Shown here piece by piece: positions 1 to 64,000 of a stretch of DNA of 64,000 bases. This DNA comes from Azospirillum lipoferum 4B (GTDB taxonomy: Bacteria; Pseudomonadota; Alphaproteobacteria; Azospirillales; Azospirillaceae), in assembly GCF_000283655.1 (NCBI RefSeq), contig NC_016587.1, forward strand, positions 310,001 to 374,000, given 5' to 3'. The position numbers were made by a program, and so were the translations under genes. The notes beneath the pieces are model-generated. The model saw only the letters and a list, made by a program, of their open reading frames with translations, did not search any database and was not told the origin of the DNA. The first letter of the stretch is position 1. Each line of letters opens with the position of its first letter.

Positions 1-974
1 GAGACCATCCTGCCTTCCGGCAGGGCGTGCTTCTGGAACACCGTCTCGATGGTCTGCAGGTAGAATTCCGCCGACAGGTCCATCACCGACAGATATTCGT
101 CGTAGAAGCGGCGGTGCTGCTCGGCCGAATCGCCGTCGCCGCGGACGAGGTGGCGGAACAGCCCGACATGCTCGTTGATGTGGCGGTCGAGGTTCATCGA
201 CATGAAGCCCGACAGCTGGATGAAGCCCGGATAGACGCGGCGGAAGGCGCCGGGATAATAGACCGGGACCGTGGCGATCACGCTGCGCTCGAACCACTTC
301 AGCGGGCGTTCCATCGCCAGCTTGACCGGGGTCGTCGGGTTGGCCATCGGGTCGATGGGGCCGCCCATCAGGGTCATGCTGCGGGCCTGCACCGGCTCGT
401 CCGCCGCCGCCATCAGCGACACCGCCGCCATCACCGGAACCGCCGGCTGACACACCGCGATGACGTGGGTGTTGGGGCCCAGGAAGCGGATCAGCTCCGC
501 CACCGTGTCGATGTAGTCGTCCAGGTCGAAGCGCCCGGCCGACATCGGCACCAGCCGCACGTCGATCCAGTCCGTGATGTAGACGTCGTGGTCGCGCATC
601 AGCGCCTCCACCGTGCCGCGCAGCAGCGTGGCGTGGTGGCCCGACATCGGGGCGACCAGAAGCACCTTCGGCTGGCGCGGCGTGCCTTCCGGCTTGGCGA
701 AGTTCAGCAGCTTGCAGAAGGGCGATTGCCAGACGAACCGCTCGGTGACCGGCACGGTCTGCCCGTCGACCACCGTCTCCGCCAGCCCGAAAGCCGGCTT
801 GCCGAAGCGGCGGGTCGTCCGCTCCACCAGCTCCGCCCCGGCGGCGACCGCCCGGCCGAGCCTGGTGTAGGACAGCGGGACCAGCGGATTCTGGAAGGTG
901 TGCTGGGCGGCTTCGGCCCAGAAACGCATCGGCCGCATGGCGGCATGTTGCATGTCGTACAGGTGATACAGCAA
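1..974 (-). CDS. phaZ: Intracellular polyhydroxyalkanoate (PHB) depolymerase, 3' part cut off by the window
   Basis: Breaks down stored poly-3-hydroxybutyrate granules to hydroxybutyrate oligomers in the cytoplasm. The first 324 residues are visible and match the intracellular PhaZ family, which typically starts with a short MLYxL peptide; the segment AVCQPAVPVM holds the nucleophilic cysteine (about Cys175) that replaces the lipase-box serine in this family. The catalytic Asp and His lie beyond the window edge. The start is a TTG at 974, chosen because it restores the family N-terminus; CTG at 971 is the alternative. The gene stands alone, with a 264-base spacer before the neighbouring gene. 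Identity is secure for the visible part. Confidence 0.9.
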   Translation of the reverse strand, partial: MLYHLYDMQHAAMRPMRFWAEAAQHTFQNPLVPLSYTRLGRAVAAGAELVERTTRRFGKPAFGLAETVVDGQTVPVTERFVWQSPFCKLLNFAKPEGTPRQPKVLLVAPMSGHHATLLRGTVEALMRDHDVYITDWIDVRLVPMSAGRFDLDDYIDTVAELIRFLGPNTHVIAVCQPAVPVMAAVSLMAAADEPVQARSMTLMGGPIDPMANPTTPVKLAMERPLKWFERSVIATVPVYYPGAFRRVYPGFIQLSGFMSMNLDRHINEHVGLFRHLVRGDGDSAEQHRRFYDEYLSVMDLSAEFYLQTIETVFQKHALPEGRMV

Positions 975-1142
975 ATCAGATCCTCACGTCACGGCTACCC
1001 CCGGTCGGCCAGGGCTCGTTGGTCCGGTTCGTTGTTCCTTCGACCACTTATTGATCGTATTACCAACCATATCCTTCGTCAGGGGTCGCGTATAGGTCAA
1101 GAGCCTCTTCGCATTTGCAAAGCTCTGTTGTTGAAAGAACAT

Positions 1143-1151
1143 TGCGCTGCA
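1143..1151. promoter_or_regulatory. Possible PhaR-type operator upstream of phaZ
   Basis: The spacer 975-1238 is more AT-rich than its surroundings and contains TGCGCTGCA, an exact TGC-N3-GCA palindrome, about 170 bases before phaZ. PhaR repressors of alphaproteobacteria bind TGC/GCA-rich dyads of this kind. Further TGC and GCA triplets follow near 1115-1125 and 1165-1171. One 9-base match can arise by chance, so this is only a candidate. I see no convincing gene in this spacer. Confidence 0.3.
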
Positions 1152-1238
1152 CAAAAAATTATCAACTGCAACAATCCCGCTATGACCCCGGCGCGCGGCT
1201 CCGTTGGTCATACTGACGTTCAGGGAAATGGCTGACGA

Positions 1239-2048
1239 TCAGGGGACGGCCAGCACGGCGCGGACCGGCAGATGGTCCGATGCCCGACGGGTCAGGATGC
1301 TGCGCACCACCTCGAACGCGGGGATTTGCAGGCCTCCGGTCACATAGATGCGGTCGAGCCGCAGGGTCGGCATGCGGGCGTGGAAACTGCGCGGGTTGGC
1401 GACGTCGGCGAAGGAGGCGGCCAGATGGCGCAGCCGCGGCGAGCTGGGCGTCCATTCGTTCAGGTCGCCCATAAACAGGGTGGGCAGCTCCGGTTGCCGC
1501 TCCACCCGCGACACTATGTCGCCGACCTGTTTGGCCCGTTCCCAGGGGTCGAGGCCGAGATGGGCGACGATCACCCGCACCGGGCGGCCCTGTACCTCCA
1601 CCACCGCATCGATGGCGCCGCGCGGCTCGCGCTTGCCGACGGAGAGGTCCATCGTCTCCATCGAGCGCACCGGCAGGCGGGTCAGCAGGCAGTTGCCGTA
1701 ATGGGCGCGTTCGCTGTGCTTGGTCGGGCCGGCATAGGCCTTCAGGCCCGTGTGCTGTTCCAGGAAGGCGAACTGGTCCATCCCCGATTCGCCGCGATGG
1801 TGCCAGCCGACCTCCTGCAGCCCGATCAGGTCGACTTCGAGGTCGCGGATCACCTGGGCGATGCGGTCGGGGGCGAATCGGGCATCCAGCCCGACGCAGC
1901 TGTGGATGTTCCAGGTGGCGACGCTGAAGGCGGCCATGCCGTCCGGAACGGGCGAATTGCGGCTGTCGGCGGGGCGGGGACGGCGGGCGCGGGCTGCGCG
2001 CAACGCGGCGGCGATGCGCTGGACACGCTCACGGCTGAAACGGATCAC
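1239..2048 (-). CDS. Endonuclease/exonuclease/phosphatase family protein
   Basis: A 269-residue metal-dependent phosphoesterase of the DNase I-like fold. Visible family motifs in order are TWNIHS, GLQEVGW (metal-binding Glu), the HLGLDP region, GDLNEW (Asp/Asn pair) and the terminal SDHLPV (catalytic His). It lacks an obvious signal peptide; the Arg-rich N-terminus (first 35 residues) suggests a cytoplasmic or membrane-surface protein. The start is GTG at 2048, overlapping the stop of the upstream phospholipase-D-like gene as GTGA, so translation is coupled. That partnership points to phospholipid or phosphodiester turnover rather than DNA repair, but the substrate cannot be told from sequence. 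Confidence 0.8.
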   Translation of the reverse strand: MIRFSRERVQRIAAALRAARARRPRPADSRNSPVPDGMAAFSVATWNIHSCVGLDARFAPDRIAQVIRDLEVDLIGLQEVGWHHRGESGMDQFAFLEQHTGLKAYAGPTKHSERAHYGNCLLTRLPVRSMETMDLSVGKREPRGAIDAVVEVQGRPVRVIVAHLGLDPWERAKQVGDIVSRVERQPELPTLFMGDLNEWTPSSPRLRHLAASFADVANPRSFHARMPTLRLDRIYVTGGLQIPAFEVVRSILTRRASDHLPVRAVLAVP

Positions 2049-4321
2049 GGTTCCAAAATCCTTTCGTCTGGCCTGTCGTCCTGCTGGCCTTCTTCCCCTG
2101 CCGTCCGGCCGGGCTTCCGCCCCGACCGGCCGAGCAGCCGGCTCGTCAGCCAGCCGAGCCCGATCGCCACCGCTCCCATCGCCACCAGCAGCGCGATGTC
2201 GGCGGCGCCGGGATCGCTGATGGTCCGCTCAAGCTGGTGCCCGAGCAGATTGAAGGCAAGGATGCCGGGCGCAAGACCGACCATGGTGCCGATCACATAA
2301 TCGCCGAAACGCAGCTTCGACGCACCTGCGGCAAGGTTCACCACGGTGTAGGGCGCCACCGGCACGGCGCGTACCCCGGCCACCGCGGCGATGCCGCTGT
2401 CGGCCAGCCTGTCGTTGAGCCGCGCGATCAGCGGGCCGCCATGACGGTCCAGCAGGTCGCGCCCCGCCATCCGTCCGGTCCAGAACATCGCCACCGCCGA
2501 GGCGACCGCCCCGCCCATGGCGGTGGGGAAGCCCCACCAGGGACCCATCACGATGGCGGTGGCGGCGATCATCACGGTCAGCGGGAACATGACGTAGCCG
2601 CCGGCGACATAGGCCAGGATCAGCCACAGCGGCGCCAGCGGGCTGTCGCGCAGGTTCTGGAAGACCGCCAGCACGGCGTCCAGCGTCGCCCATTCCTGCA
2701 GCGCGGTGTAGCGCCACATCCCCCACAGCCCCAGAATCGCCAGGACTCCGGCCAGCATCAGCCAGTGGCGGGTGCGCGGGATCCGCGACGGCAGCACCCG
2801 GCGCACGATGTCCACCGCGTCGACCGGATGTTCGGGATCGAAGACGCGGGCGTCGGCGACCGCGGCGGCCAGCCCGTCCGGCTCGGGTTCGTGCAGCGGC
2901 TCCAGCCTGCGCCCCATCGGCCGGCGCAGCTCGTCGATCGCCGCGGCGAGCGAGCCCAGCCGCCGCTGTGCCGCCGCCACCGCCTCCGGACGGGTGCCCA
3001 GATGCTCGGCGATCAGGTCGTTGCGGGTGTGGCGGATCGCCCGGCGGGTCTCGGCGTCCTCCGGCCCCGGCCCGGCTTCCAGCGCCAGGTCGCATTCGGT
3101 GTCGAGCCCCATCGAGCGGTTGTTGAGGTTGGCGGAGCCGATGCGCAGCAGCCGGTCGTCCACCACCATCACCTTGGCATGCACGGTGATGAAGGTGCCG
3201 CCGTCGGTCAGCGCGGCGAACAGGCGGAAACGGCCGTGCCGGTCGGCCTCGCGCAGCTCGCGGGTCAGGCGGGCGCGGGCGCCCAGCATGACGGTGTTCT
3301 CCAGCCAGCTGGTGGTGCGCACCGGATTGACGACGATCACCTCCGGCCCGTCCGGTTCCGCCAGCCGGGCCTTCAGCGCCTCGGCCACGGCGGTGGAGGC
3401 GAAATATTGGCTTTCCAGATAGATGACCTCGCGCGCCTGGGCGATGGCCTCCAGATAGAGCGCCTCCACCTCGCGCACCGCCTCGCGGCCGTTGCAGGCG
3501 GGATCGGTGCGGGCGATGCCGACGCGCACGCCGCGCAGCAGCGGCTCGAAGCCCGGCGGCCAGGGGTCGGCGGCCAGCGGATGGCGGCGCGGCGGCCGGC
3601 CGGGCGACGCGGGCGGCGGCGGCAGCGTCTCGCCGGTCGCCCGCGCCCAGCGCTCGCGGAACATCTCGCCCAGCGCGCGGGCGGCGTCGCCGTCCACCGC
3701 CATCATCACGTCGTGGAACGGCTCATAGGGCTTGCCGTCGGGCTGGCGCCGCCGGGGGTCATGCGCATGATGGGCGCGGGTGTCCCAGCGGTTGGCGGTG
3801 ATGTCCAGCCCGCCGCAGAAGGCGACCCGGTCGTCGATCACCAGCAGCTTCTGGTGATGGCAGGCGCCGGTCGGATGGTCGCCGTCCAGCCGGTATTGCA
3901 GGCGCCGGTGGGTCAGCCAGTTGCGCAGCATGAAGGGGTGCGACCAGCGGGCGAGGTCGAACAGCTCGGCATAGTCCCATTTCAGCACATGGATGTGCAG
4001 GTCGGGCCGCGTCGTCGCCAGCCAGTTCAGCAGCGTGCCCAGCCGGTCGGGCCGGCGCGGCCGGCGCGTCTGCGGCATCAGGCGGATGCGGGCGTCCAGG
4101 TCCCAGGCGGTGAGGTAGATGGTGCGCCGGGCCCGCCGCATGGCGGCCTTGGCCAGCGCGAAGTAATCCTCGCCGTCGACGATGACCCCCAGCCGCGCCG
4201 TCTCCTCCACCCGCCAGCAGGTCCGCCCCGGTTCCAGGATCGGCCGCAGCGCGCCGGCGGATCCGGTGGCGTCGGGCGGCGGTCCGTCGGAGGGGAGCGG
4301 CTGGGGCGAATGGGCGTACAT
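2045..4321 (-). CDS. Phospholipase D/cardiolipin synthase-like protein fused to a VTT (DedA-like) membrane domain
   Basis: 758 residues. The N-terminal two thirds carry two HKD phosphodiesterase motifs, HHQKLLVID (catalytic His about 156) and VHAKVMVVDD (His about 381, followed by GSANLNNRSMG), the pair that forms one active site in phospholipase D and cardiolipin synthases. After a linker, one membrane segment near residue 520 leads into a C-terminal VTT/SNARE-associated domain with several helices (about 555-720). Such fusions are known in proteobacteria and are thought to act on membrane phospholipids; transphosphatidylation versus hydrolysis is not decidable here. First gene of a two-gene operon with the phosphatase family gene, overlapping by four bases. 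Confidence 0.85.
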   Translation of the reverse strand: MYAHSPQPLPSDGPPPDATGSAGALRPILEPGRTCWRVEETARLGVIVDGEDYFALAKAAMRRARRTIYLTAWDLDARIRLMPQTRRPRRPDRLGTLLNWLATTRPDLHIHVLKWDYAELFDLARWSHPFMLRNWLTHRRLQYRLDGDHPTGACHHQKLLVIDDRVAFCGGLDITANRWDTRAHHAHDPRRRQPDGKPYEPFHDVMMAVDGDAARALGEMFRERWARATGETLPPPPASPGRPPRRHPLAADPWPPGFEPLLRGVRVGIARTDPACNGREAVREVEALYLEAIAQAREVIYLESQYFASTAVAEALKARLAEPDGPEVIVVNPVRTTSWLENTVMLGARARLTRELREADRHGRFRLFAALTDGGTFITVHAKVMVVDDRLLRIGSANLNNRSMGLDTECDLALEAGPGPEDAETRRAIRHTRNDLIAEHLGTRPEAVAAAQRRLGSLAAAIDELRRPMGRRLEPLHEPEPDGLAAAVADARVFDPEHPVDAVDIVRRVLPSRIPRTRHWLMLAGVLAILGLWGMWRYTALQEWATLDAVLAVFQNLRDSPLAPLWLILAYVAGGYVMFPLTVMIAATAIVMGPWWGFPTAMGGAVASAVAMFWTGRMAGRDLLDRHGGPLIARLNDRLADSGIAAVAGVRAVPVAPYTVVNLAAGASKLRFGDYVIGTMVGLAPGILAFNLLGHQLERTISDPGAADIALLVAMGAVAIGLGWLTSRLLGRSGRKPGRTAGEEGQQDDRPDERILEP

Positions 4322-4576
4322 GGGGTCCGGTCGGCTGTGTGTCCTGGGTCATAACATCTGGGAAGGCCTTTCCTTCCCCGCCCTCAGCCATTTGGTGAAG
4401 GCCGCCGGGAATTGCAGCCACCCCGGCCACGCTGCCGGTCGAAAAAGTCGGATGGGGCGGCTTTTCCGCTGCGGATCCGGGGCCGGCGCTAATTCTGTTG
4501 CCCCATGGGGGTGGGGACGCTTACGGTCGCATGTCGCACCCGATACGCCGTTTTCCCCCCGATACCGTCCTTATCA

Positions 4577-5341
4577 ATGCCGCGCCTCCTGATCCGCCGC
4601 CTGATCGATGCCGTGCCGACCGCCATCCTGCCGATGGCGGCGGGGGTGGGGCTGTCGGCACTGGTGGCGCCGCAGCCGGACGCCGCGACGGCGCTGCTGA
4701 GCGGGCTGGCGGTGACGCTGCTGCTGACCCTGCCGTCTCTGGCGGTGGGCACCGCGCTGGGCGCCCTGGCCGGCGCCTGGGCGGCGGTGGCCCCGCGGTC
4801 GGCGGGCGGGCTGATCGGACGGTTCCTGGCCGGGGCGGGTCCGCTGCTTCCGGGATTCCTGCTGGCCGCCGTCGCGGCGCTCGCCGTGCGGGCCGGGGCG
4901 TCGGCCGCACCGCTGGGCTTGACCGCGCTCGCCATTCCGGCCGCCTGCCAGGCGGCGAGGCTGTCGCGCCCGGCGATGGAGCGCGCGCTCGGCGCCGGGC
5001 CGGAGGGCGGCGCGGTGCGCATGGCCCGCGGCCTTGGGCTGGACGAACGGGCCGTGCTGCGCCACCACGCCCTGCCGCAGGCGGTCGCCCCGGTGATGAG
5101 CGGCCTGCGCGCCGCGGTTCTGGCCGCGGTGGTCGGGGCGGTGGCGCTGGAAAGCCTGTTGGACCTGCCGGGGGCGGGGGCGCTGATGATCGACGCTGCC
5201 CGCGCCGGGTCGGCGGCGGGGTCGCTGCCGGTGCTGGTGGCGCTCTGCGGGCTGACCGTGCTGCTGGGCGCTCTCGGCCTCGCCGTGCGCGACTGGATCG
5301 ATCCGGCCAACCACAGCTCCACGCCCTATGACGGCGCGTGA
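4577..5341 (+). CDS. ABC transporter permease, peptide/nickel (DppB) type
   Basis: 254-residue inner-membrane protein of about six hydrophobic segments. The cytoplasmic coupling loop is readable as RGLGLDERAVLRHHALPQAVAPV, the RAxGLxxxxVLxxHALxxxxxPV signature of the dipeptide/oligopeptide/nickel permeases (BPD_transp_1). It is shorter than typical DppB and lacks most of the long periplasmic loop. Start ATG 4577 is preferred because it begins directly with the MPRLLIRRL membrane-entry peptide; an upstream in-frame ATG at 4505 would add 24 unconserved residues. First gene of a tight three-gene operon with no binding-protein gene next to it. The 255-base spacer upstream holds no evident gene. 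Confidence 0.75.
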   Translation: MPRLLIRRLIDAVPTAILPMAAGVGLSALVAPQPDAATALLSGLAVTLLLTLPSLAVGTALGALAGAWAAVAPRSAGGLIGRFLAGAGPLLPGFLLAAVAALAVRAGASAAPLGLTALAIPAACQAARLSRPAMERALGAGPEGGAVRMARGLGLDERAVLRHHALPQAVAPVMSGLRAAVLAAVVGAVALESLLDLPGAGALMIDAARAGSAAGSLPVLVALCGLTVLLGALGLAVRDWIDPANHSSTPYDGA

Positions 5342-5357
5342 CGGACGAAGGGACCCG

Positions 5358-6191
5358 ATGGCCGAACTCGACCAACCGCCGCCGTCCCAATCACCGCCAT
5401 CCCACCCGGTGCCGTCCCACCCGGTGCCGCCGCGCGCCGGCTTCGCCCGCGGCCTGTCGGGCGCCGCGGTGCTGGTCGCCCTGGCGCTCGCCTCGGCTGC
5501 CGCGCCGCTGATGGCCGACGGGGCCGCCATCCACCGGCTGGACGCCGATCCGGTGGCCGCCGCCCTGCTCGACGGGCGGGGCAGCCTGTCCTTCGCGCTG
5601 CTCGCCGCGGTGCTGGGCGGGGCGCTGGGCATCGGCTGGGCGCTGCTGGCCTGGCTGCTCGGCAAGCTGTCGGGAGCCCGGGCGGAGCGGCGGACCATCG
5701 CCGCCGCCCACCGGCTGGCCGGCCTGCCGCTCGCCCTGCTGGTGCCGCTGGCCGGCGGGCTGGCCGGCGGGCTGGTGGGGGAGGTCGGGCCGCTGGCCGT
5801 CGTCACCGCGCTGACCGCCGCCCCCGCCGTCGCCGCGCTCGCCCATGCCGAGCTGTCGGCGCTGCTGCGGGCGGAGTTCCTGACCGCCGCCCGCGCCGCC
5901 GGCCTGACCGAAGGCGAAGTGCTGCGCCGTCACCTGATCCCCAACGCGGCACGCCCGCTGCTGGCCGCCGGGACGCTGGCCCTGCCGCGCGTGCTGGCGG
6001 CGGAGAGCGCGGCGAGCCTGCTCGGCCTCGGCCTGCCGCCGGCGCTCGGCAGCTGGGGCGCTTCGGTCGGGCTCGCGGCGCGGTTGGGCGACCCGGTGGC
6101 CTTCGTCCCGCCGGCCCTGCTGCTGGCGCTCGCCCTCTGGGCCGCCTGCGCCATCGCCGATGCCGCGGTGGTGGGACATCCCAAGCAATGA
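5358..6191 (+). CDS. ABC transporter permease, peptide/nickel (DppC) type
   Basis: 277 residues with about six membrane segments after a 30-residue proline-rich head containing repeated PSHPVP units. The coupling loop RAAGLTEGEVLRRHLIPNAARPL matches DppC/OppC permeases. ATG 5358 follows AAGGGA at good spacing; an earlier ATG at 5328 would overlap the previous stop and is less likely. The gene overlaps the following ATPase gene by four bases (ATGA), so the operon is translationally coupled. Substrate unknown. Confidence 0.75.
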   Translation: MAELDQPPPSQSPPSHPVPSHPVPPRAGFARGLSGAAVLVALALASAAAPLMADGAAIHRLDADPVAAALLDGRGSLSFALLAAVLGGALGIGWALLAWLLGKLSGARAERRTIAAAHRLAGLPLALLVPLAGGLAGGLVGEVGPLAVVTALTAAPAVAALAHAELSALLRAEFLTAARAAGLTEGEVLRRHLIPNAARPLLAAGTLALPRVLAAESAASLLGLGLPPALGSWGASVGLAARLGDPVAFVPPALLLALALWAACAIADAAVVGHPKQ

Positions 6192-7897
6192 ACCATATCG
6201 CCCCAAAATCCGCTCCGGTGGAGACGGAGGCGCTGACCCTGATGGTCGGCGACCGCGTGCTGCTCGACCGCGCCACCTTGCGGGTGGAGCGGGGGGAGGT
6301 GCTGGCGATCACCGGCGGCGCCGGCAGCGGCAAGACCGCCCTGCTCGGCGCGCTCGCCGGCCAGCCGCTGGCCGGTGTGGACATGGCCGGCAGCGCCCGT
6401 GTCGAGGGGCGCCTGCTGATCGCCCAGGGCGGGCAATTGGCGCCGCGCCGGCCGCTGGCCCTGCAGGTGGCGGAGGTGGTCGGCCATCATCTGGGACTGG
6501 ACCTGCGCGGCGCGCTGCGCCGGATGGCCGACGGGCTGGACCGCATGGGCGTGCCGCCCGCCGCCCGCCGGTTCGACCTGCCGCCCGAACAACTGCCGGA
6601 CTCCCTGCGCTGGGCCTGCCTGTTCGCCATGGCGGCGGCCGTGGGGCCGGCGGTGCTGCTGGCCGACGCGCCGGCCGCCGGGCTGGACCCGACCGTGCGG
6701 CTGCGGCTTCTTCACCGGCTGGCCGACTGGGCGCGGGCGGACGGGGTGGCGCTGATCCTGGCCGGACGGCCGGAGGACGGCGTCGCCGGCCCCGCCGACC
6801 GCGTGCTGTCCCTGCGCCGCGGCCGTCTGCTGCCCTACGAGCCGCCGCGCATCGCCCCGGTGGAACCGATGGAGGCGCCGGGGACCGCGCGGCTGCATGC
6901 CCGCGGTGTCGGCATGGCCTATCCGCTCGCCCCCGGCCCGAAGGGGGAGGCGCGGGCGCTGACCGTCCTGCACGGGATCGACCTGGATGTCGGGCTGGGG
7001 GAGACGCTGGCCCTGCTGGGCGAGACCGGCAGCGCCAAGGCGACGCTGGCCCGGTCGCTGCTGTGCCTGCCGCCGCCGACGGCGGGTGCGGTGGTGTGGA
7101 TGGGCCGCGACCTTGCCGCCGCTGCCGCCCCGCCGGCCGACGCGGTGGGGGAGGATGCGGATCCCGGCGGCATGCGCCGCGCTCGGCGTGATCTGCAGCC
7201 GCTGTTCCCCGACGCGGCCGCCTCCTTCGATCCCGCCATGACCATCGGCGACCAGTTCGCCCTGGCGCTGGAAAGCCTGCGCCCCGACATCGCCGCCGAC
7301 CGCCGCGACCGTCGCATCGACGAGGCGCTGGAGGAGGCCGGCCTGCGCCCCGACACGGCGCTCCGCTTGCCCGGCGGACTTGGCAAGGCGGAGGCCGCCC
7401 ATGCCGGGCTTGCCCGCGCCCTGCTGCCGGAACCGCGGGTGCTGATCGCCGACGAGCCCGCAGCCAGCCTGTCGGCGGAGGAGCGCGAAGCCTTCCTCGA
7501 CCGGCTGACGGCGGCGCGCGACCGGCGCGGTCTGGCGCTGGTGATGGCGACCGACCGCTATCTGGAGGGGCTGCGCGATGCCCATCGCGGCATGGTGATG
7601 CTGTCCGGCCGGGTGGTGGAGAGCGCCGATGCCGAGACGCTGCGGACGGCGCCGCTGCATCCCTACAGCCGGGCGATGCTGGCCGCGGCCCTTGGCGAAC
7701 GTCCGGCCCTGGAGGGTGACGCGCCGTCGGCCTTCAGCCCGCCCGGCGGCTGTGCCCTGCGCCGCCGCTGCCCGCTGGCCCGTGACTTCTGCGCCCAGGC
7801 CGTCCCGCCGCTGGAGGAGGTGGCGCCCGGCCACCATGTGGCCTGCCATTACTGGGACACGGCGCTCGACGGCGGCGCGCCGTTCCTGGATTCGTAA
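6188..7897 (+). CDS. Fused double ATP-binding protein of a peptide/nickel-type ABC transporter, with degenerate ATP sites
   Basis: 569 residues containing two nucleotide-binding domains in tandem (about 10-225 and 235-500) and a C-terminal oligopeptide-transporter tail with its conserved Cys pattern (GGCALRRRCPLARDFC then GHHVACHYW), so it corresponds to DppD and DppF joined. Domain 1 has a good P-loop (GGAGSGKTA) but Walker B ends in DAP instead of DEP, and the signature reads LPDSL instead of LSGG. Domain 2 has a normal DEP but its P-loop is GETGSAKAT (Ala for Gly) and the signature is LPGG. No stop codons or frameshifts break it. It may still work weakly, or be a decaying transporter. Followed by a strong terminator. 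Confidence 0.8.
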   Translation: MNHIAPKSAPVETEALTLMVGDRVLLDRATLRVERGEVLAITGGAGSGKTALLGALAGQPLAGVDMAGSARVEGRLLIAQGGQLAPRRPLALQVAEVVGHHLGLDLRGALRRMADGLDRMGVPPAARRFDLPPEQLPDSLRWACLFAMAAAVGPAVLLADAPAAGLDPTVRLRLLHRLADWARADGVALILAGRPEDGVAGPADRVLSLRRGRLLPYEPPRIAPVEPMEAPGTARLHARGVGMAYPLAPGPKGEARALTVLHGIDLDVGLGETLALLGETGSAKATLARSLLCLPPPTAGAVVWMGRDLAAAAAPPADAVGEDADPGGMRRARRDLQPLFPDAAASFDPAMTIGDQFALALESLRPDIAADRRDRRIDEALEEAGLRPDTALRLPGGLGKAEAAHAGLARALLPEPRVLIADEPAASLSAEEREAFLDRLTAARDRRGLALVMATDRYLEGLRDAHRGMVMLSGRVVESADAETLRTAPLHPYSRAMLAAALGERPALEGDAPSAFSPPGGCALRRRCPLARDFCAQAVPPLEEVAPGHHVACHYWDTALDGGAPFLDS

Positions 7898-7925
7898 AGC
7901 GCTTCATCGACGCGTTCTGGACATG

Positions 7926-7960
7926 AAAAAGCCCCCGCTCCATCGGAGCGGGGGCTTTTT
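7926..7960. terminator. Rho-independent terminator, bidirectional
   Basis: An 11-base perfect GC-rich stem (7931-7941 with 7945-7955, three-base loop) preceded by AAAAA and followed by TTTTT. It separates the ABC operon from the convergent cold-shock gene and can stop transcription from both sides. Confidence 0.95.
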
Positions 7961-7984
7961 CACATCACAACGACCGATGAGAGA

Positions 7985-8593
7985 TCAGGCCATCTCGATG
8001 CGCTGAGCCTCGGGGCCCTTGGCGCCCTGGCGGATGGTGACGCGGACCTGCGCACCGTCGTCCAGGCCGCTGATGCCCGACCGCTCCAGCGCACGGATGT
8101 GCACGAAGATGTCCTTGCCGCCGGTGGCCGGGGCGATGAAGCCGAAGCCCTTCGACACGTTGAACCACTTCACCGTGCCGTCGACGGTCTCGCCGCCGTC
8201 CGAATCGCCGTAGCTGTCGGCGCCGTAGCCGCCACGGCTGCCGCCGTAGCTGTTGCCGCCGCCGTAGCCGCCGTCGTTGCCCCAGCTGTCACGCTCGCGC
8301 GGGGCGCGCGGACGGCTCGGAGCGGCGGTCGAGGTGTCGACCGCGTGGATGGTGGCGACCTGCGGGCCCTTGGGGCCGCGCGACAGGTCGCAGGTGATGG
8401 TCGCGCCTTCGGGCAGGCTGTCGTGTCCGCAGAACTGCAGAACCGTGGAATGCAGGAAGGCATCGGGCGAACCGTCATCGGGGGTGACGAAGCCGAAGCC
8501 CTTGGTGGCGTTGAACCACTTGACGGTGGCGCGGATGTCGCGCTGGGTGATTTCAGGAGCGCGGAAGGAAGAGCGCTGCGGACGGTCGAACAT
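7985..8593 (-). CDS. Cold-shock protein with two cold-shock domains and a glycine-rich linker
   Basis: 202 residues, single-stranded RNA/DNA-binding. Two cold-shock domains are visible: about 15-78 (KWFNATKGFGFVTP, then DAFLHS) and about 137-200 (KWFNVSKGFGFIAP, then DIFVHI). The RNP1 motif is intact in both; RNP2 of the first domain is altered. Between them lies a flexible Gly/Tyr/Ser/Asp-rich stretch with GGYGGG-type repeats. ATG 8593 gives the natural start; a longer frame upstream adds unconserved residues. Paired domains of this sort are common in alphaproteobacteria and act as RNA chaperones. The 257-base stretch upstream (8594-8850) has no gene and probably holds the promoter and a long leader. 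Confidence 0.9.
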   Translation of the reverse strand: MFDRPQRSSFRAPEITQRDIRATVKWFNATKGFGFVTPDDGSPDAFLHSTVLQFCGHDSLPEGATITCDLSRGPKGPQVATIHAVDTSTAAPSRPRAPRERDSWGNDGGYGGGNSYGGSRGGYGADSYGDSDGGETVDGTVKWFNVSKGFGFIAPATGGKDIFVHIRALERSGISGLDDGAQVRVTIRQGAKGPEAQRIEMA

Positions 8594-8850
8594 CAGTATC
8601 GTCTCATCTGTCGTGTTAAACCCCATCCCGGCAAAGCACCAAAGAAGGGAGACCCGGAACAGGGCCAGCGAAGGATGATCGGTTCCGCCCCATAATTCAA
8701 TCGTCATTGCGCGATTCGAGCATGCGCGCACAACAAAAGCACCGCCGCCGCCCGAACGGTGGGCGGGGCGGGGCGATTTCGCCGAAATTGTGCAGGTGCG
8801 GCGTGACGATTCAACCGCGACTCAGGGCTTGCGCCGTCAGGCGTGCAGGC

Positions 8851-9348
<498 letters not shown>

Positions 9349-9467
9349 GGCCTGCTCTCGGGTGATGGCGTGGTCCGGCGTCGCCAGCCGCCGTCCGGGA
9401 GGGGCCGGCGGGCTTGCGGGGCGCATCCATAGCGCAGCCGCGCTTCGCTTCTCAAGAGCTTGGTTGA

Positions 9468-11378
<1,911 letters not shown>

Positions 11379-11466
11379 GTCCGCCCCAGACCTGTCCGTC
11401 CGGCATGGGCGTTGTCCCGGTCGGCTGCTTGGCAGCGGTGGCGCCGTCGTGTTAGGGCTTCAGTCC

Positions 11467-11850
11467 ATGAACAAGCTCTTCGCCACCGTCACCGCCCCGG
11501 TGCCTCGCTCGGCCCCGGCGGCGCTGTCCACCCGTTGTTTCGTGCGCGATCTGGTGATGGACGCGCTGATCGGCGTCTATGCCCATGAACGGGCGAAGCC
11601 CCAGCGCATCCGCCTGAACCTGGACCTCGAGGTGATCGCCCCCGGCGTCACTGGCGAGGACATGGCGACCATCGTCAAGGGCGTGGTCACCCAGGGCCAT
11701 GTCACGCTGGTGGAAACGCTGGCCGAGCGCATCGCCGAGCGCTGCCTCGCCGACGCGCGGGTGACGATGGCCAAGGTTCGGGTGGAGAAGCTGGACGTCT
11801 TTCCCGACGCCGCCAGCGTCGGCGTGGAGATCGAGCGCGCCCGCGCCTGA
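11467..11850 (+). CDS. folB: Dihydroneopterin aldolase family protein
   Basis: 127 residues, the FolB fold. Folate pathway enzyme converting dihydroneopterin to hydroxymethyl-dihydropterin and glycolaldehyde. Recognisable are DALIGVYAHERAKPQRI (substrate Glu/Tyr region) and the terminal KLDVFPDAASVGVEIER block including the catalytic-type Lys. The N-terminal 20 residues are variable. No other folate genes are adjacent, so a moonlighting or paralogous role such as the FolX-type epimerase cannot be excluded. Confidence 0.8.
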   Translation: MNKLFATVTAPVPRSAPAALSTRCFVRDLVMDALIGVYAHERAKPQRIRLNLDLEVIAPGVTGEDMATIVKGVVTQGHVTLVETLAERIAERCLADARVTMAKVRVEKLDVFPDAASVGVEIERARA

Positions 11851-11886
11851 CCGTTTTCCAACTCATAAGAGAGGAAGCCGTCTCCT

Positions 11887-12789
11887 GTGTCCTTGCTCGC
11901 CGTGCTCACCGCCGAACAGACCGCCGCCCGTCTTCCTTTCCCCGCCTTGTGCGACGCGGTGGCCGCAGCCGCCCGCGACTATGCCGCCGGCCGCATCGCC
12001 AGCCCGGAACGGCAGGTGCTGCCGCTGCCGGACGGCGGCGTGCTGCTGTCGATGCCGGCCACGGCGCCGGACATCGCCATCCACAAGCTGGTGAACGTCA
12101 ATCCAGGCAACGGCGCCAAGGGTCTGCCGACCATCCATGGCGTGGTCAGCGCCTTCGACGCCGCGACCGGCGCGCCGCAGCTGATCCTGGACGGCCCGAC
12201 CGTCACCGCGCGCCGCACCGCCGCCGTGTCGATGCTGGCGATCCGCACGCTGGCCCAGGCCCCGCGCCACGTGGCTCTGCTCGGCGCCGGCACCCAGTCG
12301 GCCGGCCATGTGGCGGCGCTCGCGGCGCTCTTTCCCGGCATCCGCATCGACGTCCACAGCCGCAGCATCGACAGCGCCGCCGCCTTCTGCGCCAGGCAGG
12401 AGGGGCAGGGGGTGGAGTTGCGGCCGATGAGCGGCCCGGTCGATCCGGCCGCCGGGGTGGTGATCGCGCTGACCACCAGCCTGTCCCCCATCTATGACGA
12501 GACGCCGTGCCCGGACCGGCTGCTGGTCGGCGTCGGCGCCTTCAAGCCGGAGATGGCGGAGTTCGGCCCGACCGCCGTCCATGGCAGCGAGCTGTTCGTC
12601 GACGATCCCGCCGGCGCCCGCCACGAGGCCGGCGACTTCATCCAGGCCGGCGTGGACTGGGCGACGGTGAAGTCGCTGGTCGATGCACTGGACGGCCGCG
12701 CGACCGACGGGCGCCCGCGCCTGTTCAAGAGCGTCGGCTGCGCGGCGTGGGATCTGGCCGCCGCGCGTTGCGCGCTGGGGCAGGGGTAA
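11887..12789 (+). CDS. Ornithine cyclodeaminase/mu-crystallin family reductase, possibly delta-1-pyrroline-2-carboxylate reductase
   Basis: 300 residues. The family fold is clear from KLVNVNPGN near residue 62, TARRTAAVSMLA near 111 and the NAD(P)-binding LLGAGTQSAGH near 134. The family includes ornithine cyclodeaminase, alanine dehydrogenases and ketimine reductases; in Azospirillum brasilense a member (LhpI) reduces delta-1-pyrroline-2-carboxylate in hydroxyproline breakdown. Length and the PTIHGVVSAFDAATG segment fit that ketimine-reductase subgroup, but no hydroxyproline genes lie nearby, so the substrate is inferred. Start is GTG 11887; the purine-rich GAGAGGAAG upstream is rather far, leaving the TTG six bases on as an alternative. 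Confidence 0.7.
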   Translation: MSLLAVLTAEQTAARLPFPALCDAVAAAARDYAAGRIASPERQVLPLPDGGVLLSMPATAPDIAIHKLVNVNPGNGAKGLPTIHGVVSAFDAATGAPQLILDGPTVTARRTAAVSMLAIRTLAQAPRHVALLGAGTQSAGHVAALAALFPGIRIDVHSRSIDSAAAFCARQEGQGVELRPMSGPVDPAAGVVIALTTSLSPIYDETPCPDRLLVGVGAFKPEMAEFGPTAVHGSELFVDDPAGARHEAGDFIQAGVDWATVKSLVDALDGRATDGRPRLFKSVGCAAWDLAAARCALGQG

Positions 12790-12819
12790 GGCACCGGCCG
12801 GAGCTGCCGCCCCGTCCAC

Positions 12820-13296
12820 TCACTCCAGCGTCGGCTCCACCCGCTGTCCCACCCGGCGCTGGGAATCGACGGCGGCGCGCAGGCGGTCACGGGCGGCGCC
12901 GCGGCTTCCCGCGTCCGTGGCCGGGCGCAAGCCGTTGAGAGCCGCCAGGAAATTGGAGCCCGCACGCGCTTTCGGTTCGACCGCCCGGCGGGGCAGCGAC
13001 GGGACTTCCTGGGTCACCACTTCGCGGTCGGCGGCCATGCCCTTCGCTTCCGCACGGGCCTGCTGCGCCTCCACCCGCGCGCGGGCGACGATGCGGTCGC
13101 GCAGCTCGGCGTCGAGCGTGCGGAAGACGCGCGAGGCCTCGGTCAACTCGCGTTCCCGCCCGCTCTCCAGCGTACGCTTCAGGGCGTTGGCCAGCAGGCG
13201 GCATTCCAGGACGCCGGGCACCCGCTCGCGCTCCACCGCGCGGACAAGGATGCCGACGGCTTCGAGGGTTTCGCGGTCGAGGGTGCCGTGAGGCAT
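12820..13296 (-). CDS. Hypothetical protein, charged and helical
   Basis: 158 residues with no family I recognise. It begins MPHGTLDRETLEAV, is rich in Arg, Glu and Ala, and residues about 20-105 would form amphipathic helices; the C-terminal third is basic. No signal peptide or membrane segment. ATG 13296 is preferred over an upstream in-frame ATG at 13344 that would add 16 unlikely residues. Convergent with the reductase gene. Codon bias fits its neighbours, so it is likely real. Confidence 0.6.
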   Translation of the reverse strand: MPHGTLDRETLEAVGILVRAVERERVPGVLECRLLANALKRTLESGRERELTEASRVFRTLDAELRDRIVARARVEAQQARAEAKGMAADREVVTQEVPSLPRRAVEPKARAGSNFLAALNGLRPATDAGSRGAARDRLRAAVDSQRRVGQRVEPTLE

Positions 13297-13392
13297 GGTG
13301 AGGCCTGATCCGAAAGGGTTAGGGCCGACACTATCGGCGGGCAAGCGTCCGTATTCAACCCGCTTGTTAACCTTTTGTGCGATGCAGCCGGA

Positions 13393-14145
13393 TCAGCGCC
13401 CCACCGCCGCCTCCGGCCGATCCTGCTCCACCGCGCCGCGGCGCTGCAGCCATTCGGCGATCATCCAGCAGAAGGCCGCCCAGGCGGCGCCGACGCTCCA
13501 GCCGGCCAGAACGTCGGTCGGCCAATGGACGCCCAGATAGACGCGGCTCGACCCGATGACCAGCGTCAGCAGCATCGCCCAGGTCAGCAGATAGGCCTTG
13601 GTTCGCCGGCCCTCGACGAACTGGGACATCAGGGCGCCCAAGGTCAGGTAGACCACGGCCGACTGCATGGCGTGGCCGCTGGGGAAACTGGCGGAGATCA
13701 CCTGATCGCCGTGCGGCACCAGATCGGGGCGGGCGCGGTCGTACAGCATCTTCAGCAGGGTGCTGAGCGTCCCACCGCCGCCGACCGACACCAGGACCAG
13801 CAGCGCCGCCGCCCGCTTGTGCAGCAGAAGCAGGAAACCCAGCGTGGCGACGGTGACGATGGTGAGGATGGTTGTGCTGCCGAGCGAGGTGATGTCGCGC
13901 GCCATCCGGGCCAGCCACCAGGGGCCGCCGGGCTGGTCGGGATTCAGCGGATCGCGCAGAGCCAGCAGCAGGCGCTTGTCGAAGGCGCTGGTTTCGCCCT
14001 CCATCACCTCGCCGGCCAGTTCGACGAAGCCGAACAGCAGGCCGGCGACCACCGACATGCCGATCAGCATGCCCAGCTGATGCCGGCCGATGCTTGCCCA
14101 GAAACCGCCCCGGACGCCGTCTCCAACCCTGTTCCGCCAGCTCAC
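13393..14145 (-). CDS. PAP2-superfamily membrane phosphatase
   Basis: 250 residues with about six membrane helices. The three acid-phosphatase signature parts are present in order: KMLYDRARP, PSGHAM and SRVYLGVHWPTDV, which supply the catalytic His pair and phosphate-binding Arg/Lys. Family members dephosphorylate phosphatidate, phosphatidylglycerol phosphate or undecaprenyl pyrophosphate at the periplasmic face. The substrate is not determined. It sits next to the remnant of a deleted dehydrogenase gene. Confidence 0.85.
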   Translation of the reverse strand: MSWRNRVGDGVRGGFWASIGRHQLGMLIGMSVVAGLLFGFVELAGEVMEGETSAFDKRLLLALRDPLNPDQPGGPWWLARMARDITSLGSTTILTIVTVATLGFLLLLHKRAAALLVLVSVGGGGTLSTLLKMLYDRARPDLVPHGDQVISASFPSGHAMQSAVVYLTLGALMSQFVEGRRTKAYLLTWAMLLTLVIGSSRVYLGVHWPTDVLAGWSVGAAWAAFCWMIAEWLQRRGAVEQDRPEAAVGR

Positions 14146-14171
14146 CGGTGCCCTCCGCCTCTGTTTCCCGT

Positions 14172-14362
14172 TCAGGCGGGAGAGAGCAGCCGCACCGGTG
14201 AACCGGCCGTCCAGGCCAGGATGTCCTCCAGCGCGTCGCGGTAGAACACCGCGTAATTCTCCCGCGTCACGTAGCCCAGATGGGGCGTCGGCACCGTGTT
14301 GGGAAGGTCAAGCCAAAGGCTGTTTTCGGGCAGGGGTGCGCGTCGAGGATGGCGACGCGCAT
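14172..14362 (-). pseudogene. Remnant of a D-isomer-specific 2-hydroxyacid dehydrogenase, internally deleted
   Basis: Only the two ends of the gene survive. From ATG 14362 the first seven codons read MRVAILD, the usual beginning of this family (normally followed by DYQ). Immediately after, in another frame, comes the family C-terminus: PLPENSLWLDLPNTV, PTPHLGYVTRENYAVFYRD and a short tail ending RLLSPA at TGA 14172. Catalytic and NAD-binding regions, roughly 250 codons, are missing, and the junction shifts frame, so the ATG frame stops after 31 codons. The join near 14340 lies in GAC/CGC-rich sequence, suggesting deletion by short homology. Confidence 0.75.
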
Positions 14363-14375
14363 GGAGCCCGGCCCT

Positions 14376-15356
14376 TTACTTGGTGAAGTAGGGCGCCAGG
14401 TTGGCGCGGATGCGGTCGAGAATCGGAACGGCGGTCGCCGGCAGCTCGAACGGGCGGCCGGTGATGGTCTCGCCGGCTTCGATGTAGACGCGGGCCGCTT
14501 CCAGAACCACGTCGCCGGGGATTTCCGGCACGTCCTGGGTGTAGGGATCGCAGCGGGCGACCACCCAGTTGCGGACGAAGTCCTTGTCGAAGCTCTCCGG
14601 CTTCTCGCCGGCCTCGAACCGCTCCTGATAGCTGGCGGCGAACCAGTAGCGCGAGCTGTCGGGGGTGTGGATCTCGTCGGCCAGCAGGATGTTGCCGTCC
14701 TCGTCGAAGCCGAACTCATACTTGGTGTCGACCAGGATCAGGCCGCGGTCCGCCGCCATCTTCTGGCCGCGGGCGAACAGGGCCAGCGCCTTGTCCGACA
14801 CCTCGTCCCACTGGGCGCGGGTCAGCAGGTTGCGCTCCACGATCTCGGTCGCGGTCAGCTCCTCGTCATGGCCGGCGTCGAAGGCCTTGGTGGTCGGCGT
14901 GATGATGGGGGTGCCCAGCTTCTGGTTCTGGCGCAGACCGTCGGGGAAGATGTGGCCGTACATCTCGCGCCGGCCCTGCTTGTACATCGACCAGATCGAG
15001 GTGCCGGTGGTGCCCGCCATGTAATCGCGAACCACGACCTCGACCGGCATGATGGTCAGCCGCTTCGCCACCACGACGTTGGGGTCCGGGTATTCCAGGA
15101 CGTGGTTGGCGCAGATGTCCTTCGTCGCCTCGAACCAGAAGCGCGCGGTCTGGGTCAGCACCTGCCCCTTGAAGGGAATGGCGGTCAGGGCGCGGTCGAA
15201 GGCCGACAGCCGGTCGGTGGTGATCAGGATGCGCCGCCCGTCCGGAAGGTCGTAGTTTTCACGCACCTTGCCGCGGTAATGATTGGGCAGCTCCGCGATG
15301 AAGGCGTCGCGAAGAACGTTGGTCAGGTGCGGGGCGAGCAGGGCGGTGTCAACCAT
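14376..15356 (-). CDS. purC: Phosphoribosylaminoimidazole-succinocarboxamide synthase
   Basis: 326 residues. Purine biosynthesis: condenses CAIR with aspartate using ATP. Typical blocks are [13 protein letters not shown] and [12 protein letters not shown]-like [15 protein letters not shown] near residue 45, [28 protein letters not shown] and [12 protein letters not shown]. It is the longer type of SAICAR synthase found in many proteobacteria and yeast rather than the short 240-residue form. ATG 15356 gives [11 protein letters not shown]; an upstream in-frame ATG adds unconserved residues. Not in an operon with other pur genes. Confidence 0.95.
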
Positions 15357-15459
15357 GGGATCCTGGTCCGGATGCTGGGGCGGATGCGAGAGGCGCGCAT
15401 GATACCCCAAAGCCCTGCCGGAGCCAGGACGCTAAATCAAGAGGGAGGATCGCTGTCCG

Positions 15460-16224
15460 ATGCATGACATGAACGTCACGGTGGCGGCGGGCGGGTGCGC
15501 CGACGATTATGTCCCCAGGCCCGGAGTCGTCCGCGTCTGGTTCGCCGATCTCACCGCCTTGTCGGCGCACAAGGGTGCGATGCGCGCCCTGCTGTCCGCC
15601 GACGAGGTGGAACGCGCCGACCGCTTTCTGATGGAACGGCTGACCGACCGCTTCGTGCTGCGCCGCGGGCTGCTGCGGCTGCTGCTGGGGCGCTGCACCG
15701 GCCGCGATCCGGCGGAGCTGGCCTTCGACTACGGCACGCACGGCAAGCCGGCGCTGCCCGGCGGTCCGTCCTTCAACCTCAGCGACAGCGAGGACAGCCT
15801 CGCCATCGCGGTGGCGGCGCAGGGACGGATCGGCGTCGACATCGAGCGGCTGCGGCCCATCGAAAGCGCCGACGGCATCGCCGACCGCTTTTTCCACGCG
15901 ACCGAACGCGCGGCCCTGCAGGCGCTGGGGCCGGAGGGGCGGGACGAGGGCTTCCTGCTGGCCTGGACGCGGAAGGAGGCCTTCATCAAGGCGGCCGGAG
16001 TCGGGCTGTCGATGCCGCTCGACCAGTTCGCGGTGGAGGTCACGCCCGGCGTGCCGCCGGCCCTGCTGGAGATCGGCGAGGGGCTGCGGGGGGACGTCGG
16101 GCTTCCGGCGGACTGGAGCCTGTTCGACCGCCGGGTGCTGCCGGGCACCGTCGCTGCCATCGCGGCGCATGGGACGGGATGGGCGGTTGAGACGCGGGTG
16201 GTGGATGCGGAGTTCGTGGGGTAG
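15460..16224 (+). CDS. 4'-phosphopantetheinyl transferase, Sfp type
   Basis: 254 residues. Transfers phosphopantetheine from coenzyme A to a serine on carrier proteins. The two Sfp motifs are visible: IGVDIERL (magnesium Asp/Glu) and WTRKEAFIKAAG (W-x-x-KEA-x-x-K). Length and pseudo-dimer layout fit Sfp rather than the short AcpS. GGGAGGA precedes the ATG at 15460. No NRPS or PKS gene is in the window; the acyl-carrier-like protein at 28.9 kb is one possible, unproven client. Confidence 0.9.
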   Translation: MHDMNVTVAAGGCADDYVPRPGVVRVWFADLTALSAHKGAMRALLSADEVERADRFLMERLTDRFVLRRGLLRLLLGRCTGRDPAELAFDYGTHGKPALPGGPSFNLSDSEDSLAIAVAAQGRIGVDIERLRPIESADGIADRFFHATERAALQALGPEGRDEGFLLAWTRKEAFIKAAGVGLSMPLDQFAVEVTPGVPPALLEIGEGLRGDVGLPADWSLFDRRVLPGTVAAIAAHGTGWAVETRVVDAEFVG

Positions 16225-16230
16225 GAAAAC

Positions 16231-16388
16231 GCCCTCTCCCGTCCCGGGAGAGGGAGGGGACCCGCCGAAGGTGGGGAGGGTGAGGGGTGATCCAAGGAAC
16301 CGGAAGCGCATGGTTCCTCGCACTACCCCTCACCCTTCCCATGCTCCGCATGGGCCCCTTCCCTCTCCCGGGGCGGGCGGGAGAGGGA
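16231..16388. repeat. Composite GC-rich palindromic intergenic repeat
   Basis: Fills the space between two convergent genes. Each end has a CCCTCTCCCG...GGGAGAGGG hairpin (16232-16253 and about 16361-16387); inside lie the inverted arms GGTGAGGGGT and ACCCCTCACC and a central AGGAACC/GGTTCCT pair. The whole unit is one long imperfect palindrome and probably acts as a two-way terminator. Related units occur near 36.9, 57.6 and 62.0 kb. Confidence 0.8.
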
Positions 16389-16391
16389 GAT

Positions 16392-17819
16392 TCACTCCCC
16401 GCCGGCCAGCGTGCCGGTCAGGCGGTTGCGGATGGCGGAGACGGCGCATTCCAGGGGGCGGTCGTCGTCGGGGCGCGGGGCCTTGTCCATCACGTCGGGG
16501 CACATGTCCTGCGCCATCCACACCTGCGGCTTGGGCGGGACCGGAGCGTTGGCGTCGCAGGTGGCGGGGTCGGGGTGGGTTTCCTCGGTGTTGCCGTGGG
16601 TCGGCTTGACCTCCAGGTTCGGCGAGACGCCGAAGCAGTCCACCAGAGCCCCCGACGGGCGGTAGTAGCGGGCGGTGGTCAGGCGGATGCCGGTGTCGAC
16701 GCTGAGCGAGGAGATCGTCTGCACCGACCCCTTGCCGTAGGAGCGCGAGCCGAACAGCAGCGCGCGGTGATGGTCCTGCAGGGCGCCGGCCACGATCTCC
16801 GATGCCGAGGCCGAGCCGCTGTTGATCAGCACCACCACCGGCAGCCCGGCCAGCAGGTCGCCCGAGGTGCCGCGGTAGGAGCGGGATTCCTCCGGGTCGC
16901 GGCCGCGGACGGAGACGATGTCCACCGTCTCCAGGAAGCGGTCGGCCACCTGCACCGCCTGCTCCAGCAGGCCGCCGGGGTTGTTGCGCAGGTCGATGAC
17001 GGCTCCGGTCAGCCGGCCCTTCGCCTGCCGGCGCATGTCCTCCACCGCCGCGTCCAGCGCCGAGGAGGTCGACTGGTTGAAGGTGGCGATGCGGATATAG
17101 GCGACGTTGCCCTCCAGCCGGTAACGGACGGGCTGGATCTTGACGATGGCGCGGGTCAGCGAGACGCGGGTGTTGGCGTCGGTCGCCGGCGGGCGGCGGA
17201 TCGACAGGGCGACCGAGCTGCCGACGGGGCCGCGCATGCGGGCGACGGCATCGTGCAGGTTCAGCCCCTTGACCGCCACGTCGTCGATGCGGGCGATCAG
17301 GTCGCCGCTGCGCAGGCCGGCGCGGGCGGCGGGCGAGCCATCGATGGGGGACACGACCTTGATCAGGCCGCTTTCCTCGTCCATCGTCACCTCGATGCCG
17401 AGCCCGCCGAACTCGCCCTGCGTCTGTTCGCGCAGGTAGCGGTAGCGTTCGCTGTCGAGGAAGCTGGAATAGGGATCGAGCGAGCCCAGCATGCTGTCCA
17501 GCGCCGCTTCGGTCAGCATGCGGTCGCTGGCGCGCGGGTTCTCCGCCTTCTTCTTCTTCAGCCCGTCTTCCGCCTTGTCGACCAGAACCTGCGGATCGAA
17601 GGGCTTCACATGCTCCGTCAAAACGCGGCGCATGGCGTCGGAGAAGAGGACATAGTTGCGGTCGGAGGCGGACAGCGACCCATAGCCGCGGATCTTTGCG
17701 AAATCGGTGCGGTATCGGTCGAGCGCCGCGACGGTGTCGGCACGGCTGGTCGGCGCCACGGCGCAGGCGGGCCCGATCGCCACCATCATCAGCAGCAAGG
17801 CAGCCAGCAGCTTCGCCAT
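16392..17819 (-). CDS. S41 family C-terminal processing protease (CtpA type)
   Basis: 475 residues. Periplasmic serine protease that trims or degrades substrates through a Ser/Lys dyad. Order of parts: signal peptide (MAKLLAALLLMMVAIGPACA), an N-terminal helical region, DPYSSFLD, a PDZ domain (about 115-195, GLGIEVTMDEESG), then the peptidase core with INSGSASASEIVAG (catalytic Ser) and SYGKGSVQ (catalytic Lys). ATG 17819 follows AGAGGGG and gives the signal peptide; an upstream in-frame start would bury it. A C-terminal extension with several cysteines follows. Single gene. Confidence 0.9.
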   Translation of the reverse strand: MAKLLAALLLMMVAIGPACAVAPTSRADTVAALDRYRTDFAKIRGYGSLSASDRNYVLFSDAMRRVLTEHVKPFDPQVLVDKAEDGLKKKKAENPRASDRMLTEAALDSMLGSLDPYSSFLDSERYRYLREQTQGEFGGLGIEVTMDEESGLIKVVSPIDGSPAARAGLRSGDLIARIDDVAVKGLNLHDAVARMRGPVGSSVALSIRRPPATDANTRVSLTRAIVKIQPVRYRLEGNVAYIRIATFNQSTSSALDAAVEDMRRQAKGRLTGAVIDLRNNPGGLLEQAVQVADRFLETVDIVSVRGRDPEESRSYRGTSGDLLAGLPVVVLINSGSASASEIVAGALQDHHRALLFGSRSYGKGSVQTISSLSVDTGIRLTTARYYRPSGALVDCFGVSPNLEVKPTHGNTEETHPDPATCDANAPVPPKPQVWMAQDMCPDVMDKAPRPDDDRPLECAVSAIRNRLTGTLAGGE

Positions 17820-18128
17820 TCTAGGCCCCTCTTGACTGGCCGGTCCGGCCGGCGGTCTTACGCTCATCGTTCACTTATACCAGGGTTTCGCCGGTTGGCC
17901 CGACCCTAGCACGTCGTTCCGCCATTCTCAAAGTCCACCCCGGATTCGGCAAGAGTGTCATGCAATAGGGACGGCGGCAGGGGATCGGTTCCTGCGCAGG
18001 CTGCTTCGCACGGGCATAAGGTCTTCTGCCGGACATGGTGTCCGCAAACGGCAATGTCGCGCGCCCCGATGGGACGCGCGACCGGTGTGAAGGGATGAGT
18101 GCTTTCGGAAGGGTGGGAGTGAGGATGC
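17820..18128. other. 309-base spacer with a perfect inverted repeat
   Basis: No convincing gene. Bases 18056-18063 (GTCGCGCG) pair exactly with 18075-18082 around an 11-base loop, a hairpin that could end transcription of the sugar transferase gene although no T-run follows. The rest presumably carries the ctpA promoter. Confidence 0.5.
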
Positions 18129-18851
18129 TCAGTAGGCGCCGCTGCCCTTCACCACCACCCGCACGGTGCGCAGCATGATGCCGATGTCGGTCCAGAAGCT
18201 CCAACCCACCACATAGGCGGTGTCGAGCTGGACCCGCCGCACGTAATCGACGTCGCTGCGGCCGCTGACCTGCCACAGCCCGGTCAGGCCGGGGCGGCAG
18301 CGGGTGTAGAAGGGGAAGCAGGCGCGGTAATAGGGGACCTCGTCGTCGATGATCGGGCGGGGACCGACCAGGCTCATGTCGCCGCGCAGGACGTTGATCA
18401 GCTGCGGCAGCTCGTCCAGGCTCGACTTGCGCAGGAAGCGGCCGACCGGGGTGATGCGCGGGTCGTTGCGCAGCTTGCGCGTCGCCAGCCATTCGCTGCG
18501 CGCCGTCTCGTCGGTGGCGAGCAGCCGCTCCAGCACCTCGGCGGAGTTCACCACCATGGAACGGAACTTCAGGCAGGTGAAGGGTCGCCCGTCGGCGCCG
18601 ACGCGCCGGTGGCCGAACACCGCCGGGCCGCCGTCACGCGCCACCATCCAGGCCAGAAGCAGCATCAGCGGCCCGAACAGCGCGAGCAGCCCCAGCGAGC
18701 CGACGATGTCGAAGGCCCGCTTCACCCGGTGCCTGTGCAGGGGTGGGCAACCGGGCAGCCGGTCCATCGCCTGCATCGCCGACCGGGTGCCGGCCATGCG
18801 GCCGGGGTCCAGGCGAGGTGCGCCCAGAAGAGCGATGTTGGACAACGCCAT
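18129..18851 (-). CDS. Undecaprenyl-phosphate sugar phosphotransferase (ExoY/PssA type)
   Basis: 240 residues. Starts polysaccharide repeat units by moving a sugar-1-phosphate from a UDP-sugar to undecaprenyl phosphate at the inner membrane. One membrane helix (about 50-70) precedes the conserved catalytic domain: FGHRRVGADGRPF, LKFRSM, DPRITPVGRFLRKSSLDELPQ, LRGDMSLVGPRP and YxxRxxxxPGLTGLWQVSGRS. There is no large N-terminal membrane domain, so it is the short ExoY-like form. It stands alone, far from the polysaccharide locus at 55-64 kb. Confidence 0.9.
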   Translation of the reverse strand: MALSNIALLGAPRLDPGRMAGTRSAMQAMDRLPGCPPLHRHRVKRAFDIVGSLGLLALFGPLMLLLAWMVARDGGPAVFGHRRVGADGRPFTCLKFRSMVVNSAEVLERLLATDETARSEWLATRKLRNDPRITPVGRFLRKSSLDELPQLINVLRGDMSLVGPRPIIDDEVPYYRACFPFYTRCRPGLTGLWQVSGRSDVDYVRRVQLDTAYVVGWSFWTDIGIMLRTVRVVVKGSGAY

Positions 18852-18929
18852 AATATTCTCTCGTCGCTGAACGTCTCTGGTCAGGGCATAGGACCATCCG
18901 AGAGAGGCAACGGCCAGCGCGCGAAAGGG

Positions 18930-18954
18930 GTCCTGCCGAAAAGACAGGACTTTT
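18930..18954. terminator. Hairpin downstream of hypE
   Basis: GTCCTG (18930-18935) pairs with CAGGAC (18945-18950) around a nine-base loop, with TTTT on the plus-strand side and CCCTTT on the minus-strand side. It lies 30 bases past the hypE stop and before the sugar-transferase gene, so it may close the hyp operon. The stem is short. Confidence 0.4.
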
Positions 18955-18984
18955 GGAAAGGGTGAGTTAGCCCGCCGGTACGGG

Positions 18985-20031
18985 TCAGCAGATCCGGGGA
19001 AGCTGTTCTCCGGTCAGCCAATCCACGATCCGGCGGCCGCCGAAGCGGGTCTCCATCTGAACGAAGTGGTGGGGGTCTTCCACCACGCATCCGATGCAGG
19101 CGGCATCCCGTCCCAGCGGGTGGTCGCGCATGGCGGCGAGCATCCGGTCGCACTCCTCCGCCGCGCAGATCGCGATCAGCTTACCTTCGTTGGCGGCATA
19201 GAGCGGGTCCAGCCCCAACAATTCACAGGCCGCCGTCACCTGCGCCCGAACGGGGATGTCGGATTCGCGCAGCCGCATGCCGACACCGGACTGGTGGGCG
19301 ATCTCGTTCAGCGTCGTCGCCAGCCCGCCGCGGGTGGGATCGCGCAGCACATGGACGTCGGGCACCGCCGCCACCATTGCCGCGACCAGACCGTTCAGCG
19401 CCGCGCTGTCGGACAGGATCGCCGTTTCGAAGCCCAGGTTGTCGCGGGTCGACATGATGGCGACGCCATGGTCGCCCATGGTGCCGCTGACCAGGATGAC
19501 GTCGCCCGGCCGCGCCCGGTCGCCCGACGGGGCGACGCCCGGCGGCACCATGCCGATGCCGGTGGTGGTGATGAAGATGCCGTCGCCCTTGCCGCGCTCC
19601 ACCACCTTGGTGTCGCCGGACACGATGGCGACCCCGGCCTCGCGCGCTGCGGCGGCCATGCTGTCGACCACCCGCTTCAGGTCGGCGAGCGGGAAGCCCT
19701 CTTCGATGATGAAGCCGGCGGTCAGGTGCAGCGGCACGGCGCCGGCCATGGCGACGTCGTTCACCGTGCCGTGGACGGCCAGCGAGCCGATGTCGCCGCC
19801 GGGGAAGAACAGCGGCGAGACGACGAAGCCGTCGGTCGTCATCACCATCCGTCCGCCCGGCACGTCGAAGGCGGCCTGATCGTTGCCCTGGTCGAGATAC
19901 GGGTTGGCGAAGGCGGCGGCGAACAGCTCGCGCACCAGCTGCGCCATCGCCTTTCCGCCCGACCCGTGGGTCATGTCCACCGCCCCGCGGGCGATGTCGA
20001 GCTTGCGGGTGAAGAGGCGGCGGTCGGTCAT
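18985..20031 (-). CDS. hypE: Hydrogenase maturation protein HypE
   Basis: 348 residues. With HypF it makes the cyanide ligands of the [NiFe] hydrogenase iron: its C-terminal cysteine is carbamoylated and dehydrated to a thiocyanate. The protein ends in the diagnostic PRIC. Near the N-terminus HGSGGKAM and later GTVNDVAMAGA, VSGDTKVV, and DPTRGGLATTLNE are typical of the PurM-like ATP fold. Last gene of hupK-hypB-hypC-hypE. hypF and hypD, its usual partners, are not in this window. Confidence 0.95.
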   Translation of the reverse strand: MTDRRLFTRKLDIARGAVDMTHGSGGKAMAQLVRELFAAAFANPYLDQGNDQAAFDVPGGRMVMTTDGFVVSPLFFPGGDIGSLAVHGTVNDVAMAGAVPLHLTAGFIIEEGFPLADLKRVVDSMAAAAREAGVAIVSGDTKVVERGKGDGIFITTTGIGMVPPGVAPSGDRARPGDVILVSGTMGDHGVAIMSTRDNLGFETAILSDSAALNGLVAAMVAAVPDVHVLRDPTRGGLATTLNEIAHQSGVGMRLRESDIPVRAQVTAACELLGLDPLYAANEGKLIAICAAEECDRMLAAMRDHPLGRDAACIGCVVEDPHHFVQMETRFGGRRIVDWLTGEQLPRIC

Positions 20032-20074
20032 GGCGGGTGGTCCGGGTGGTCGGCGGGTGCGTGTGGGGGAGGCG

Positions 20075-20305
20075 TCAGGCCGCGGCTTCGGCTTCCGCGA
20101 CCTCGGCCAGCAGGGCGAGCGTCCGCTCGGCTTCCTCGGCGTCGAGGCGGGACAGGGCGTAGCCGACATGGACGATCACGTAATCGCCGACGGCGACATC
20201 CTCCACCAGCTCCAGCGAGCAGGTGGAGGTGACGCCGCCCAGGCTGACGGTGGCGCGGTCGTCGGGCAGCAGGGCGGTGACCAGGGCGGGGACGGCAAGG
20301 CACAT
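20075..20305 (-). CDS. hypC: Hydrogenase assembly chaperone HypC
   Basis: 76 residues. Carries the Fe(CN)2CO unit with HypD to the hydrogenase large-subunit precursor. Starts with MCLAVP; the cysteine at position 2 is the essential ligand in the HypC/HybG family. The VGDYVIVHVGYALSRLD segment is also conserved. 17 bases downstream of hypB and 43 bases before hypE. Confidence 0.95.
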   Translation of the reverse strand: MCLAVPALVTALLPDDRATVSLGGVTSTCSLELVEDVAVGDYVIVHVGYALSRLDAEEAERTLALLAEVAEAEAAA

Positions 20306-20322
20306 GGCGGCGGTCCTTCGGC

Positions 20323-21366
20323 TCAGACGACAGCGGAAGCGGTGTGGGAGGCGCGGGCCTCCGCCAGCCCGTCGGCGATCCAGTCGTACCACTCCTCCAG
20401 CCCCTGGCCGGTGGTGGCCGACAGCTGGATCACCGCCAGCGACGGGTTCAGGCGCTGGGCATAGCCGATCATCCGCTCCACATCGAAGGTCAGGTGGGGC
20501 AGCAGGTCGATCTTGTTGACCACCAACAGGTCGGCGCGGACGAACATGTCCGGGTATTTCAGGGGCTTGTCCTCCCCCTCCGTCACCGAGAGGACGACGA
20601 CGCGGTGGGTCTCGCCCAGGTCGAAGCCGGCGGGGCAGACCAGATTGCCGACATTCTCGACGAACAGCACGCCGTCCTCGGCGAATCCGCCCTCGGCGGC
20701 CAGCTTGTCGGCGGCCTGCGCCACCATGGAGGCGTCGAGGTGGCAGCCCTTGCCGGTGTTGACCTGCACCGCCGGGGTGCCGGTGGCGCGGATGCGGTCG
20801 GCGTCGAAGCTGGTCTGCTGGTCGCCCTCGATCACCGCAACGGGGAAGCGGCCCTTCAGGTCGGTCAGGCTGCGGGTCAGCAGGGTCGTCTTGCCCGAAC
20901 CAGGGCTGGACATCAGGTTCAGCACGAACACCCCGCGCTCGGCGAAGCGGCGGCGGTTGACGGCGGCCAGCCCATCGTTTTTCGCCAGGATGTCGCGTTC
21001 GATGGTGATCAGCCGCGGCTGGTTCAGCGCGGCGCCGCCGTCGATGGCGTCGGGGCGGTCGGGACGGTGGTGCGCGTGGACGTGATCATGGTCGCCATGG
21101 TCGTGGTCATGGTCATGGTGCGCGTGACCGGTGTGGCTGTGGCGGAACACCGTGCCGTCGGGGGCGACATGCTCGTGGGTGTCGTCGTGATGGTGGTGGG
21201 CATGGCCGTGCCCACCATCATGGCCGTGCCCCCCGTCATGGCCGTGCCCATCGCCGTGGCGGTGTCGGTAGACCTTGCCGTCAGGGCCGATATGCTCATG
21301 CTCCGCATCGGTGGCCTTGCCGTCGATCCGGGTTTCGCCTTCTCCGCAACCGCAAACCGTGCACAT
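20323..21366 (-). CDS. hypB: Hydrogenase nickel incorporation GTPase HypB, with histidine-rich nickel-storage region
   Basis: 347 residues. Delivers nickel to the hydrogenase large subunit using GTP. N-terminal MCTVCGCG is the high-affinity nickel motif; residues about 22-105 are extremely His-rich and contain a duplicated unit ([15 protein letters not shown] and [15 protein letters not shown]). The G domain has the P-loop [11 protein letters not shown], the DLGE segment and NKIDLLPH, plus the metal site [10 protein letters not shown] 21366 is set by the MCTVCGCG start. The long His tract indicates nickel storage, as in rhizobial HypB. Confidence 0.95.
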
Positions 21367-21459
21367 CACGCGCTCTCCCACTCTTCGATCCGCAAAGCGA
21401 CCGTTTCATCCGTTCGGCAACCCATCATCGGACGGCCCGGCCGCTTCGGCAAGAGATCG

Positions 21460-22671
21460 TCATTCGTGTACCTCTATGCCGCAGGCGACGCAGGGGTCGA
21501 GCATCGCGACCAGCAGCCGCGCCCGCTCCGCCGCATCGTCGCGGCCGCTCACCTCGGCACCGGCCAGTCCGCGGGCCAGCGGGCCGTTGGCGGCGAAGTT
21601 CCAGTCGGTCGGGGCCACCATGCGGGCATCGGCGATCCGCCCGGCCTCGTCCAGCCGCAGCCAATGGGCCAGCCGCCCGCGCGCCGTCTCCGCCACGCCG
21701 CAGCCCGTGCCCGGCGCCGGACCTGACGCCGTCGCCGGATCGGCTGGGCGCAGATCGGCGATGGCCGCCTCCATCCGCCGCGGCAACTCCGCCAGATCGG
21801 CGAGCCGCGCCGCGAACAGCCGGGCCAGCCCGTCGCCGAAGCGCTCCGTCACCGAAACCACCAGCGGATGCGCCGCCTGACGTTCCAGCGGGCCGGTCAG
21901 CGCCGGGCCGCCTTCGTACTGCGGCCGGGTGGCAAAGGACGGGTCGCCGGCAAGAGCCGCGGCGAACCAGTCCGGCGCGCGTTGGCTCAGCAGCGGCACG
22001 CCGCCCGTTCCCCAGCCGGCCAGATCGGGGTTCAGCAGCCGGGCGGCCAGACGCGCCGCATCGCTGGCGCTACGTCCGGCCCAGCGGGCGAGCTCGTCGG
22101 CATCCCGCGGCGGCGGTCCGGCGAAGACCTCCGCCGCCAGCCAGCCATTCATCCGGTCCAGCGCGCCGCGCAGGGCCGCCGCGTCGGGCCGCAGGACACC
22201 GCCCCCCGGCCGCAGCCCGTCCTTGGCCGGATAGAGCGCCGGCATGACCGCGGACACTGTCTGGCGCAGGGTACGCAGGGCAGCCGGCCGGGGAGGGGCG
22301 CCAAGGCGCGCCGGCCATTCGACCACCGCCTGCCAGCCATGGCTGTCCAGGGCCTCCGCGTCGGTCAGCAGGCGGCGCGCGGTCTCCTGCGCGGCCGCGT
22401 CGATCCCCCCCGCGTCCATCCCAAGCGCCGCTTCGCAGGCGCGGGCGACGGCCAGCCCTTGAGCGGTGCCGCACAGGCTGAACAGCAGGGGCGCCAGCCG
22501 CACCGCCTCCTCCGCCCGGCGGCCGACCAGGGCGGCGGCGGCGCGCGGGCGGCGGGCGGCGACCTCGGCCCGGCCGATGGTGTCGGCGCCCGTCTTGCCG
22601 GCGCCCGTTTTGCCGTCGAGCCCCAGCCGGACGGATACCGATCCCTCTGCGGGAGATGTGGCTGCGGTCAT
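21460..22671 (-). CDS. hupK: Hydrogenase accessory protein HupK (large-subunit-like)
   Basis: 403 residues. HupK/HoxV proteins resemble a [NiFe] hydrogenase large subunit and are thought to scaffold assembly of the Fe cofactor. The C-terminal DPCVACGIEVHE copies the large-subunit DPCxxCxxH motif, while the N-terminal nickel motif is reduced to LFSLCGTAQ with a single Cys. ATG 22671 follows AGGA at good spacing. First gene of the operon, 56 bases downstream of an FNR-type box. Confidence 0.85.
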   Translation of the reverse strand: MTAATSPAEGSVSVRLGLDGKTGAGKTGADTIGRAEVAARRPRAAAALVGRRAEEAVRLAPLLFSLCGTAQGLAVARACEAALGMDAGGIDAAAQETARRLLTDAEALDSHGWQAVVEWPARLGAPPRPAALRTLRQTVSAVMPALYPAKDGLRPGGGVLRPDAAALRGALDRMNGWLAAEVFAGPPPRDADELARWAGRSASDAARLAARLLNPDLAGWGTGGVPLLSQRAPDWFAAALAGDPSFATRPQYEGGPALTGPLERQAAHPLVVSVTERFGDGLARLFAARLADLAELPRRMEAAIADLRPADPATASGPAPGTGCGVAETARGRLAHWLRLDEAGRIADARMVAPTDWNFAANGPLARGLAGAEVSGRDDAAERARLLVAMLDPCVACGIEVHE

Positions 22672-22726
22672 GGTGAAGTCCTGGGGCGGCGGCGGGTCCA
22701 TCCTGACGGAACCGGGTGGCAACTCA

Positions 22727-22740
22727 TTGACCTGCGTCAA
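22727..22740. promoter_or_regulatory. FNR/FixK-type operator between hupK and hupE
   Basis: TTGACCTGCGTCAA, a perfect TTGAC-N4-GTCAA dyad, lies in the divergent hupK/hupE spacer, 56 bases from hupK and 162 bases from hupE. It matches the FNR/FixK/FnrN consensus. In rhizobia FnrN activates hyp genes at low oxygen, so the site probably controls hupK-hypBCE and perhaps hupE. Confidence 0.8.
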
Positions 22741-22901
22741 AATACGTAGATCCGGCGGGGCGGAAACCGTCTCTCGGCCATGGCCGAGATGGCGCTTTCT
22801 GGCTACACTTCACCCCGACCGCGCCCTGCGACCCGGTTCTCCATGCGTCGGGGGGGAGAGAGCCGTGGCGGGCGCGACACGACATCAGAGGATGCTTGTC
22901 C

Positions 22902-23501
22902 ATGAAACGTTTCCGTCTCGCTTCGGCCGTCCTGCTGGCCGGGCTGGTGCTGCCCGCCGTCGCCGACGCCCACACCTTCGGTGCCCATGATGCCGGCTTC
23001 GTCCACGGCTTCCTGCATCCGGTCGGCGGCTGGGACCATCTGCTGGCGATGGTGGCGGTCGGGCTGTGGGCGGCGCAGCGCGGCGGCGCGGCGCTCTGGG
23101 CGCTGCCGGCGGCCTTCGTCACCGCCATGATCGGCGGCGGCCTGCTGGGCATGGCCGGCATCGGCCTGCCGGCGGTGGAACTGGGGATCGCCGGCTCGGT
23201 CGTCGCGCTGGGCGCCCTGGTCGCCGCGCAGTCGCGCCTGTCCCTGCCGGTGTCGCTGGCGGCGGTCACCCTGTTCGCGCTGTTCCACGGGCATGCCCAC
23301 GGGGCCGAGATGCCGGAGGCGGCGCAGCCGCTGCTCTACGGCCTGGGCTTCGCGCTCGCCACCGCCCTGCTGCATGGGGCCGGCGTCGCCGTGGCCCTGT
23401 CGCTGCGCGGTGTCGCCCGCGAAGGCAAGGGCGGGCTCGTGCTGCGCGGCCTGGGTGCCGCCATCGGGCTGGGCGGCGTGGCGCTGGTCACGCTGGCCTG
23501 A
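22902..23501 (+). CDS. hupE: HupE/UreJ family nickel permease
   Basis: 199 residues. Membrane protein mediating nickel entry for hydrogenase or urease. A cleavable signal peptide (about 1-23, ending VADA) is followed by HTFGAHDAGFVHGFLHPVGGWDHLL, whose HPxxGxDH motif is the family nickel site; about six membrane helices and a second FHGHAHG motif follow. ATG 22902 after AGAGG is used. Divergent from hupK, supporting the hydrogenase role. Confidence 0.9.
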   Translation: MKRFRLASAVLLAGLVLPAVADAHTFGAHDAGFVHGFLHPVGGWDHLLAMVAVGLWAAQRGGAALWALPAAFVTAMIGGGLLGMAGIGLPAVELGIAGSVVALGALVAAQSRLSLPVSLAAVTLFALFHGHAHGAEMPEAAQPLLYGLGFALATALLHGAGVAVALSLRGVAREGKGGLVLRGLGAAIGLGGVALVTLA

Positions 23502-23546
23502 TCCCAGGCCGCGGACTCCCTGGTTCAAGGACGGGTCATAAGGACG

Positions 23547-23575
23547 GGGCCGGGAGGGAGACCTCCCGGCCCTTT
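23547..23575 (+). terminator. Rho-independent terminator after hupE
   Basis: An 11-base perfect stem (23547-23557 with 23562-23572), GAGA loop, followed by TTT, 46 bases after the hupE stop. Confidence 0.85.
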
Positions 23576-23651
23576 GCCTGTGCAGGTCAGGCCGGAACAA
23601 TCGCCTCCCCCTGGTGTTGCAAGCCGGCAGCCCCCACAGGAGACGTCCGGC

Positions 23652-24515
23652 ATGACCAACCACAACGACGCCATTCCGTCCGCCGCTCCGTCTGCGTCGG
23701 TTCCCTCCGACCGCGAGGCCGCTGCCGGGGCCACGACAGCGACGCAGAACCGGCGGCCCGAAGAGATCGAACACGAGATCGAGTCGATCCGCGCCCGCAT
23801 GGACTCGGTGATCGACGAGATCGAATTCCGCCTGTCGCCCGGCCAGATGTCGGGCGGGGTGGTGCAGGTGGTGCGTGACGTCATCCAGGGCGGCGGCGAC
23901 GGCATGTCCGGCCGGATCGCCCGTGCCGTCCGCGCCAACCCGATCCCCGTGGCGCTGATGGGCGTCGGCGCCCTCTGGCTTGCCTGGGCGGTCGCCCGCA
24001 CGCCGGAGTCCACCACGGAATTCGACGATTACGATCCCCGCGGCCGGCAGCTGGACCCGCGCAGCCGGCATCTGCTGACCGACCTGATCGCCGCCTGCCG
24101 CGACGGCTCGGACGCCTTCCGCCGTGCCGACATGAGCATCGCCGATCCGGCCCTGTCCTCCCGGCTGGAGGCTCTGGCCGACCAGCTCGACCGCAGCGCC
24201 ATGGCGCTGGACGCCGAACTGCGCAACGGCGGCGGCTGGATCGAGACCGCGGAGGACGGCGGACGGGTCTGGTCGCCCCTGCATGGTCTGGCGGAGGCGA
24301 GCGCGCGCAGCGTGGTGGCGGGCGTCGGCGGAACGGCCGGGCGGGGCGACCTGCTGGCGCGGCTGGAAAGCGGGCTGGACGGTACGCTGGCCCTGTTCCG
24401 CGATGCCCTGCGCGATGCGCCGGACGATCATCTGCAGGTCGTCATCGGCGCCCAGTTCCATGCCGTGGAGACCGCCCGCCACAGCGTCGGCGCGCTGCGC
24501 GAAGCCGTGGTCTGA
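23652..24515 (+). CDS. DUF3618 domain protein with a C-terminal helical region
   Basis: 287 residues. The DUF3618 unit is clear at about 37-90 (PEEIEHEIESIRARMDSVIDEIEFRLSPGQ begins it), followed by a membrane segment near residue 97-116 (IPVALMGVGALWLAWAV). The C-terminal half (about 130-285) is helical and resembles the four-helix PA2169/DUF2383 stress-protein fold in pattern (LLTDLIAACRDGSDAFRRA); that assignment is tentative. DUF3618 proteins are linked to membrane stress and phage-shock-like gene sets, function unproven. Eleven bases before yihY, so co-transcribed. Confidence 0.75.
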   Translation: MTNHNDAIPSAAPSASVPSDREAAAGATTATQNRRPEEIEHEIESIRARMDSVIDEIEFRLSPGQMSGGVVQVVRDVIQGGGDGMSGRIARAVRANPIPVALMGVGALWLAWAVARTPESTTEFDDYDPRGRQLDPRSRHLLTDLIAACRDGSDAFRRADMSIADPALSSRLEALADQLDRSAMALDAELRNGGGWIETAEDGGRVWSPLHGLAEASARSVVAGVGGTAGRGDLLARLESGLDGTLALFRDALRDAPDDHLQVVIGAQFHAVETARHSVGALREAVV

Positions 24516-24526
24516 GGGGACGGATC

Positions 24527-25588
24527 ATGCTGGGGTTGAGCCGCCGCCATTACTACGAGCACCGGAACCGTGCGAACGCGCACCATGCGGCCGGGCGCGC
24601 CGCCAATGACGCGCACGGCGGAAGCCGGGGCGGGGGCGGGCGGTCGGCGGAAAGCCCGGCCGACATTCCCGCGAAGGGATGGAAGGACATCCTGCTGCGG
24701 GTGTGGGACGAGCAGAGCAAGGACAACGTGTCGATGCTGGCGGCGGGCGTGGCCTATTACGGGCTGCTCGCCATCTTCCCGGCCGTCGCGGCGCTGGTCT
24801 CCATCTACGGCCTCGTCGCCGACCCGGCGCTGATCGAGAACCAGCTGAGCCAGATGGGCGGGCTGCTGCCGCCGGAAGCCCTGTCCATCGTCAGCGACCA
24901 GGCCCGCAAGGTGGTCACCACCCCGTCCCAGGGGCTGGGTTTCGGCCTGATCTTCGGCCTGCTGCTGACCCTGTGGAGCGCGTCGCGCGGCACCAATTCG
25001 CTGGTGACGGCGCTCAACATCGCCTATGGCGAGCAGGAGACGCGCGGCATCATACATCTGGCACTGCTGTCGATGGCCCTGACGATCGCCGGCCTGCTGT
25101 TCGTCATCGTCGCCATGGTGATGATCGTCGCGGTGCCGGCCGCGATCAACATCATCGGGCTGCAGGACACGCCCATCGGCTGGATCGCCAGCCTCGCCCG
25201 CTGGCCGATCCTGGCGGTGGCGATCATCCTGGGGCTCGCCGTCTTCTACCGCTACGCCCCCGACCGGCGGGAACCGCAATGGCGCTGGGTCAGCTGGGGG
25301 TCGGCGACGGCCACCCTGGTCTGGCTGCTGGGGTCGCTGGGCTTTTCCATCTATGTCTCGAACTTCGGCAGCTACAACGAGACCTACGGGTCGGTCGGCG
25401 CGGTCGTGGTGCTGCTGCTGTGGTTCAACCTGACCTCCTACGTCGTGCTGCTGGGGGCCGAGCTGAACGCGGAGATCGAGCACCAGACCGCCCGCGACAC
25501 CACCGACCGGGATGGCCGGCCCGCCCGGCCGCTGGGTCAGCGCGACGCCTATGTCGCCGACACGGTGGGCGAACGCAAGGCGGGCTGA
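24527..25588 (+). CDS. YihY/BrkB family inner-membrane protein
   Basis: 353 residues with about six membrane helices (residues 75-305). Diagnostic are NVSMLAAGVAYYGLLAIFPA at the first helix, the LWSASRGTNSLVTALNIAYG block and LLLWFNLTSYVVLLGAELNAE near the last. Once called ribonuclease BN in error; the family is now seen as membrane proteins of uncertain, perhaps transport, role. N-terminal 45 residues are His/Gly-rich and variable. Downstream partner of the DUF3618 gene. Confidence 0.85.
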   Translation: MLGLSRRHYYEHRNRANAHHAAGRAANDAHGGSRGGGGRSAESPADIPAKGWKDILLRVWDEQSKDNVSMLAAGVAYYGLLAIFPAVAALVSIYGLVADPALIENQLSQMGGLLPPEALSIVSDQARKVVTTPSQGLGFGLIFGLLLTLWSASRGTNSLVTALNIAYGEQETRGIIHLALLSMALTIAGLLFVIVAMVMIVAVPAAINIIGLQDTPIGWIASLARWPILAVAIILGLAVFYRYAPDRREPQWRWVSWGSATATLVWLLGSLGFSIYVSNFGSYNETYGSVGAVVVLLLWFNLTSYVVLLGAELNAEIEHQTARDTTDRDGRPARPLGQRDAYVADTVGERKAG

Positions 25589-25864
25589 CCGCGAAAATGC
25601 CGCTTGGCAGGGCGGCGGCCACGCGCTATGGTCGCCGTCATGCAACAGGCGCTTTCCATCGCGTCCTCCGGACGCTCCCGATATTTTGGCCGCTGGTTTC
25701 GTCCGGCGGCCTAGGAACGCGCATCTGTCGCTCATTCCCGAAGCCGCCCGGACCGACCCGCGGCGGCTTTCGCGTTTGTGACCCCAGCCCCTGATGGGCT
25801 GCACATCCTCAAAATCCGAACACGGGCGATCCGGGCGGCCTCATCATCCGCAAGAGAGGTTGTC
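25589..25864. other. Spacer with a terminator-like hairpin
   Basis: AAGCCGCC (25741-25748) pairs with GGCGGCTT (25762-25769) before a short T-containing run, a likely end for the DUF3618-yihY transcript. A 24-codon frame at 25640 is too short to trust. Nothing else recognised. Confidence 0.45.
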
Positions 25865-26038
25865 ATGTTCGATTTCGATGTCGTCACCGGCCCCACCCAG
25901 CCGCCCCACTGCCCCCTGGCCGACGAGCCGGCCCGCCCGGCCTCCTCCGAGTCGGCCCAGCCGGCGGCGGCCCTGTCCGCCGCCGCCGCCGCGCACACCG
26001 CACCGACCCCGGGAATGGAAGGAAAGCCGCGATCCTGA
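25865..26038 (+). CDS. Small hypothetical protein
   Basis: 57 codons from ATG 25865, preceded by AGAGG at usable spacing. The peptide begins MFDFDVVTGPTQP and then becomes Ala/Pro-rich, with no membrane segment or known motif. It may be real, since the ribosome site is good and the first dozen residues are not low-complexity, but the Ala/Pro tail is also what a chance frame in GC-rich DNA gives. The 231 bases after it (26039-26269) contain TATACT at 26137-26142, a possible -10 for the next gene, and no other gene. Confidence 0.4.
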   Translation: MFDFDVVTGPTQPPHCPLADEPARPASSESAQPAAALSAAAAAHTAPTPGMEGKPRS

Positions 26039-26269
26039 GCCGGGATCGGGCCGCCGATTCCGGCATGCAGGCCCCGCATCCCAGCTTTGGACCAAAAAAA
26101 TCACGAATCCTGCCTATGTTCCGCCGGCTGTTGTCGTATACTCCCTTAGGGCAGACGTGTCCGGGTGGCGGCGCAGCCGGCCGCACATCAGTGGGTAATC
26201 TCGGCGGCATCCAAATCCGTGCGTTCGGGTTTGGGCGTGTTGGTCGGATCGGAAGAAGGATGACGGATC

Positions 26270-26968
26270 ATGGCGGATGATGCTCTCTCAAGCGTCAGCT
26301 CTATGGTGTCCAGCCTCAACGCGTCGATCAAGAACGCGGTCGATGCGATCAAGAAGTCGCAGAGCAACCAAGCTGTCGGCGACGTCCAGGAATTTTCCAA
26401 GACGGTCAAGAAATCGGCGCTGACCACCACGGCCGGCGCCACCGACATCGGCGTGCTCGCCAAGAACGCCACCCGCCTGAACGTCGCCAGCACGCTGTCG
26501 GCGAACGACAAGGTGGATTTCTACAAGTTCAAGGTCACCACCAAGGGTGAGATGACCATGGGTCAGGTCGGCGACGACGGCGTGCGCGTCCAGCTGATGA
26601 ACCGGCTGGGCCGGGTGTTGGCCGACAGCGACCCGAAGTCCGGCGACGATTATGACTCCTTCAAGAAGCTGCAGGCCGGCAACCTGACGGTCGACAAGGG
26701 CGACTACACCCTGCGCGTCACCCGCGACAAGGGCCAGCCGGACAAGGACCCCAAGAACTACGCCATGCAGCTGGTGATGGGGAACTACAGCAAGGACTAC
26801 GACACCGTGGCCAAGGCGCCGGCCAAGGGCGATACCGGCCTCGCGCTGACCACCGGGCAGCAGGCGACGCTGGACGGGCTGAACAGCGCCATCGGCAGCC
26901 TGAACTCGATCCCCACCGGCCAGACCGGCACGCAGAAGCTGATGGGCAGCTTCAACCTCTTCGCCTGA
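26270..26968 (+). CDS. Unidentified protein with a PPC-like beta-sandwich domain
   Basis: 232 residues, no signal peptide. Residues 1-60 are a Ser/Ala/Lys-rich helical head (SSVSSMVSSLNASIKNAV). Residues about 80-165 read like a bacterial pre-peptidase C-terminal (PPC) domain: ANDKVDFYKFKV, a GVRVQLMNRLGRVLADSD strand pair, then KGDYTLRVTR. The tail ends GSFNLFA, a short hydrophobic finish seen in some type I secretion substrates. I cannot name the family. Composition is less GC-rich and more Lys-rich than its neighbours. Possibly an exported or surface-associated protein, inference only. Confidence 0.7.
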   Translation: MADDALSSVSSMVSSLNASIKNAVDAIKKSQSNQAVGDVQEFSKTVKKSALTTTAGATDIGVLAKNATRLNVASTLSANDKVDFYKFKVTTKGEMTMGQVGDDGVRVQLMNRLGRVLADSDPKSGDDYDSFKKLQAGNLTVDKGDYTLRVTRDKGQPDKDPKNYAMQLVMGNYSKDYDTVAKAPAKGDTGLALTTGQQATLDGLNSAIGSLNSIPTGQTGTQKLMGSFNLFA

Positions 26969-27026
26969 GGCATCGGCACCGGCTGTGCTATGACGGTGCG
27001 GAGTTCATCCGCGCCGGAGGCTGACC

Positions 27027-27599
27027 TTGCCCACCGTGACCCTTCTGAGCCCTGCCGATCACCGCCGCGTTCCCTGGAAGAATGGCGGCGGCGTCACCAC
27101 CGAACTTGCGGTGGAGCCGGCAACGGACGGCCGATTCCTCTGGCGGGTCAGCATCGCCGATGTCGTCGAACCCGGTCCATTTTCGGCCTTTCCCGGCTAT
27201 GACCGTCTGATCGCCGTGGTGGAGGGCGACGGCATGCGCCTGTCCGTCGACGGCGCCCCGCCGGTCGAGCGGCGCCGCCTGGACCCCGCCTTCGCCTTTC
27301 CCGGCGAAGCGGCGGTGTGGTGCGAGCCGACCGCCGGCCCGATCCGCGACGTGAACCTGATGCTCGCCCGCGCGTCGGCCACCGGCACCCTGTCGCTGCT
27401 TACGGGTCTGGCCGGCCAACATGCCGACGGCGATGTGGTGCTCGTCCACGCCCTTGCCGGATGCCTGTCCGTCACGCCCGATGGCGGAGACACCCTGCCG
27501 GTTCCCGAAGGACACAGTCTGCTTCTGCGCGACGGCACCGCGCGGGTGGAGGTGCCGGAGGGCGCGGAGGGCGTGTGCGCGGAGGTGCGGCGGCGTTAG
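27027..27599 (+). CDS. hutD: HutD/Ves family cupin protein
   Basis: 190 residues of the HutD/Ves double-cupin family: RVPWKNGGGVTTELAVEP at the N-terminus, FLWRVSIADVVEPGPFSAFPGYDR and CEPTAGPIRDVNLM are the conserved blocks. HutD is linked to histidine utilisation as a possible urocanate-responsive governor, Ves to cold-induced gene control. No hut genes are here. The start is TTG 27027, decided by GGAGG at 27015-27019 seven bases ahead; the next candidate GTG 27036 is too far. Converges on the glucosidase gene with a four-base overlap. Confidence 0.8.
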   Translation: MPTVTLLSPADHRRVPWKNGGGVTTELAVEPATDGRFLWRVSIADVVEPGPFSAFPGYDRLIAVVEGDGMRLSVDGAPPVERRRLDPAFAFPGEAAVWCEPTAGPIRDVNLMLARASATGTLSLLTGLAGQHADGDVVLVHALAGCLSVTPDGGDTLPVPEGHSLLLRDGTARVEVPEGAEGVCAEVRRR

Positions 27600-28927
27600 G
27601 CCTTCGCCGACCGGATCAGCTCCGCATACCAGCGCGCCGAGTCCTTCGGCGTGCGGGCCAGGGTCTGGAAGTCCACATGGACGATGCCGAAGCGTTGGCC
27701 ATAGCCGCTGCCCCATTCGAAATTGTCCAGCAGCGACCAGACGAAATATCCCTGCACATCGGCACCCTGGGCCATCGCGTCGCGCATCGCGGCGTTGTAG
27801 ATGGTCAGGTAGTTGATGCGGTGGGGGTCGTGGACGGCGCCGTCGGGGCTGACGGTATCGCTGCCGCCGCAACCGTTCTCCGTCACCACGATGGGCAGGC
27901 GGTAGCGGCGCTGGATGGTCAGCAGCTCGTCCCGGAAGGCGTCGGGGAAGATGGCCCAGCCGACGCCGTGGGTCGGCGAATCGGGCGGCGCGTCGCCCCA
28001 GCCATAGCCCCAGCTCCGAGCCGGGTCGGCCTTGGCGAAGATCGGGCCGTAGTGGTTCAGCCCGAACCAGTCCACCGGCCGGGCGATGCGCGCCATGTCG
28101 CCGGCCTGTACGTAAGGCTCGATGGCGGCGGCGGTCTGCGGCGGATAATGGCCGAGGATCTGCGGGTCGCAGAAGACGAGGTTCCAATGCTCGTCCAGCA
28201 GCGACGCTGCGGCGCGGTTCTCCGGCGTGTCGGTCTCGGGAATCACGACCTGGCGGTTGTGGATTGCGCCGATGGAGGCGCCCGGCACCAGATCGCGCAG
28301 CACGTCCACCCCGGCGCCGTGGGCGAGGTTGACGTGATGGATGGCGCGCAGATGCTGCGCCCGGTCGACGATTCCCGGCGCCGCCCACGGAATAGCATAG
28401 CCGAACAGGGTGAAGACCGAGAACTCGTTGAAGGTGATCCAGCGCTTCACCCGGTCGCCATAGCGCCGGGCGCAGAGCGCGGCATAGTCGGCATACCAGC
28501 CGGCGCAGTCGCGGGCCGACCAGCCGCCCATATCCTGCAGCGCCTGCGGCAGGTCCCAGTGATAGAGACACAGCCAGGGCTCGATCCCCGCCTCCAGCAG
28601 CCGGTCGATCAGCCGGTCGTAGAAGTCCAGCCCGGCTTCGTTCACCGCCCCCTTGCCACGCGGCAGCACCCGCGGCCAGGACACCGAGAAGCGGTAGGCG
28701 TCGACGCCCAACCCCTTCATCAGCGCCACATCCTCCGGCATCCGGTGGTAATGGTCGCAGGCGACGTCGCCGGTGTCGCCGTTCACCACCCCGCCCTGGG
28801 TGCGGCAGCGGACATCCCAGATGCTGGCGCCGCGCCCGTCCTCGGCCGCCGCGCCTTCGATCTGGTAGGCGGAGGTGGAGACGCCCCAGACGAATCCGGG
28901 CGGATAGGAGGAGGTCGGGTCTGTCAT
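27596..28927 (-). CDS. Beta-glucosidase, glycoside hydrolase family 1
   Basis: 443 residues, the full GH1 barrel. Begins FVWGVSTSAYQIEGA, the family signature; the acid/base Glu is in WITFNEFSVF (usually TFNEP, here F follows) and the nucleophile in PIVVTENGCGG. The sugar-binding WSLLDNFEWGSGYGQRFG motif is present. Hydrolyses beta-glucosides, probably plant-derived; no signal peptide, so cytoplasmic. ATG 28927 (MTDPTSS) chosen. The next gene upstream, an acyl-carrier-like protein, ends one base before it, so they may be co-transcribed. Confidence 0.9.
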   Translation of the reverse strand: MTDPTSSYPPGFVWGVSTSAYQIEGAAAEDGRGASIWDVRCRTQGGVVNGDTGDVACDHYHRMPEDVALMKGLGVDAYRFSVSWPRVLPRGKGAVNEAGLDFYDRLIDRLLEAGIEPWLCLYHWDLPQALQDMGGWSARDCAGWYADYAALCARRYGDRVKRWITFNEFSVFTLFGYAIPWAAPGIVDRAQHLRAIHHVNLAHGAGVDVLRDLVPGASIGAIHNRQVVIPETDTPENRAAASLLDEHWNLVFCDPQILGHYPPQTAAAIEPYVQAGDMARIARPVDWFGLNHYGPIFAKADPARSWGYGWGDAPPDSPTHGVGWAIFPDAFRDELLTIQRRYRLPIVVTENGCGGSDTVSPDGAVHDPHRINYLTIYNAAMRDAMAQGADVQGYFVWSLLDNFEWGSGYGQRFGIVHVDFQTLARTPKDSARWYAELIRSAKA

Positions 28928-28928
28928 C

Positions 28929-29267
28929 TCAGGCGGCAATCTGGTTGATGCTGCGGCAGCGGTTCTCGAACTCGTCGGAGATGAACTCGGGGCGCTTGTA
29001 ATAGCCCTTGATCCAGCTCGCCAACAGGCAAAGCTCCTCCAGCTTCACCAGCTCGTCCAGCGTCCCTTCGGGGAATCGGATGCCGAAGCTTTCGGAGATG
29101 TATTCCAGAACCTGTTCGATCTGGTCGATCGACAGCTGGATGTCGGTTTCCAGCGTCGCATTCCGGGTCAGCAGAGCTTCGTCCACCCCGTACTCGTCGC
29201 GGATCAGCTTCACGATCCAACGGAACATGTGCATCCAGTTGGATACACCTTCGATCGACTTGCTCAT
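28929..29267 (-). CDS. Acyl-carrier-protein-like protein
   Basis: 112 residues from ATG 29267 (MSKSIEGVSNWMH). The middle resembles an acyl carrier fold: a first helix FRWIVKLIRDEYG, then ATLETDIQLSIDQIEQVLEYI, where Ser in QLSID lies where the phosphopantetheine Ser of DSL normally sits, and the third helix LDELVKLEELCLLASWI. The exact DSL motif is missing, so modification is uncertain. A longer form from ATG 29351 is possible. It resembles DUF1493-type carriers of alphaproteobacteria. Just upstream of the glucosidase gene on the same strand; the link between them is unclear. Confidence 0.6.
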   Translation of the reverse strand: MSKSIEGVSNWMHMFRWIVKLIRDEYGVDEALLTRNATLETDIQLSIDQIEQVLEYISESFGIRFPEGTLDELVKLEELCLLASWIKGYYKRPEFISDEFENRCRSINQIAA

Positions 29268-29363
29268 CGCGACGCTCTGTTCGGGTTGCGCGAAAGGGGT
29301 AGGCGACAGCGACTGTACCCACGGATCGTTAAAGAATATCGCAGCCTCCATTGCGGTCTCTAC

Positions 29364-29388
29364 CCCGCGCGGCAAAAAACCGCGCGGG
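29364..29388. repeat. Perfect inverted repeat in the divergent spacer
   Basis: CCCGCGCGG (29364-29372) pairs with CCGCGCGGG (29380-29388) around CAAAAAA. It lies between the divergent acyl-carrier-like gene and the purine permease gene, so it is not an obvious terminator; it may be an operator or an mRNA leader hairpin. Confidence 0.6.
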
Positions 29389-29533
29389 ATCTGCCACCTG
29401 TACGGGCATTTTCCTGCCGCATATGCCCAAGAACTGCGCAGGAGCGTCGGGAGCCCGCCGAACAAGCGGGGGCGGCGATGCGGCACGGCCCATGCATCGC
29501 GATGCCGCACAACAGGACAGCGAGGCTTGCGCC

Positions 29534-30901
29534 ATGACACGCGCCACCGACAAGACAGCCGCCCATCCCGTCGACGAGGTGCTGCCGCCCTGGCGGCTGC
29601 TGGCGCTGGGTCTGCAGCATGTGCTGGTGATGTATGCCGGGGCCGTCGCGGTGCCGCTGATCATCGGCGGGGCGCTGAAGCTGCCCAAGGACCAGATCGC
29701 CATGCTGATCAACGCCGACCTGTTCGCCTGCGGCGTGGTCACGCTGATCCAGGCGGTGGGGTTCTGGCGCTTCGGCATCCGGCTGCCGATCATGATGGGC
29801 GTCACCTTTGCCGCCGTCGGGCCGATGGTGGCGATGGCGGCCAACCCGTCGCTGGGGCTCCTGGGGATCTATGGCGCGGTGATCGGATCCGGCATCTTCG
29901 CCATGGTGGCGGCGCCGCTGGTCGGCCGGCTGCTGCCTTTGTTCCCCCCGGTGGTGACCGGCAGCGTCATCGCCATCATCGGCATCTCGCTGATGCGGGT
30001 CGGGGTGGGCTGGGCCGGCGGCGGGGTGGGCAACCCGCGCTTCGGCGATCCGGCCTTCCTGGGGGTTGCCGCCTTCGTGCTGGCGACGATCCTGGCGCTG
30101 ATGAAGCATGGCCGCGGATTCGTCCGCAACGTCGCGGTGCTGCTGGGGCTGGTGGCCGGCATGGTGCTGGCGATGGCGCTGGGCATGGTCAATTTCAGCG
30201 GTCTGGCCGAGGCACCGTGGGTGGCGCTGGTCCAGCCCTTCCAATTCGGCCTGCCGGTCTTCGACCCCATCGCCATCCTGACCATGTCGCTGGTGATGAT
30301 CGTGGTGATGATCGAGTCGACCGGCATGTTCCTGGCCGTCGGCGACATGGTCGGCCGCCCGGTGACGCAGGAGGATCTGGTCCGCGGCCTGCGCACCGAC
30401 GGGCTGGGCACGCTGATCGGCGGCGTCTTCAACACCTTTCCCTACACCTCCTTCTCGCAGAATGTCGGGCTGGTCGGGGTGACCGGCGTGCGCAGCCGCT
30501 GGGTCTGCGCGGCTGGCGGGCTGATCCTGCTTCTGCTGGGGCTGCTGCCGAAGCTGGCCCATGTGGTGGCGTCGGTGCCGGCCTTCGTGCTGGGCGGCGC
30601 CGGGCTGGTGATGTTCGGCATGGTGGCGGCGACCGGCGTACGGATCCTGTCGCAGGTCGATTACGCCAACCGGCGCGAGAACCTGATCGTCGTGGCGGTC
30701 AGCGTCGGCGTCGGGCTGATTCCGCTGGTGTCCGACAAGTTCTTTTCGCAGATGCCGGCCTTCCTGTCGCCGCTGCTGCACAGCGGCATCCTGCTGGGCA
30801 CCCTGACGGCGGTGGCGCTGAACTGGTACTTCAACGGCCTGGCGACGGGCGCCCGTGCCCGTCACGACGCCGCCGCCGCGGCGCATGGGGTGGAGGCCTA
30901 G
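29534..30901 (+). CDS. NCS2 family nucleobase:cation symporter, xanthine/urate type
   Basis: 455 residues with about 12-14 membrane helices. Proton-driven uptake of purines. LGLQHVLVMYAGAVAVPLI opens the fold; VMIESTGMFLAVGDMVGRP and NTFPYTSFSQNVGLV carry the substrate-binding Glu and the QN motif of xanthine/urate members. The 3' end is unusual: an insertion element begins at the last base of its TAG stop codon. Likely works with the urate hydroxylase and guanine deaminase genes at 43.8-46.3 kb. Confidence 0.9.
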   Translation: MTRATDKTAAHPVDEVLPPWRLLALGLQHVLVMYAGAVAVPLIIGGALKLPKDQIAMLINADLFACGVVTLIQAVGFWRFGIRLPIMMGVTFAAVGPMVAMAANPSLGLLGIYGAVIGSGIFAMVAAPLVGRLLPLFPPVVTGSVIAIIGISLMRVGVGWAGGGVGNPRFGDPAFLGVAAFVLATILALMKHGRGFVRNVAVLLGLVAGMVLAMALGMVNFSGLAEAPWVALVQPFQFGLPVFDPIAILTMSLVMIVVMIESTGMFLAVGDMVGRPVTQEDLVRGLRTDGLGTLIGGVFNTFPYTSFSQNVGLVGVTGVRSRWVCAAGGLILLLLGLLPKLAHVVASVPAFVLGGAGLVMFGMVAATGVRILSQVDYANRRENLIVVAVSVGVGLIPLVSDKFFSQMPAFLSPLLHSGILLGTLTAVALNWYFNGLATGARARHDAAAAAHGVEA

Positions 30902-31744
30902 GGCGTGTCGTCAGTTATGGGATTCCCAGCGGTAGGAATGCGTGATTCATAGAGGGTCGGCTGACGGGAGGGCCGACGAATGCGACGCTATGCTTTGCGC
31001 GACGATCAGTGGGAGCGGGTCCAGGATTTTCTGCCGGGGCGGGTAGGCCATGTCGGGGGGACGGCGAAGGACAACCGCCTGTTCGTCGAGGCGGTGCTGT
31101 ACCGTTACCGGGCTGGCATTCCCTGGCGCGACCTGCCCACCCGGTTCGGGGATTGGAAGAACACCCACCGCCGCTACCGCCGCTGGTGCGAGAGCGGGGT
31201 GTTCGAGCGCCTTTTCAAAGCCCTGGCCGAGGACAGCGACAACGAGTACATGATGCTCGACGCGACCATCGTCCGCGCCCACCAGCACAGCGCCGGGGCG
31301 CGAAAAAAGGGGGCGCCTGCCAAGCCATCGGCCGATCACGAGGGGGGCTGACGACGAAGATCCATGCCATCGTGGACGCCTTGGGCAACCCGGTGGCGAT
31401 CTCCCTGACCCCCGGTCAGGCCTCTGACTTCAGCCAAGCCGCCCCTCTGCTCGACGCGGTCGAGCCGCAGGCCCTCATCGCCGACAAGGCCTATGATGGC
31501 GACGCCCTGATCGACGCATTGAAGGAGCGCGACATCGTCCCCGTCATCCCGTCCAAGGCTAATCGGCTGATCGCCCGCGATACCGATTTCGCCTTGTACC
31601 GCGAACGTAATCTCGTCGAGCGATTCTTCAACAAGCTGAAGGGCTTCCGAGCCATTGCAACTCGATACGACAAGCTTGCCAGCACTTTCTTGGCGGCTGT
31701 TTACCTCGTGTCGGCTGTCATCTGGCTCAACTGACGACACGCCC
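30901..31744. mobile_element. IS5-family insertion sequence (IS427-like group)
   Basis: 844 bases bounded by 16-base perfect terminal inverted repeats, GGGCGTGTCGTCAGTT at 30901-30916 and its complement at 31729-31744. A TA duplication flanks it (30899-30900 and 31745-31746), giving CTA before and TAG after, as for elements that target CTAG. Contains one two-frame transposase. Ends and transposase appear intact, so the element may still be active. Confidence 0.95.
30980..31734 (+). CDS. IS5-family transposase, two frames joined by -1 frameshift
   Basis: Frame A (30980-31351, 123 codons) begins MRRYALRDDQWERVQDFLPG with the IS5 N-terminal DUF4096 region and the first catalytic Asp in MMLDATIVRAHQHSAGA. 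Frame B, one base back, continues GGLTTKIHAIVDALG, then LIADKAYDGDA (second Asp) and YRERNLVERFFNKLK (Glu with the usual Y-R-x-R-N-x-V-E), ending at 31734. At 31303-31309 the heptamer AAAAAAG is set in frame A as A-AAA-AAG, a classic -1 slippery site, so a fused DDE transposase is produced by programmed frameshifting rather than by mutation. Confidence 0.9.
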
Positions 31745-32688
31745 TAGGACTTCCGCAGCAGCAGGTCCTTGCTTGCCAGCAGCGAGCCGCCGGCGATCAG
31801 GGCGCAGGACACCCAGATGATCGCCGAATTGGCGGCGAGGCCGAACAGGACCAGCAGCAGGGTCGACAGCAGCGGCGCCAGATAGGACAGCGCCCCCAGC
31901 GCCCGGATGTCGCCGTGGCGCACGCCGTAATCCCAGACGAAGAAGGCCGCCCCCACCGGTCCCAGCCCCAACAGCAGCATCGCTCCCCAGCCGGCGGCGG
32001 TCTCCGGCCACACCGTCTGTTCCAGCGCCAGATGGCAGAGCAGCGACAGGATCGCGGTGGCGAGGCAGAAGGCGCTGACGGCGTCGGTCGGCGCCTCGCC
32101 GATCTGGCCCAGCCGGCGGCGCAGCACCGAATAGCCGGCCCAGGTGACGGCGCTGCCCAGGGCCGCGGCATAGCCCGGCAGATGCGCCGGATCGATGGAA
32201 AGCCCGCTCCCCAGGCCGCCGCTTCCGCCGCGGGCGATCAGCAGCGCGGTGCCCGCCAAGCCGGCGACGGCGCCGCCGACATGCCACGCCCGCAGCCGCT
32301 CCCCCGGCAGCAATGCCGAGAACAGCACGATCAGCAGCGGCCACAGATAGTTGATCAGGTTGGCTTCCACTGGCGGCGCCGCCTGCAGCGCCATGAAATA
32401 GAGGAAGTGGAAGCCGAACAGCCCGCCCACCCCCAGCGCCCAGGCGGCGGGCGGCTGGCGGAAATAGCGCAAGGGGTTGTCGCCGCGCAGCGCCGTCCAG
32501 CAACTGCCGACCAGGAAGGCCAGCAGGAAGGAGGTCGCCACCAGCTGGAACGGCGGCACCATCGAGGCCAGCGTCGCCAGCGGGGCCAGTGTCGCCCACA
32601 ACAGGATGGCGATGAAGCCGACCAGCGTCGCGCGGTTGACGGCACGGCGGTCGGACAGGGCGGGGCGGGCGGCAGTTGAGGCGGGCAT
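31744..32688 (-). CDS. EamA (DMT) family exporter, YddG-like
   Basis: 314 residues, ten membrane helices in two EamA repeats (about 20-150 and 165-300). LVGFIAILLWATLAPLATLA at the start and VEANLINYLWPLLIVLFSA with the GERL loop resemble the aromatic amino acid exporter YddG. Substrate is inferred. Its stop codon is completed by the first base inside the adjacent insertion element. Divergent from an AraC-family regulator gene that probably controls it. Confidence 0.8.
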   Translation of the reverse strand: MPASTAARPALSDRRAVNRATLVGFIAILLWATLAPLATLASMVPPFQLVATSFLLAFLVGSCWTALRGDNPLRYFRQPPAAWALGVGGLFGFHFLYFMALQAAPPVEANLINYLWPLLIVLFSALLPGERLRAWHVGGAVAGLAGTALLIARGGSGGLGSGLSIDPAHLPGYAAALGSAVTWAGYSVLRRRLGQIGEAPTDAVSAFCLATAILSLLCHLALEQTVWPETAAGWGAMLLLGLGPVGAAFFVWDYGVRHGDIRALGALSYLAPLLSTLLLVLFGLAANSAIIWVSCALIAGGSLLASKDLLLRKS

Positions 32689-32872
32689 GATGCGGATCGG
32701 TCGGTTGACGCGGAGGGAGCGACCATAGCCGGTGAACGGCAGACTGTCTTGACCGGGGCTCCGGCCGGGATTGACCGATTCTCCGGCGGAAGGGATCCTA
32801 TGTGTGCCTGTACGCTACGGGGCTGACGGCGTAGCATGGCCGCTCCAACCCGTTCCCCAGGAGTCCGACGGC

Positions 32873-33613
32873 GTGGCGTCCCCGCATCGGCCGAGCGTCA
32901 GCACCCGCAGTTACGACGGGTTCGAGCGGCGGCACGCGCATGAGCATCACCAGATCGTCCTGCCCATCGCCGGGACCCTCGACATGGAGGTCGGCGGCGC
33001 TTGCGGGCGGGTGGGCGACGGGCGCGGTGTGCTGGTGGCGGACGGGATGCCGCACAGCTTCCGCAGCGCCGGGACCAACCGCTTCGTCGTGCTGGACGTG
33101 CCGGCCGGCGGGCTGGTGCCGGAGGCCGCGGTACAGGCTTGCGACGCCTTCTTCGCCATCGACACGGCGCTGGATGGATTGGTGCGCTATCTGGCGGCGG
33201 AGGCGTCCGACCGGCCGCTCGATCCGGTGCTGGCTCATCATGCGGCCGGGCTGCTGCTGCGCGCCCTGGAAGCGCGCCGTCCCACCCCCGCCGCGCCGGA
33301 CGATCCGGTGGAGCGGGCCCTGGCCCTGATGGCGGAACGCTGCGAGGAGCCGTTGACGGTGGCTGACCTGGCCGCCGCGGTCGGGCTGGCGCCCAGCCGA
33401 TTCCATGAGCGCTTCCGGGCGCAGACCGGCACCACCCCGGCCCGCCGGCTGGCCGAGCTGCGGCTGGACCGGGCGGAGGCGCTGCTTCGCGCCGGAGATC
33501 TGCCCTTGGCGGACGTGGCATTGTCGGTGGGCTTCTCCGACCAGAGCGCCCTGACCCGCAGCCTGCGCCGCCGCCGCGGCACCACGCCGGGGGCGTTGCG
33601 GAACCGACTCTAG
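32873..33613 (+). CDS. AraC-family transcriptional regulator with cupin sensor domain
   Basis: 246 residues. N-terminal cupin (HAHEHHQIVLPIAGTLDMEVGG, about 20-105) and a C-terminal double helix-turn-helix (about 150-245: LTVADLAAAVGLAPSRFHERFR and LADVALSVGFSDQSALTRSLRR). GTG 32873 is chosen since AGGAG lies nine bases before; a longer frame from TTG 32771 adds 34 unconserved residues. Divergent from the EamA exporter, 184 bases away, so exporter control is likely. Ends overlapping the convergent hydrolase gene by four bases. Confidence 0.8.
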   Translation: MASPHRPSVSTRSYDGFERRHAHEHHQIVLPIAGTLDMEVGGACGRVGDGRGVLVADGMPHSFRSAGTNRFVVLDVPAGGLVPEAAVQACDAFFAIDTALDGLVRYLAAEASDRPLDPVLAHHAAGLLLRALEARRPTPAAPDDPVERALALMAERCEEPLTVADLAAAVGLAPSRFHERFRAQTGTTPARRLAELRLDRAEALLRAGDLPLADVALSVGFSDQSALTRSLRRRRGTTPGALRNRL

Positions 33614-34299
33614 ACCGCGGCGCGCGCCGCCTCGACGATCACCGCCGCAACGGCGTCCGGGTGCGACAGGTGGGGGGCGTGGCCGCTCTCGACCTCGACG
33701 GTGCGGGCGCCGATGCGCCCGGCGGTGGCGCGCAGGAAGTCCGGCGGCAGCATGCGGTCCTGGGTGGCGACGATGTACCAGGCGGGCTTTGCCTTCCAGG
33801 CGGCGGCGGAAACCCTGGTGGCGAAGCAGGCGGCTGCCACCGGCCCCTGGGTTGCGGCCAGCAGGGCGGCCTCTTCCGGTGCCAGATCCTGGGCGAAGTT
33901 GCGGGCCATGCCTTCCGGTGTCAGGGTGAGGAAACGGCCCTTGTCGACCGAGACGCCGGACAGGCCGGCCGATGGCGGGAAGGGCTTCAGCGTATCGTTC
34001 GGCGATTGCCCGGCATCGGGGGCGAAGGCGGCGACATAGACCAGCGCCTTCACCCGCTCCTGATCGCCGATCTGGGTGATGACCGCCCCGCCCCAGGAAT
34101 GGCCGACCAGCAGCACCGGCCCCTTCGTCCGGTCGATGGCGCGCTGGACATGGGCGACATCGTCGTCGAGCGACACCAGCGGGTTCTGCACCGCGACCGC
34201 CGCCAGCCCCTCCGCCTGCAGGCGGGGGATCACCCGGTTCCAGCTGGAGCCGTCGGCGAAGGCGCCGTGAACGAGGATGATGGTCGGGGTGGAACTCAT
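33610..34299 (-). CDS. Alpha/beta hydrolase
   Basis: 229 residues, no signal peptide. IILVHGAFADGSSWNRV forms the oxyanion region, GHSWGGAV holds the nucleophilic Ser, TQDRMLPP the likely acid, and SGHAPHLSHP the His. This subfamily (esterase EstC / salicylate-esterase-like, methylesterase-like) is common in soil bacteria and the substrate is unknown. ATG 34299 used. Confidence 0.85.
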   Translation of the reverse strand: MSSTPTIILVHGAFADGSSWNRVIPRLQAEGLAAVAVQNPLVSLDDDVAHVQRAIDRTKGPVLLVGHSWGGAVITQIGDQERVKALVYVAAFAPDAGQSPNDTLKPFPPSAGLSGVSVDKGRFLTLTPEGMARNFAQDLAPEEAALLAATQGPVAAACFATRVSAAAWKAKPAWYIVATQDRMLPPDFLRATAGRIGARTVEVESGHAPHLSHPDAVAAVIVEAARAAV

Positions 34300-34420
34300 G
34301 GGTCGTTTCTCCCGCTGGCGGTCGGACCCACCAGGGAGAGCATGCGGCCTGCGGCGGCGTCCAGCCGGGGCGGGGGAGTTTTCCTCTTGATGGAATTCCT
34401 CTTGCCGGAAATCCGGGCCG

Positions 34421-35038
34421 TTACTCGGCCGGCTGACGGGCGGTGCGGCGGCCGAAGGTGGCAACGCGATAGGCGTACCAGAGGGCGATGCCCACCGCGA
34501 CGATGTTCGACACCGGGTTCAGCCAGCCGGCGACCTGCTGGTAGCGGTCCTCCAGCAGATAGCCGGCGGTGGCGAGGAAGGTCGTCCAGATTACGGTGCC
34601 GAGGGTGGTGTAGAGAAGGAAGGGAGTCAGTGCCATTCCGGAGACGCCGGCGGGGATCGAGATCAGCGTGCGCACCGCCGGAATCATCCGGCCGATCAGC
34701 ACAGCCCGCCCGCCATGCTCGCGGAAATGGGCGCTCGCCCGGTCCACTTCGTCGGGGGCGATGGTCAGCCAGCGGCCATGGCGTTCCGCCCAGTGCTTCA
34801 GCCGGTCGCTGCCGACCCAGCGGCCGATGACGTACCAGAACAGCGCGCCCGCCAGCGCGCCGGCCGTGCCGGCGGCGACCACCAGGGGCAGGCTCATGTC
34901 CCCTCGCGCGGCGGTGAAGCCGGCCAGCGGCAGGATCAGCTCCGATGGAATGGGCGGAAACAGGTTCTCCGCGAACATCAGCAGCGCCACGCCGAGATAA
35001 CCGGTCTGCTCCACCATCCTCACGATCCAGTCGAACAC
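34421..35038 (-). CDS. DedA family membrane protein
   Basis: 205 residues, VTT domain: FAENLFPPIPSELILPLAGF with the conserved Glu, and GRMIPAVRTLISIPAGVSGM with the conserved Arg pair, then several helices. DedA proteins are linked to undecaprenyl-phosphate or phospholipid translocation and to proton-motive-force homeostasis. AGGAGG lies directly against an ATG at 35044, with no spacing, so the real start is most likely GTG 35038, six bases past the AGGAGG. Confidence 0.85.
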   Translation of the reverse strand: MFDWIVRMVEQTGYLGVALLMFAENLFPPIPSELILPLAGFTAARGDMSLPLVVAAGTAGALAGALFWYVIGRWVGSDRLKHWAERHGRWLTIAPDEVDRASAHFREHGGRAVLIGRMIPAVRTLISIPAGVSGMALTPFLLYTTLGTVIWTTFLATAGYLLEDRYQQVAGWLNPVSNIVAVGIALWYAYRVATFGRRTARQPAE

Positions 35039-35175
35039 ACCCATCCTCCTGTGTCTGCCCGACCGGAGAACACCGGACGGGCCGATTGGTTGCGCCGGGG
35101 GGACTCGCAGTCGCCGCCCGCCCGGCATATGTTCCCCTAGATGATGGTTCCCGGTGCGGATTGAAGAGAGACGGA

Positions 35176-35655
35176 ATGGCGACGATCAAGCTCGACCGGC
35201 ATGAGAAGGGAATTCTGGCGGCCCTGCAGGAGAATGCCCGCCTGACCATGCAGGAGTTGGGCGATACGGTCGGACTGTCTGCCTCCCCCTGCTGGCGCCG
35301 GGTGCGGTCGATGGAGGATATCGGCGTCATCCGCCGCTACACGGTTCAGCTCGACCCGCGCAAGCTGGGGCTCGGCGAATGCGTCTTCGCCCATGTCACG
35401 CTGGAGCGCCACAAGGAGAATGCGGTCGAACAGTTCGAGACCGCCATCGCCGGCATGCCGCAGGTGCTGGAATGCTTCGCCGTCACCGGCGACGCCGACT
35501 ATCTGCTGCGCATCGTCGTGCCGACCACCGAGGATTACGGCCGCTTTCTCAGCGAACGCATCTTCTCCATCCCCGCGGTGTCGCACGTCAAATCGAGCGT
35601 GACCCTGAAGGAGGTCAAGTTCGAGACCCGGCTGCCGCTGGATCATCTGGAATGA
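35176..35655 (+). CDS. Lrp/AsnC family transcriptional regulator
   Basis: 159 residues. N-terminal winged helix (KLDRHEKGILAALQENARLTMQELGDTVGLSASPCWRRV) and C-terminal RAM amino-acid-binding domain (VLECFAVTGDADYLLRIV). Usually controls amino-acid genes in response to an amino acid. Its 3' end overlaps the convergent YcaQ-type gene by 41 bases. Divergent from dedA, which could be a target. Confidence 0.9.
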   Translation: MATIKLDRHEKGILAALQENARLTMQELGDTVGLSASPCWRRVRSMEDIGVIRRYTVQLDPRKLGLGECVFAHVTLERHKENAVEQFETAIAGMPQVLECFAVTGDADYLLRIVVPTTEDYGRFLSERIFSIPAVSHVKSSVTLKEVKFETRLPLDHLE

Positions 35656-36889
35656 TCGAAGCGTCTGCTCCAGTCTGCTGCAAAGCCCCAGCAAGGGCCG
35701 GAGCCAGATCGCTGCCGCCCACCACCGTCACGCGCTCCAGCCCCAGCCAGCCGGCCATCCGGCGCAGTTCCGCCGCCAGGGGCGGGGCGACGGCCTCGGG
35801 GCTGGCGTGGGGTTCGGTGTGGGCGGCCTGGACCAGCAGGGTGCAGGCCTTGCGGTCGGATTTCAGGTCGACGCGGGCGGCGATGCGCTCGTCCATCAGG
35901 AAGGGCAGCACGTAATAGCCATGCTCCCGCTTGTGGGCGGGGGTGTAGATCTCCAGCCGGATGCGGGCGCCGAACAGGCGTTCGGTGCGCTGCCGTTCCC
36001 AGATCAGCGAGTCGAAGGGGGAGAGCAGGGCGCGGGCCGGAGCCTTGCGGGGAATGCGCAGGTCGGGGGTGACGTAGGCGGTGCGCTCCCAGCCCTCCAC
36101 CGTCACCGGCAGCAGTTCCCCGGCCTCCACCAGCTCGGCGATGCGCAGGCGGGTGTCGGCGACCTCCAGCCGGTGGTAATCGCGAAGGTCCCGTTCGGTC
36201 GCCACGCCATGGGCACGGGCGGCGATGCGCAGCAGGGCGCGCTGGGCCTCGGCCTCCTCCGGCGTCGGGGTGTCGAGCACGGCGGCAGGCAGCACCCGCT
36301 CCGGCAAATCGTAGAGCCGTTCGAAGCCGCGCCGTCCGGCGGTGGTGACCAGACCGGCCCAGAACAGGTATTCCAGTGCCCGCTTGCCGTCGCTCCACCC
36401 CCACCAGCCGCCGGCCCCGCGCCCGGCCCCGCTGAGTTCCGAAGCCCCCATCGGTCCGCACGCCGCAACCTCCGCCAGGACGGAGTCGATGTAGGAGCGG
36501 CGCTCGACGGCGAAGCGGGCGAGTTCACCATAGATGCCCTCGCCGCGCTCGGCCCGCGCCATGCGCCAGCGGAACAGCGGCTGCTGCTCCACCGGGATCA
36601 GCGAGGCTTCGTGGCCCCAATATTCGAACAGCGCCCGGCGCTTGCCGCCATAGGCCAGCCGGTCGAGCAGTGCCGCTTCATACGGCCCCAGCCGCGAGAA
36701 GAGCGGCAGGTAATGGGAGCGCACCAGCACATTGACGGAATCGATCTGCACCAGCCCCAGCCGGCCGATCAGGCGCCGGGCATGGCGGGATTCGACCGCG
36801 GTGGCATCGGAAGCGCCGCTGGCGAAGCCCTGTGCCGCGATGGCGATGCGGCGGGCCTCACGCAGGGACAGGCTGTCGAAACGGGGCAT
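35615..36889 (-). CDS. YcaQ/AlkX-type DNA glycosylase (winged-helix)
   Basis: 424 residues of the HTH_42 family, DNA interstrand cross-link glycosylases. The catalytic QxD motif is Q48-I-D50 in GLVQIDSVNVLVRSHYLP, the form found in YcaQ-type enzymes. Further conserved are FEYWGHEASLIP, LLSPFDSLIWERQRTERLFG and KREHGYYVLPFL. ATG 36889 is followed by PRFDSLSLREARR; upstream in-frame codons come from an adjacent repeat. Single gene. Confidence 0.85.
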   Translation of the reverse strand: MPRFDSLSLREARRIAIAAQGFASGASDATAVESRHARRLIGRLGLVQIDSVNVLVRSHYLPLFSRLGPYEAALLDRLAYGGKRRALFEYWGHEASLIPVEQQPLFRWRMARAERGEGIYGELARFAVERRSYIDSVLAEVAACGPMGASELSGAGRGAGGWWGWSDGKRALEYLFWAGLVTTAGRRGFERLYDLPERVLPAAVLDTPTPEEAEAQRALLRIAARAHGVATERDLRDYHRLEVADTRLRIAELVEAGELLPVTVEGWERTAYVTPDLRIPRKAPARALLSPFDSLIWERQRTERLFGARIRLEIYTPAHKREHGYYVLPFLMDERIAARVDLKSDRKACTLLVQAAHTEPHASPEAVAPPLAAELRRMAGWLGLERVTVVGGSDLAPALAGALQQTGADASIIPDDPAAAGSRT

Positions 36890-36902
36890 GGGCAGAACGA
36901 CC

Positions 36903-37051
36903 GTTTGAAGCCCCTCTCCCCTTGCGGGAGAGGGGTTGGGGTGAGGGGTAAGCATACGTACGGCACTGGCACAGAACAGGTTTCCGGCCGGTATGCACCG
37001 GCGCCACCCTCACCCCAACCCCTCTCCCATCGAGGGAGACGGGCTTCAAAC
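36903..37051. repeat. Composite palindromic repeat between ycaQ-type gene and nnrS
   Basis: Outer arms GTTTGAAGCCC (36903-36913) and GGGCTTCAAAC (37041-37051) are exact inverted repeats; inside lie a CTCTCCCCTTGCGGGAGAG hairpin, arms GGGTTGGGGTGAGGG and CCCTCACCCCAACCC, and a unique AT-richer centre. It is a MITE-like long palindrome without coding capacity, related in its CTCTCCC/GGGAGAG units to the repeats at 16.2, 57.6 and 62.0 kb. The whole 307-base spacer 36890-37196 holds this repeat plus the nnrS promoter. Confidence 0.8.
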
Positions 37052-37107
37052 GGGCGCTCCGCAGGCAGGGAACCCTGGGAGGGTGGGGGACGAGCTTGCG
37101 AATGCGT

Positions 37108-37121
37108 TTGATTTTCGTCAA
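37108..37121. promoter_or_regulatory. FNR/NnrR-type operator upstream of nnrS
   Basis: TTGATTTTCGTCAA, a TTGAT-N4-GTCAA dyad with one mismatch from perfect symmetry, lies 75 bases before the nnrS ATG. nnrS genes in Rhodobacter and other denitrifiers are activated by the FNR-family NO sensor NnrR through such boxes. Confidence 0.75.
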
Positions 37122-37196
37122 GGCAGGGGTGGGGTTCCGGGCTCACGCTGGCGGCCGATCCTGCACCGCAGCACCCGTTTTGGGGAGTCCCCGTTC

Positions 37197-38399
37197 ATGT
37201 CCTCACCCAGTCTTGCCGGCCGCGACGACGGCCCCGCGATCCCGATCCTGTTCCAATATGGTTTCCGCTTCTTCTTCCTGTTCAGCGGCGTGGCCGCCGT
37301 CGGGCTGCTGGCCGCCTGGCTAGGCGTGCTGGCGACCGGGGAATGGCCGCAGCATGCCGCCGGCGCCAGTGCCTGGCATGCGCATGAGATGCTGTTCGGC
37401 ATGGTGGTGGCCGCCGTCGCCGGCTTCCTGCTGACCGCCGTGCCGAGCTGGACCGGCACCAAGGCGGTGGCCGGCGCGCCGCTGATGGCGCTTGCCGCGC
37501 TGTGGATGGCCGGCCGCGTCGCCGTGTTTCCCTGGGCGGGAGTGCCGGAACCGGTGGCGGCGGCGATCGACATCGCTTTCCTGCCGGGGCTGGGCGTGGC
37601 GCTCGCCCGGCCGCTGGTCGCCGCCGGCAAGTGGCGCAACAGCGCCTTCCTGATCCTGCTGGGACTGCTGACCACCGCCAACCTGCTGATCCATCTGGAG
37701 TGGCTCGGCCTGCTGGACGGCGGGGCGGAGGCCGGATTCGCGCTCGGCCTCGGCATCGTGCTGATGATGGTGACGGTGATCGGCGGGCGCATCCTGCCGG
37801 CATTCACCCGCAACGGGCTGGGCCGCGCCGGTCTTGGCGTGCGCTCATGGCCGCTGGTGGAGCGGGCAACCCTCGTCCTGACGCTGGCGCTGATCCCGGC
37901 GACGATGGCGGCGCCGGAGTCGGTGGTCACCGGGCTGATCGCGCTTGCCGCCGCCGTGGCCCATACCGCGCGGCTGGCCGGCTGGCAGGGCTGGAAGGCC
38001 TGGCGCTCGCCGATCCTGTGGATCCTGCATGTCGGCTATCTGTGGGTGCCGGTGGCGCTGCTGCTGCGCGGGCTGCACGCGCTTGCCGACGTGCCGGCCG
38101 CGGTGGGAACCCATGCGCTGACGGTCGGCGCCTTCGCCACGCTGATCCTGGCGGTGATGAGCCGCGCCTCGCTGGGGCATACCGGCCGTCCGCTGGCGGT
38201 GTCGCGGCTGACGGTCGCCGCCTATGTGCTGCTGACGGTCGCGGCCGTCGCCCGCACCTTGTCGCCGATGCTGCCGGTGGAGTGGGTGTGGGCGGCGCTG
38301 CAATGGTCGGGCTATGGCTGGGTCGCCGCCTTCACCCTGTATCTGGCCGCCTATGCCCCGGTCCTGCTGTCGCCGCGCGTCGACGGCCGTCCGGGTTGA
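37197..38399 (+). CDS. nnrS: NnrS family heme-copper membrane protein
   Basis: 400 residues, twelve hydrophobic segments. Protects against nitric-oxide stress in denitrifiers and binds heme and copper. ILFQYGFRFFFLFSGVAA, SAWHAHEMLFGM (His/Met ligands), LLIHLEWLG, GGRILPAFTRNGL and the late SLGHTGRPL block with His are typical. ATG 37197 follows GGGGAG. Single gene with an FNR-type box, implying oxygen or NO control; no other denitrification genes are in the window. Confidence 0.9.
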   Translation: MSSPSLAGRDDGPAIPILFQYGFRFFFLFSGVAAVGLLAAWLGVLATGEWPQHAAGASAWHAHEMLFGMVVAAVAGFLLTAVPSWTGTKAVAGAPLMALAALWMAGRVAVFPWAGVPEPVAAAIDIAFLPGLGVALARPLVAAGKWRNSAFLILLGLLTTANLLIHLEWLGLLDGGAEAGFALGLGIVLMMVTVIGGRILPAFTRNGLGRAGLGVRSWPLVERATLVLTLALIPATMAAPESVVTGLIALAAAVAHTARLAGWQGWKAWRSPILWILHVGYLWVPVALLLRGLHALADVPAAVGTHALTVGAFATLILAVMSRASLGHTGRPLAVSRLTVAAYVLLTVAAVARTLSPMLPVEWVWAALQWSGYGWVAAFTLYLAAYAPVLLSPRVDGRPG

Positions 38400-38412
38400 T
38401 GGTGTGGGGCCT

Positions 38413-38793
38413 TCAAGCGGCGCCGCGGAAGTAGCGGTCGATGGCGTCGGTCATCTCGACCTCGCGGAAGGGCTTGGTCAGGACGGGGCGGTCCTGATGG
38501 CCCTTCGGCAGGCCGGCGGCGCCATGGCCGGTGGTGAAGACGAAGGGGATGCCCTGGGCGCTCAGCGCGTCGGCGACGCTGTCGACGCGCTCCCCGCGTA
38601 ACGAGACGTCGAGCAGGGCCGCGTCGATCCCCCCCTTGGCGATCAGGTCCAGCGCCTCGGCCACCGTGCCGGCCGGGCCGATGACGCCGACATTCTGGAC
38701 TTCCAGCGAATCCTCGATGGCCATGGCCACCAGCGGCTCGTCTTCCACGAGCAGGATGCGCAAGGGCTTGGACTGATCGGCTTCCATGGGCAT
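38413..38793 (-). CDS. Single-domain response regulator
   Basis: 126 residues, one receiver domain and no output domain. The acidic pair is in LLVEDEPLVAMAIED, the phospho-Asp in AALLDVSLRGE, the Thr in FVFTTGHG and the Lys in VLTKPFRE. Such stand-alone receivers relay phosphate or act as sinks. It is the third gene downstream of the hybrid kinase (39.5-42.2 kb) on the same strand, with a 126-residue hypothetical gene between, so pairing with that kinase is plausible. ATG 38793 or 38787 may be the start. Confidence 0.85.
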   Translation of the reverse strand: MPMEADQSKPLRILLVEDEPLVAMAIEDSLEVQNVGVIGPAGTVAEALDLIAKGGIDAALLDVSLRGERVDSVADALSAQGIPFVFTTGHGAAGLPKGHQDRPVLTKPFREVEMTDAIDRYFRGAA

Positions 38794-38946
38794 GCGGCTC
38801 GCTGATGGTCTGGGCGATGGTCAGGCCGGAGATGGGGACCGAAATCCCATGCGGCAACCGGCGTGAGCTTTTCCGTTCGGCCAACCGCTTGTCCATCCTG
38901 ACCTTGGTCATCGCCCATTGGGCCATCGCAAGCTGCAACCGGACTA

Positions 38947-39327
38947 TCACCCTAGATCATCGAGCGCCTGTTGGAGGGACGGATAGAGGGCTTCCACCAT
39001 GGAACCGTCCGGCCGAACCGGCGACGGCAGGACGTCCGCCCCCTCCAGCGCGCGGGACAGCGGCAGGCCGCCGACCTCGACGAAGCCGCCGCGTTCGCCA
39101 TATTGGCCGACGATCCAGTCCCCGACCGTCGGGTCGCCGTCGAGCGCGTTGTTGTGCGAGATCAGCGCATGGTTGCCGTCGTCGGAACGGCGAAACCAGG
39201 CATGGCAGCCGTCGCCCAGATCCATGGGCCGGAAGCCGGCCGCCGTCAGGGGGTCCCGAACCGTCGCGCGCACCGTGTCGGTCCGCAGGCCGGTCGGCCG
39301 GTCGAGATCGTCCGCAAGCTCGCTCAT
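38947..39327 (-). CDS. Hypothetical protein
   Basis: 126 residues, family not recognised. Acidic and soluble, containing GDGCHAWFRRSDDGNHALISHNN, which resembles a small alpha-beta domain with alternating strands, and a Leu-rich C-terminal helix (VEALYPSLQQALDDLG). ATG 39327 is preceded by AGAGAGG at five bases, the best start. Lies between the receiver gene and the hybrid kinase gene on the same strand. Confidence 0.6.
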   Translation of the reverse strand: MSELADDLDRPTGLRTDTVRATVRDPLTAAGFRPMDLGDGCHAWFRRSDDGNHALISHNNALDGDPTVGDWIVGQYGERGGFVEVGGLPLSRALEGADVLPSPVRPDGSMVEALYPSLQQALDDLG

Positions 39328-39478
39328 GTCGCCTCTCTGATCGTGGTCCTGGATGGACAACGCCGCAGAAAGGCTTTTGTGCCGCGCAGACCTGTCCGAA
39401 CGTGGAGGGCGGAACCGCCCGTCGGTGCAGGACCGGCCGCCGGCCTACCCGTTCAGATGCTCAATTCAGGCACTCAAT

Positions 39479-42217
39479 TCAGGCGCCCTGGGGCTGGCGG
39501 GCGCGCAAAGCGGCCAGCGAGCGGTCGAGCAGGTCGTAGAGCCGGGTCTCCTGCGCCAGGACCGTGGCGGACGGGGCATGTTCCAGCTCCTTCGCCAGAC
39601 GGCCCAGCGCGGCGGCGCCGAGATTCAGCGAGGTGCCCTTCAGCGTGTGGGCCGTGCGGTTGTGCGGCTCCCCGGCGCGGGCCTGGGCGATCAGCCCGTC
39701 GATGGTCTTGCGGCCGTTGTCGGTGAAGCCGTCCAGCGAAGCGCTCCAATCCTCGGCGGTCAGCACCTCCAGCAGGAGGGAGACCTGTTCCTCGTCCAGA
39801 AGGCCATCATCCGGGGCGTTGTGGGTGTCGGTCATGGCAGCCTCCGGGGCAGCGGCGTGGTGGGCGGGCGGTGGAGGGGCAGGCGGGGTTGGCACGGTCT
39901 TGTCCAGCACCGACGCCATCTCGGCGAAGAGGGCGGCCGGGCGCAAGGGCTTGGTGACGAAACCGTTCATTCCCGCCGACAGGCATTCCGGCCGCGAACT
40001 GCCGGAGGCATGGGCGGTCAGCGCCAGGATGGGGACCTGTCCCTTGGGGTTGGCAAGCTCGCGCACCCGGCGGGTGGCGGTCAGCCCGTCCATGCCCGGC
40101 ATCTGGATGTCCATCAGCACGAGGTCGAAGGGCTGTTCGCGCACCAGGCGCACCGCCTCCCCGCCGCTGGCGGCCAGCGCCACGCTGTGGCCGGCACGCT
40201 CCAGGATGCCGCGGACGATGTCGCGGTTGACCTCGATGTCGTCGACCGCCAGCACGCGCAGCGGCGGCAGCGCCGCGACGCGCGCGGCCTCGCCGACGCT
40301 CGTGGACTGGGAGGGATCGACCCGGCGCAGGGCCGACGGATCGCCAGGACGGGCGACGATGGTGAAGCGGAAGACGCTGCCCCGGCCGGGCGCGGTGTCG
40401 ACCTCGATGCCGCCGCCCATCAGCAGGCAGAGGTCGCGGCAGATCGCCAGACCCAGCCCGGTCCCGCCATAGCGCCGGGTGATGGAGCTGTCGGCCTGGG
40501 TGAAGCGGTCGAACAGCGTGGGCACCGAGCCGGGGGCGATGCCGATGCCGGTGTCCTCCACCTCGAACTCCAGCCGGAAGGAGTCCGGGTGGCGGCGGGC
40601 GACCGGGCCGTCGGGATCGCGGTCCAGCCGGCGCACCCGCACAGAGACATGACCCTCCTCGGTGAATTTCACGGCATTGCCGACCAGATTGAACAGGATC
40701 TGGCGCAGGCGGGCCGGGTCGGTGACGATCACCTCCGGCACCGAGGGCATCAGCCGGGCCGACAGCTCCAGCCCCTTGTCGGCGGCGTTGGGGCGCAGCA
40801 GCTCCAGGACGCCGTCGATCAGCTGGGGCAGGGCGCAGTCGGCCTCCTCCAGCTCGATGCGGCGGGCCTCCAGCTTCGACAGGTCGAGGATGTCGTCCAG
40901 CAGCCGCAGCAGCGTCTCGGCCGACCGGCGGGCGATATCGGCCAGCCGCTTCTCCTCCGCCGGCAATTTCCCGTCGGCCAGCAGGGTCAGGTTGCCGAGC
41001 ACGCCGTTCATCGGGGTGCGCAGTTCGTGGCTGACGGTCGCCAGGAATTCGGTCTTCGACCGGCTGGCGGCCTCCGCCTTCTCCTTGGCCAGGAGCAGCT
41101 GTTCGGCGGCGCGGCGCGGTTCGGTCACGTCGATGCACAGCCACAGCTTGCCGATGGCGGCCCCGGCGGCGTTGCGCACCGGGACATTGTGCCAGCTGGC
41201 GATCCGCCCGTCGGTCAGCGTCATCTCGCGCCGCTCGTCGGCATCCACCGCCGACAGCAGGGCGTGATCGGTGTCCAGCGGGGCGTTGCCGGCATTGGCC
41301 AGCGTCTCGTCCAGCCGGTGGCCGACCGGCGCGCCGGCAACCGTGAACAGGGCGGAGAAGGCCGGGTTGGCATAGGCGATGCGGCCGTCGCCGCCGACGA
41401 ACAGCACGCCGAAATCCATCGCCGACAGCAGCGCGGACAGGCGGGCGCGCTCCTGCTCCACGTCGCGGGCGAGCGCCTCCTGCTCGTCCAGCGCCACGGT
41501 CAGCTGGTCGACGCGCTCCTTGATGGCGTGCGACATGGTGTTGAAGGCGGCGCCCAGCCGGCCGATGTCGTCGTCACCCTCCGCCAGATCCGGCGGGCTG
41601 TAGTCGCCGGCGGCCACCCGTTCGCTGGCCCGCGCCAGCGCCGCCAGATGCCGGGTCAGCCACAGGCCCAGCAGGACCAGCAGTCCGGCCGACAACAGGA
41701 TCTCCGACAGGGCGATGGCGATGCCCTGGGTCAGCAGGTCGCGCCGCGCCTGGACGATGTGCAGCAGGTCCAGCCCGAACTGCACCGCCCCCAGCCTTTG
41801 CCCGGCCAGCGACACCGGCACCGCCACGTCATAGCGGGCGACGCCGTCCTTGCCGTCCAGCGACAGGGACGGATCGGGATCGGGAAGTTTGCGGTCCTGC
41901 GGCCAGCCGCTGATCGCCACCAGCTTTCCCTTGCTGTCGCTGACGGCGAGATAGAGCAGCCCGCCGGTCGACCGGCTTTCGTCCAGGATCGCCTGCAGGG
42001 TCGCATAGTCGCGCTGGGCCAGCGGAGCCACCAGCGCGGCGTTCAGCACCGGCGCCACCTGATCGGCGTGCAGCCGGGCCTGTTCGGCGAGACTGCCATA
42101 GAGCAGGCGCACGCTGTTGGCGACCAGCAGCGTCAGCATGATCGCCTCGACCGCCATCGCGGCGGCCAGCATGCGCCCGCGCAGGGTCTTCCAGGGTGCC
42201 AGACGGGTCAGGATCAT
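39479..42217 (-). CDS. Hybrid sensor histidine kinase with HAMP, PAS, receiver and HPt domains
   Basis: 912 residues. Order: membrane helix about 15-40, periplasmic sensing region to about 175, second helix about 185-210, HAMP and coiled coil to about 265, PAS about 270-380, HisKA with phospho-His 397 in FLATVSHELRTPMNG, ATPase with NLVGNAVKFT and GGTGLGLAI, receiver (about 665-785, phospho-Asp in DLVLMDIQMPGMDG) and C-terminal HPt (His in RTAHTLKGTSLNLGA). It overlaps the upstream PhnD-like binding-protein gene by four bases, which suggests that protein feeds it its signal, as TorT does for TorS. No DNA-binding partner is adjacent. Confidence 0.9.
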   Translation of the reverse strand: MILTRLAPWKTLRGRMLAAAMAVEAIMLTLLVANSVRLLYGSLAEQARLHADQVAPVLNAALVAPLAQRDYATLQAILDESRSTGGLLYLAVSDSKGKLVAISGWPQDRKLPDPDPSLSLDGKDGVARYDVAVPVSLAGQRLGAVQFGLDLLHIVQARRDLLTQGIAIALSEILLSAGLLVLLGLWLTRHLAALARASERVAAGDYSPPDLAEGDDDIGRLGAAFNTMSHAIKERVDQLTVALDEQEALARDVEQERARLSALLSAMDFGVLFVGGDGRIAYANPAFSALFTVAGAPVGHRLDETLANAGNAPLDTDHALLSAVDADERREMTLTDGRIASWHNVPVRNAAGAAIGKLWLCIDVTEPRRAAEQLLLAKEKAEAASRSKTEFLATVSHELRTPMNGVLGNLTLLADGKLPAEEKRLADIARRSAETLLRLLDDILDLSKLEARRIELEEADCALPQLIDGVLELLRPNAADKGLELSARLMPSVPEVIVTDPARLRQILFNLVGNAVKFTEEGHVSVRVRRLDRDPDGPVARRHPDSFRLEFEVEDTGIGIAPGSVPTLFDRFTQADSSITRRYGGTGLGLAICRDLCLLMGGGIEVDTAPGRGSVFRFTIVARPGDPSALRRVDPSQSTSVGEAARVAALPPLRVLAVDDIEVNRDIVRGILERAGHSVALAASGGEAVRLVREQPFDLVLMDIQMPGMDGLTATRRVRELANPKGQVPILALTAHASGSSRPECLSAGMNGFVTKPLRPAALFAEMASVLDKTVPTPPAPPPPAHHAAAPEAAMTDTHNAPDDGLLDEEQVSLLLEVLTAEDWSASLDGFTDNGRKTIDGLIAQARAGEPHNRTAHTLKGTSLNLGAAALGRLAKELEHAPSATVLAQETRLYDLLDRSLAALRARQPQGA

Positions 42218-43059
42218 TTGCCGGCCTTCAGCACGCGCCGCACCTCTTCGGCCATCGGCTCCATCGCCTCCAGCTCTGCGTCGGTGAGCGGACGATAGCC
42301 GCCCAGCTGGTTGCTGTCGAAATAGGTCTTTCCCTCATTCGTCGCGCCGAAGGCGAGCAGGGCCTTGCGCAGCGGCTCCGCCAAGGCGGCCTCCTTGCCG
42401 TTCAGCATATAGGCGCGGCCGGCCATCGGCGGGCTTTCGGCGATGGTGGCGAGCTGGGCCTGCACCTCCGGCGACAGCTTGGCGAGGTTGGCGAGCGACA
42501 TGAAGCCGGCCGATGCGTCGCCGGCCAGGATCAGCTGGGCCACGCTGTCGGCGGCGCTGACATAGCGGAGCTGGATGTCGGGCGTAGCCCGGTCGGCCAG
42601 CCAGCGCTGACCCCACAGCGTCACCAGCGAGGACGGGCTGAGCCCCAGCACGGTGGTGCCGGCCAACGACTCCGCCGTTCGGTAGGGTCCCTTGGCCGCC
42701 GTCACCACCAAGGCGCGGAAGTCCGCCTTGTAGGTCAGCAGCGGCAGATAGCCGGCGTCCTTGCGCAGAAGCTGCGCCTGATGGCCGGTGGTCACGGCGA
42801 CGTCATAGTCCTGATCGAGCGCGCGGCGGGCGAAGGCGGTGAAGTCGGGTGCCGTCACGATTTCCACCGGCCGGCCGAGCGCCTGTTCCACCGCCCGGCG
42901 CACCGGCTGGTACTGTTCGACGATGACGCGGGCGCTGGTGTGCGGGGCGATGCCGATGCGCAGCGCCTGTTCCTCCGCCCGGGCCGGCATGGCCGCCGTC
43001 AGGCTGCAGAGGAGGGCGGAACAGAGCGCGAGGATGCCGGCGGACAGGCGCTTGGTCAT
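42214..43059 (-). CDS. PhnD-like periplasmic binding protein linked to a hybrid kinase
   Basis: 281 residues. Signal peptide MTKRLSAGILALCSALLCSLTAAMPARA, then the phosphate/phosphite/phosphonate binding-protein fold: LRIGIAPHTSARVIVEQYQP, VEIVTAPDFTAFARRAL, DYDVAVTTGHQAQLL. No permease or ATPase genes are near; instead the stop overlaps the kinase start (ATGA). It therefore probably serves as ligand sensor for the kinase rather than for transport. Ligand unknown; the phosphonate label reflects the fold only. Confidence 0.8.
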   Translation of the reverse strand: MTKRLSAGILALCSALLCSLTAAMPARAEEQALRIGIAPHTSARVIVEQYQPVRRAVEQALGRPVEIVTAPDFTAFARRALDQDYDVAVTTGHQAQLLRKDAGYLPLLTYKADFRALVVTAAKGPYRTAESLAGTTVLGLSPSSLVTLWGQRWLADRATPDIQLRYVSAADSVAQLILAGDASAGFMSLANLAKLSPEVQAQLATIAESPPMAGRAYMLNGKEAALAEPLRKALLAFGATNEGKTYFDSNQLGGYRPLTDAELEAMEPMAEEVRRVLKAGK

Positions 43060-43406
43060 GGGGATTCGATCCTTGCGAAGTGCAGGCGCGCGAAGGGACG
43101 GCTGTGACGACGGCAGCGGCTCGGCCCAGGGTCTGGGCCAAAACATCTAACATCGGATAAATGTCATAGATAGGGACAGGAGCGCGCAGGGCAGGCGATG
43201 CGCCCGCTTGTCACGGGCAGGGGCTTTACTGCCGTCATGTCTTTGAAATTTCCGGCAATTCCACTCGCACCATTGTTCCGGTTCCGCGCTGATCCGGAGC
43301 CGGCCGGTGGAGCCGGAGCCGGCTCGCAGCCCAGAAAGATCACGGTTTGGTTGCGGATTGGTCCGCTATGTGTCGACGGACATCATCTCCCACCAGGGAC
43401 TCCGCC
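43060..43406. other. 347-base spacer
   Basis: No gene recognised. It should contain the promoter of the PhnD-like/kinase operon; an AT-richer tract lies at about 43140-43175. Around 43295-43330 the unit GAGCCGG occurs three times. No clear operator or terminator found. Confidence 0.4.
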
Positions 43407-43595
43407 GTGCCGGAACGATCCGCCGACCCGCAATCCGCCATTTGCCGTGCCATCCGCCTGTTGCGCGAACACAGCCGCAGCTGCGACAGCGTGGAAACCC
43501 GGCGCCTCCTGATCGATACCGAACGCTGGCTGATCTGGATGCTCCGCCGCGAGGAGGGCGAAGAGCTTCCGGTGCCGGGGGATTTGGCGGAGTGA
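43407..43595 (+). CDS. Small hypothetical protein
   Basis: 62 residues from GTG 43407, set by AGGGA eight bases upstream. The peptide looks like a genuine small helical protein: ICRAIRLLREHSRSC then TRRLLIDTERWLIWMLRRE, with an acidic tail. No known family. Two further in-frame starts upstream (43347) would lengthen it. Stands 184 bases before puuD on the same strand. Confidence 0.5.
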   Translation: MPERSADPQSAICRAIRLLREHSRSCDSVETRRLLIDTERWLIWMLRREEGEELPVPGDLAE

Positions 43596-43778
43596 AGTTC
43601 CGCGAGCCGGTCCAGAGGCGCATCTGCTTCCATCGCAGGTCTTGCAGCGCCGATCCTCCATCTTTCGCCATTTTTTGAAGCTGTTGGGACAGGAGCGTGG
43701 TTTTCCGCACCCGCTCACTCGCCGTAGACTCCCACCCGGAGAGTCCAGTCCCGGACCCTGACCGGAAGGAGCGCGCGT

Positions 43779-44969
43779 GTGATGGAGCCCATCCTGTGGG
43801 AGTGGATCAACGCCCTGGCGCGGTGGCTGCACGTCGTCACCGCCATCGCCTGGATCGGATCGTCCTTCTACTTCATCCATCTCGACGCCTCGCTGCGCCG
43901 CCGTGCGGGGGCGCCGGCCGGGACGGCGGGCGATGCCTGGCAGATCCATGGCGGCGGCTTCTACCACATGACCAAATACATGGTCGCCCCGCCGCAGCTG
44001 CCGGAGGAGCTGACCTGGTTCAAGTGGGAATCCTACGCGACGTGGCTCAGCGGCTTCTTCCTGATGTGCGTGCTGTATTACCGCGGCGCCGACCTGTTCC
44101 TGATCGACCAGGACGTGATGGCGCTCGGTCCCTGGCAGGCGGTGGCGATCAGCGTCGCGGCGCTGGTGGCGGGCTGGGTCGCCTATGACCTGATGTGCAA
44201 GTCGCCGCTGGGCCGCAACGACAGGGCGCTCGCGGCCGCCGGTTTCGTGCTGCTGGTGGCGACCGCCTGGGGCATGACGAAGATCTTCAGCGGGCGCGGC
44301 GCCATGCTGCAGGTCGGTGCGCTGATGGCGACCATGATGGCCTGCAACGTTTTCATGATCATCATCCCCAACCAGCGCAAAACGGTGGCCGCCCTGCTGC
44401 GCGGCGAGACGCCGGATCCGTCGCTGGGCAAGAAGGGAAAGCAACGGTCGCTGCACAACAATTACCTGACCCTGCCGGTCGTCTTCCTGATGCTGTCCAA
44501 CCATTATCCGCTGGTCAGCTCCACCCGCTACAACTGGGTGATGGTGGCGCTGGTGCTGGTGGTCGGTACGGCGATCCGCCACTTCTTCAACAGCCGCCAT
44601 GCCGGCAAGCCGACGCCCTGGTGGACCTGGGGGGTTGCCGCCGCCGGAATGCTGGGCTGCGTCTGGCTCAGCACCATGGGGCCCGCCAGCGGCGACACGG
44701 CCGCGGCGACGCCGGAGAAGGTCGGCTATGCCCAGGTGGAGGAGATCGTCGCCACCCGCTGCAGCATGTGCCACGCCGCCCAACCGGTGTGGGACGGCAT
44801 CGCCACCCCGCCGCGCGGCGTGGTGCTGGAAGGCGACGGCATCCGCCGCCATGCCGAGCAGATCCGCCTGCAGGCCGGCTTCAGCAGCGCCATGCCCCCC
44901 GCCAACATCACCGGAATCACGCCCCAGGAGCGCGCGGTGTTGGCGGCGTGGTCGGGGGGCATTAAGTAA
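43779..44969 (+). CDS. puuD: Membrane urate hydroxylase PuuD with C-terminal cytochrome c domain
   Basis: 396 residues. Oxidises urate to 5-hydroxyisourate, passing electrons to the respiratory chain through its heme. About eight membrane helices (residues 10-300) include RWLHVVTAIAWIGSSFYFIHLD and GGGFYHMTKYMVAPPQLPE, both diagnostic; HNNYLTLPVVFLMLSNHYP is a further conserved block. The C-terminal domain has the heme motif C328-SMC-H332. Start GTG 43779 lies seven bases from AAGGAG; the ATG at 43782 is the alternative. Followed 36 bases later by guaD, forming a purine catabolism operon. Confidence 0.9.
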   Translation: MMEPILWEWINALARWLHVVTAIAWIGSSFYFIHLDASLRRRAGAPAGTAGDAWQIHGGGFYHMTKYMVAPPQLPEELTWFKWESYATWLSGFFLMCVLYYRGADLFLIDQDVMALGPWQAVAISVAALVAGWVAYDLMCKSPLGRNDRALAAAGFVLLVATAWGMTKIFSGRGAMLQVGALMATMMACNVFMIIIPNQRKTVAALLRGETPDPSLGKKGKQRSLHNNYLTLPVVFLMLSNHYPLVSSTRYNWVMVALVLVVGTAIRHFFNSRHAGKPTPWWTWGVAAAGMLGCVWLSTMGPASGDTAAATPEKVGYAQVEEIVATRCSMCHAAQPVWDGIATPPRGVVLEGDGIRRHAEQIRLQAGFSSAMPPANITGITPQERAVLAAWSGGIK

Positions 44970-45005
44970 CCCGCTCTCATAGCTTTCTTATCGAACCGGA
45001 TCCCC

Positions 45006-46340
45006 ATGCCCGACCAGTCAATCACTGCCGCCATCCGCGGACGCCTGCTCAGCTTCCACCGCCCGCCCGCCGGGCCGGGCGATTTCGATGCCGTGCGCCA
45101 TCACGAGGACGGGCTGCTGCTGGTGGGGGCCGACGGGCGGATTCTGGAGGTCGGGGACTGGGCGGACCTGCGCGGCCGGGTGCCGGAGGGGGTGGCGGTC
45201 GACGACCACGGCGGCAAGCTGGTGCTGCCGGGCTTCATCGACACCCACATCCATTTCCCGCAGACCCAGGTGATCGCCTCCTACGGCGCCCAGCTGCTCG
45301 ACTGGCTGGAAAAATACACCTTCATCGAGGAGCAGCGCTTCGCCGACCCGGTCCACGCCGCCGCCAACGCCGCCTTCTTCATGGACGAGCTTCTGCGCAA
45401 CGGCACGACCACGGCGGTGGTCTATGGCTCGGTCCATCCGCAGTCGGTCGACGCCCTGTTCACGGAGGCCGAATCCCGCGGCGCCGGGCTGATTGCCGGC
45501 AAGGTGATGATGGACCGCCACGCGCCCGCCGCCCTGACCGACACGGCGGAGAGCGGCTACCGCGACGGCAAGGATCTGATCGGCCGCTGGCACGGCAAGG
45601 GGAGGCAGCGCTATGCCGTCACCCCGCGCTTCGCCATCACCTCGACCGAAGCGCAGCTGGAGGCGGCGGGCGCGCTGCTGCGCGAGCATCCCGGCGTCCA
45701 CATGCAGACCCACCTGTCGGAGAACACCGACGAGATCGCCGAGGTGCGCCGCCTGTTCCCCGGCGCCCGCGACTACACCGACGTCTACGACCGCTTCGGG
45801 CTGCTGGGTCCGACCTCGCTGTTCGGCCACTGCATCCACCTGTCGGAGGCGGAGATGGGCCGGCTGTCGGAAAGCGGGTCGGTCGCCGTCTTCTGCCCGA
45901 CCAGCAACCTGTTCATCGGCAGCGGCCTGTTCGACCTCGACGCCCTGTCGATGCCGCAGCGTCCGGTGCGCACCGCCCTCGCCACCGATGTCGGCGGCGG
46001 CACCAGCTATTCGATGCTGCGCACGGCGGCGGAGGCCTACAAGGTGCTGCAGCTGCGGCGCCAGAACCTGCCGGCGCTGTCTGCCCTGCACTGGATGACC
46101 CGCGGCAATGCCGAGGCGCTGGGCATGGCCGACGAGATCGGCAGCCTGGAGCCCGGCCGCTGGGCCGACCTCGTCGTGCTCGACCCCGCCGCCACGCCGG
46201 CTATGCGACATCGCATGAAGGCGGTCGAAGGAAACCTGGAGGAGGAGCTGTTCATCCAGGTGACCCTGGGCGACGACCGGTCGGTGGCCGCCACCTACCT
46301 GCGCGGCCGGAATTCGCATCTGCGGCAATCGGGCGCTTGA
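45006..46340 (+). CDS. guaD: Guanine deaminase
   Basis: 444 residues of the amidohydrolase superfamily. Converts guanine to xanthine. Zinc-site blocks are PGFIDTHIHFPQTQ (HxH), MQTHLSENTDE, FGHCIHLSEAEM and LATDVGGGTSYSML (catalytic Asp). The WLEKYTFIEEQRF segment is specific for guanine deaminases. Second gene after puuD; together with the NCS2 permease gene at 29.5 kb it makes a purine-use pathway, guanine to xanthine and urate oxidation. Xanthine dehydrogenase is not in the window. Confidence 0.95.
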   Translation: MPDQSITAAIRGRLLSFHRPPAGPGDFDAVRHHEDGLLLVGADGRILEVGDWADLRGRVPEGVAVDDHGGKLVLPGFIDTHIHFPQTQVIASYGAQLLDWLEKYTFIEEQRFADPVHAAANAAFFMDELLRNGTTTAVVYGSVHPQSVDALFTEAESRGAGLIAGKVMMDRHAPAALTDTAESGYRDGKDLIGRWHGKGRQRYAVTPRFAITSTEAQLEAAGALLREHPGVHMQTHLSENTDEIAEVRRLFPGARDYTDVYDRFGLLGPTSLFGHCIHLSEAEMGRLSESGSVAVFCPTSNLFIGSGLFDLDALSMPQRPVRTALATDVGGGTSYSMLRTAAEAYKVLQLRRQNLPALSALHWMTRGNAEALGMADEIGSLEPGRWADLVVLDPAATPAMRHRMKAVEGNLEEELFIQVTLGDDRSVAATYLRGRNSHLRQSGA

Positions 46341-46375
46341 CCCAAGCCCCTAGTCCGGATAGGACTTCCGCCGTC

Positions 46376-46503
46376 ATTGGGGAGTAGCCACCCGCCGGCA
46401 TTCGGACCGGGCGGGGTTCGCGTCAACAGACTTGGATGGTTCCGGCCTCCGGCCGTTACCGCCATGGCGCGCACGGCGGCCAGCGGGCCGACCCGGCGAG
46501 ACC
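46376..46503 (+). promoter_or_regulatory. yybP-ykoY manganese riboswitch in the mntP leader
   Basis: The 235-base leader of mntP contains the ordered hallmarks of the yybP-ykoY aptamer: GGGGAGTAGCC at 46379-46389, the GTCAACAGACTTGG stretch near 46422-46435, a GC-rich helix arm and the closing CGAGACC at 46497-46503. This RNA class binds manganese and turns on mntP-type exporters. About 70 bases remain between the aptamer and the start codon for an expression platform; no U-rich terminator is seen, so control of translation is more likely. Confidence 0.85.
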
Positions 46504-46575
46504 AGTGGATCGGGCATCTCCGCGGCCAGCCGGAGTCCGTCCGGTTCCACTGCGTTGTCTGGCCCGGGAATAGCC

Positions 46576-47154
46576 ATGATCGCCACGTCCCTCGCGCTCG
46601 CCTTCAGCCTGTCCATGGATTCCTTCGCCGCGGCGCTCGGCCGCGGTGCCTGTTCGCGCCGTGCCGGCCTGCCCGAGGCGGTGCGCGTGGGTGCGGCCTT
46701 CGGCGCCTGCCAGTTCGCGATGCCGCTGGTCGGCTGGGGCATCGGCATCGCCTTTGCCAGCCTCGTCGAATCGGTCGATCACTGGATCGCCTTCGGCCTG
46801 CTGCTGGCGGTCGGCGGCGCGATGCTGCGCAACGCCATCATGGCCGGCGAGGATGAGGGCGAGGAGGATTGCGGACCGGTGCGCAGCGCGCGCGCGGAAT
46901 GGCTGGCCCTGCTGACAACCGCCGTCGCCACCAGCATCGACGCCGCCGCCGTGGGGGCGGGTCTGGCGCTGGTCGATGTGGATATGGTAACGACGTCGGC
47001 ACTGATCGGCGTCGTGACCTTCGCGGTGGCGTTCGGCGGGGTGCTGATCGGGCGCGCCGCCGGCAAGCATCTGGGGCGCTGGGCGGAAATGGCCGGCGGC
47101 GTGGTGCTGATCGGGCTGGGTTCCAAGATCCTGCTGGAGCATACGCTGGGGTGA
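46576..47154 (+). CDS. mntP: Manganese efflux pump MntP
   Basis: 192 residues, six membrane helices in two repeats (IATSLALAFSLSMDSFAAALGRG and LLTTAVATSIDAAAVGAGLAL), each with the conserved Asp that is needed for manganese export. ATG 46576 follows GGGAATAGCC. The manganese riboswitch in its leader supports the role. Confidence 0.9.
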   Translation: MIATSLALAFSLSMDSFAAALGRGACSRRAGLPEAVRVGAAFGACQFAMPLVGWGIGIAFASLVESVDHWIAFGLLLAVGGAMLRNAIMAGEDEGEEDCGPVRSARAEWLALLTTAVATSIDAAAVGAGLALVDVDMVTTSALIGVVTFAVAFGGVLIGRAAGKHLGRWAEMAGGVVLIGLGSKILLEHTLG

Positions 47155-47221
47155 GACGCCGCGACCGATCGCTCATGCGGACTCCCGCTCTGGCCCAAGC
47201 ACCGACCGACGTCCTGCAACG

Positions 47222-48187
47222 ATGCCTTCAGCCATGACTGCGGATTCGACCGTCACCATCCTTTGGAACGAGGGCACCGTCGGCGAATGGGGCCGGCATT
47301 ACGCCGCGATCCCACGCTCGACGCTGCCGCAGTGCTTCGGCTATGCGAGCGCGATGGCGAAGACGCACGGCTATGTCCCGCGCCTGGGCCTGATCCATGA
47401 GGGGGAGCGTCCGATCGGGCTGGTGCAGGTGCTGCAGCGCCGTGCGCTGAAGCTGTTCCGCCAGACACACATCCATCGCGGCCCGCTGTGGTTCGGCGAG
47501 ACGCCGACCCCGGATGTCGCCGAGGCCGCGTTCAGGCTGCTGCGGCGCGAATACCCCAACACTCTGTTCAGCCGTGTCAGCTTCCTGCCCGAACTGCCGG
47601 CCACGCCGGAGATGGCGGCGGTGATGGAGCGTTGCGGCTTCCGCCGCATCGGCCCCGGTTACCAGACGGTCTGGATCGACCTGTCGCCGAACCTGGAGGC
47701 GATCCGCGCCCGCTTCGCCGGTTCATGGCGCAAGGGTTTGAAGGCTGCCGAGTCGGCCGGGCTGGTTCTCGATGTCGATCCGGCGGCGCAGAACCTGCCC
47801 TGGCTGGCCCGCCAGGACCAGAAGCAGGCGCAGACCAAGGGATACCGCAGCGCCTCGGGGCCACTGATCGTCCGGCTGCGCAATGCGATGCACAAGGCCG
47901 GCGGCGTGCTGATGATCACGGCGCTTGCCGGAAAGGAACCGGCGGCAGCGGCTCTGCTGTTCATCCATGGGCAGGCGGCGACCTACCAGATCGGCTGGTC
48001 GAACGAGGCCGGGCGCAAAACCAACGCCATGCGGCTTGTGCTGTGGCGGGCCATCGGGGAGCTGAAGGCGCGCGGCGTCACCACGCTCGATCTCGGTGGC
48101 ATCAACCCGGACGATGCGCCGGGCGTCACCGAATTCAAGCTCGGCCTGGGCGGGGAGAAGGTGGAGACGGTCGGCCTGTACCGCTGA
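47222..48187 (+). CDS. FemAB/GNAT-fold acyltransferase-like protein
   Basis: 321 residues. The double-GNAT FemAB-like layout is visible: N-terminal half with LPQCFGYASAMAKTHGYVP and a central QTVWIDLSPNLEAIRARFAGSWRKGLKAAE, the usual pattern (one Trp-Arg-Lys turn) of lipid II:glycine glycyltransferase-like proteins; C-terminal GGVLMITALAGKEPAAAALLFIHGQAATYQIGWSNEAGR, the core acetyltransferase strand set. Such proteins in Gram-negative bacteria modify peptidoglycan or polysaccharide; substrate unknown. ATG 47222 or 47234 may be used. No tight operon partner. Confidence 0.65.
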   Translation: MPSAMTADSTVTILWNEGTVGEWGRHYAAIPRSTLPQCFGYASAMAKTHGYVPRLGLIHEGERPIGLVQVLQRRALKLFRQTHIHRGPLWFGETPTPDVAEAAFRLLRREYPNTLFSRVSFLPELPATPEMAAVMERCGFRRIGPGYQTVWIDLSPNLEAIRARFAGSWRKGLKAAESAGLVLDVDPAAQNLPWLARQDQKQAQTKGYRSASGPLIVRLRNAMHKAGGVLMITALAGKEPAAAALLFIHGQAATYQIGWSNEAGRKTNAMRLVLWRAIGELKARGVTTLDLGGINPDDAPGVTEFKLGLGGEKVETVGLYR

Positions 48188-48221
48188 CGGGGGCCGACGC
48201 GCTCCCGCACATGCGCCACCC

Positions 48222-48908
48222 TCACCCCGCCAGCGTCATTCCCATTTCCCAGAAATCCGCCTCCAGGCGGCAGGCCTGCCGGAATACCGTCAGCAGCCGC
48301 GGGAAGCGCGCCTCCGTCATCCCGTCGGCCGCCAGCCGGTCCAGAGTCTCCCGCGCCGCCCGCGCCACCTCCTGATAGGCGTCGCCGGCATATTCGGCGA
48401 TCCAGGCGCGGTAGGGGTTGGCATCGTCCAGCGCACCGGGCAACCCGGCCAACCGCCGGCCGATCTCGGCATAGCCGATGACGCAGGGGCTGAGCGCCAC
48501 ATGCAGATCCAGCAGGTCGCCGCGCAGGCCGGTTTCCAGCACATAGCGGGTGTAGGCCATCGTCGCCTTGGCCTCCGCCGCCTGTTCCAGCTCGGCCGCC
48601 GGCAGGCCCCAGCCGGCGCACAGGCCGACATGCAGATCCATCTCGACGTCCAGGATCGCCTTCAGCCCGCCCAGCGACGCCCGCATCTCGCGCAGGTCCC
48701 GGCCCTTGTAGATGGCGAGCGCATAGGCACGGGCGAAATGGATCAGGAACAGGTAATCCTGCACCAGATAATGGCGGAAACACGCCTGCGGCAGCGTTCC
48801 GTCGCCCATCCCGCGCACGAAGGCGTGGTCGACATAGGCCGTCCAGTCCGGCCGGGACTCGGCGACGAGCCGGTCGAACAGGTCGGGGCGGGAAGCGGGG
48901 GCGGTCAT
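48222..48908 (-). CDS. tenA: TenA family aminopyrimidine aminohydrolase (thiaminase II)
   Basis: 228 residues, all-helical. Salvages thiamine pyrimidine by hydrolysing aminomethyl-aminopyrimidine. FRHYLVQDYLFLIHFARAYA, the acidic MDLHVGLC region and the catalytic Cys in LHVALSPCVIGYAEIG are conserved, as is the C-terminal ADFWEMG with the acid Glu. ATG 48908 used. No other thiamine gene nearby; convergent with the FemAB-like gene. Confidence 0.85.
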   Translation of the reverse strand: MTAPASRPDLFDRLVAESRPDWTAYVDHAFVRGMGDGTLPQACFRHYLVQDYLFLIHFARAYALAIYKGRDLREMRASLGGLKAILDVEMDLHVGLCAGWGLPAAELEQAAEAKATMAYTRYVLETGLRGDLLDLHVALSPCVIGYAEIGRRLAGLPGALDDANPYRAWIAEYAGDAYQEVARAARETLDRLAADGMTEARFPRLLTVFRQACRLEADFWEMGMTLAG

Positions 48909-48957
48909 GGCTGCGGACTCCGGTGTCTCTGACGAAGGTGGGCGCACAGTCTAGCGA

Positions 48958-49809
48958 TCATTCGCCCGTTTGCAGCAACGCTCCGCGCACCCGCGCCTGA
49001 CGGAAGGCGTAGAGGAACACCGCCACGCCCGCCGCCATGTAGAGCGCGTTCAGCCCGACCGCCCAAGCCAGATGGTCCCAGCGCAGGGCACCCTCGAACA
49101 CCAGCGCCCGCATGCCCTCGAACACATGGGCGGACGGCAGGGCCAACGAGACCGGCTGGAGCCACGCCGGCAGGACCGAGACCGGGTAATAGACGGCGCT
49201 GACCGGGGCCAGCATGAAGACGACGATCCAGGCCAGCCCCTCCGCCCCCATGCCATAGCGCAGGATCAGCGCCACGATCAGCAGCCCCAGCGACCAGCCC
49301 AGCACGATCAGGTTGGCGAAGAAGGCGGCCAGCGGCAGGCCGAGCGCGAAGACCGAATAGCCGAAGAAGGGGATCGCCAGCGCCGCCGCCGGCAGAACGC
49401 CGATCAGGGTGCGCAGCAGGCTCATGGTCATCAGCGCCGTCACCCATTCGCCGGGGCGCAAGGGGCTGACGAACAGATGGCCGAGGTTGCGCGACCACAT
49501 CTCCTCCAGAAAGGAGATGGAGACGCCGAGCTGGCCGCGGAACAGCACGTCCCACAGCAGCACGGCGCTGACCAGCACGCCGGCCCCCTGCGCCACCCAG
49601 CCGCTGCCGCCGCCGCTGGATGAGGCCATGAACTGGTTGATGTAGCCCCACAGGATCATCTGCATGGTCGGCCAATAGGCCAGCTCCAGGATGCGCGGCC
49701 AGGACCCGCGCAGCAGATACCAGTAGCGCAGCACCATGGCGCCGACCCGGCGCAGCGAGAAGTTGGCCCGCGGGATCGGCTGTGGAGCGGTCGCGTCATT
49801 CGGCTGCAT
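48958..49809 (-). CDS. ABC-2 type exporter permease
   Basis: 283 residues, six membrane helices. The conserved ABC-2 features are LRYWYLLRGSWPRILELAYWP at the N-terminus, SISFLEEMWSRNLGHLFVSPL (coupling helix) and YPVSVLPAWLQPVSLALPSAHVFEGMR. Pairs with the ATPase gene directly upstream, overlapping it by 14 bases. Substrate not predictable; lipids, heme-like compounds or drugs are all possible. Confidence 0.85.
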   Translation of the reverse strand: MQPNDATAPQPIPRANFSLRRVGAMVLRYWYLLRGSWPRILELAYWPTMQMILWGYINQFMASSSGGGSGWVAQGAGVLVSAVLLWDVLFRGQLGVSISFLEEMWSRNLGHLFVSPLRPGEWVTALMTMSLLRTLIGVLPAAALAIPFFGYSVFALGLPLAAFFANLIVLGWSLGLLIVALILRYGMGAEGLAWIVVFMLAPVSAVYYPVSVLPAWLQPVSLALPSAHVFEGMRALVFEGALRWDHLAWAVGLNALYMAAGVAVFLYAFRQARVRGALLQTGE

Positions 49810-50605
49810 CGGCGGCCTCCCCGGCCAGGATCGTTGCGCCGTCGGACGCGCGCGCGATGTCGAGGAACACCTCCTCCAGCGTCTGGCGGCCATAGCGGGC
49901 GAGCAGGGCGGAGGGCGCGCCGCGGTCGACGATCCGCCCCTGCCGCATCATCAGCACGCCGTCGCACAGCCTCTCCACCTCCAGCATGTTGTGGGAGGCG
50001 AGCAGGATGGTGGCGCCGGTGCGGGCGCGGTAGCGCTCCAGATATGTGCGGATCCAGTCGGCGGTGTCGGGGTCGAGCGAGGCGGTCGGCTCGTCCAGAA
50101 GCAGAAGCTCCGGGTCGTTCAGCAGGGCTTTCGCCAGCGCCACGCGGGTTTTCTGCCCCGCCGACAGCCCGCCGGACGGACGATCGAGAAAACGCGTCAG
50201 GTCAAGATGCTCGGACAATTCCCGGACGCGCTTTTTGACGCATGTCAAACCGTAGAGGTGGGCATAGACGGTAAGGTTCTCCCGCACCGTCAGCCGATGG
50301 GGCAGCTCGACGTAGGGGGAGGAGAAGTTCATGCGCGGAAGCACGGCATGCCGATGGCGCGCCATGTCGACGCCCAGGATCTCCACCGTCCCGGCCGTCG
50401 GCAGCAACAGCCCCAGCAGCATCGAGATGGTCGTCGTCTTGCCGGCGCCGTTGCCGCCCAGAAGGCCGGTCACGCTGCCGCGCGGAACGGTGAAGTCGAT
50501 GGCGTCGACAGCCGTCACCTCCCCGCCGCCGGGCGTGGGGAAGCGCTTGGTCAGCCCGGCCACCCGGATGGCGGGCGGATGCTGTGGGATGGTTCGCTCG
50601 GTCAT
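49796..50605 (-). CDS. ABC-2 exporter ATP-binding protein
   Basis: 269 residues. Walker A GGNGAGKTT, the Q-loop region with MNFSSPYVEL, signature LSAGQKTRV, Walker B LLLLDEPTASLDPD and the switch His in LLASHNM are all intact. Works with the permease encoded by the overlapping downstream gene; together a minimal two-protein exporter. Divergent from regB, leaving 78 bases for both promoters. Confidence 0.9.
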   Translation of the reverse strand: MTERTIPQHPPAIRVAGLTKRFPTPGGGEVTAVDAIDFTVPRGSVTGLLGGNGAGKTTTISMLLGLLLPTAGTVEILGVDMARHRHAVLPRMNFSSPYVELPHRLTVRENLTVYAHLYGLTCVKKRVRELSEHLDLTRFLDRPSGGLSAGQKTRVALAKALLNDPELLLLDEPTASLDPDTADWIRTYLERYRARTGATILLASHNMLEVERLCDGVLMMRQGRIVDRGAPSALLARYGRQTLEEVFLDIARASDGATILAGEAADAAE

Positions 50606-50683
50606 GGGCACAGAATATGGCGGCGGGAGCCGCAACCGCCAGGGGCATGCGGGCGACGGGCATGCAGGCCAGGGGTATCGATC

Positions 50684-52090
50684 ATGATGACGCTCGCCAG
50701 CGTATTGCCCGCCCCGGTTCCGGCCGCCGCGCCGCCGCAATGGGCGCAGCCCGACGGCCGCATCACGCTGCGCACGCTGATCCTGATCCGCTGGGTCGCG
50801 GTGATCGGGCAGCTGGCGGCGGTCGGATTCGTCAGCCTGGGCCTGGGCTTCCCGCTGCCGTTGGGGCCGGTCCTGGCCGCCGTCAGCGCGTCGGCCCTGC
50901 TGAACGTGGTGGCGATGGCGCAGCAGGGTGGCCGGCTGCGGCTGGCCGACCGCGACGCGGCGCTGTATCTCAGCTATGACATGCTGCAGCTGACGCTGCT
51001 GCTCTATCTGACCGGCGGCCTGAGCAACCCCTTCGCCATCCTGCTGCTGGCGCCGATGACGGTGGGTGCCGCCATCCTGTCGCGCTACAGCACGGTGCTG
51101 CTGACCGGGCTGAACCTGATCTGTCTGACCGCGCTCGCCCTCTGGCACTTTCCGCTGCCGTGGGAGGAGCCGGTGCGCTCGATGGCGCCGCTTTATGCCT
51201 TCGGCGTGTGGCTGTCGCTGTCGGTGTCGTCGGTCTTCATCGCCGGCTATGTCTTCCGCGTCGCCGCCGAGGCGCGGCGCTTCGCCGATGCGCTCGCCGC
51301 CTCGCAGGTGGCGCTTGCCCGCGAACAGCGGCTCGGTGCCCTGGGCGCGCTCGCCGCCGCCGCCGCGCATGAGCTGGGCTCGCCGCTCGGCACCATCGCC
51401 GTGGTGGCGAAGGAGCTGGCGCGCGACCTGCCGCCCGACAGCCCCTATGGCGAGGATGTCGAGCTTCTGCAGAGCCAGGTGATGCGCTGCCGCGAGATCC
51501 TTGCCGATCTGGCGCGCAAGCCCGAGGCCGACGGCGGCGACCCGTTCGAACGGCTGCCGCTGACCACGCTGATCGAAGCCGCCGCGGCGCCGCATCGGCT
51601 GGGCCATATCGACTTCGTCGTGGAACCCCACCCGGTTGGCGAGGCGGAAGAACCCTTCCTGCGCCGCAGCCCGGAGATCATCCACGGCATCGGCAACTTC
51701 ATCCAGAACGCCCACCAGTTCGCCCGCCACAAGGTGACGGTCGCCGCCGCCTGGGACGGCCGCGGCGTCACCATCACGGTGATGGACGACGGTCCGGGCT
51801 TCCCGCCCCATCTGCTGGGCCGCATCGGCGAGCCGTACCTGTCCGTGCGCGGCGAGCGCTCCGGCCCCAAGGGGCAGACGGGCGGCGGGCATATGGGGCT
51901 GGGCATCTTCATCGCGCAGACGCTGCTGGAGAAGACCGGCGCGACGGTGCGCTACACCAACAACTCTCCGACCAACAACCCGCCGGCCGGCACCCCGCCC
52001 GCCGATCAGACCGCCGGCGGGCATTCCAATCAGGGCGGAACGGGTGCGCGGATTTCCGTGCGCTGGAAAACCATCAACGCCAAGAAATGA
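50684..52090 (+). CDS. regB: Redox-sensing histidine kinase RegB/PrrB
   Basis: 468 residues. Membrane kinase that reads the quinone pool and controls photosynthesis, nitrogen fixation, hydrogenase and respiration genes in alphaproteobacteria. Six helices at about 30-195 include the quinone-sensing GGLSNPFAILLLAP (GGxxNPF heptad). The phospho-His is His229 in AAAHELGSPLGTI; the redox Cys of RegB is conserved as Cys269 in VMRCREILADL, 40 residues later. ATP-binding motifs NFIQNAHQFA, MDDGPGFPP and GGGHMGLGIFIA follow. The C-terminal tail is longer than usual (Asn/Pro-rich). Next gene is regA; senC is not here. Confidence 0.9.
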   Translation: MMTLASVLPAPVPAAAPPQWAQPDGRITLRTLILIRWVAVIGQLAAVGFVSLGLGFPLPLGPVLAAVSASALLNVVAMAQQGGRLRLADRDAALYLSYDMLQLTLLLYLTGGLSNPFAILLLAPMTVGAAILSRYSTVLLTGLNLICLTALALWHFPLPWEEPVRSMAPLYAFGVWLSLSVSSVFIAGYVFRVAAEARRFADALAASQVALAREQRLGALGALAAAAAHELGSPLGTIAVVAKELARDLPPDSPYGEDVELLQSQVMRCREILADLARKPEADGGDPFERLPLTTLIEAAAAPHRLGHIDFVVEPHPVGEAEEPFLRRSPEIIHGIGNFIQNAHQFARHKVTVAAAWDGRGVTITVMDDGPGFPPHLLGRIGEPYLSVRGERSGPKGQTGGGHMGLGIFIAQTLLEKTGATVRYTNNSPTNNPPAGTPPADQTAGGHSNQGGTGARISVRWKTINAKK

Positions 52091-52099
52091 GGTTTTACG

Positions 52100-52696
52100 G
52101 TGGACACCCTCAAAACAACCGATGACCTGCTGTCGGGCGATGCCGTCAAACTGACATTCACTGGCGACGTCACCCGCAGCCTCCTGATCGTCGACGACGA
52201 CGCCCCCTTCCGCACGCGGCTGGCCCGCGCCATGGAAAAGCGCGGCTTCAACGTCGTCGCGGTCGATTGCGTGCAGCTCGGCATCGAGGTGGCGCAGGAA
52301 TCCGCGCCCGCCTTCGCGGTGGTCGACCTGCGGCTGGGCGACGGCAACGGGCTGGACGTGGTGTCCGCCCTGCGCGACGCCCGCCCCGACGCCCGCGTCG
52401 TCATGCTGACCGGCTATGGCAACATCGCCACCGCCGTCGCGGCGGTGAAGGCCGGCGCTGTCGACTATCTGCCCAAGCCCGCCGACGCCGACGCTGTCGA
52501 ATCGGCCCTGCTGGCCGACGGCCGTCCGCTGCCCCAGCCGCCGGAAAACCCGATGTCGGCCGACCGCGTGCGGTGGGAGCATATCCAGCGCGTCTTCGAA
52601 CAGTGCGACCGCAACGTCTCGGAGACCGCGCGCCGCCTGAAGATGCACCGGCGCACCCTGCAGCGCATCCTGAACAAGCACGCCCCGCGCGCCTGA
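52100..52696 (+). CDS. regA: Response regulator RegA/PrrA/ActR
   Basis: 198 residues. Receiver domain with the acidic triad at 32-34 (LLIVDDDAPFRTRLARAME), phospho-Asp 76 in AVVDLRLGDGNGLDVV and Lys in YLPKPAD, a proline linker (LPQPPENPMSADRVRWEHIQ) and the Fis-type helix-turn-helix (NVSETARRLKMHRRTLQRIL), a strongly conserved RegA feature. GTG start at 52100, nine bases after the regB stop. Likely controls hup, respiratory and other redox genes; targets not visible here. Confidence 0.95.
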   Translation: MDTLKTTDDLLSGDAVKLTFTGDVTRSLLIVDDDAPFRTRLARAMEKRGFNVVAVDCVQLGIEVAQESAPAFAVVDLRLGDGNGLDVVSALRDARPDARVVMLTGYGNIATAVAAVKAGAVDYLPKPADADAVESALLADGRPLPQPPENPMSADRVRWEHIQRVFEQCDRNVSETARRLKMHRRTLQRILNKHAPRA

Positions 52697-52720
52697 GCGC
52701 GGGGAGTTCCTGGAGAAAAT

Positions 52721-52754
52721 GCGAACGGCCCGCCACGAAAGGCGGGCCGTTCGC
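52721..52754. terminator. Terminator hairpin after regA
   Basis: A 14-base perfect stem (52721-52734 with 52741-52754, six-base loop) between the convergent regA and DUF2892 genes. No T-run follows, so it may be a Rho-assisted or two-way stop. Confidence 0.75.
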
Positions 52755-52774
52755 ATGTCCGGCGGATGCGCCCG

Positions 52775-52978
52775 TCAGGCGGTGCGGTCTTCCGTGCGGC
52801 AGGTCTTGATGCCCAGCAGCGTATAGGCCGGGCAGTAGCCGACGAAGGCCGTCAGCAGCGGCACCAGCCCGACCAGCCCCCACAGGGTCTGCGGCCCGAC
52901 GACGGTCAGCGAAAGCAGGATCAGTCCGACGATGGCGCGCAGCGCGCGATCCACCGGGCCCATATTGCGGCAATTCAT
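52775..52978 (-). CDS. DUF2892 (YgaP-like) small inner-membrane protein
   Basis: 67 residues. Begins MNCRNMGPVDRALRAIVGLI, the DUF2892 signature, followed by two membrane helices and a short CPAYTLLGIKTCR tail with two cysteines. Family members often accompany rhodanese-type or Crp/Fnr genes concerned with sulfide and oxygen response. Here it is separated from a Crp/Fnr gene on the same strand by the nuclease pair, as if that pair had been inserted. Confidence 0.85.
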   Translation of the reverse strand: MNCRNMGPVDRALRAIVGLILLSLTVVGPQTLWGLVGLVPLLTAFVGYCPAYTLLGIKTCRTEDRTA

Positions 52979-53089
52979 GGCGGCACCTGTCCGGTATTGA
53001 AGCGATGTCCACGGGACCCGAGTCCCGCATCGCACCGGTTTATGCCGCGATGGTACCGGCCGTCTGTGACGGAGTCACAGGGGGTCGGA

Positions 53090-53758
53090 TCAGGTGGCGT
53101 TCGTGTCGAGAACCTCTTCGACGGCAGACAGTATGGCTTCCACATCGCCGAAAGCCGGTTCCGCTTCGATGTCCCCATGTACGATTCTATTGCGCAAACC
53201 GGTCAGCTCACGCATGCGGCGTTCCGTCGCAGGGGCGATATAGCCGTTCATTGCGAGCGTCTGGATGAGGGAACCGGGCGTGTGTGCGGAATTTGGCTTG
53301 CGTTCAGCCTCGCCCACCAACTGGACGGCAGCTTCCAGCAGTGCCCAAGCCATGACGAATGCAGGACGACGGTGCCCCAGGGCACTCAGCGCCCGTGTCT
53401 CCTCCAGGCGGCGGCGGATGGCCGCCGGCGGAGCGGTCGGAACCACGACGGCTTGCCCCGATGCTGCGGCCCGGTGGACAACGCTCAATTGCCAATCCGG
53501 ATGTCCGTCGAACAGCCGCCGGATGTCCTGCAACTGCCAATCGGCGGGTCGGGTCGGGTGGCGCTTCACCTCGATGGCGATGTTCTGTCCCGGCTTCCGG
53601 GCCAAGGCGTCGGGGATGTACGACCCCAGGAAAGGCGGCAACAGGGAGGACTCAGGGGCGATTGTGAAGGTATATCCCTCAGCCTCATAGCGTGCGCGCA
53701 GGCCTTCGAGGAATTCCGCCTCGGTCTCTTCCGACCAGGCGTGAGCCGGCATGCTCAT
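53090..53758 (-). CDS. Putative nuclease: PD-(D/E)xK-like domain fused to a HEPN-like domain
   Basis: 222 residues, no signal peptide or membrane helix. The N-terminal half has a restriction-endonuclease-like core: P49-D50 in GSYIPDALARKPG and E63-V-K65 in IAIEVKRHP, spaced as PD-Xn-ExK. The C-terminal third is helical and carries R189-N-x3-H194 (GLRNRIVHGD), the RX4-6H motif of HEPN RNases in toxins and defence proteins. Both assignments rest on motif reading alone. Its ATG overlaps the stop of the RusA-like gene (ATGA), so the two are coupled. Lower GC than the flanks suggests transfer. Confidence 0.6.
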   Translation of the reverse strand: MSMPAHAWSEETEAEFLEGLRARYEAEGYTFTIAPESSLLPPFLGSYIPDALARKPGQNIAIEVKRHPTRPADWQLQDIRRLFDGHPDWQLSVVHRAAASGQAVVVPTAPPAAIRRRLEETRALSALGHRRPAFVMAWALLEAAVQLVGEAERKPNSAHTPGSLIQTLAMNGYIAPATERRMRELTGLRNRIVHGDIEAEPAFGDVEAILSAVEEVLDTNAT

Positions 53759-54189
53759 TGAACTCTCCTCCAGACCAGATCGTCATCGACGCGAATGTAC
53801 AGCACCGGCGGCTCGATATCCAATGCAAGGGCCAGACGGTCGCTCGGTGTCCGGAACTCCCAGCCGACATCCGGTTCGAACTTTTGGACGGTTACGCGCT
53901 CGACCACCCGGTCATCCAGATAGGCGATACCGATCATCGCATCCATGATCGGCTTGACGATATTGTCGATGTCGCCGGTCATCGGATCGCTGGGAAAATA
54001 GTAGATGGTAACGGCGAGAGGGCGATCGTCGAGAAAACCCAGCTCATAGCTTTCCCTCTGGCGCTCACGGGCGGCAGCCGCAACCCGTTCCTTCCAGGCA
54101 TCCCTATTTTTGGCGCTTTTGCTTTGAAGCGAGGCAGGAACGCCCTGCAGCACCACTTCAAAAGGGTAAAGCGTGTCGATGTCCGGCAT
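53755..54189 (-). CDS. RusA-like endonuclease family protein
   Basis: 144 residues, the size of RusA. The Holliday-junction resolvase signature is present: D73-I-D75-N-x2-K79-x3-D83, then the acidic pair D92-D93 in IAYLDDRVVERVTVQK ending at K103; the catalytic Asp triad and Lys are intact. RusA enzymes come mostly from prophages, but no phage genes surround this one. It is the first gene of a two-gene unit with the PD-(D/E)xK/HEPN-like protein. Visibly less GC-rich than its neighbours. Confidence 0.75.
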   Translation of the reverse strand: MPDIDTLYPFEVVLQGVPASLQSKSAKNRDAWKERVAAAARERQRESYELGFLDDRPLAVTIYYFPSDPMTGDIDNIVKPIMDAMIGIAYLDDRVVERVTVQKFEPDVGWEFRTPSDRLALALDIEPPVLYIRVDDDLVWRRVQ

Positions 54190-54322
54190 TCGCCCGCTTT
54201 GATTGCATCGTGTTTGGCGCTGCTCAGCTTTTATATGAGGAAAATGAGCGCTTCAATGCCCGAAGCGCGTATTCTGTGAAGGTTAAGGCAGATGATGGGT
54301 GAATGGACGCCCGGTCGGCGCC

Positions 54323-55030
54323 TTACCGATCCTCCGCCAGCGCCACGAGCGCTACCGGGTCGAGCACCTGGATCCGGCCGCGCGACAGCGCCACGAACCC
54401 GCGGCGTTCGAACTCCTTCAACTGGCGGCTCACCACTTCGCGCGCGGTCCCCAGTTCCACGGCAAGGGCCTGATGCGTGATGTCCAGCCCCCCGGCATCG
54501 TCGCGCCGGTCGGCCAGGAAACGGGCGAGCCGCAGGTCGATGCGGCCGAAGGCGACCTCCTCGATCAGCATCATCATGCCGGTCAGCCGGTTGCCGAAGG
54601 ACGCAAAGACGAAGTCGCGGAAGGCGGCGGAGCGGGCCACCAGATCGTGGAAGGGGCCGGCCGCCAGCGCCACCGCGTCGATGTCGGTCTCGGCCACCGC
54701 TTCGGCGCTGTAGGGATTGTCGGTCAGCAGACAGGCGGTGGTGACGATGCAGGTCTCCCCGCGGGAAACGCGGTAAAGCACGATCTCGCGCCCGGTTTCC
54801 GACGCCATCTGCACCCGCACGGCGCCGTCCAGCACCATCATGAAGGTGTGACAACGGTCTCCGGCACGGAACAGGACGGTTCCGCGGGGAACGTTCACCC
54901 GCCGGCCGGCGTTGCCCAGGCAGGCCGCCGAGTCCGGTTCGAGCCTGGCCAGCGTTGGGAAGAGCGTGGGGATCAGCGCAGCCCAGTCGGTCCGTTCGCC
55001 CGCTCGTTCGCCCACTCGTTCGTTGGTCAT
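54323..55030 (-). CDS. Crp/Fnr family transcriptional regulator
   Basis: 235 residues. Cyclic-nucleotide-like sensor domain (about 45-140) with GETCIVTTACLL carrying Cys94 and Cys100, plus Cys37 and Cys60, but not the N-terminal four-Cys cluster of FNR, so no FNR-type iron-sulfur cluster. The winged helix (about 175-215: ALAVELGTAREVVSRQLKEFERRG) has E-x-x-S-R as in FNR, so it should recognise TTGAT-N4-ATCAA-type sites like those before hupK and nnrS; that link is inference. Divergent from the polysaccharide kinase gene, with a 275-base promoter spacer. Confidence 0.8.
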   Translation of the reverse strand: MTNERVGERAGERTDWAALIPTLFPTLARLEPDSAACLGNAGRRVNVPRGTVLFRAGDRCHTFMMVLDGAVRVQMASETGREIVLYRVSRGETCIVTTACLLTDNPYSAEAVAETDIDAVALAAGPFHDLVARSAAFRDFVFASFGNRLTGMMMLIEEVAFGRIDLRLARFLADRRDDAGGLDITHQALAVELGTAREVVSRQLKEFERRGFVALSRGRIQVLDPVALVALAEDR

Positions 55031-55305
55031 GGAACCTGTCCTTCCGAGTAACCCCTATTATCCCCCGTCCCGTCCCTGCGGTCCATACTGCACTGCAGCA
55101 GGGTCAGGAAGGCTACCCACTGCGCGCCCATTGCTCGCCGCATGCACTGGATGGTCGATGCAACGGCTGGACTAACACTGCGTTTCAGCCAATCGGACGA
55201 ACCGCCGAGCCTGCCCGCCGGACAGCAGCCACTGTCCGAAACGGCGGATCGGGCTAACGGACGGTCCTATGGCCGCGCATTCGGTCGTTACGCGAGGAGG
55301 ACCCC

Positions 55306-57579
55306 TTGGCCACCCAGGAACTTCAGGAACAACCCCGACGCAATAACCCTGAATCTCGGCGGGGTCCAGGTTCCGTCTCCCCCGGTATCTCATACGATCT
55401 GTCGGCCAGCGCCGCCAGCGCGGTGCGCCGGACCACCGGGCTGTTGCGGCGGCACAAGCTGCTGATCGGCACGGTGATCGTGGTCGGCACCGGACTGGCG
55501 GTCCTCGCCGCGTTCCGGATGACGCCGCTCTACACGGCCGAGACCCTGATCATGGTCGAGCACCGCAAGAACACCGTCCTCAATTTCGAAGGCGTGGTGT
55601 CCGACATGACGCCCGACGTCAGCGCCCTGCAGAGCGAGGTCGCCATCCTGAAGTCGCCGGCCTTCGCCGAGAAGGTGGTGGCGAAGCTGAAGCTGATGAA
55701 CGATCCGGAATTCAACGCCTCGCTGCGGCCGCCGTCGCCAGGATGGGTGACGGCGCTGAACCCGCGCAACTGGATTCCCGACAGCTGGAAGCAGACCGGC
55801 GGCGTGCCGCTGTCGCCCGAGGAGATCGAGCGCAACCAACTGACCTCCGTGGTCAACGAGGTGCTCGACAACACGTCGGTCCGGCCGCAGGGCCGCTCCT
55901 ACGTCATCGCCGTCAGCTTCGACAGCGAGGACCCGCGCAAGGCCTCCCTGATCGCCAACACCATGGCCGACCTTTATCTGGTCGACCAGCTCGACGAGAA
56001 GTTCAAGGCGTCCAAGCGCGCCACCCAATGGCTGGAGGAACGGCTGGCCGACCTGCGCCGGGAAGCGCAGACCACCGGCGACGCGGTGGAGAAGTACCGG
56101 ACCCAGCATGGCCTGACCACCTCGTCGGTCAATGAAAGCACCGTGGTCGGCCAGCAGCTGAGCCAGCTGAACGCCGATTACATCCTGGCCCGCACCAAGC
56201 GGCAGGAGGCGGAGACCAAGCTGCGCGACGTCACCGCGATGGCCAATTCGCCGCGCGGCGCCTCGGCGGTCGGCGACGTGCTGGGATCCCCGCTGATCCA
56301 GGCCCTGCGCGAGCGCGAGGTCGATCTGCAGCGGCAGATCGCCGACGCCACCAACCGCTACGGCAACAGGCACCCGATGCTGCAGGCCCTGCAGAGCCAG
56401 CTGCGCGACCTGCAAGGCCAGATCAGGTCCGATGTCGGCAAGATCGTCTCCAACCTCAGCAACGAGGTGGAACTGGCGAAGGGCCGCGAGCAGGGGCTGA
56501 AGGCCAGCCTGGATCAGGCTGAGGCCAAGCAGAACGAACAGCAGCAGGCGACCGTCGGCCTGCGCACCCTGGAACGCGACGCCACCACCGCGCAGGCGAT
56601 GTACGAGTCGCTGCTGACCCGTTCGCAGCAGATCGCGGCACAGACCGACATGCGCCAGCCCGACGCCCGCGTGGTGTCGGAGGCGTCGATCCCGCTCGAC
56701 CCGTCTCAGCCCAACCGCAAGCTGATCGTGCTTCTGGCGCTGGTGGCGTCGGGTACCCTGGGCGTGCTTCTGGCCATGCTGCGCGAACGGGCCGACGGCG
56801 GCTTCCGCAGCCCGCACCAGTTCGAACTGGCGACCGGCGTGCGCAGCCTGGGCATCGTGCCGCGCATTCCGCGCTTCGGCGGCTCGCCCGCCAGCTACGT
56901 CGTCGACAAGCCGGTCTCCGCCTTCGCGGAATCGATGCAGAACCTGCGCACCTCGCTGCTGCTCGCCAATCCCGACGGGCGGCACCGGGTGATCCTGTTC
57001 AGCTCGTCGGTTCCGGGCGAGGGCAAGAGCTCGGTCGCCGCGGCCTTCGCCCGCACCTGCGCCAACGCCGGCCAGCGGACGATCCTGGTCGACTGCGACC
57101 TCAGGCGGAAGTGCCTGCACGAGATGCTGGGCATGGCCAACAACCGTGGCCTGTCGGAGGTGCTGGCCGGCACCGCGGCGCTGGAGGACGCGATCCAGGT
57201 CGATCCGCGCACCGGCCTGCACGTCATCTCCGCCGGCCATGGCAGGTCGCTGCCGCAGGATGCCCTGGGCTCGTCCGGCATGCACCAGCTGCTGTCGCGC
57301 CTGTCGGTCAACTACGACCGCGTGGTCCTGGATTCGCCGCCGGTCCTGGCGGTGTCGGAAGGCAAGCTGCTGGCAGCGCTCGCCGACCAGACCGTCTTCA
57401 TCGTCCGCTGGGGGCTGACCAAGCGCGGCACCGCCATGGCCGGCCTGAAGGAGGTGGTCGAGGCCGGCGGCGAGGTGGTGGGCGTCCTGTTCAGTCAGGT
57501 CGATACCCGGCGCCACGCCCAGTACGAGTTCCCCGACAGCGGCCGGTACCACGGCTACCGCCGCTACTACGCGAACTGA
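55306..57579 (+). CDS. Polysaccharide chain-length protein with tyrosine autokinase (Wzc/ExoP type)
   Basis: 757 residues. Controls length and export of exopolysaccharide. An N-terminal membrane helix (about 55-75) begins the Wzz domain, a long periplasmic coiled coil (about 230-460) follows with a GNVR-type region, a second helix (about 475-495) precedes the cytoplasmic BY-kinase: Walker A SSVPGEGKSSV (Lys574), Walker A' TILVDCDLRRKC, Walker B DRVVLDSPPV, and a Tyr-rich tail (YEFPDSGRYHGYRRYY) for autophosphorylation. The start is TTG 55306, fixed by GAGGAGG five bases ahead. First gene of the polysaccharide locus; no separate Wza or Wzb is in view. Confidence 0.9.
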   Translation: MATQELQEQPRRNNPESRRGPGSVSPGISYDLSASAASAVRRTTGLLRRHKLLIGTVIVVGTGLAVLAAFRMTPLYTAETLIMVEHRKNTVLNFEGVVSDMTPDVSALQSEVAILKSPAFAEKVVAKLKLMNDPEFNASLRPPSPGWVTALNPRNWIPDSWKQTGGVPLSPEEIERNQLTSVVNEVLDNTSVRPQGRSYVIAVSFDSEDPRKASLIANTMADLYLVDQLDEKFKASKRATQWLEERLADLRREAQTTGDAVEKYRTQHGLTTSSVNESTVVGQQLSQLNADYILARTKRQEAETKLRDVTAMANSPRGASAVGDVLGSPLIQALREREVDLQRQIADATNRYGNRHPMLQALQSQLRDLQGQIRSDVGKIVSNLSNEVELAKGREQGLKASLDQAEAKQNEQQQATVGLRTLERDATTAQAMYESLLTRSQQIAAQTDMRQPDARVVSEASIPLDPSQPNRKLIVLLALVASGTLGVLLAMLRERADGGFRSPHQFELATGVRSLGIVPRIPRFGGSPASYVVDKPVSAFAESMQNLRTSLLLANPDGRHRVILFSSSVPGEGKSSVAAAFARTCANAGQRTILVDCDLRRKCLHEMLGMANNRGLSEVLAGTAALEDAIQVDPRTGLHVISAGHGRSLPQDALGSSGMHQLLSRLSVNYDRVVLDSPPVLAVSEGKLLAALADQTVFIVRWGLTKRGTAMAGLKEVVEAGGEVVGVLFSQVDTRRHAQYEFPDSGRYHGYRRYYAN

Positions 57580-57590
57580 GGAAGGCTCCC

Positions 57591-57625
57591 CCCTCTCCCG
57601 CCCCACAGGGCGGGAGAGGGCTTTT
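57591..57625 (+). terminator. Terminator-like hairpin between the kinase and flippase genes
   Basis: CCCTCTCCCGCCC (57591-57603) pairs with GGGCGGGAGAGGG (57608-57620) and is followed by TTTTT. Same CTCTCCC/GGGAGAG unit as the larger intergenic repeats. It should end or attenuate transcription inside the polysaccharide locus. Confidence 0.85.
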
Positions 57626-57670
57626 TGCCGCGTGATTCAAAAGACGTTTCCACCACCGAAGAGCCTGTGA

Positions 57671-59134
57671 ATGTCCGCTGGCCACCGCATCTTCCGGAAC
57701 ATCCGAGCCCTTGCCGCCGCGAAGGCGGCGACGATGGCGAGCGGGCTGGTCACCGCCGCCTGGACCGCGCGGGTGCTGGGCCCGGACAGCTTCGGCGTGC
57801 TGGGATTCGGCACGTCGCTGATGGCCTATGCGGCCCTGTTCGTGAACATGGGCCTGTCCACCTACGCCATCCGCGAGATCGCGCGCGACCGCGATCGGAA
57901 CGACCACCGCGACCGGGCAGCGGAGCTGTCGGAGCATGTGCTGACCCTTCGAACCGTCCTGGCCCTGTTGGTGGGTGCCGTCTATGCAGTCTTCATCCTG
58001 TCTTTGGACAAGCCGATGGAGGTGAAGGCGGTTCTTCTGATGCAGGCGGTGCAGCTGCTCGGGAACGCCCTGGTGCTCGACTTTGTTTATCAGGCGACCG
58101 AGAAGATGGGGGTGATCGCAACGCGGGAGATCGGGACCTCCATCGGCTCCATGCTGCTCGTCTTCCTGCTGGTGCGTGGACCTGAGGACGCCATCACCGC
58201 GGCCGCCATCACCGGCGGCTCCATCACCGTCAACGCGCTGATCATGATCGGCCGTTTCCGCCGCGATTTCGGCACGCTGCGCCCGAGGATCGACCTGAAG
58301 GTGTGGCGCCGGATCCTGACGGCGGCGACGCCGATGGCGGTCGGCGTCTTCGCCTGGGCGATCTTCACCCATCTGGACGTGGTGATGCTGGGCTTCCTGG
58401 CCCCGCACACCGAGGTCGGCTGGTACAGCGCGGCAGTGAAGATCCAGACCCTGGCGAATCTGGTCGGCAACATCGTGATGAACGCCTTCCTGCCGCAATT
58501 GGCTGCCTCTTATGGCGAGATCGGGCCGATGCGCGACCGGATGCGCGCCTATGCCGGCGTCATGCTGGCGGTCGGCGGGCTGGTCATCGCCGGCGGCTTC
58601 GCCCTGGCGCCGGTCATCCTGGGCACGCTGTTCGGCGACGCCTACGCCCCGGCGACGCTGGCGCTGCGGCTGCTGATGCTGGCCTCGGCGGTGGTCTACG
58701 CCAACATGATCCTGGGCAACCCGCTGCTCGTCTGGCACCGGCAGACCGGCTACATGATCGCCATGCTGTCGGGTGGTGCGCTGAACGCCCTGCTGAACAT
58801 CTGGTGGATTCCCCGCTACGGCATCGAGGGCGCGGCAATGGCGACCTTCACCGCGGAACTGGCCGCCACCGTCGCCATCGCCTGGATCCACCGTCGGGCG
58901 GTGGGCGAGCTGTATGTCGGGATCGCCGCGCGGGCGATGCTGTGCGCCGGCGCGGCCATCGGCACGGCCTTCGCCCTGGCCCATGTCGGCGCCCCGTTCT
59001 TCGACCGCATGCCGGCGCTGGTGCATTTCGTCGCCGGCAGCGCGGCGATGGTCGCGGTCTATGCGCTGGTGGCCGTTCTGACCGGTCTGGTGCGTCCGAA
59101 AAGGCTGCGCCGGCTGACCAGCGCCACGGCGTGA
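57671..59134 (+). CDS. Polysaccharide repeat-unit flippase (Wzx type)
   Basis: 487 residues, twelve to fourteen membrane helices of the MATE-like oligosaccharide flippase family. FRNIRALAAAKAATMASGLVTAAWTARVLGPDSFG is the typical N-terminal helix pair, and FTHLDVVMLGFLAPHTEVGWYSAAVKI is the second conserved segment. Moves undecaprenyl-linked units across the inner membrane. GAGCCTGTGA precedes the ATG, about average. Same direction as the kinase gene, separated by the hairpin. Confidence 0.85.
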   Translation: MSAGHRIFRNIRALAAAKAATMASGLVTAAWTARVLGPDSFGVLGFGTSLMAYAALFVNMGLSTYAIREIARDRDRNDHRDRAAELSEHVLTLRTVLALLVGAVYAVFILSLDKPMEVKAVLLMQAVQLLGNALVLDFVYQATEKMGVIATREIGTSIGSMLLVFLLVRGPEDAITAAAITGGSITVNALIMIGRFRRDFGTLRPRIDLKVWRRILTAATPMAVGVFAWAIFTHLDVVMLGFLAPHTEVGWYSAAVKIQTLANLVGNIVMNAFLPQLAASYGEIGPMRDRMRAYAGVMLAVGGLVIAGGFALAPVILGTLFGDAYAPATLALRLLMLASAVVYANMILGNPLLVWHRQTGYMIAMLSGGALNALLNIWWIPRYGIEGAAMATFTAELAATVAIAWIHRRAVGELYVGIAARAMLCAGAAIGTAFALAHVGAPFFDRMPALVHFVAGSAAMVAVYALVAVLTGLVRPKRLRRLTSATA

Positions 59135-59555
59135 GGAGGGTGAAGCATGACAGTCGGGTTGTCCGTCCCGGCGACTGCACCCGACAAGTTTGCAATGCCG
59201 GTCTTCGCTTTTCGGCTGCGGAAACGGAATGTGCCTATTGCACCACTTTCGAACGTCTCTGTTGGTGCCTCCAAGCATTCATTGGGACGCGGCAAGGGTT
59301 AGTACCATTAATACGGCCGTGATCTGCAATCATGGTCTTTCCATCGGACGGCGATTTCTGAAACACTTCGCGCTGCACAACGCCGGTAACGAGGTACTTC
59401 ATCGTCACGGCGAAGTCACAACAAGAAAACAATTTCGAATTCCGAGGTTTCTCCGTCTGCATCCTTGGCAACAGGGCAGGGCAGCCGGGGCGTCTCCAAA
59501 CTCTCTCGGCAACCCGCCTCCGGTGGCGGGGCCTCAGCAAACGGCAGGAGCGACG
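59135..59555. other. 421-base AT-richer leader before the nucleotide-sugar dehydrogenase gene
   Basis: No coding gene recognised. It is clearly less GC-rich than the genes around it, with AT tracts near 59305-59325 and 59420-59445 (ACAAGAAAACAATTTCG). A long in-frame extension of the next gene runs into it but lacks family similarity. Likely a second promoter/regulatory region of the polysaccharide locus. Confidence 0.5.
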
Positions 59556-60911
59556 ATGCTTCCCAAGACTTTTTCCGATCGTAACGTCAGCGTCCTCGGG
59601 CTCGGCTATGTCGGCCTGACGCTGGCGGTGGCGATGGCGGACGCCGGCTTCCAGGTGCATGGGGTCGAGGTGCGGCAGGACGTGCTCGACAAGCTCGGCC
59701 AGGGCAACCCGCATTTCCACGAGCCGGGCCTGACGGAGAAGCTGCGCCACGTCATCGCACGCGGCCGCTTCACCTTCAGCCGCAACCAGCAGGATTCCAG
59801 CAAGGCCAGCGTCTTCATCATCACGGTCGGCACGCCGCTCGGCAAGGACGGCCGGGTCCGCACCGACATGATCGAAGCGGCCACCCGTCAGGTCGCCAGC
59901 TGCCTGCATGACGGCGATCTGGTCATCCTGCGCTCCACCGTGAAGCTGGGCACCACCCGCAACGTCGTGGCGCCGATCCTGCGCGCCACCGGCAAGCAGT
60001 TCGACATCGCCTTCTGCCCGGAACGCACGCTGGAAGGGCAGGCGCTGCTGGAGCTGAACCAGCTGCCGCAGATCATCGGGGCGGAGAGCCTGGACGTCGC
60101 CACCCGCGCGGCGCAGATCTTCGGCTTCCTGACGCCGACCACCGTCAAGGTCTCCACCCTGGAGACGGCGGAGCTGATCAAGCTGGTCGACAACACCTAT
60201 CGCGACGTCACCTTCGCCTTCTCCAACGAGATCGCCAAGCTGTGCAACGCCATGGAGATCTCGGCGGTCGAGGTGGCGCGCGCCGGCAAGCTGGGCTATC
60301 CGCGCACCAACCTGCCGCTGCCCGGCCCGGTCGGCGGCCCCTGCCTGGAGAAGGACCCCCACATCCTGATCGAGGCGGCGCGCGAGGTCGGTGTCGAGAT
60401 GGCGATCACCGCCGCCGGCCGTCTGGTCAACGAAAGCCAGCCGGTCGAGGTCGCCGACTTCCTCGGCAAGCTCGCCCATTCGATGCAGGGCTTCCCGGAG
60501 GTGCCGACCATCAGCCTGATGGGCCTCGCCTTCAAGGGCCGGCCGGCGACCGACGATCTGCGCGGCACCATGGCAAAGCCGGTGCTGGAGGAGCTGCGCC
60601 AGCGCTTCCCCACCGCCCGCCTGCGCGGCTTCGACGCGGTGGTGCGGCCGGACGACATCCGCTCCTTCGGGCTGGAGCCGGCGGCCAACATGACCGAGGC
60701 GGTGTCCGGCGCCAATCTGGCGGTGATCCTGAACAACCACCCGGTCTTCACCTCCATGCCGCTGCCGGATCTGGCCGAGCGGATGGACCGGCCGGGCGTG
60801 ATCTACGACTTCTGGAACAACTTCAACAGCCGCGATGTCGACCTGCCGGACGGCACCGCCTATGTCGCGCTCGGCAGCCATGGCGCCGCCCGCTACGCGC
60901 ATGTGGCCTGA
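59556..60911 (+). CDS. UDP-N-acetyl-D-mannosamine/UDP-glucose-type nucleotide-sugar dehydrogenase
   Basis: 451 residues. Oxidises a nucleotide sugar to its uronic acid using NAD. VSVLGLGYVGLTLAVAMADAG is the NAD site; TVGTPLGKDGRVR and RSTVKLGTTRN follow; the catalytic Cys is in GPVGGPCLEKDPHIL, close to the WecC/WbpA form (GGPCLxKDP) rather than UDP-glucose dehydrogenase. ATG 59556 follows AGGAG. Makes an acidic sugar for the exopolysaccharide. Confidence 0.85.
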   Translation: MLPKTFSDRNVSVLGLGYVGLTLAVAMADAGFQVHGVEVRQDVLDKLGQGNPHFHEPGLTEKLRHVIARGRFTFSRNQQDSSKASVFIITVGTPLGKDGRVRTDMIEAATRQVASCLHDGDLVILRSTVKLGTTRNVVAPILRATGKQFDIAFCPERTLEGQALLELNQLPQIIGAESLDVATRAAQIFGFLTPTTVKVSTLETAELIKLVDNTYRDVTFAFSNEIAKLCNAMEISAVEVARAGKLGYPRTNLPLPGPVGGPCLEKDPHILIEAAREVGVEMAITAAGRLVNESQPVEVADFLGKLAHSMQGFPEVPTISLMGLAFKGRPATDDLRGTMAKPVLEELRQRFPTARLRGFDAVVRPDDIRSFGLEPAANMTEAVSGANLAVILNNHPVFTSMPLPDLAERMDRPGVIYDFWNNFNSRDVDLPDGTAYVALGSHGAARYAHVA

Positions 60912-60944
60912 CGCAATCCGGGCCTGAAGAGGAATCGAACCGAC

Positions 60945-61940
60945 ATGAAACACTATCTCGTCACCGGCGGCAGCGGCTTCATCGGCGCCGCACTGGTCCA
61001 GCGGCTGGTCCGTGACGGCCACCGCGTCCGCGTGCTGGACGACAATTCGCGCGGGCACACCGGGCGGCTGGCCGGCGTGCTGGACGACGTGGAGTTCGTC
61101 CAGGGCGACATCCGCGACCCGGCCGCCGTGCGCGAGGCGGTGCGCGGCGTCGACGGCGTGCTGCATCTGGCCGCCGTCAACGGCACCAGGCATTTCTACG
61201 AGAAGCCGGAAGTGGTCCTGGACGTCGGCGTGCGCGGCATGCTGAACGTGCTGGACGCCTGCCGTGCCGACGGGGTGGGCGACCTCGTCGTCGCCTCCTC
61301 GTCGGAGGCCTACCAGACCCCGCCAGTGGTGCCGACGCCGGAGGACGTGCCGCTGGTGGTGCCGGACGTGCTGAACGCCCGCTACAGCTACGGCGGCTCC
61401 AAGCTGATCTCGGAGCTGCTGGCCGTCAACTGGGGCCGCAGCGGCTTCGACCGCGTGGCGATCTTCCGTCCGCACAACGTCTACGGCCCCGACATGGGCT
61501 GGGAGCATGTGGTGCCGGAATTCTCCCGCCGCGCGGTGGAGGCGATCGCCAGCCACCCGAGCGGGCCGGTGCCCTTCCAGATCCAGGGCGACGGCCGCCA
61601 GACCCGCGCCTTCGTCCACATCGACGACGCCATCGACGGCATCGTGACGGTGGTCGACAAGGGCGAGCATCTCGGCATCTACCATATCGGCAACCCGGAA
61701 GAGGTCACCATCGCCGACCTCGCCCGCCAGACGGTGTCCTGCCTCGGCCGCGAGGCCCAGGTGATGCCGGGTCCTGCCGCCCCCGGCGGCACCGACCGCC
61801 GCAGTCCCGACATCGCCAGGCTGACGGCGCTGGGCTTCACCCCGCGCATCCCGCTCTCCGCCGGCCTGCCCGGCGTGGTGGAGTGGTACGCCGAGCGCGC
61901 ACGGGCGGAACTGGGGCGCATGGGGCAGGCGGCGGAGTAG
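60945..61940 (+). CDS. NAD-dependent epimerase/dehydratase
   Basis: 331 residues of the extended SDR family. TGGSGFIGAALVQRL is the NAD site, SSSEAYQTP holds the catalytic Ser, and YSYGGSKLISE the Tyr-x3-Lys pair. Conserved FRPHNVYGPDMGWEHVV and TRAFVHIDDAIDGI support a nucleotide-sugar 4-epimerase or decarboxylase role; the precise substrate cannot be named. Follows the dehydrogenase by 33 bases, same operon. Confidence 0.85.
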   Translation: MKHYLVTGGSGFIGAALVQRLVRDGHRVRVLDDNSRGHTGRLAGVLDDVEFVQGDIRDPAAVREAVRGVDGVLHLAAVNGTRHFYEKPEVVLDVGVRGMLNVLDACRADGVGDLVVASSSEAYQTPPVVPTPEDVPLVVPDVLNARYSYGGSKLISELLAVNWGRSGFDRVAIFRPHNVYGPDMGWEHVVPEFSRRAVEAIASHPSGPVPFQIQGDGRQTRAFVHIDDAIDGIVTVVDKGEHLGIYHIGNPEEVTIADLARQTVSCLGREAQVMPGPAAPGGTDRRSPDIARLTALGFTPRIPLSAGLPGVVEWYAERARAELGRMGQAAE

Positions 61941-61951
61941 GGGGGCAGCGT

Positions 61952-62080
61952 TTTGCCCCCTCCCTAACCCTCCCCCGCTTCGCGGGAGAGGGGACTGCCG
62001 CCGCTTCGGCGGTCAGGTCACGCCGACAAGCGTTCTACCCCCTCTCCCGCGAAGCGGGGGAGGGATGGGGAGGGGGCAAA
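61952..62080. repeat. Composite palindromic repeat within the polysaccharide operon
   Basis: Outer arms TTTGCCCCCT (61952-61961) and AGGGGGCAAA (62071-62080) are exact inverted copies. Inner hairpin units CCCCGCTTCGCGGG and CCCGCGAAGCGGGG also mirror each other, with CCGCCGCTTCGGCGG in the centre. Same design as the 36.9 kb element. Lies between two genes of one direction, so it would form large hairpins in the mRNA. Confidence 0.8.
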
Positions 62081-62122
62081 TAGCCTCCCCCCAAGTCACC
62101 TCTTCATCAGGAGACGGCCCGC

Positions 62123-63088
62123 ATGGACCGCAACAGCCGTATCTTCGTCGCCGGCCACCGGGGACTCGTCGGGTCCGCCATTCTGCGGCGGCTGACGGAG
62201 GCCGGGCATACCGACCTCGTGATCCGCGACCGGTCGCAGCTCGACCTGACGGACCAGGCGGCGGTGCGCGCCTTCTTCGACCGCGAAGGGATCGAGCATG
62301 TGATCCTGGCCGCGGCGAAGGTGGGCGGCATCCTTGCCAACGACCGCTTCGGCGGCGACTTCATCCGCGACAACCTGTTGATCCAGAACAACGTCATCGA
62401 CGCCGCATGGCGCGCCGGCGTGAAGAAGCTGCTGTTCCTCGGCTCCTCCTGCCTCTACCCGAAGCATGCCGAGCAGCCGATCAAGGAGGAGGCGCTGCTG
62501 TCCGGCCCGATGGAGCCGAGCAACAAGCCCTACGCTGTCGCCAAGATCGCCGGCATCACCATGTGCCAGGCCTACCGGCGCCAGTACGGCTTCAACGCCA
62601 TCTGCGCCATGCCGTCCAACCTCTATGGTCCCGGCGACCATTTCGATCCCGAGACCTCGCACGCGCTGCCGGGCATGATCCGCCGCTTCCACGACGCCAA
62701 GCTGGCGGGCGATCCGACCGTCACGCTGTGGGGCACCGGCACGCCGCGGCGCGAGTTCCTCTATGTCGACGACATGGCGGACGCCTGCCTGCACCTGATG
62801 GACCATTACGACAGCGAGGAGATCATCAATGTCGGCCCCGGCGACGACATCGCCATTGCCGACCTCGCGGCGCTGATCCGCGATACCGTCGGCTACACCG
62901 GCACGTTGACCCACGACCTGAGCAAGCCCGACGGCCACCCGCGCAAGCTGATGGACGTGTCGCGTCTGTTCGCCACCGGCTGGCGCCCCAGGGTGTCGCT
63001 GGAGGAGGGGCTGCGCCGCACCTACGACTGGTTCCTGGAGAACGCTGCTCCGGACCGTCGCCAAGCTTCCAAGCAGGCTGCGGAGTAA
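62123..63088 (+). CDS. fcl: GDP-L-fucose synthase
   Basis: 321 residues. Converts GDP-4-keto-6-deoxymannose to GDP-L-fucose. IFVAGHRGLVGSAILRRL (NADP site with GHRGLVG), ILAAAKVGGILAND, FLGSSCLYPK (catalytic Ser), NKPYAVAKIAGI (Tyr-x3-Lys) and NLYGPGDHFDPE are all specific to the family. GDP-mannose dehydratase (gmd) is not in the window. Suggests fucose in the exopolysaccharide. Confidence 0.95.
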   Translation: MDRNSRIFVAGHRGLVGSAILRRLTEAGHTDLVIRDRSQLDLTDQAAVRAFFDREGIEHVILAAAKVGGILANDRFGGDFIRDNLLIQNNVIDAAWRAGVKKLLFLGSSCLYPKHAEQPIKEEALLSGPMEPSNKPYAVAKIAGITMCQAYRRQYGFNAICAMPSNLYGPGDHFDPETSHALPGMIRRFHDAKLAGDPTVTLWGTGTPRREFLYVDDMADACLHLMDHYDSEEIINVGPGDDIAIADLAALIRDTVGYTGTLTHDLSKPDGHPRKLMDVSRLFATGWRPRVSLEEGLRRTYDWFLENAAPDRRQASKQAAE

Positions 63089-63095
63089 AGCCCCG

Positions 63096-64000
63096 ATGCC
63101 GGACGATTCCATCCATCTGCGGGAGCCGGTCACCGACCGGCCAGCCTCCAAGGCCTCTCCCAGCTCGCTTTCCCTGTCGGACGTGCCCGTGCCGGAAGAG
63201 CTGCTGCTGGTGGCGCAGAGCTATTGGCCGGAGCCGGCCGGCAGCGCGCCGATGATGACCGACCTCGCCACCGCCTTCGCGGCGGCCGGGGCCGAAACGA
63301 CCGTGCTGACCGCGCGGCCCAACTATCCCGGCAACAAGGTCTATGACGGCTATGCCGACGGGTCGCAGGACAGCAAGACGGTGGACGGGGTGCTGATCGA
63401 GCGACTGCCCACCATCCCCCCGGCCGGCGGCGGCATGAAGGCCCGCCTGATCCACGAGGGCGTGCTGCATGCCGGCTTCGCCGCCGCACTCGCCCGCGGC
63501 CGGGTCGGGCGGCACGACGCGGTGCTGTCGCTCTGCCCGTCGATCCTGTCGGTGGCCGTCGCCGACCGCCTCACCACGCCGGGCGGCAGGCATATCGCCA
63601 TCGTCCACGACATCCAGTCCGGCCTTGCCGGCGCGCTCGGCATGGGCGGCAAGGCGGCGGTCAAGGCGATCCGCGCCATGGAGCGCACGGCGCTGAACCG
63701 GGCCGACGCCATCGTCGTCCTGTCGGAGCCGATGCGCGGCGTGCTGGAGGAGTTGGGCGTCACCAGGCCGATCCATGTGATCCCGCCCCATGTCGATGCC
63801 GACGCGGTCCATCCGCTGCCGCGCCCCGACCAGCCGCCGACCGCGCTCTACAGCGGCGCCTTCGCCCGCAAGCAGGGGCTGGAGCAGGTGCTGGACATGG
63901 CAGGCCATCTGGCGGAGCTGATGCCGCAGGCCCGCATCAAGATGCGCGGCCAGGGCGGGCTGGAGGAGGAGCTGAAGTCGCGCGCCCGCGCCATGGGCCT
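63096..64000 (+). CDS. Glycosyltransferase of the GT4 (WcaI-like) family, 3' end beyond the window
   Basis: The first 301 residues are visible. The GT-B N-domain reads LLLVAQSYWPEPAGSAPMMTDLATAFAAAG, a WcaI-type beginning; then RPNYPGNKVYDGY, and IVHDIQSGLAGALGMGG, VIPPHVDADAVHPLP and LYSGAFARKQGLEQVLDMA lead into the nucleotide-binding domain. Starts seven bases after the fucose synthase stop, so translationally close. Adds a sugar, possibly fucose, to the repeat unit; donor and acceptor are inferred from context only. Confidence 0.85.
   Translation, partial: MPDDSIHLREPVTDRPASKASPSSLSLSDVPVPEELLLVAQSYWPEPAGSAPMMTDLATAFAAAGAETTVLTARPNYPGNKVYDGYADGSQDSKTVDGVLIERLPTIPPAGGGMKARLIHEGVLHAGFAAALARGRVGRHDAVLSLCPSILSVAVADRLTTPGGRHIAIVHDIQSGLAGALGMGGKAAVKAIRAMERTALNRADAIVVLSEPMRGVLEELGVTRPIHVIPPHVDADAVHPLPRPDQPPTALYSGAFARKQGLEQVLDMAGHLAELMPQARIKMRGQGGLEEELKSRARAMG

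Follow-up and report, generated by a model that had tools for sequence, protein, structure and literature searches.

A RusA-family gene paired with an AHJR–HEPN fusion gene in Azospirillum lipoferum 4B looks like an undescribed two-gene module

Introduction

HEPN domains carrying an RX4-6H motif are described as the RNases of conflict systems in a survey that also defines the motif (Anantharaman 2013, PMC3710099). Table 1 of that survey records occasional fusions of HEPN-M/DUF86 domains with an archaeal Holliday junction resolvase-like REase that had escaped detection before; the fusion considered here is therefore already known, as a one-line prediction made in 2013. The main text of PMC3710099 does not mention RusA. 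In the HepT toxin, the tyrosine of the RX4HXY motif is the AMPylated residue (PMC7641770).

In this work, we analyzed a locus of Azospirillum lipoferum 4B in which a gene encoding an AHJR–HEPN fusion lies next to a RusA-like gene. A search of the main texts of openly licensed papers for RusA in combination with HEPN, AHJR, HepT, anti-phage or abortive infection yielded no description of this pair. The RusA partner, the residue-level pattern of constraint, and the empty site reported below are apparently new as far as these searches reach. An earlier note on this DNA knew of no named system with the pair, which holds for the RusA partner but not for the fusion, given its entry in Table 1 of PMC3710099.

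Results

Organization of the gene pair

The window, that is, the whole stretch of DNA that was analyzed, comprises 64,000 nt of A. lipoferum 4B (contig NC_016587.1, positions 310,001–374,000, assembly GCF_000283655.1). The features discussed in the text, in window coordinates, are the following:

53755..54189, minus strand: rusA-like gene, 144 aa, upstream member of the pair, with the catalytic set D73/D75/K79/D92/D93
53090..53758, minus strand: AHJR–HEPN fusion gene, 222 aa, with matches to PF18743 and PF01934, an AlphaFold2 model and fold matches
53381..53737, minus strand: archaeal-Hjc-like nuclease-fold domain, aa 8–126, with D50, E63 and K65
53093..53440, minus strand: HEPN RNase-fold domain, aa 107–222, which is the structural-match range and whose first 20 residues also lie inside the Pfam AHJR envelope
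53177..53194, minus strand: RX4H motif R189-N-R-I-V-H194; all 17 aligned homologs share R189 and H194 as well as the adjoining G195
53755..53758, minus strand: ATGA start/stop overlap of the rusA-like and fusion genes
54190..54321, minus strand: intergenic DNA upstream of the pair, which came in together with the module according to the empty-site comparison with the same-genus genome G003, and which is presumed to hold the promoter
53084..54321, no strand: whole acquired segment, its limits set by homology to same-genus genomes

The ATGA overlap that the earlier note had described was confirmed, as was the lower GC content, which is 61.4% for positions 53090–54189 versus 69.5% for the window and ranks as the fourth lowest among 1258 sliding windows of 1100 bp. 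The GC3 values of the two module genes are 0.68 and 0.73, and those of the seven other window genes computed lie between 0.86 and 0.94. Purifying selection acts on both genes, with dN/dS values of 0.09–0.14 for the fusion gene and 0–0.10 for the RusA gene (three close pairs each). These values (0–0.14 over the six close gene pairs), together with the same gene order and orientation at other loci, indicate that these are real genes and not chance reading frames.

The RusA-like protein

The 144-aa protein matched the Pfam model PF05866 (RusA) with an E value of 4e-9 (37.5 bits, cut-off 22.8), and the residues on which the earlier note had based its RusA assignment (D73, D75, K79, D92 and D93) are all present in the window copy. 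All 16 aligned proteins share D73, D75, N76, K79, D83 and D93; D92 is found in 15 of them. In a profile search, E. coli RusA (PDB 1q8r) aligned at D-x-D-N..K..DD, although as a weak match (E 0.42); we take the catalytic set of the E. coli enzyme to be numbered D70, D72, K76 and D91. The RusA-like protein is thus a member of the RusA family with an intact catalytic set, and cleavage of Holliday junctions is its predicted activity.

RusA is rare: its profile matched only 8 of 190 genomes of the class. In four of these the match was better than 1e-20, and every one of the four carries the fusion gene; the remaining four reached only 1e-7 to 1e-11. The subfamily to which the module RusA belongs had no match at E 0.01 among 50,697 phage records.

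The AHJR–HEPN fusion protein

The earlier note had proposed that the 222-aa protein joins a PD-(D/E)xK core (D50, E63, K65) to an RX4-6H HEPN motif (R189–H194), and both parts were recovered. PF18743 (REase_AHJR-like) matched aa 8–126 with an E value of 2e-27 (95.6 bits, cut-off 26.1), and PF01934 (HepT-like HEPN) matched aa 141–194 with an E value of 3e-5, close to its threshold (24.0 bits, cut-off 23.5). The AlphaFold2 model of the protein has a mean pLDDT of 80 and a pTM of 0.51, and fold comparison of this predicted structure agrees with the assignment of an Hjc-like nuclease domain and a HEPN domain. Searches of the PDB with single protein sequences gave no matches, and profiles were required; with these, Hjc-type proteins ranked first, and the HepT match (E 0.21) was level with ribosomal protein L29 (E 0.22). 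By fold alone, VRR_NUC, Bax1 and viral cap-snatching endonucleases score like Hjc for the nuclease domain; by sequence profile, the REase-like domain appears nearest to Hjc-type resolvases. The nuclease fold of the restriction-type core that had been proposed earlier is thus retained, with Hjc-type resolvases as its closest relatives by sequence profile; its lysine gives way to another residue in 9 of 17 homologs.

The constraint on the two domains differs at the residue level. D50, W138, E142, R189, H194 and G195 are invariant in the 17 homologs. The D...ExK core is complete in the window copy, and across the family D50 is kept in 17 of 17 and E63 in 16 of 17, whereas K65 is kept in only 8 of 17, the window copy included, with V (4), R (3) or L (2) elsewhere. 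It is conceivable that the lysine has migrated to another place in the PD-(D/E)xK fold; possibly, some members of the family use the Hjc-like core only to bind DNA. In the HEPN domain, N190 is present in 16 of 17 homologs and replaced by D in the other one. The position that corresponds to the tyrosine of the HepT RX4HXY motif (residue 196) is occupied by D (8), A (4), G (2), Q (2) or V (1), and in none of the 17 by tyrosine. The fusion protein shows the HEPN helical fold, as predicted, and an RX4-6H motif with a polar residue after the arginine. With the RX4H motif intact, the HEPN domain is a predicted RNase, and the overall pattern of conservation suggests that, of the enzymes in the module, RusA and HEPN are under the strongest selection.

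Recurrence and co-divergence of the pair

Eighteen distinct fusion loci were found, each counted once (L001–L010, L012–L016, L018, L019 and L021), 17 of them in Alphaproteobacteria and one in another class. Four relatives came from a scan of genome contigs, five loci from a plasmid collection, and the remainder were obtained by searching genomes with one protein sequence, with the A1 profile and with PF18743. Since some loci are close to each other (L008 with L009, and L010 with L012), the number of independent lineages is smaller than 18.

A RusA gene lies directly upstream of the fusion gene and on the same strand at all 18 loci, a count made with a RusA profile built from the partners themselves and with which single-sequence tblastn and the Pfam model agree. 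RusA is intact at 16 loci and present as remains at L016 and L019. At many related loci the two genes overlap by 4 nt or 1 nt, and at L018 they are separated by a 1-nt gap. The five loci that were found with the PF18743 model alone also have RusA (5 of 5, one broken). At L021, the locus outside the class, the pair is still linked at 18% identity for the fusion protein and 28% for RusA. Moreover, the distances among RusA proteins correlate with those among fusion proteins (Mantel r 0.86, p 0.0001, 16 pairs). When ten fusion genomes were checked with the Pfam RusA model, each of them matched at the module. Nine had no other RusA match; the tenth has a second one away from the module (G733:C1:572378-572512).

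Loci that carry only the HEPN half were used for comparison, and none of 10 had RusA within the approximately 1.5 kb fetched on each side. This control is weak with respect to adjacency because those 10 genomes have no Pfam RusA match anywhere (0 of 10), and the rarity of RusA is the better control.

Two of the loci are decayed. Both genes are broken at L016; at L019, RusA is split across two frames and K replaces E63 in the fusion protein. Separately, a control genome of Caulobacter vibrioides has matches above the cut-off to both PF18743 and PF05866 (genome-level matches), and this species could provide ready genetics for the module.

Distribution and acquisition

The fusion was found in none of 45 same-genus genomes. 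The flanks of the module align at approximately 85–97% identity in the seven same-genus genomes compared, and one of them (G003) has an almost clean empty site, where homology breaks off after position 53083 and starts again at 54321, the two flanks being separated by 52 bp. The module is therefore a gain in this genome, as the earlier note had anticipated. In the other six genomes the slot is occupied by a small ORF of 58–90 codons. This ORF is conserved in six of the seven relatives (L034, L036–L040) and absent from the window and from G003; its core reads MP[CH]R...IRQIR..SRE.H.L.ARE.LLR.ERRMI, and the one product scanned had no Pfam match at 0.05. Just to the left of the insert, near a Crp-family regulator gene, lies the palindrome TGTGACGGAGTCACA (window 53065–53079), which recurs with small changes in all seven same-genus stretches compared and which we take to be CRP/FNR-like in form.

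Of 385 genomes of the class, 6 were found to carry the module, one of them as a decayed copy; PF18743 was matched in 5 of 398 genomes of the phylum (4 above the cut-off) and in 1 of 14 control genomes (C. vibrioides). Four of the five plasmid loci are on Rhizobium/Agrobacterium plasmids. Plasmid searches with the distant members L010 and L018 as queries returned the same five records, and a search with the distant member L021 found nothing. No convincing direct repeats were seen at the borders of the insert, no tRNA was found at window 45–62 kb, and no integrase or transposase was recognized among the flanking window ORFs that were read or scanned. At L009, the module is closely followed on its downstream side by an IS5 transposase. 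We argue for transfer from the patchiness and the empty site only, because the HEPN tree used for comparison with the hosts is poorly resolved, with 12 of 14 inner branches open. A phage origin was considered and rejected, since neither protein matches phage records and none of 56 pattern matches in an A1 scan of viral contigs was confirmed.

Neighboring genes

Neither module protein matched any family of PADLOC-DB 2.0.0 at E values up to 1. Neighboring genes were compared with the same collection at E 1e-10. At nine loci (62 of 79 listed neighbor ORFs), the matches were AbiEi/AbiEii, PD-Lambda-2 B/C, PRTase_III-A (E 1e-97), GajA/GajB-like, mad2, RmrA and capP, each matched family being represented by one ORF. 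These conflict genes surround Rhizobium plasmid copies: AbiEi/AbiEii lie directly upstream of the module at L009, and the neighbors at L006 include PD-Lambda-2 B and C, PRTase_III-A and partial GajA/GajB-like (Gabija-like) matches; in addition, genes for Mrr-type nucleases are near the module at L008 and L009. At eight further loci, 64 of 70 listed neighbor ORFs were compared and a single match was obtained (mad2, 1.5e-12). A general defence-island setting was considered and dropped. Known defence genes thus flank just a minority of the loci. We claim no enrichment in defence genes, because likely spurious, very long or near-edge ORFs were left out by eye and the comparison had no random-region control. 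The recurrence of the pair that the earlier note had suggested looking for was obtained. Neither result that the note had named as refuting its reading, a 222-residue protein without either fold or a pair that never recurs outside this strain, was seen.

Of 10 genes scanned on either side of the module in the window, a single one, for an ABC transporter ATPase, matched PADLOC models (mad3 with E 2.6e-29, AriA, mad8 and ATPase-Toprim), which we read as generic ATPase similarity. From ORF translations inspected by eye, several copies stand alone among housekeeping genes, for example ptsP/prfA-like genes at L004 and cobalamin genes at L010. The module at L007 adjoins ligD and imuA/polY/error-prone-polymerase genes, the only repair surroundings seen.

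Large genes for ATP-binding proteins, seemingly alike, are located downstream of and convergent to the module at L007, L008 and L009 (Rhizobium/Agrobacterium plasmids); the product is HATPase_c_3 by Pfam at L008 and is annotated as 'ATP-binding protein' at L007 and L009. At the Croceibacterium locus (L003 421-4899), an ATPase-looking protein of 1493 aa, STAND-like by eye, is encoded upstream on the opposite strand and had no Pfam match at 1e-4.

Discussion

The RusA and fusion genes, which overlap or abut each other, constitute a conserved pair with intact RusA and HEPN motifs, and the pair was acquired. The reading that we tentatively favor, with somewhat less than even confidence, is that the two genes would make up a conflict unit that is complete in itself, spreads horizontally and has its HEPN RNase under the control of branched DNA. 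In such a unit, RusA and the fusion protein would form one complex, and its RusA and Hjc-like parts, which both have Holliday junction resolvases in their ancestry, would recognize and possibly cut branched DNA, for example the replication or recombination intermediates of phages or plasmids. Engagement of the branched DNA would switch on the HEPN RNase, and growth or phage production would stop; otherwise, the RusA partner would hold the HEPN domain in check. Because the canonical lysine is absent in about half of the homologs, we read the Hjc-like domain mainly as a DNA-binding or dimerizing module, and the working enzymes would be RusA and HEPN. The reading as a mobile conflict unit is supported by the linkage at 18 of 18 loci, the rarity of RusA, the co-divergence, the conserved catalytic residues and purifying selection on both genes, the Hjc-type profile matches and agreeing folds, the patchiness, the empty site, the low GC, the decayed copies and the known defence genes beside some loci. 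Against it stand the lack of PADLOC matches for the pair, the sparse defence neighbors and the copies located among housekeeping genes; the repair-gene surroundings of L007 fit a function in repair equally well. It is possible, but rather doubtful, that the module works specifically as a sensor and effector, with two unrelated Holliday-junction-resolvase folds detecting the four-way or branched DNA of invaders and thereby causing RNA cleavage by HEPN and growth arrest. Regarding the acquired defence module that the earlier note had proposed, the acquisition is borne out, and the defence part is what we infer, with defence neighbors at a minority of loci; given how sparse these are, it rests mainly on the HEPN domain, the patchiness, the mobility and the decay.

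The antitoxin-first order with its ATGA or 1-nt overlap, the HepT-like HEPN domain, the presence of four of the five plasmid loci on Rhizobium/Agrobacterium plasmids and the existence of decayed copies would all suit a toxin–antitoxin pair, with HEPN as the toxin and the RusA-like protein as a plain antitoxin that stabilizes the carrier DNA and senses no invader. This possibility seems unlikely to us, because an antitoxin that only binds its toxin would not need the RusA catalytic set, kept in 15–16 of 16 proteins, and because the AMPylation tyrosine of HepT is absent in all 17 homologs, which have D, A, G, Q or V instead. A role in recombination or repair, in which RusA would resolve junctions, the Hjc-like domain would be a second resolvase and HEPN a dimerization or nucleic-acid-binding part, agrees with the presence of two Holliday-junction-resolvase-type folds in one operon, with the conserved RusA active site, and with the ligD and imuA/polY/error-prone-polymerase genes beside L007. 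We nevertheless consider it improbable: R189 and H194 of HEPN are kept in 17 of 17 homologs versus 8 of 17 for the Hjc-like lysine, the module is rare and patchy, and repair surroundings were seen at L007 only.

The same lysine bears on a restriction-like defence, in which RusA and the Hjc-like domain would cut invading branched or replicating DNA and HEPN would be accessory. K65 is kept in 8 of 17 aligned homologs, including the window copy, and Mrr-type nucleases are neighbors at L008 and L009; however, 9 of 17 have another residue in place of K65 whereas the HEPN R and H are kept in 17 of 17, and no DNA methylase was recognized among the neighbor ORFs read by eye, which makes this explanation quite unlikely. 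Finally, no point was found in support of the idea that the RusA and fusion genes are unrelated neighbors brought together by chance, and the linkage at 18 of 18 loci in spite of the rarity of RusA (8 of 190), the co-divergence of the two proteins and the linkage outside the class at L021, where the identity has fallen to 18% for the fusion protein and 28% for RusA, make it extremely improbable.

If a conflict unit controlled by branched DNA is the right reading, it would bring a new trigger (branched DNA) and a new partner (RusA), neither of which is linked to HEPN RNases in the literature searched. PF18743, to our knowledge no more than a prediction from sequence so far, would then have a suggested function. 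Should the module prove to be a toxin–antitoxin or a repair system instead, it still represents a conserved operon of a DNA resolvase and a predicted RNase that is compact and testable.

Comparison with known systems

HepT/MntA (HEPN/MNT, type VII) resembles the module in the HepT-like HEPN fold, the RX4H motif and the two-gene arrangement. However, the partner of HepT is an MNT nucleotidyltransferase, and the gene next to that of the fusion protein encodes RusA at each of the 18 loci; the tyrosine of RX4HXY is present in HepT/MntA and absent in the module, and the module HEPN carries a fused Hjc-like domain. Consistent with this, the fusion protein scores below threshold with the NCBIfam model NF047751 (HepT_toxin; 22.7 bits, cut-off 60). 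Unlike the Csm6-type HEPN RNases, the module has no CARF domain among its Pfam matches. The archaeal Hjc/Hje enzymes are similar at aa 10–109 by sequence profile and fold, with the core D and E present, but in the module this domain is fused to HEPN and its lysine is not conserved. With E. coli RusA (PDB 1q8r), the module RusA has in common the fold and the D-x-D-N..K..DD set; compared with RusA resolvases, it constitutes a subfamily without a match at E 0.01 in the phage records, and its four close members among 190 genomes of the class are all in genomes that bear the fusion. The HEPN-M (DUF86)–AHJR fusion listed in PMC3710099 is a two-domain fusion of the same kind, predicted there from sequence. 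Considered alongside these systems, the pair looks like an undescribed two-gene module that combines two unrelated Holliday-junction-resolvase folds with a predicted RNase.
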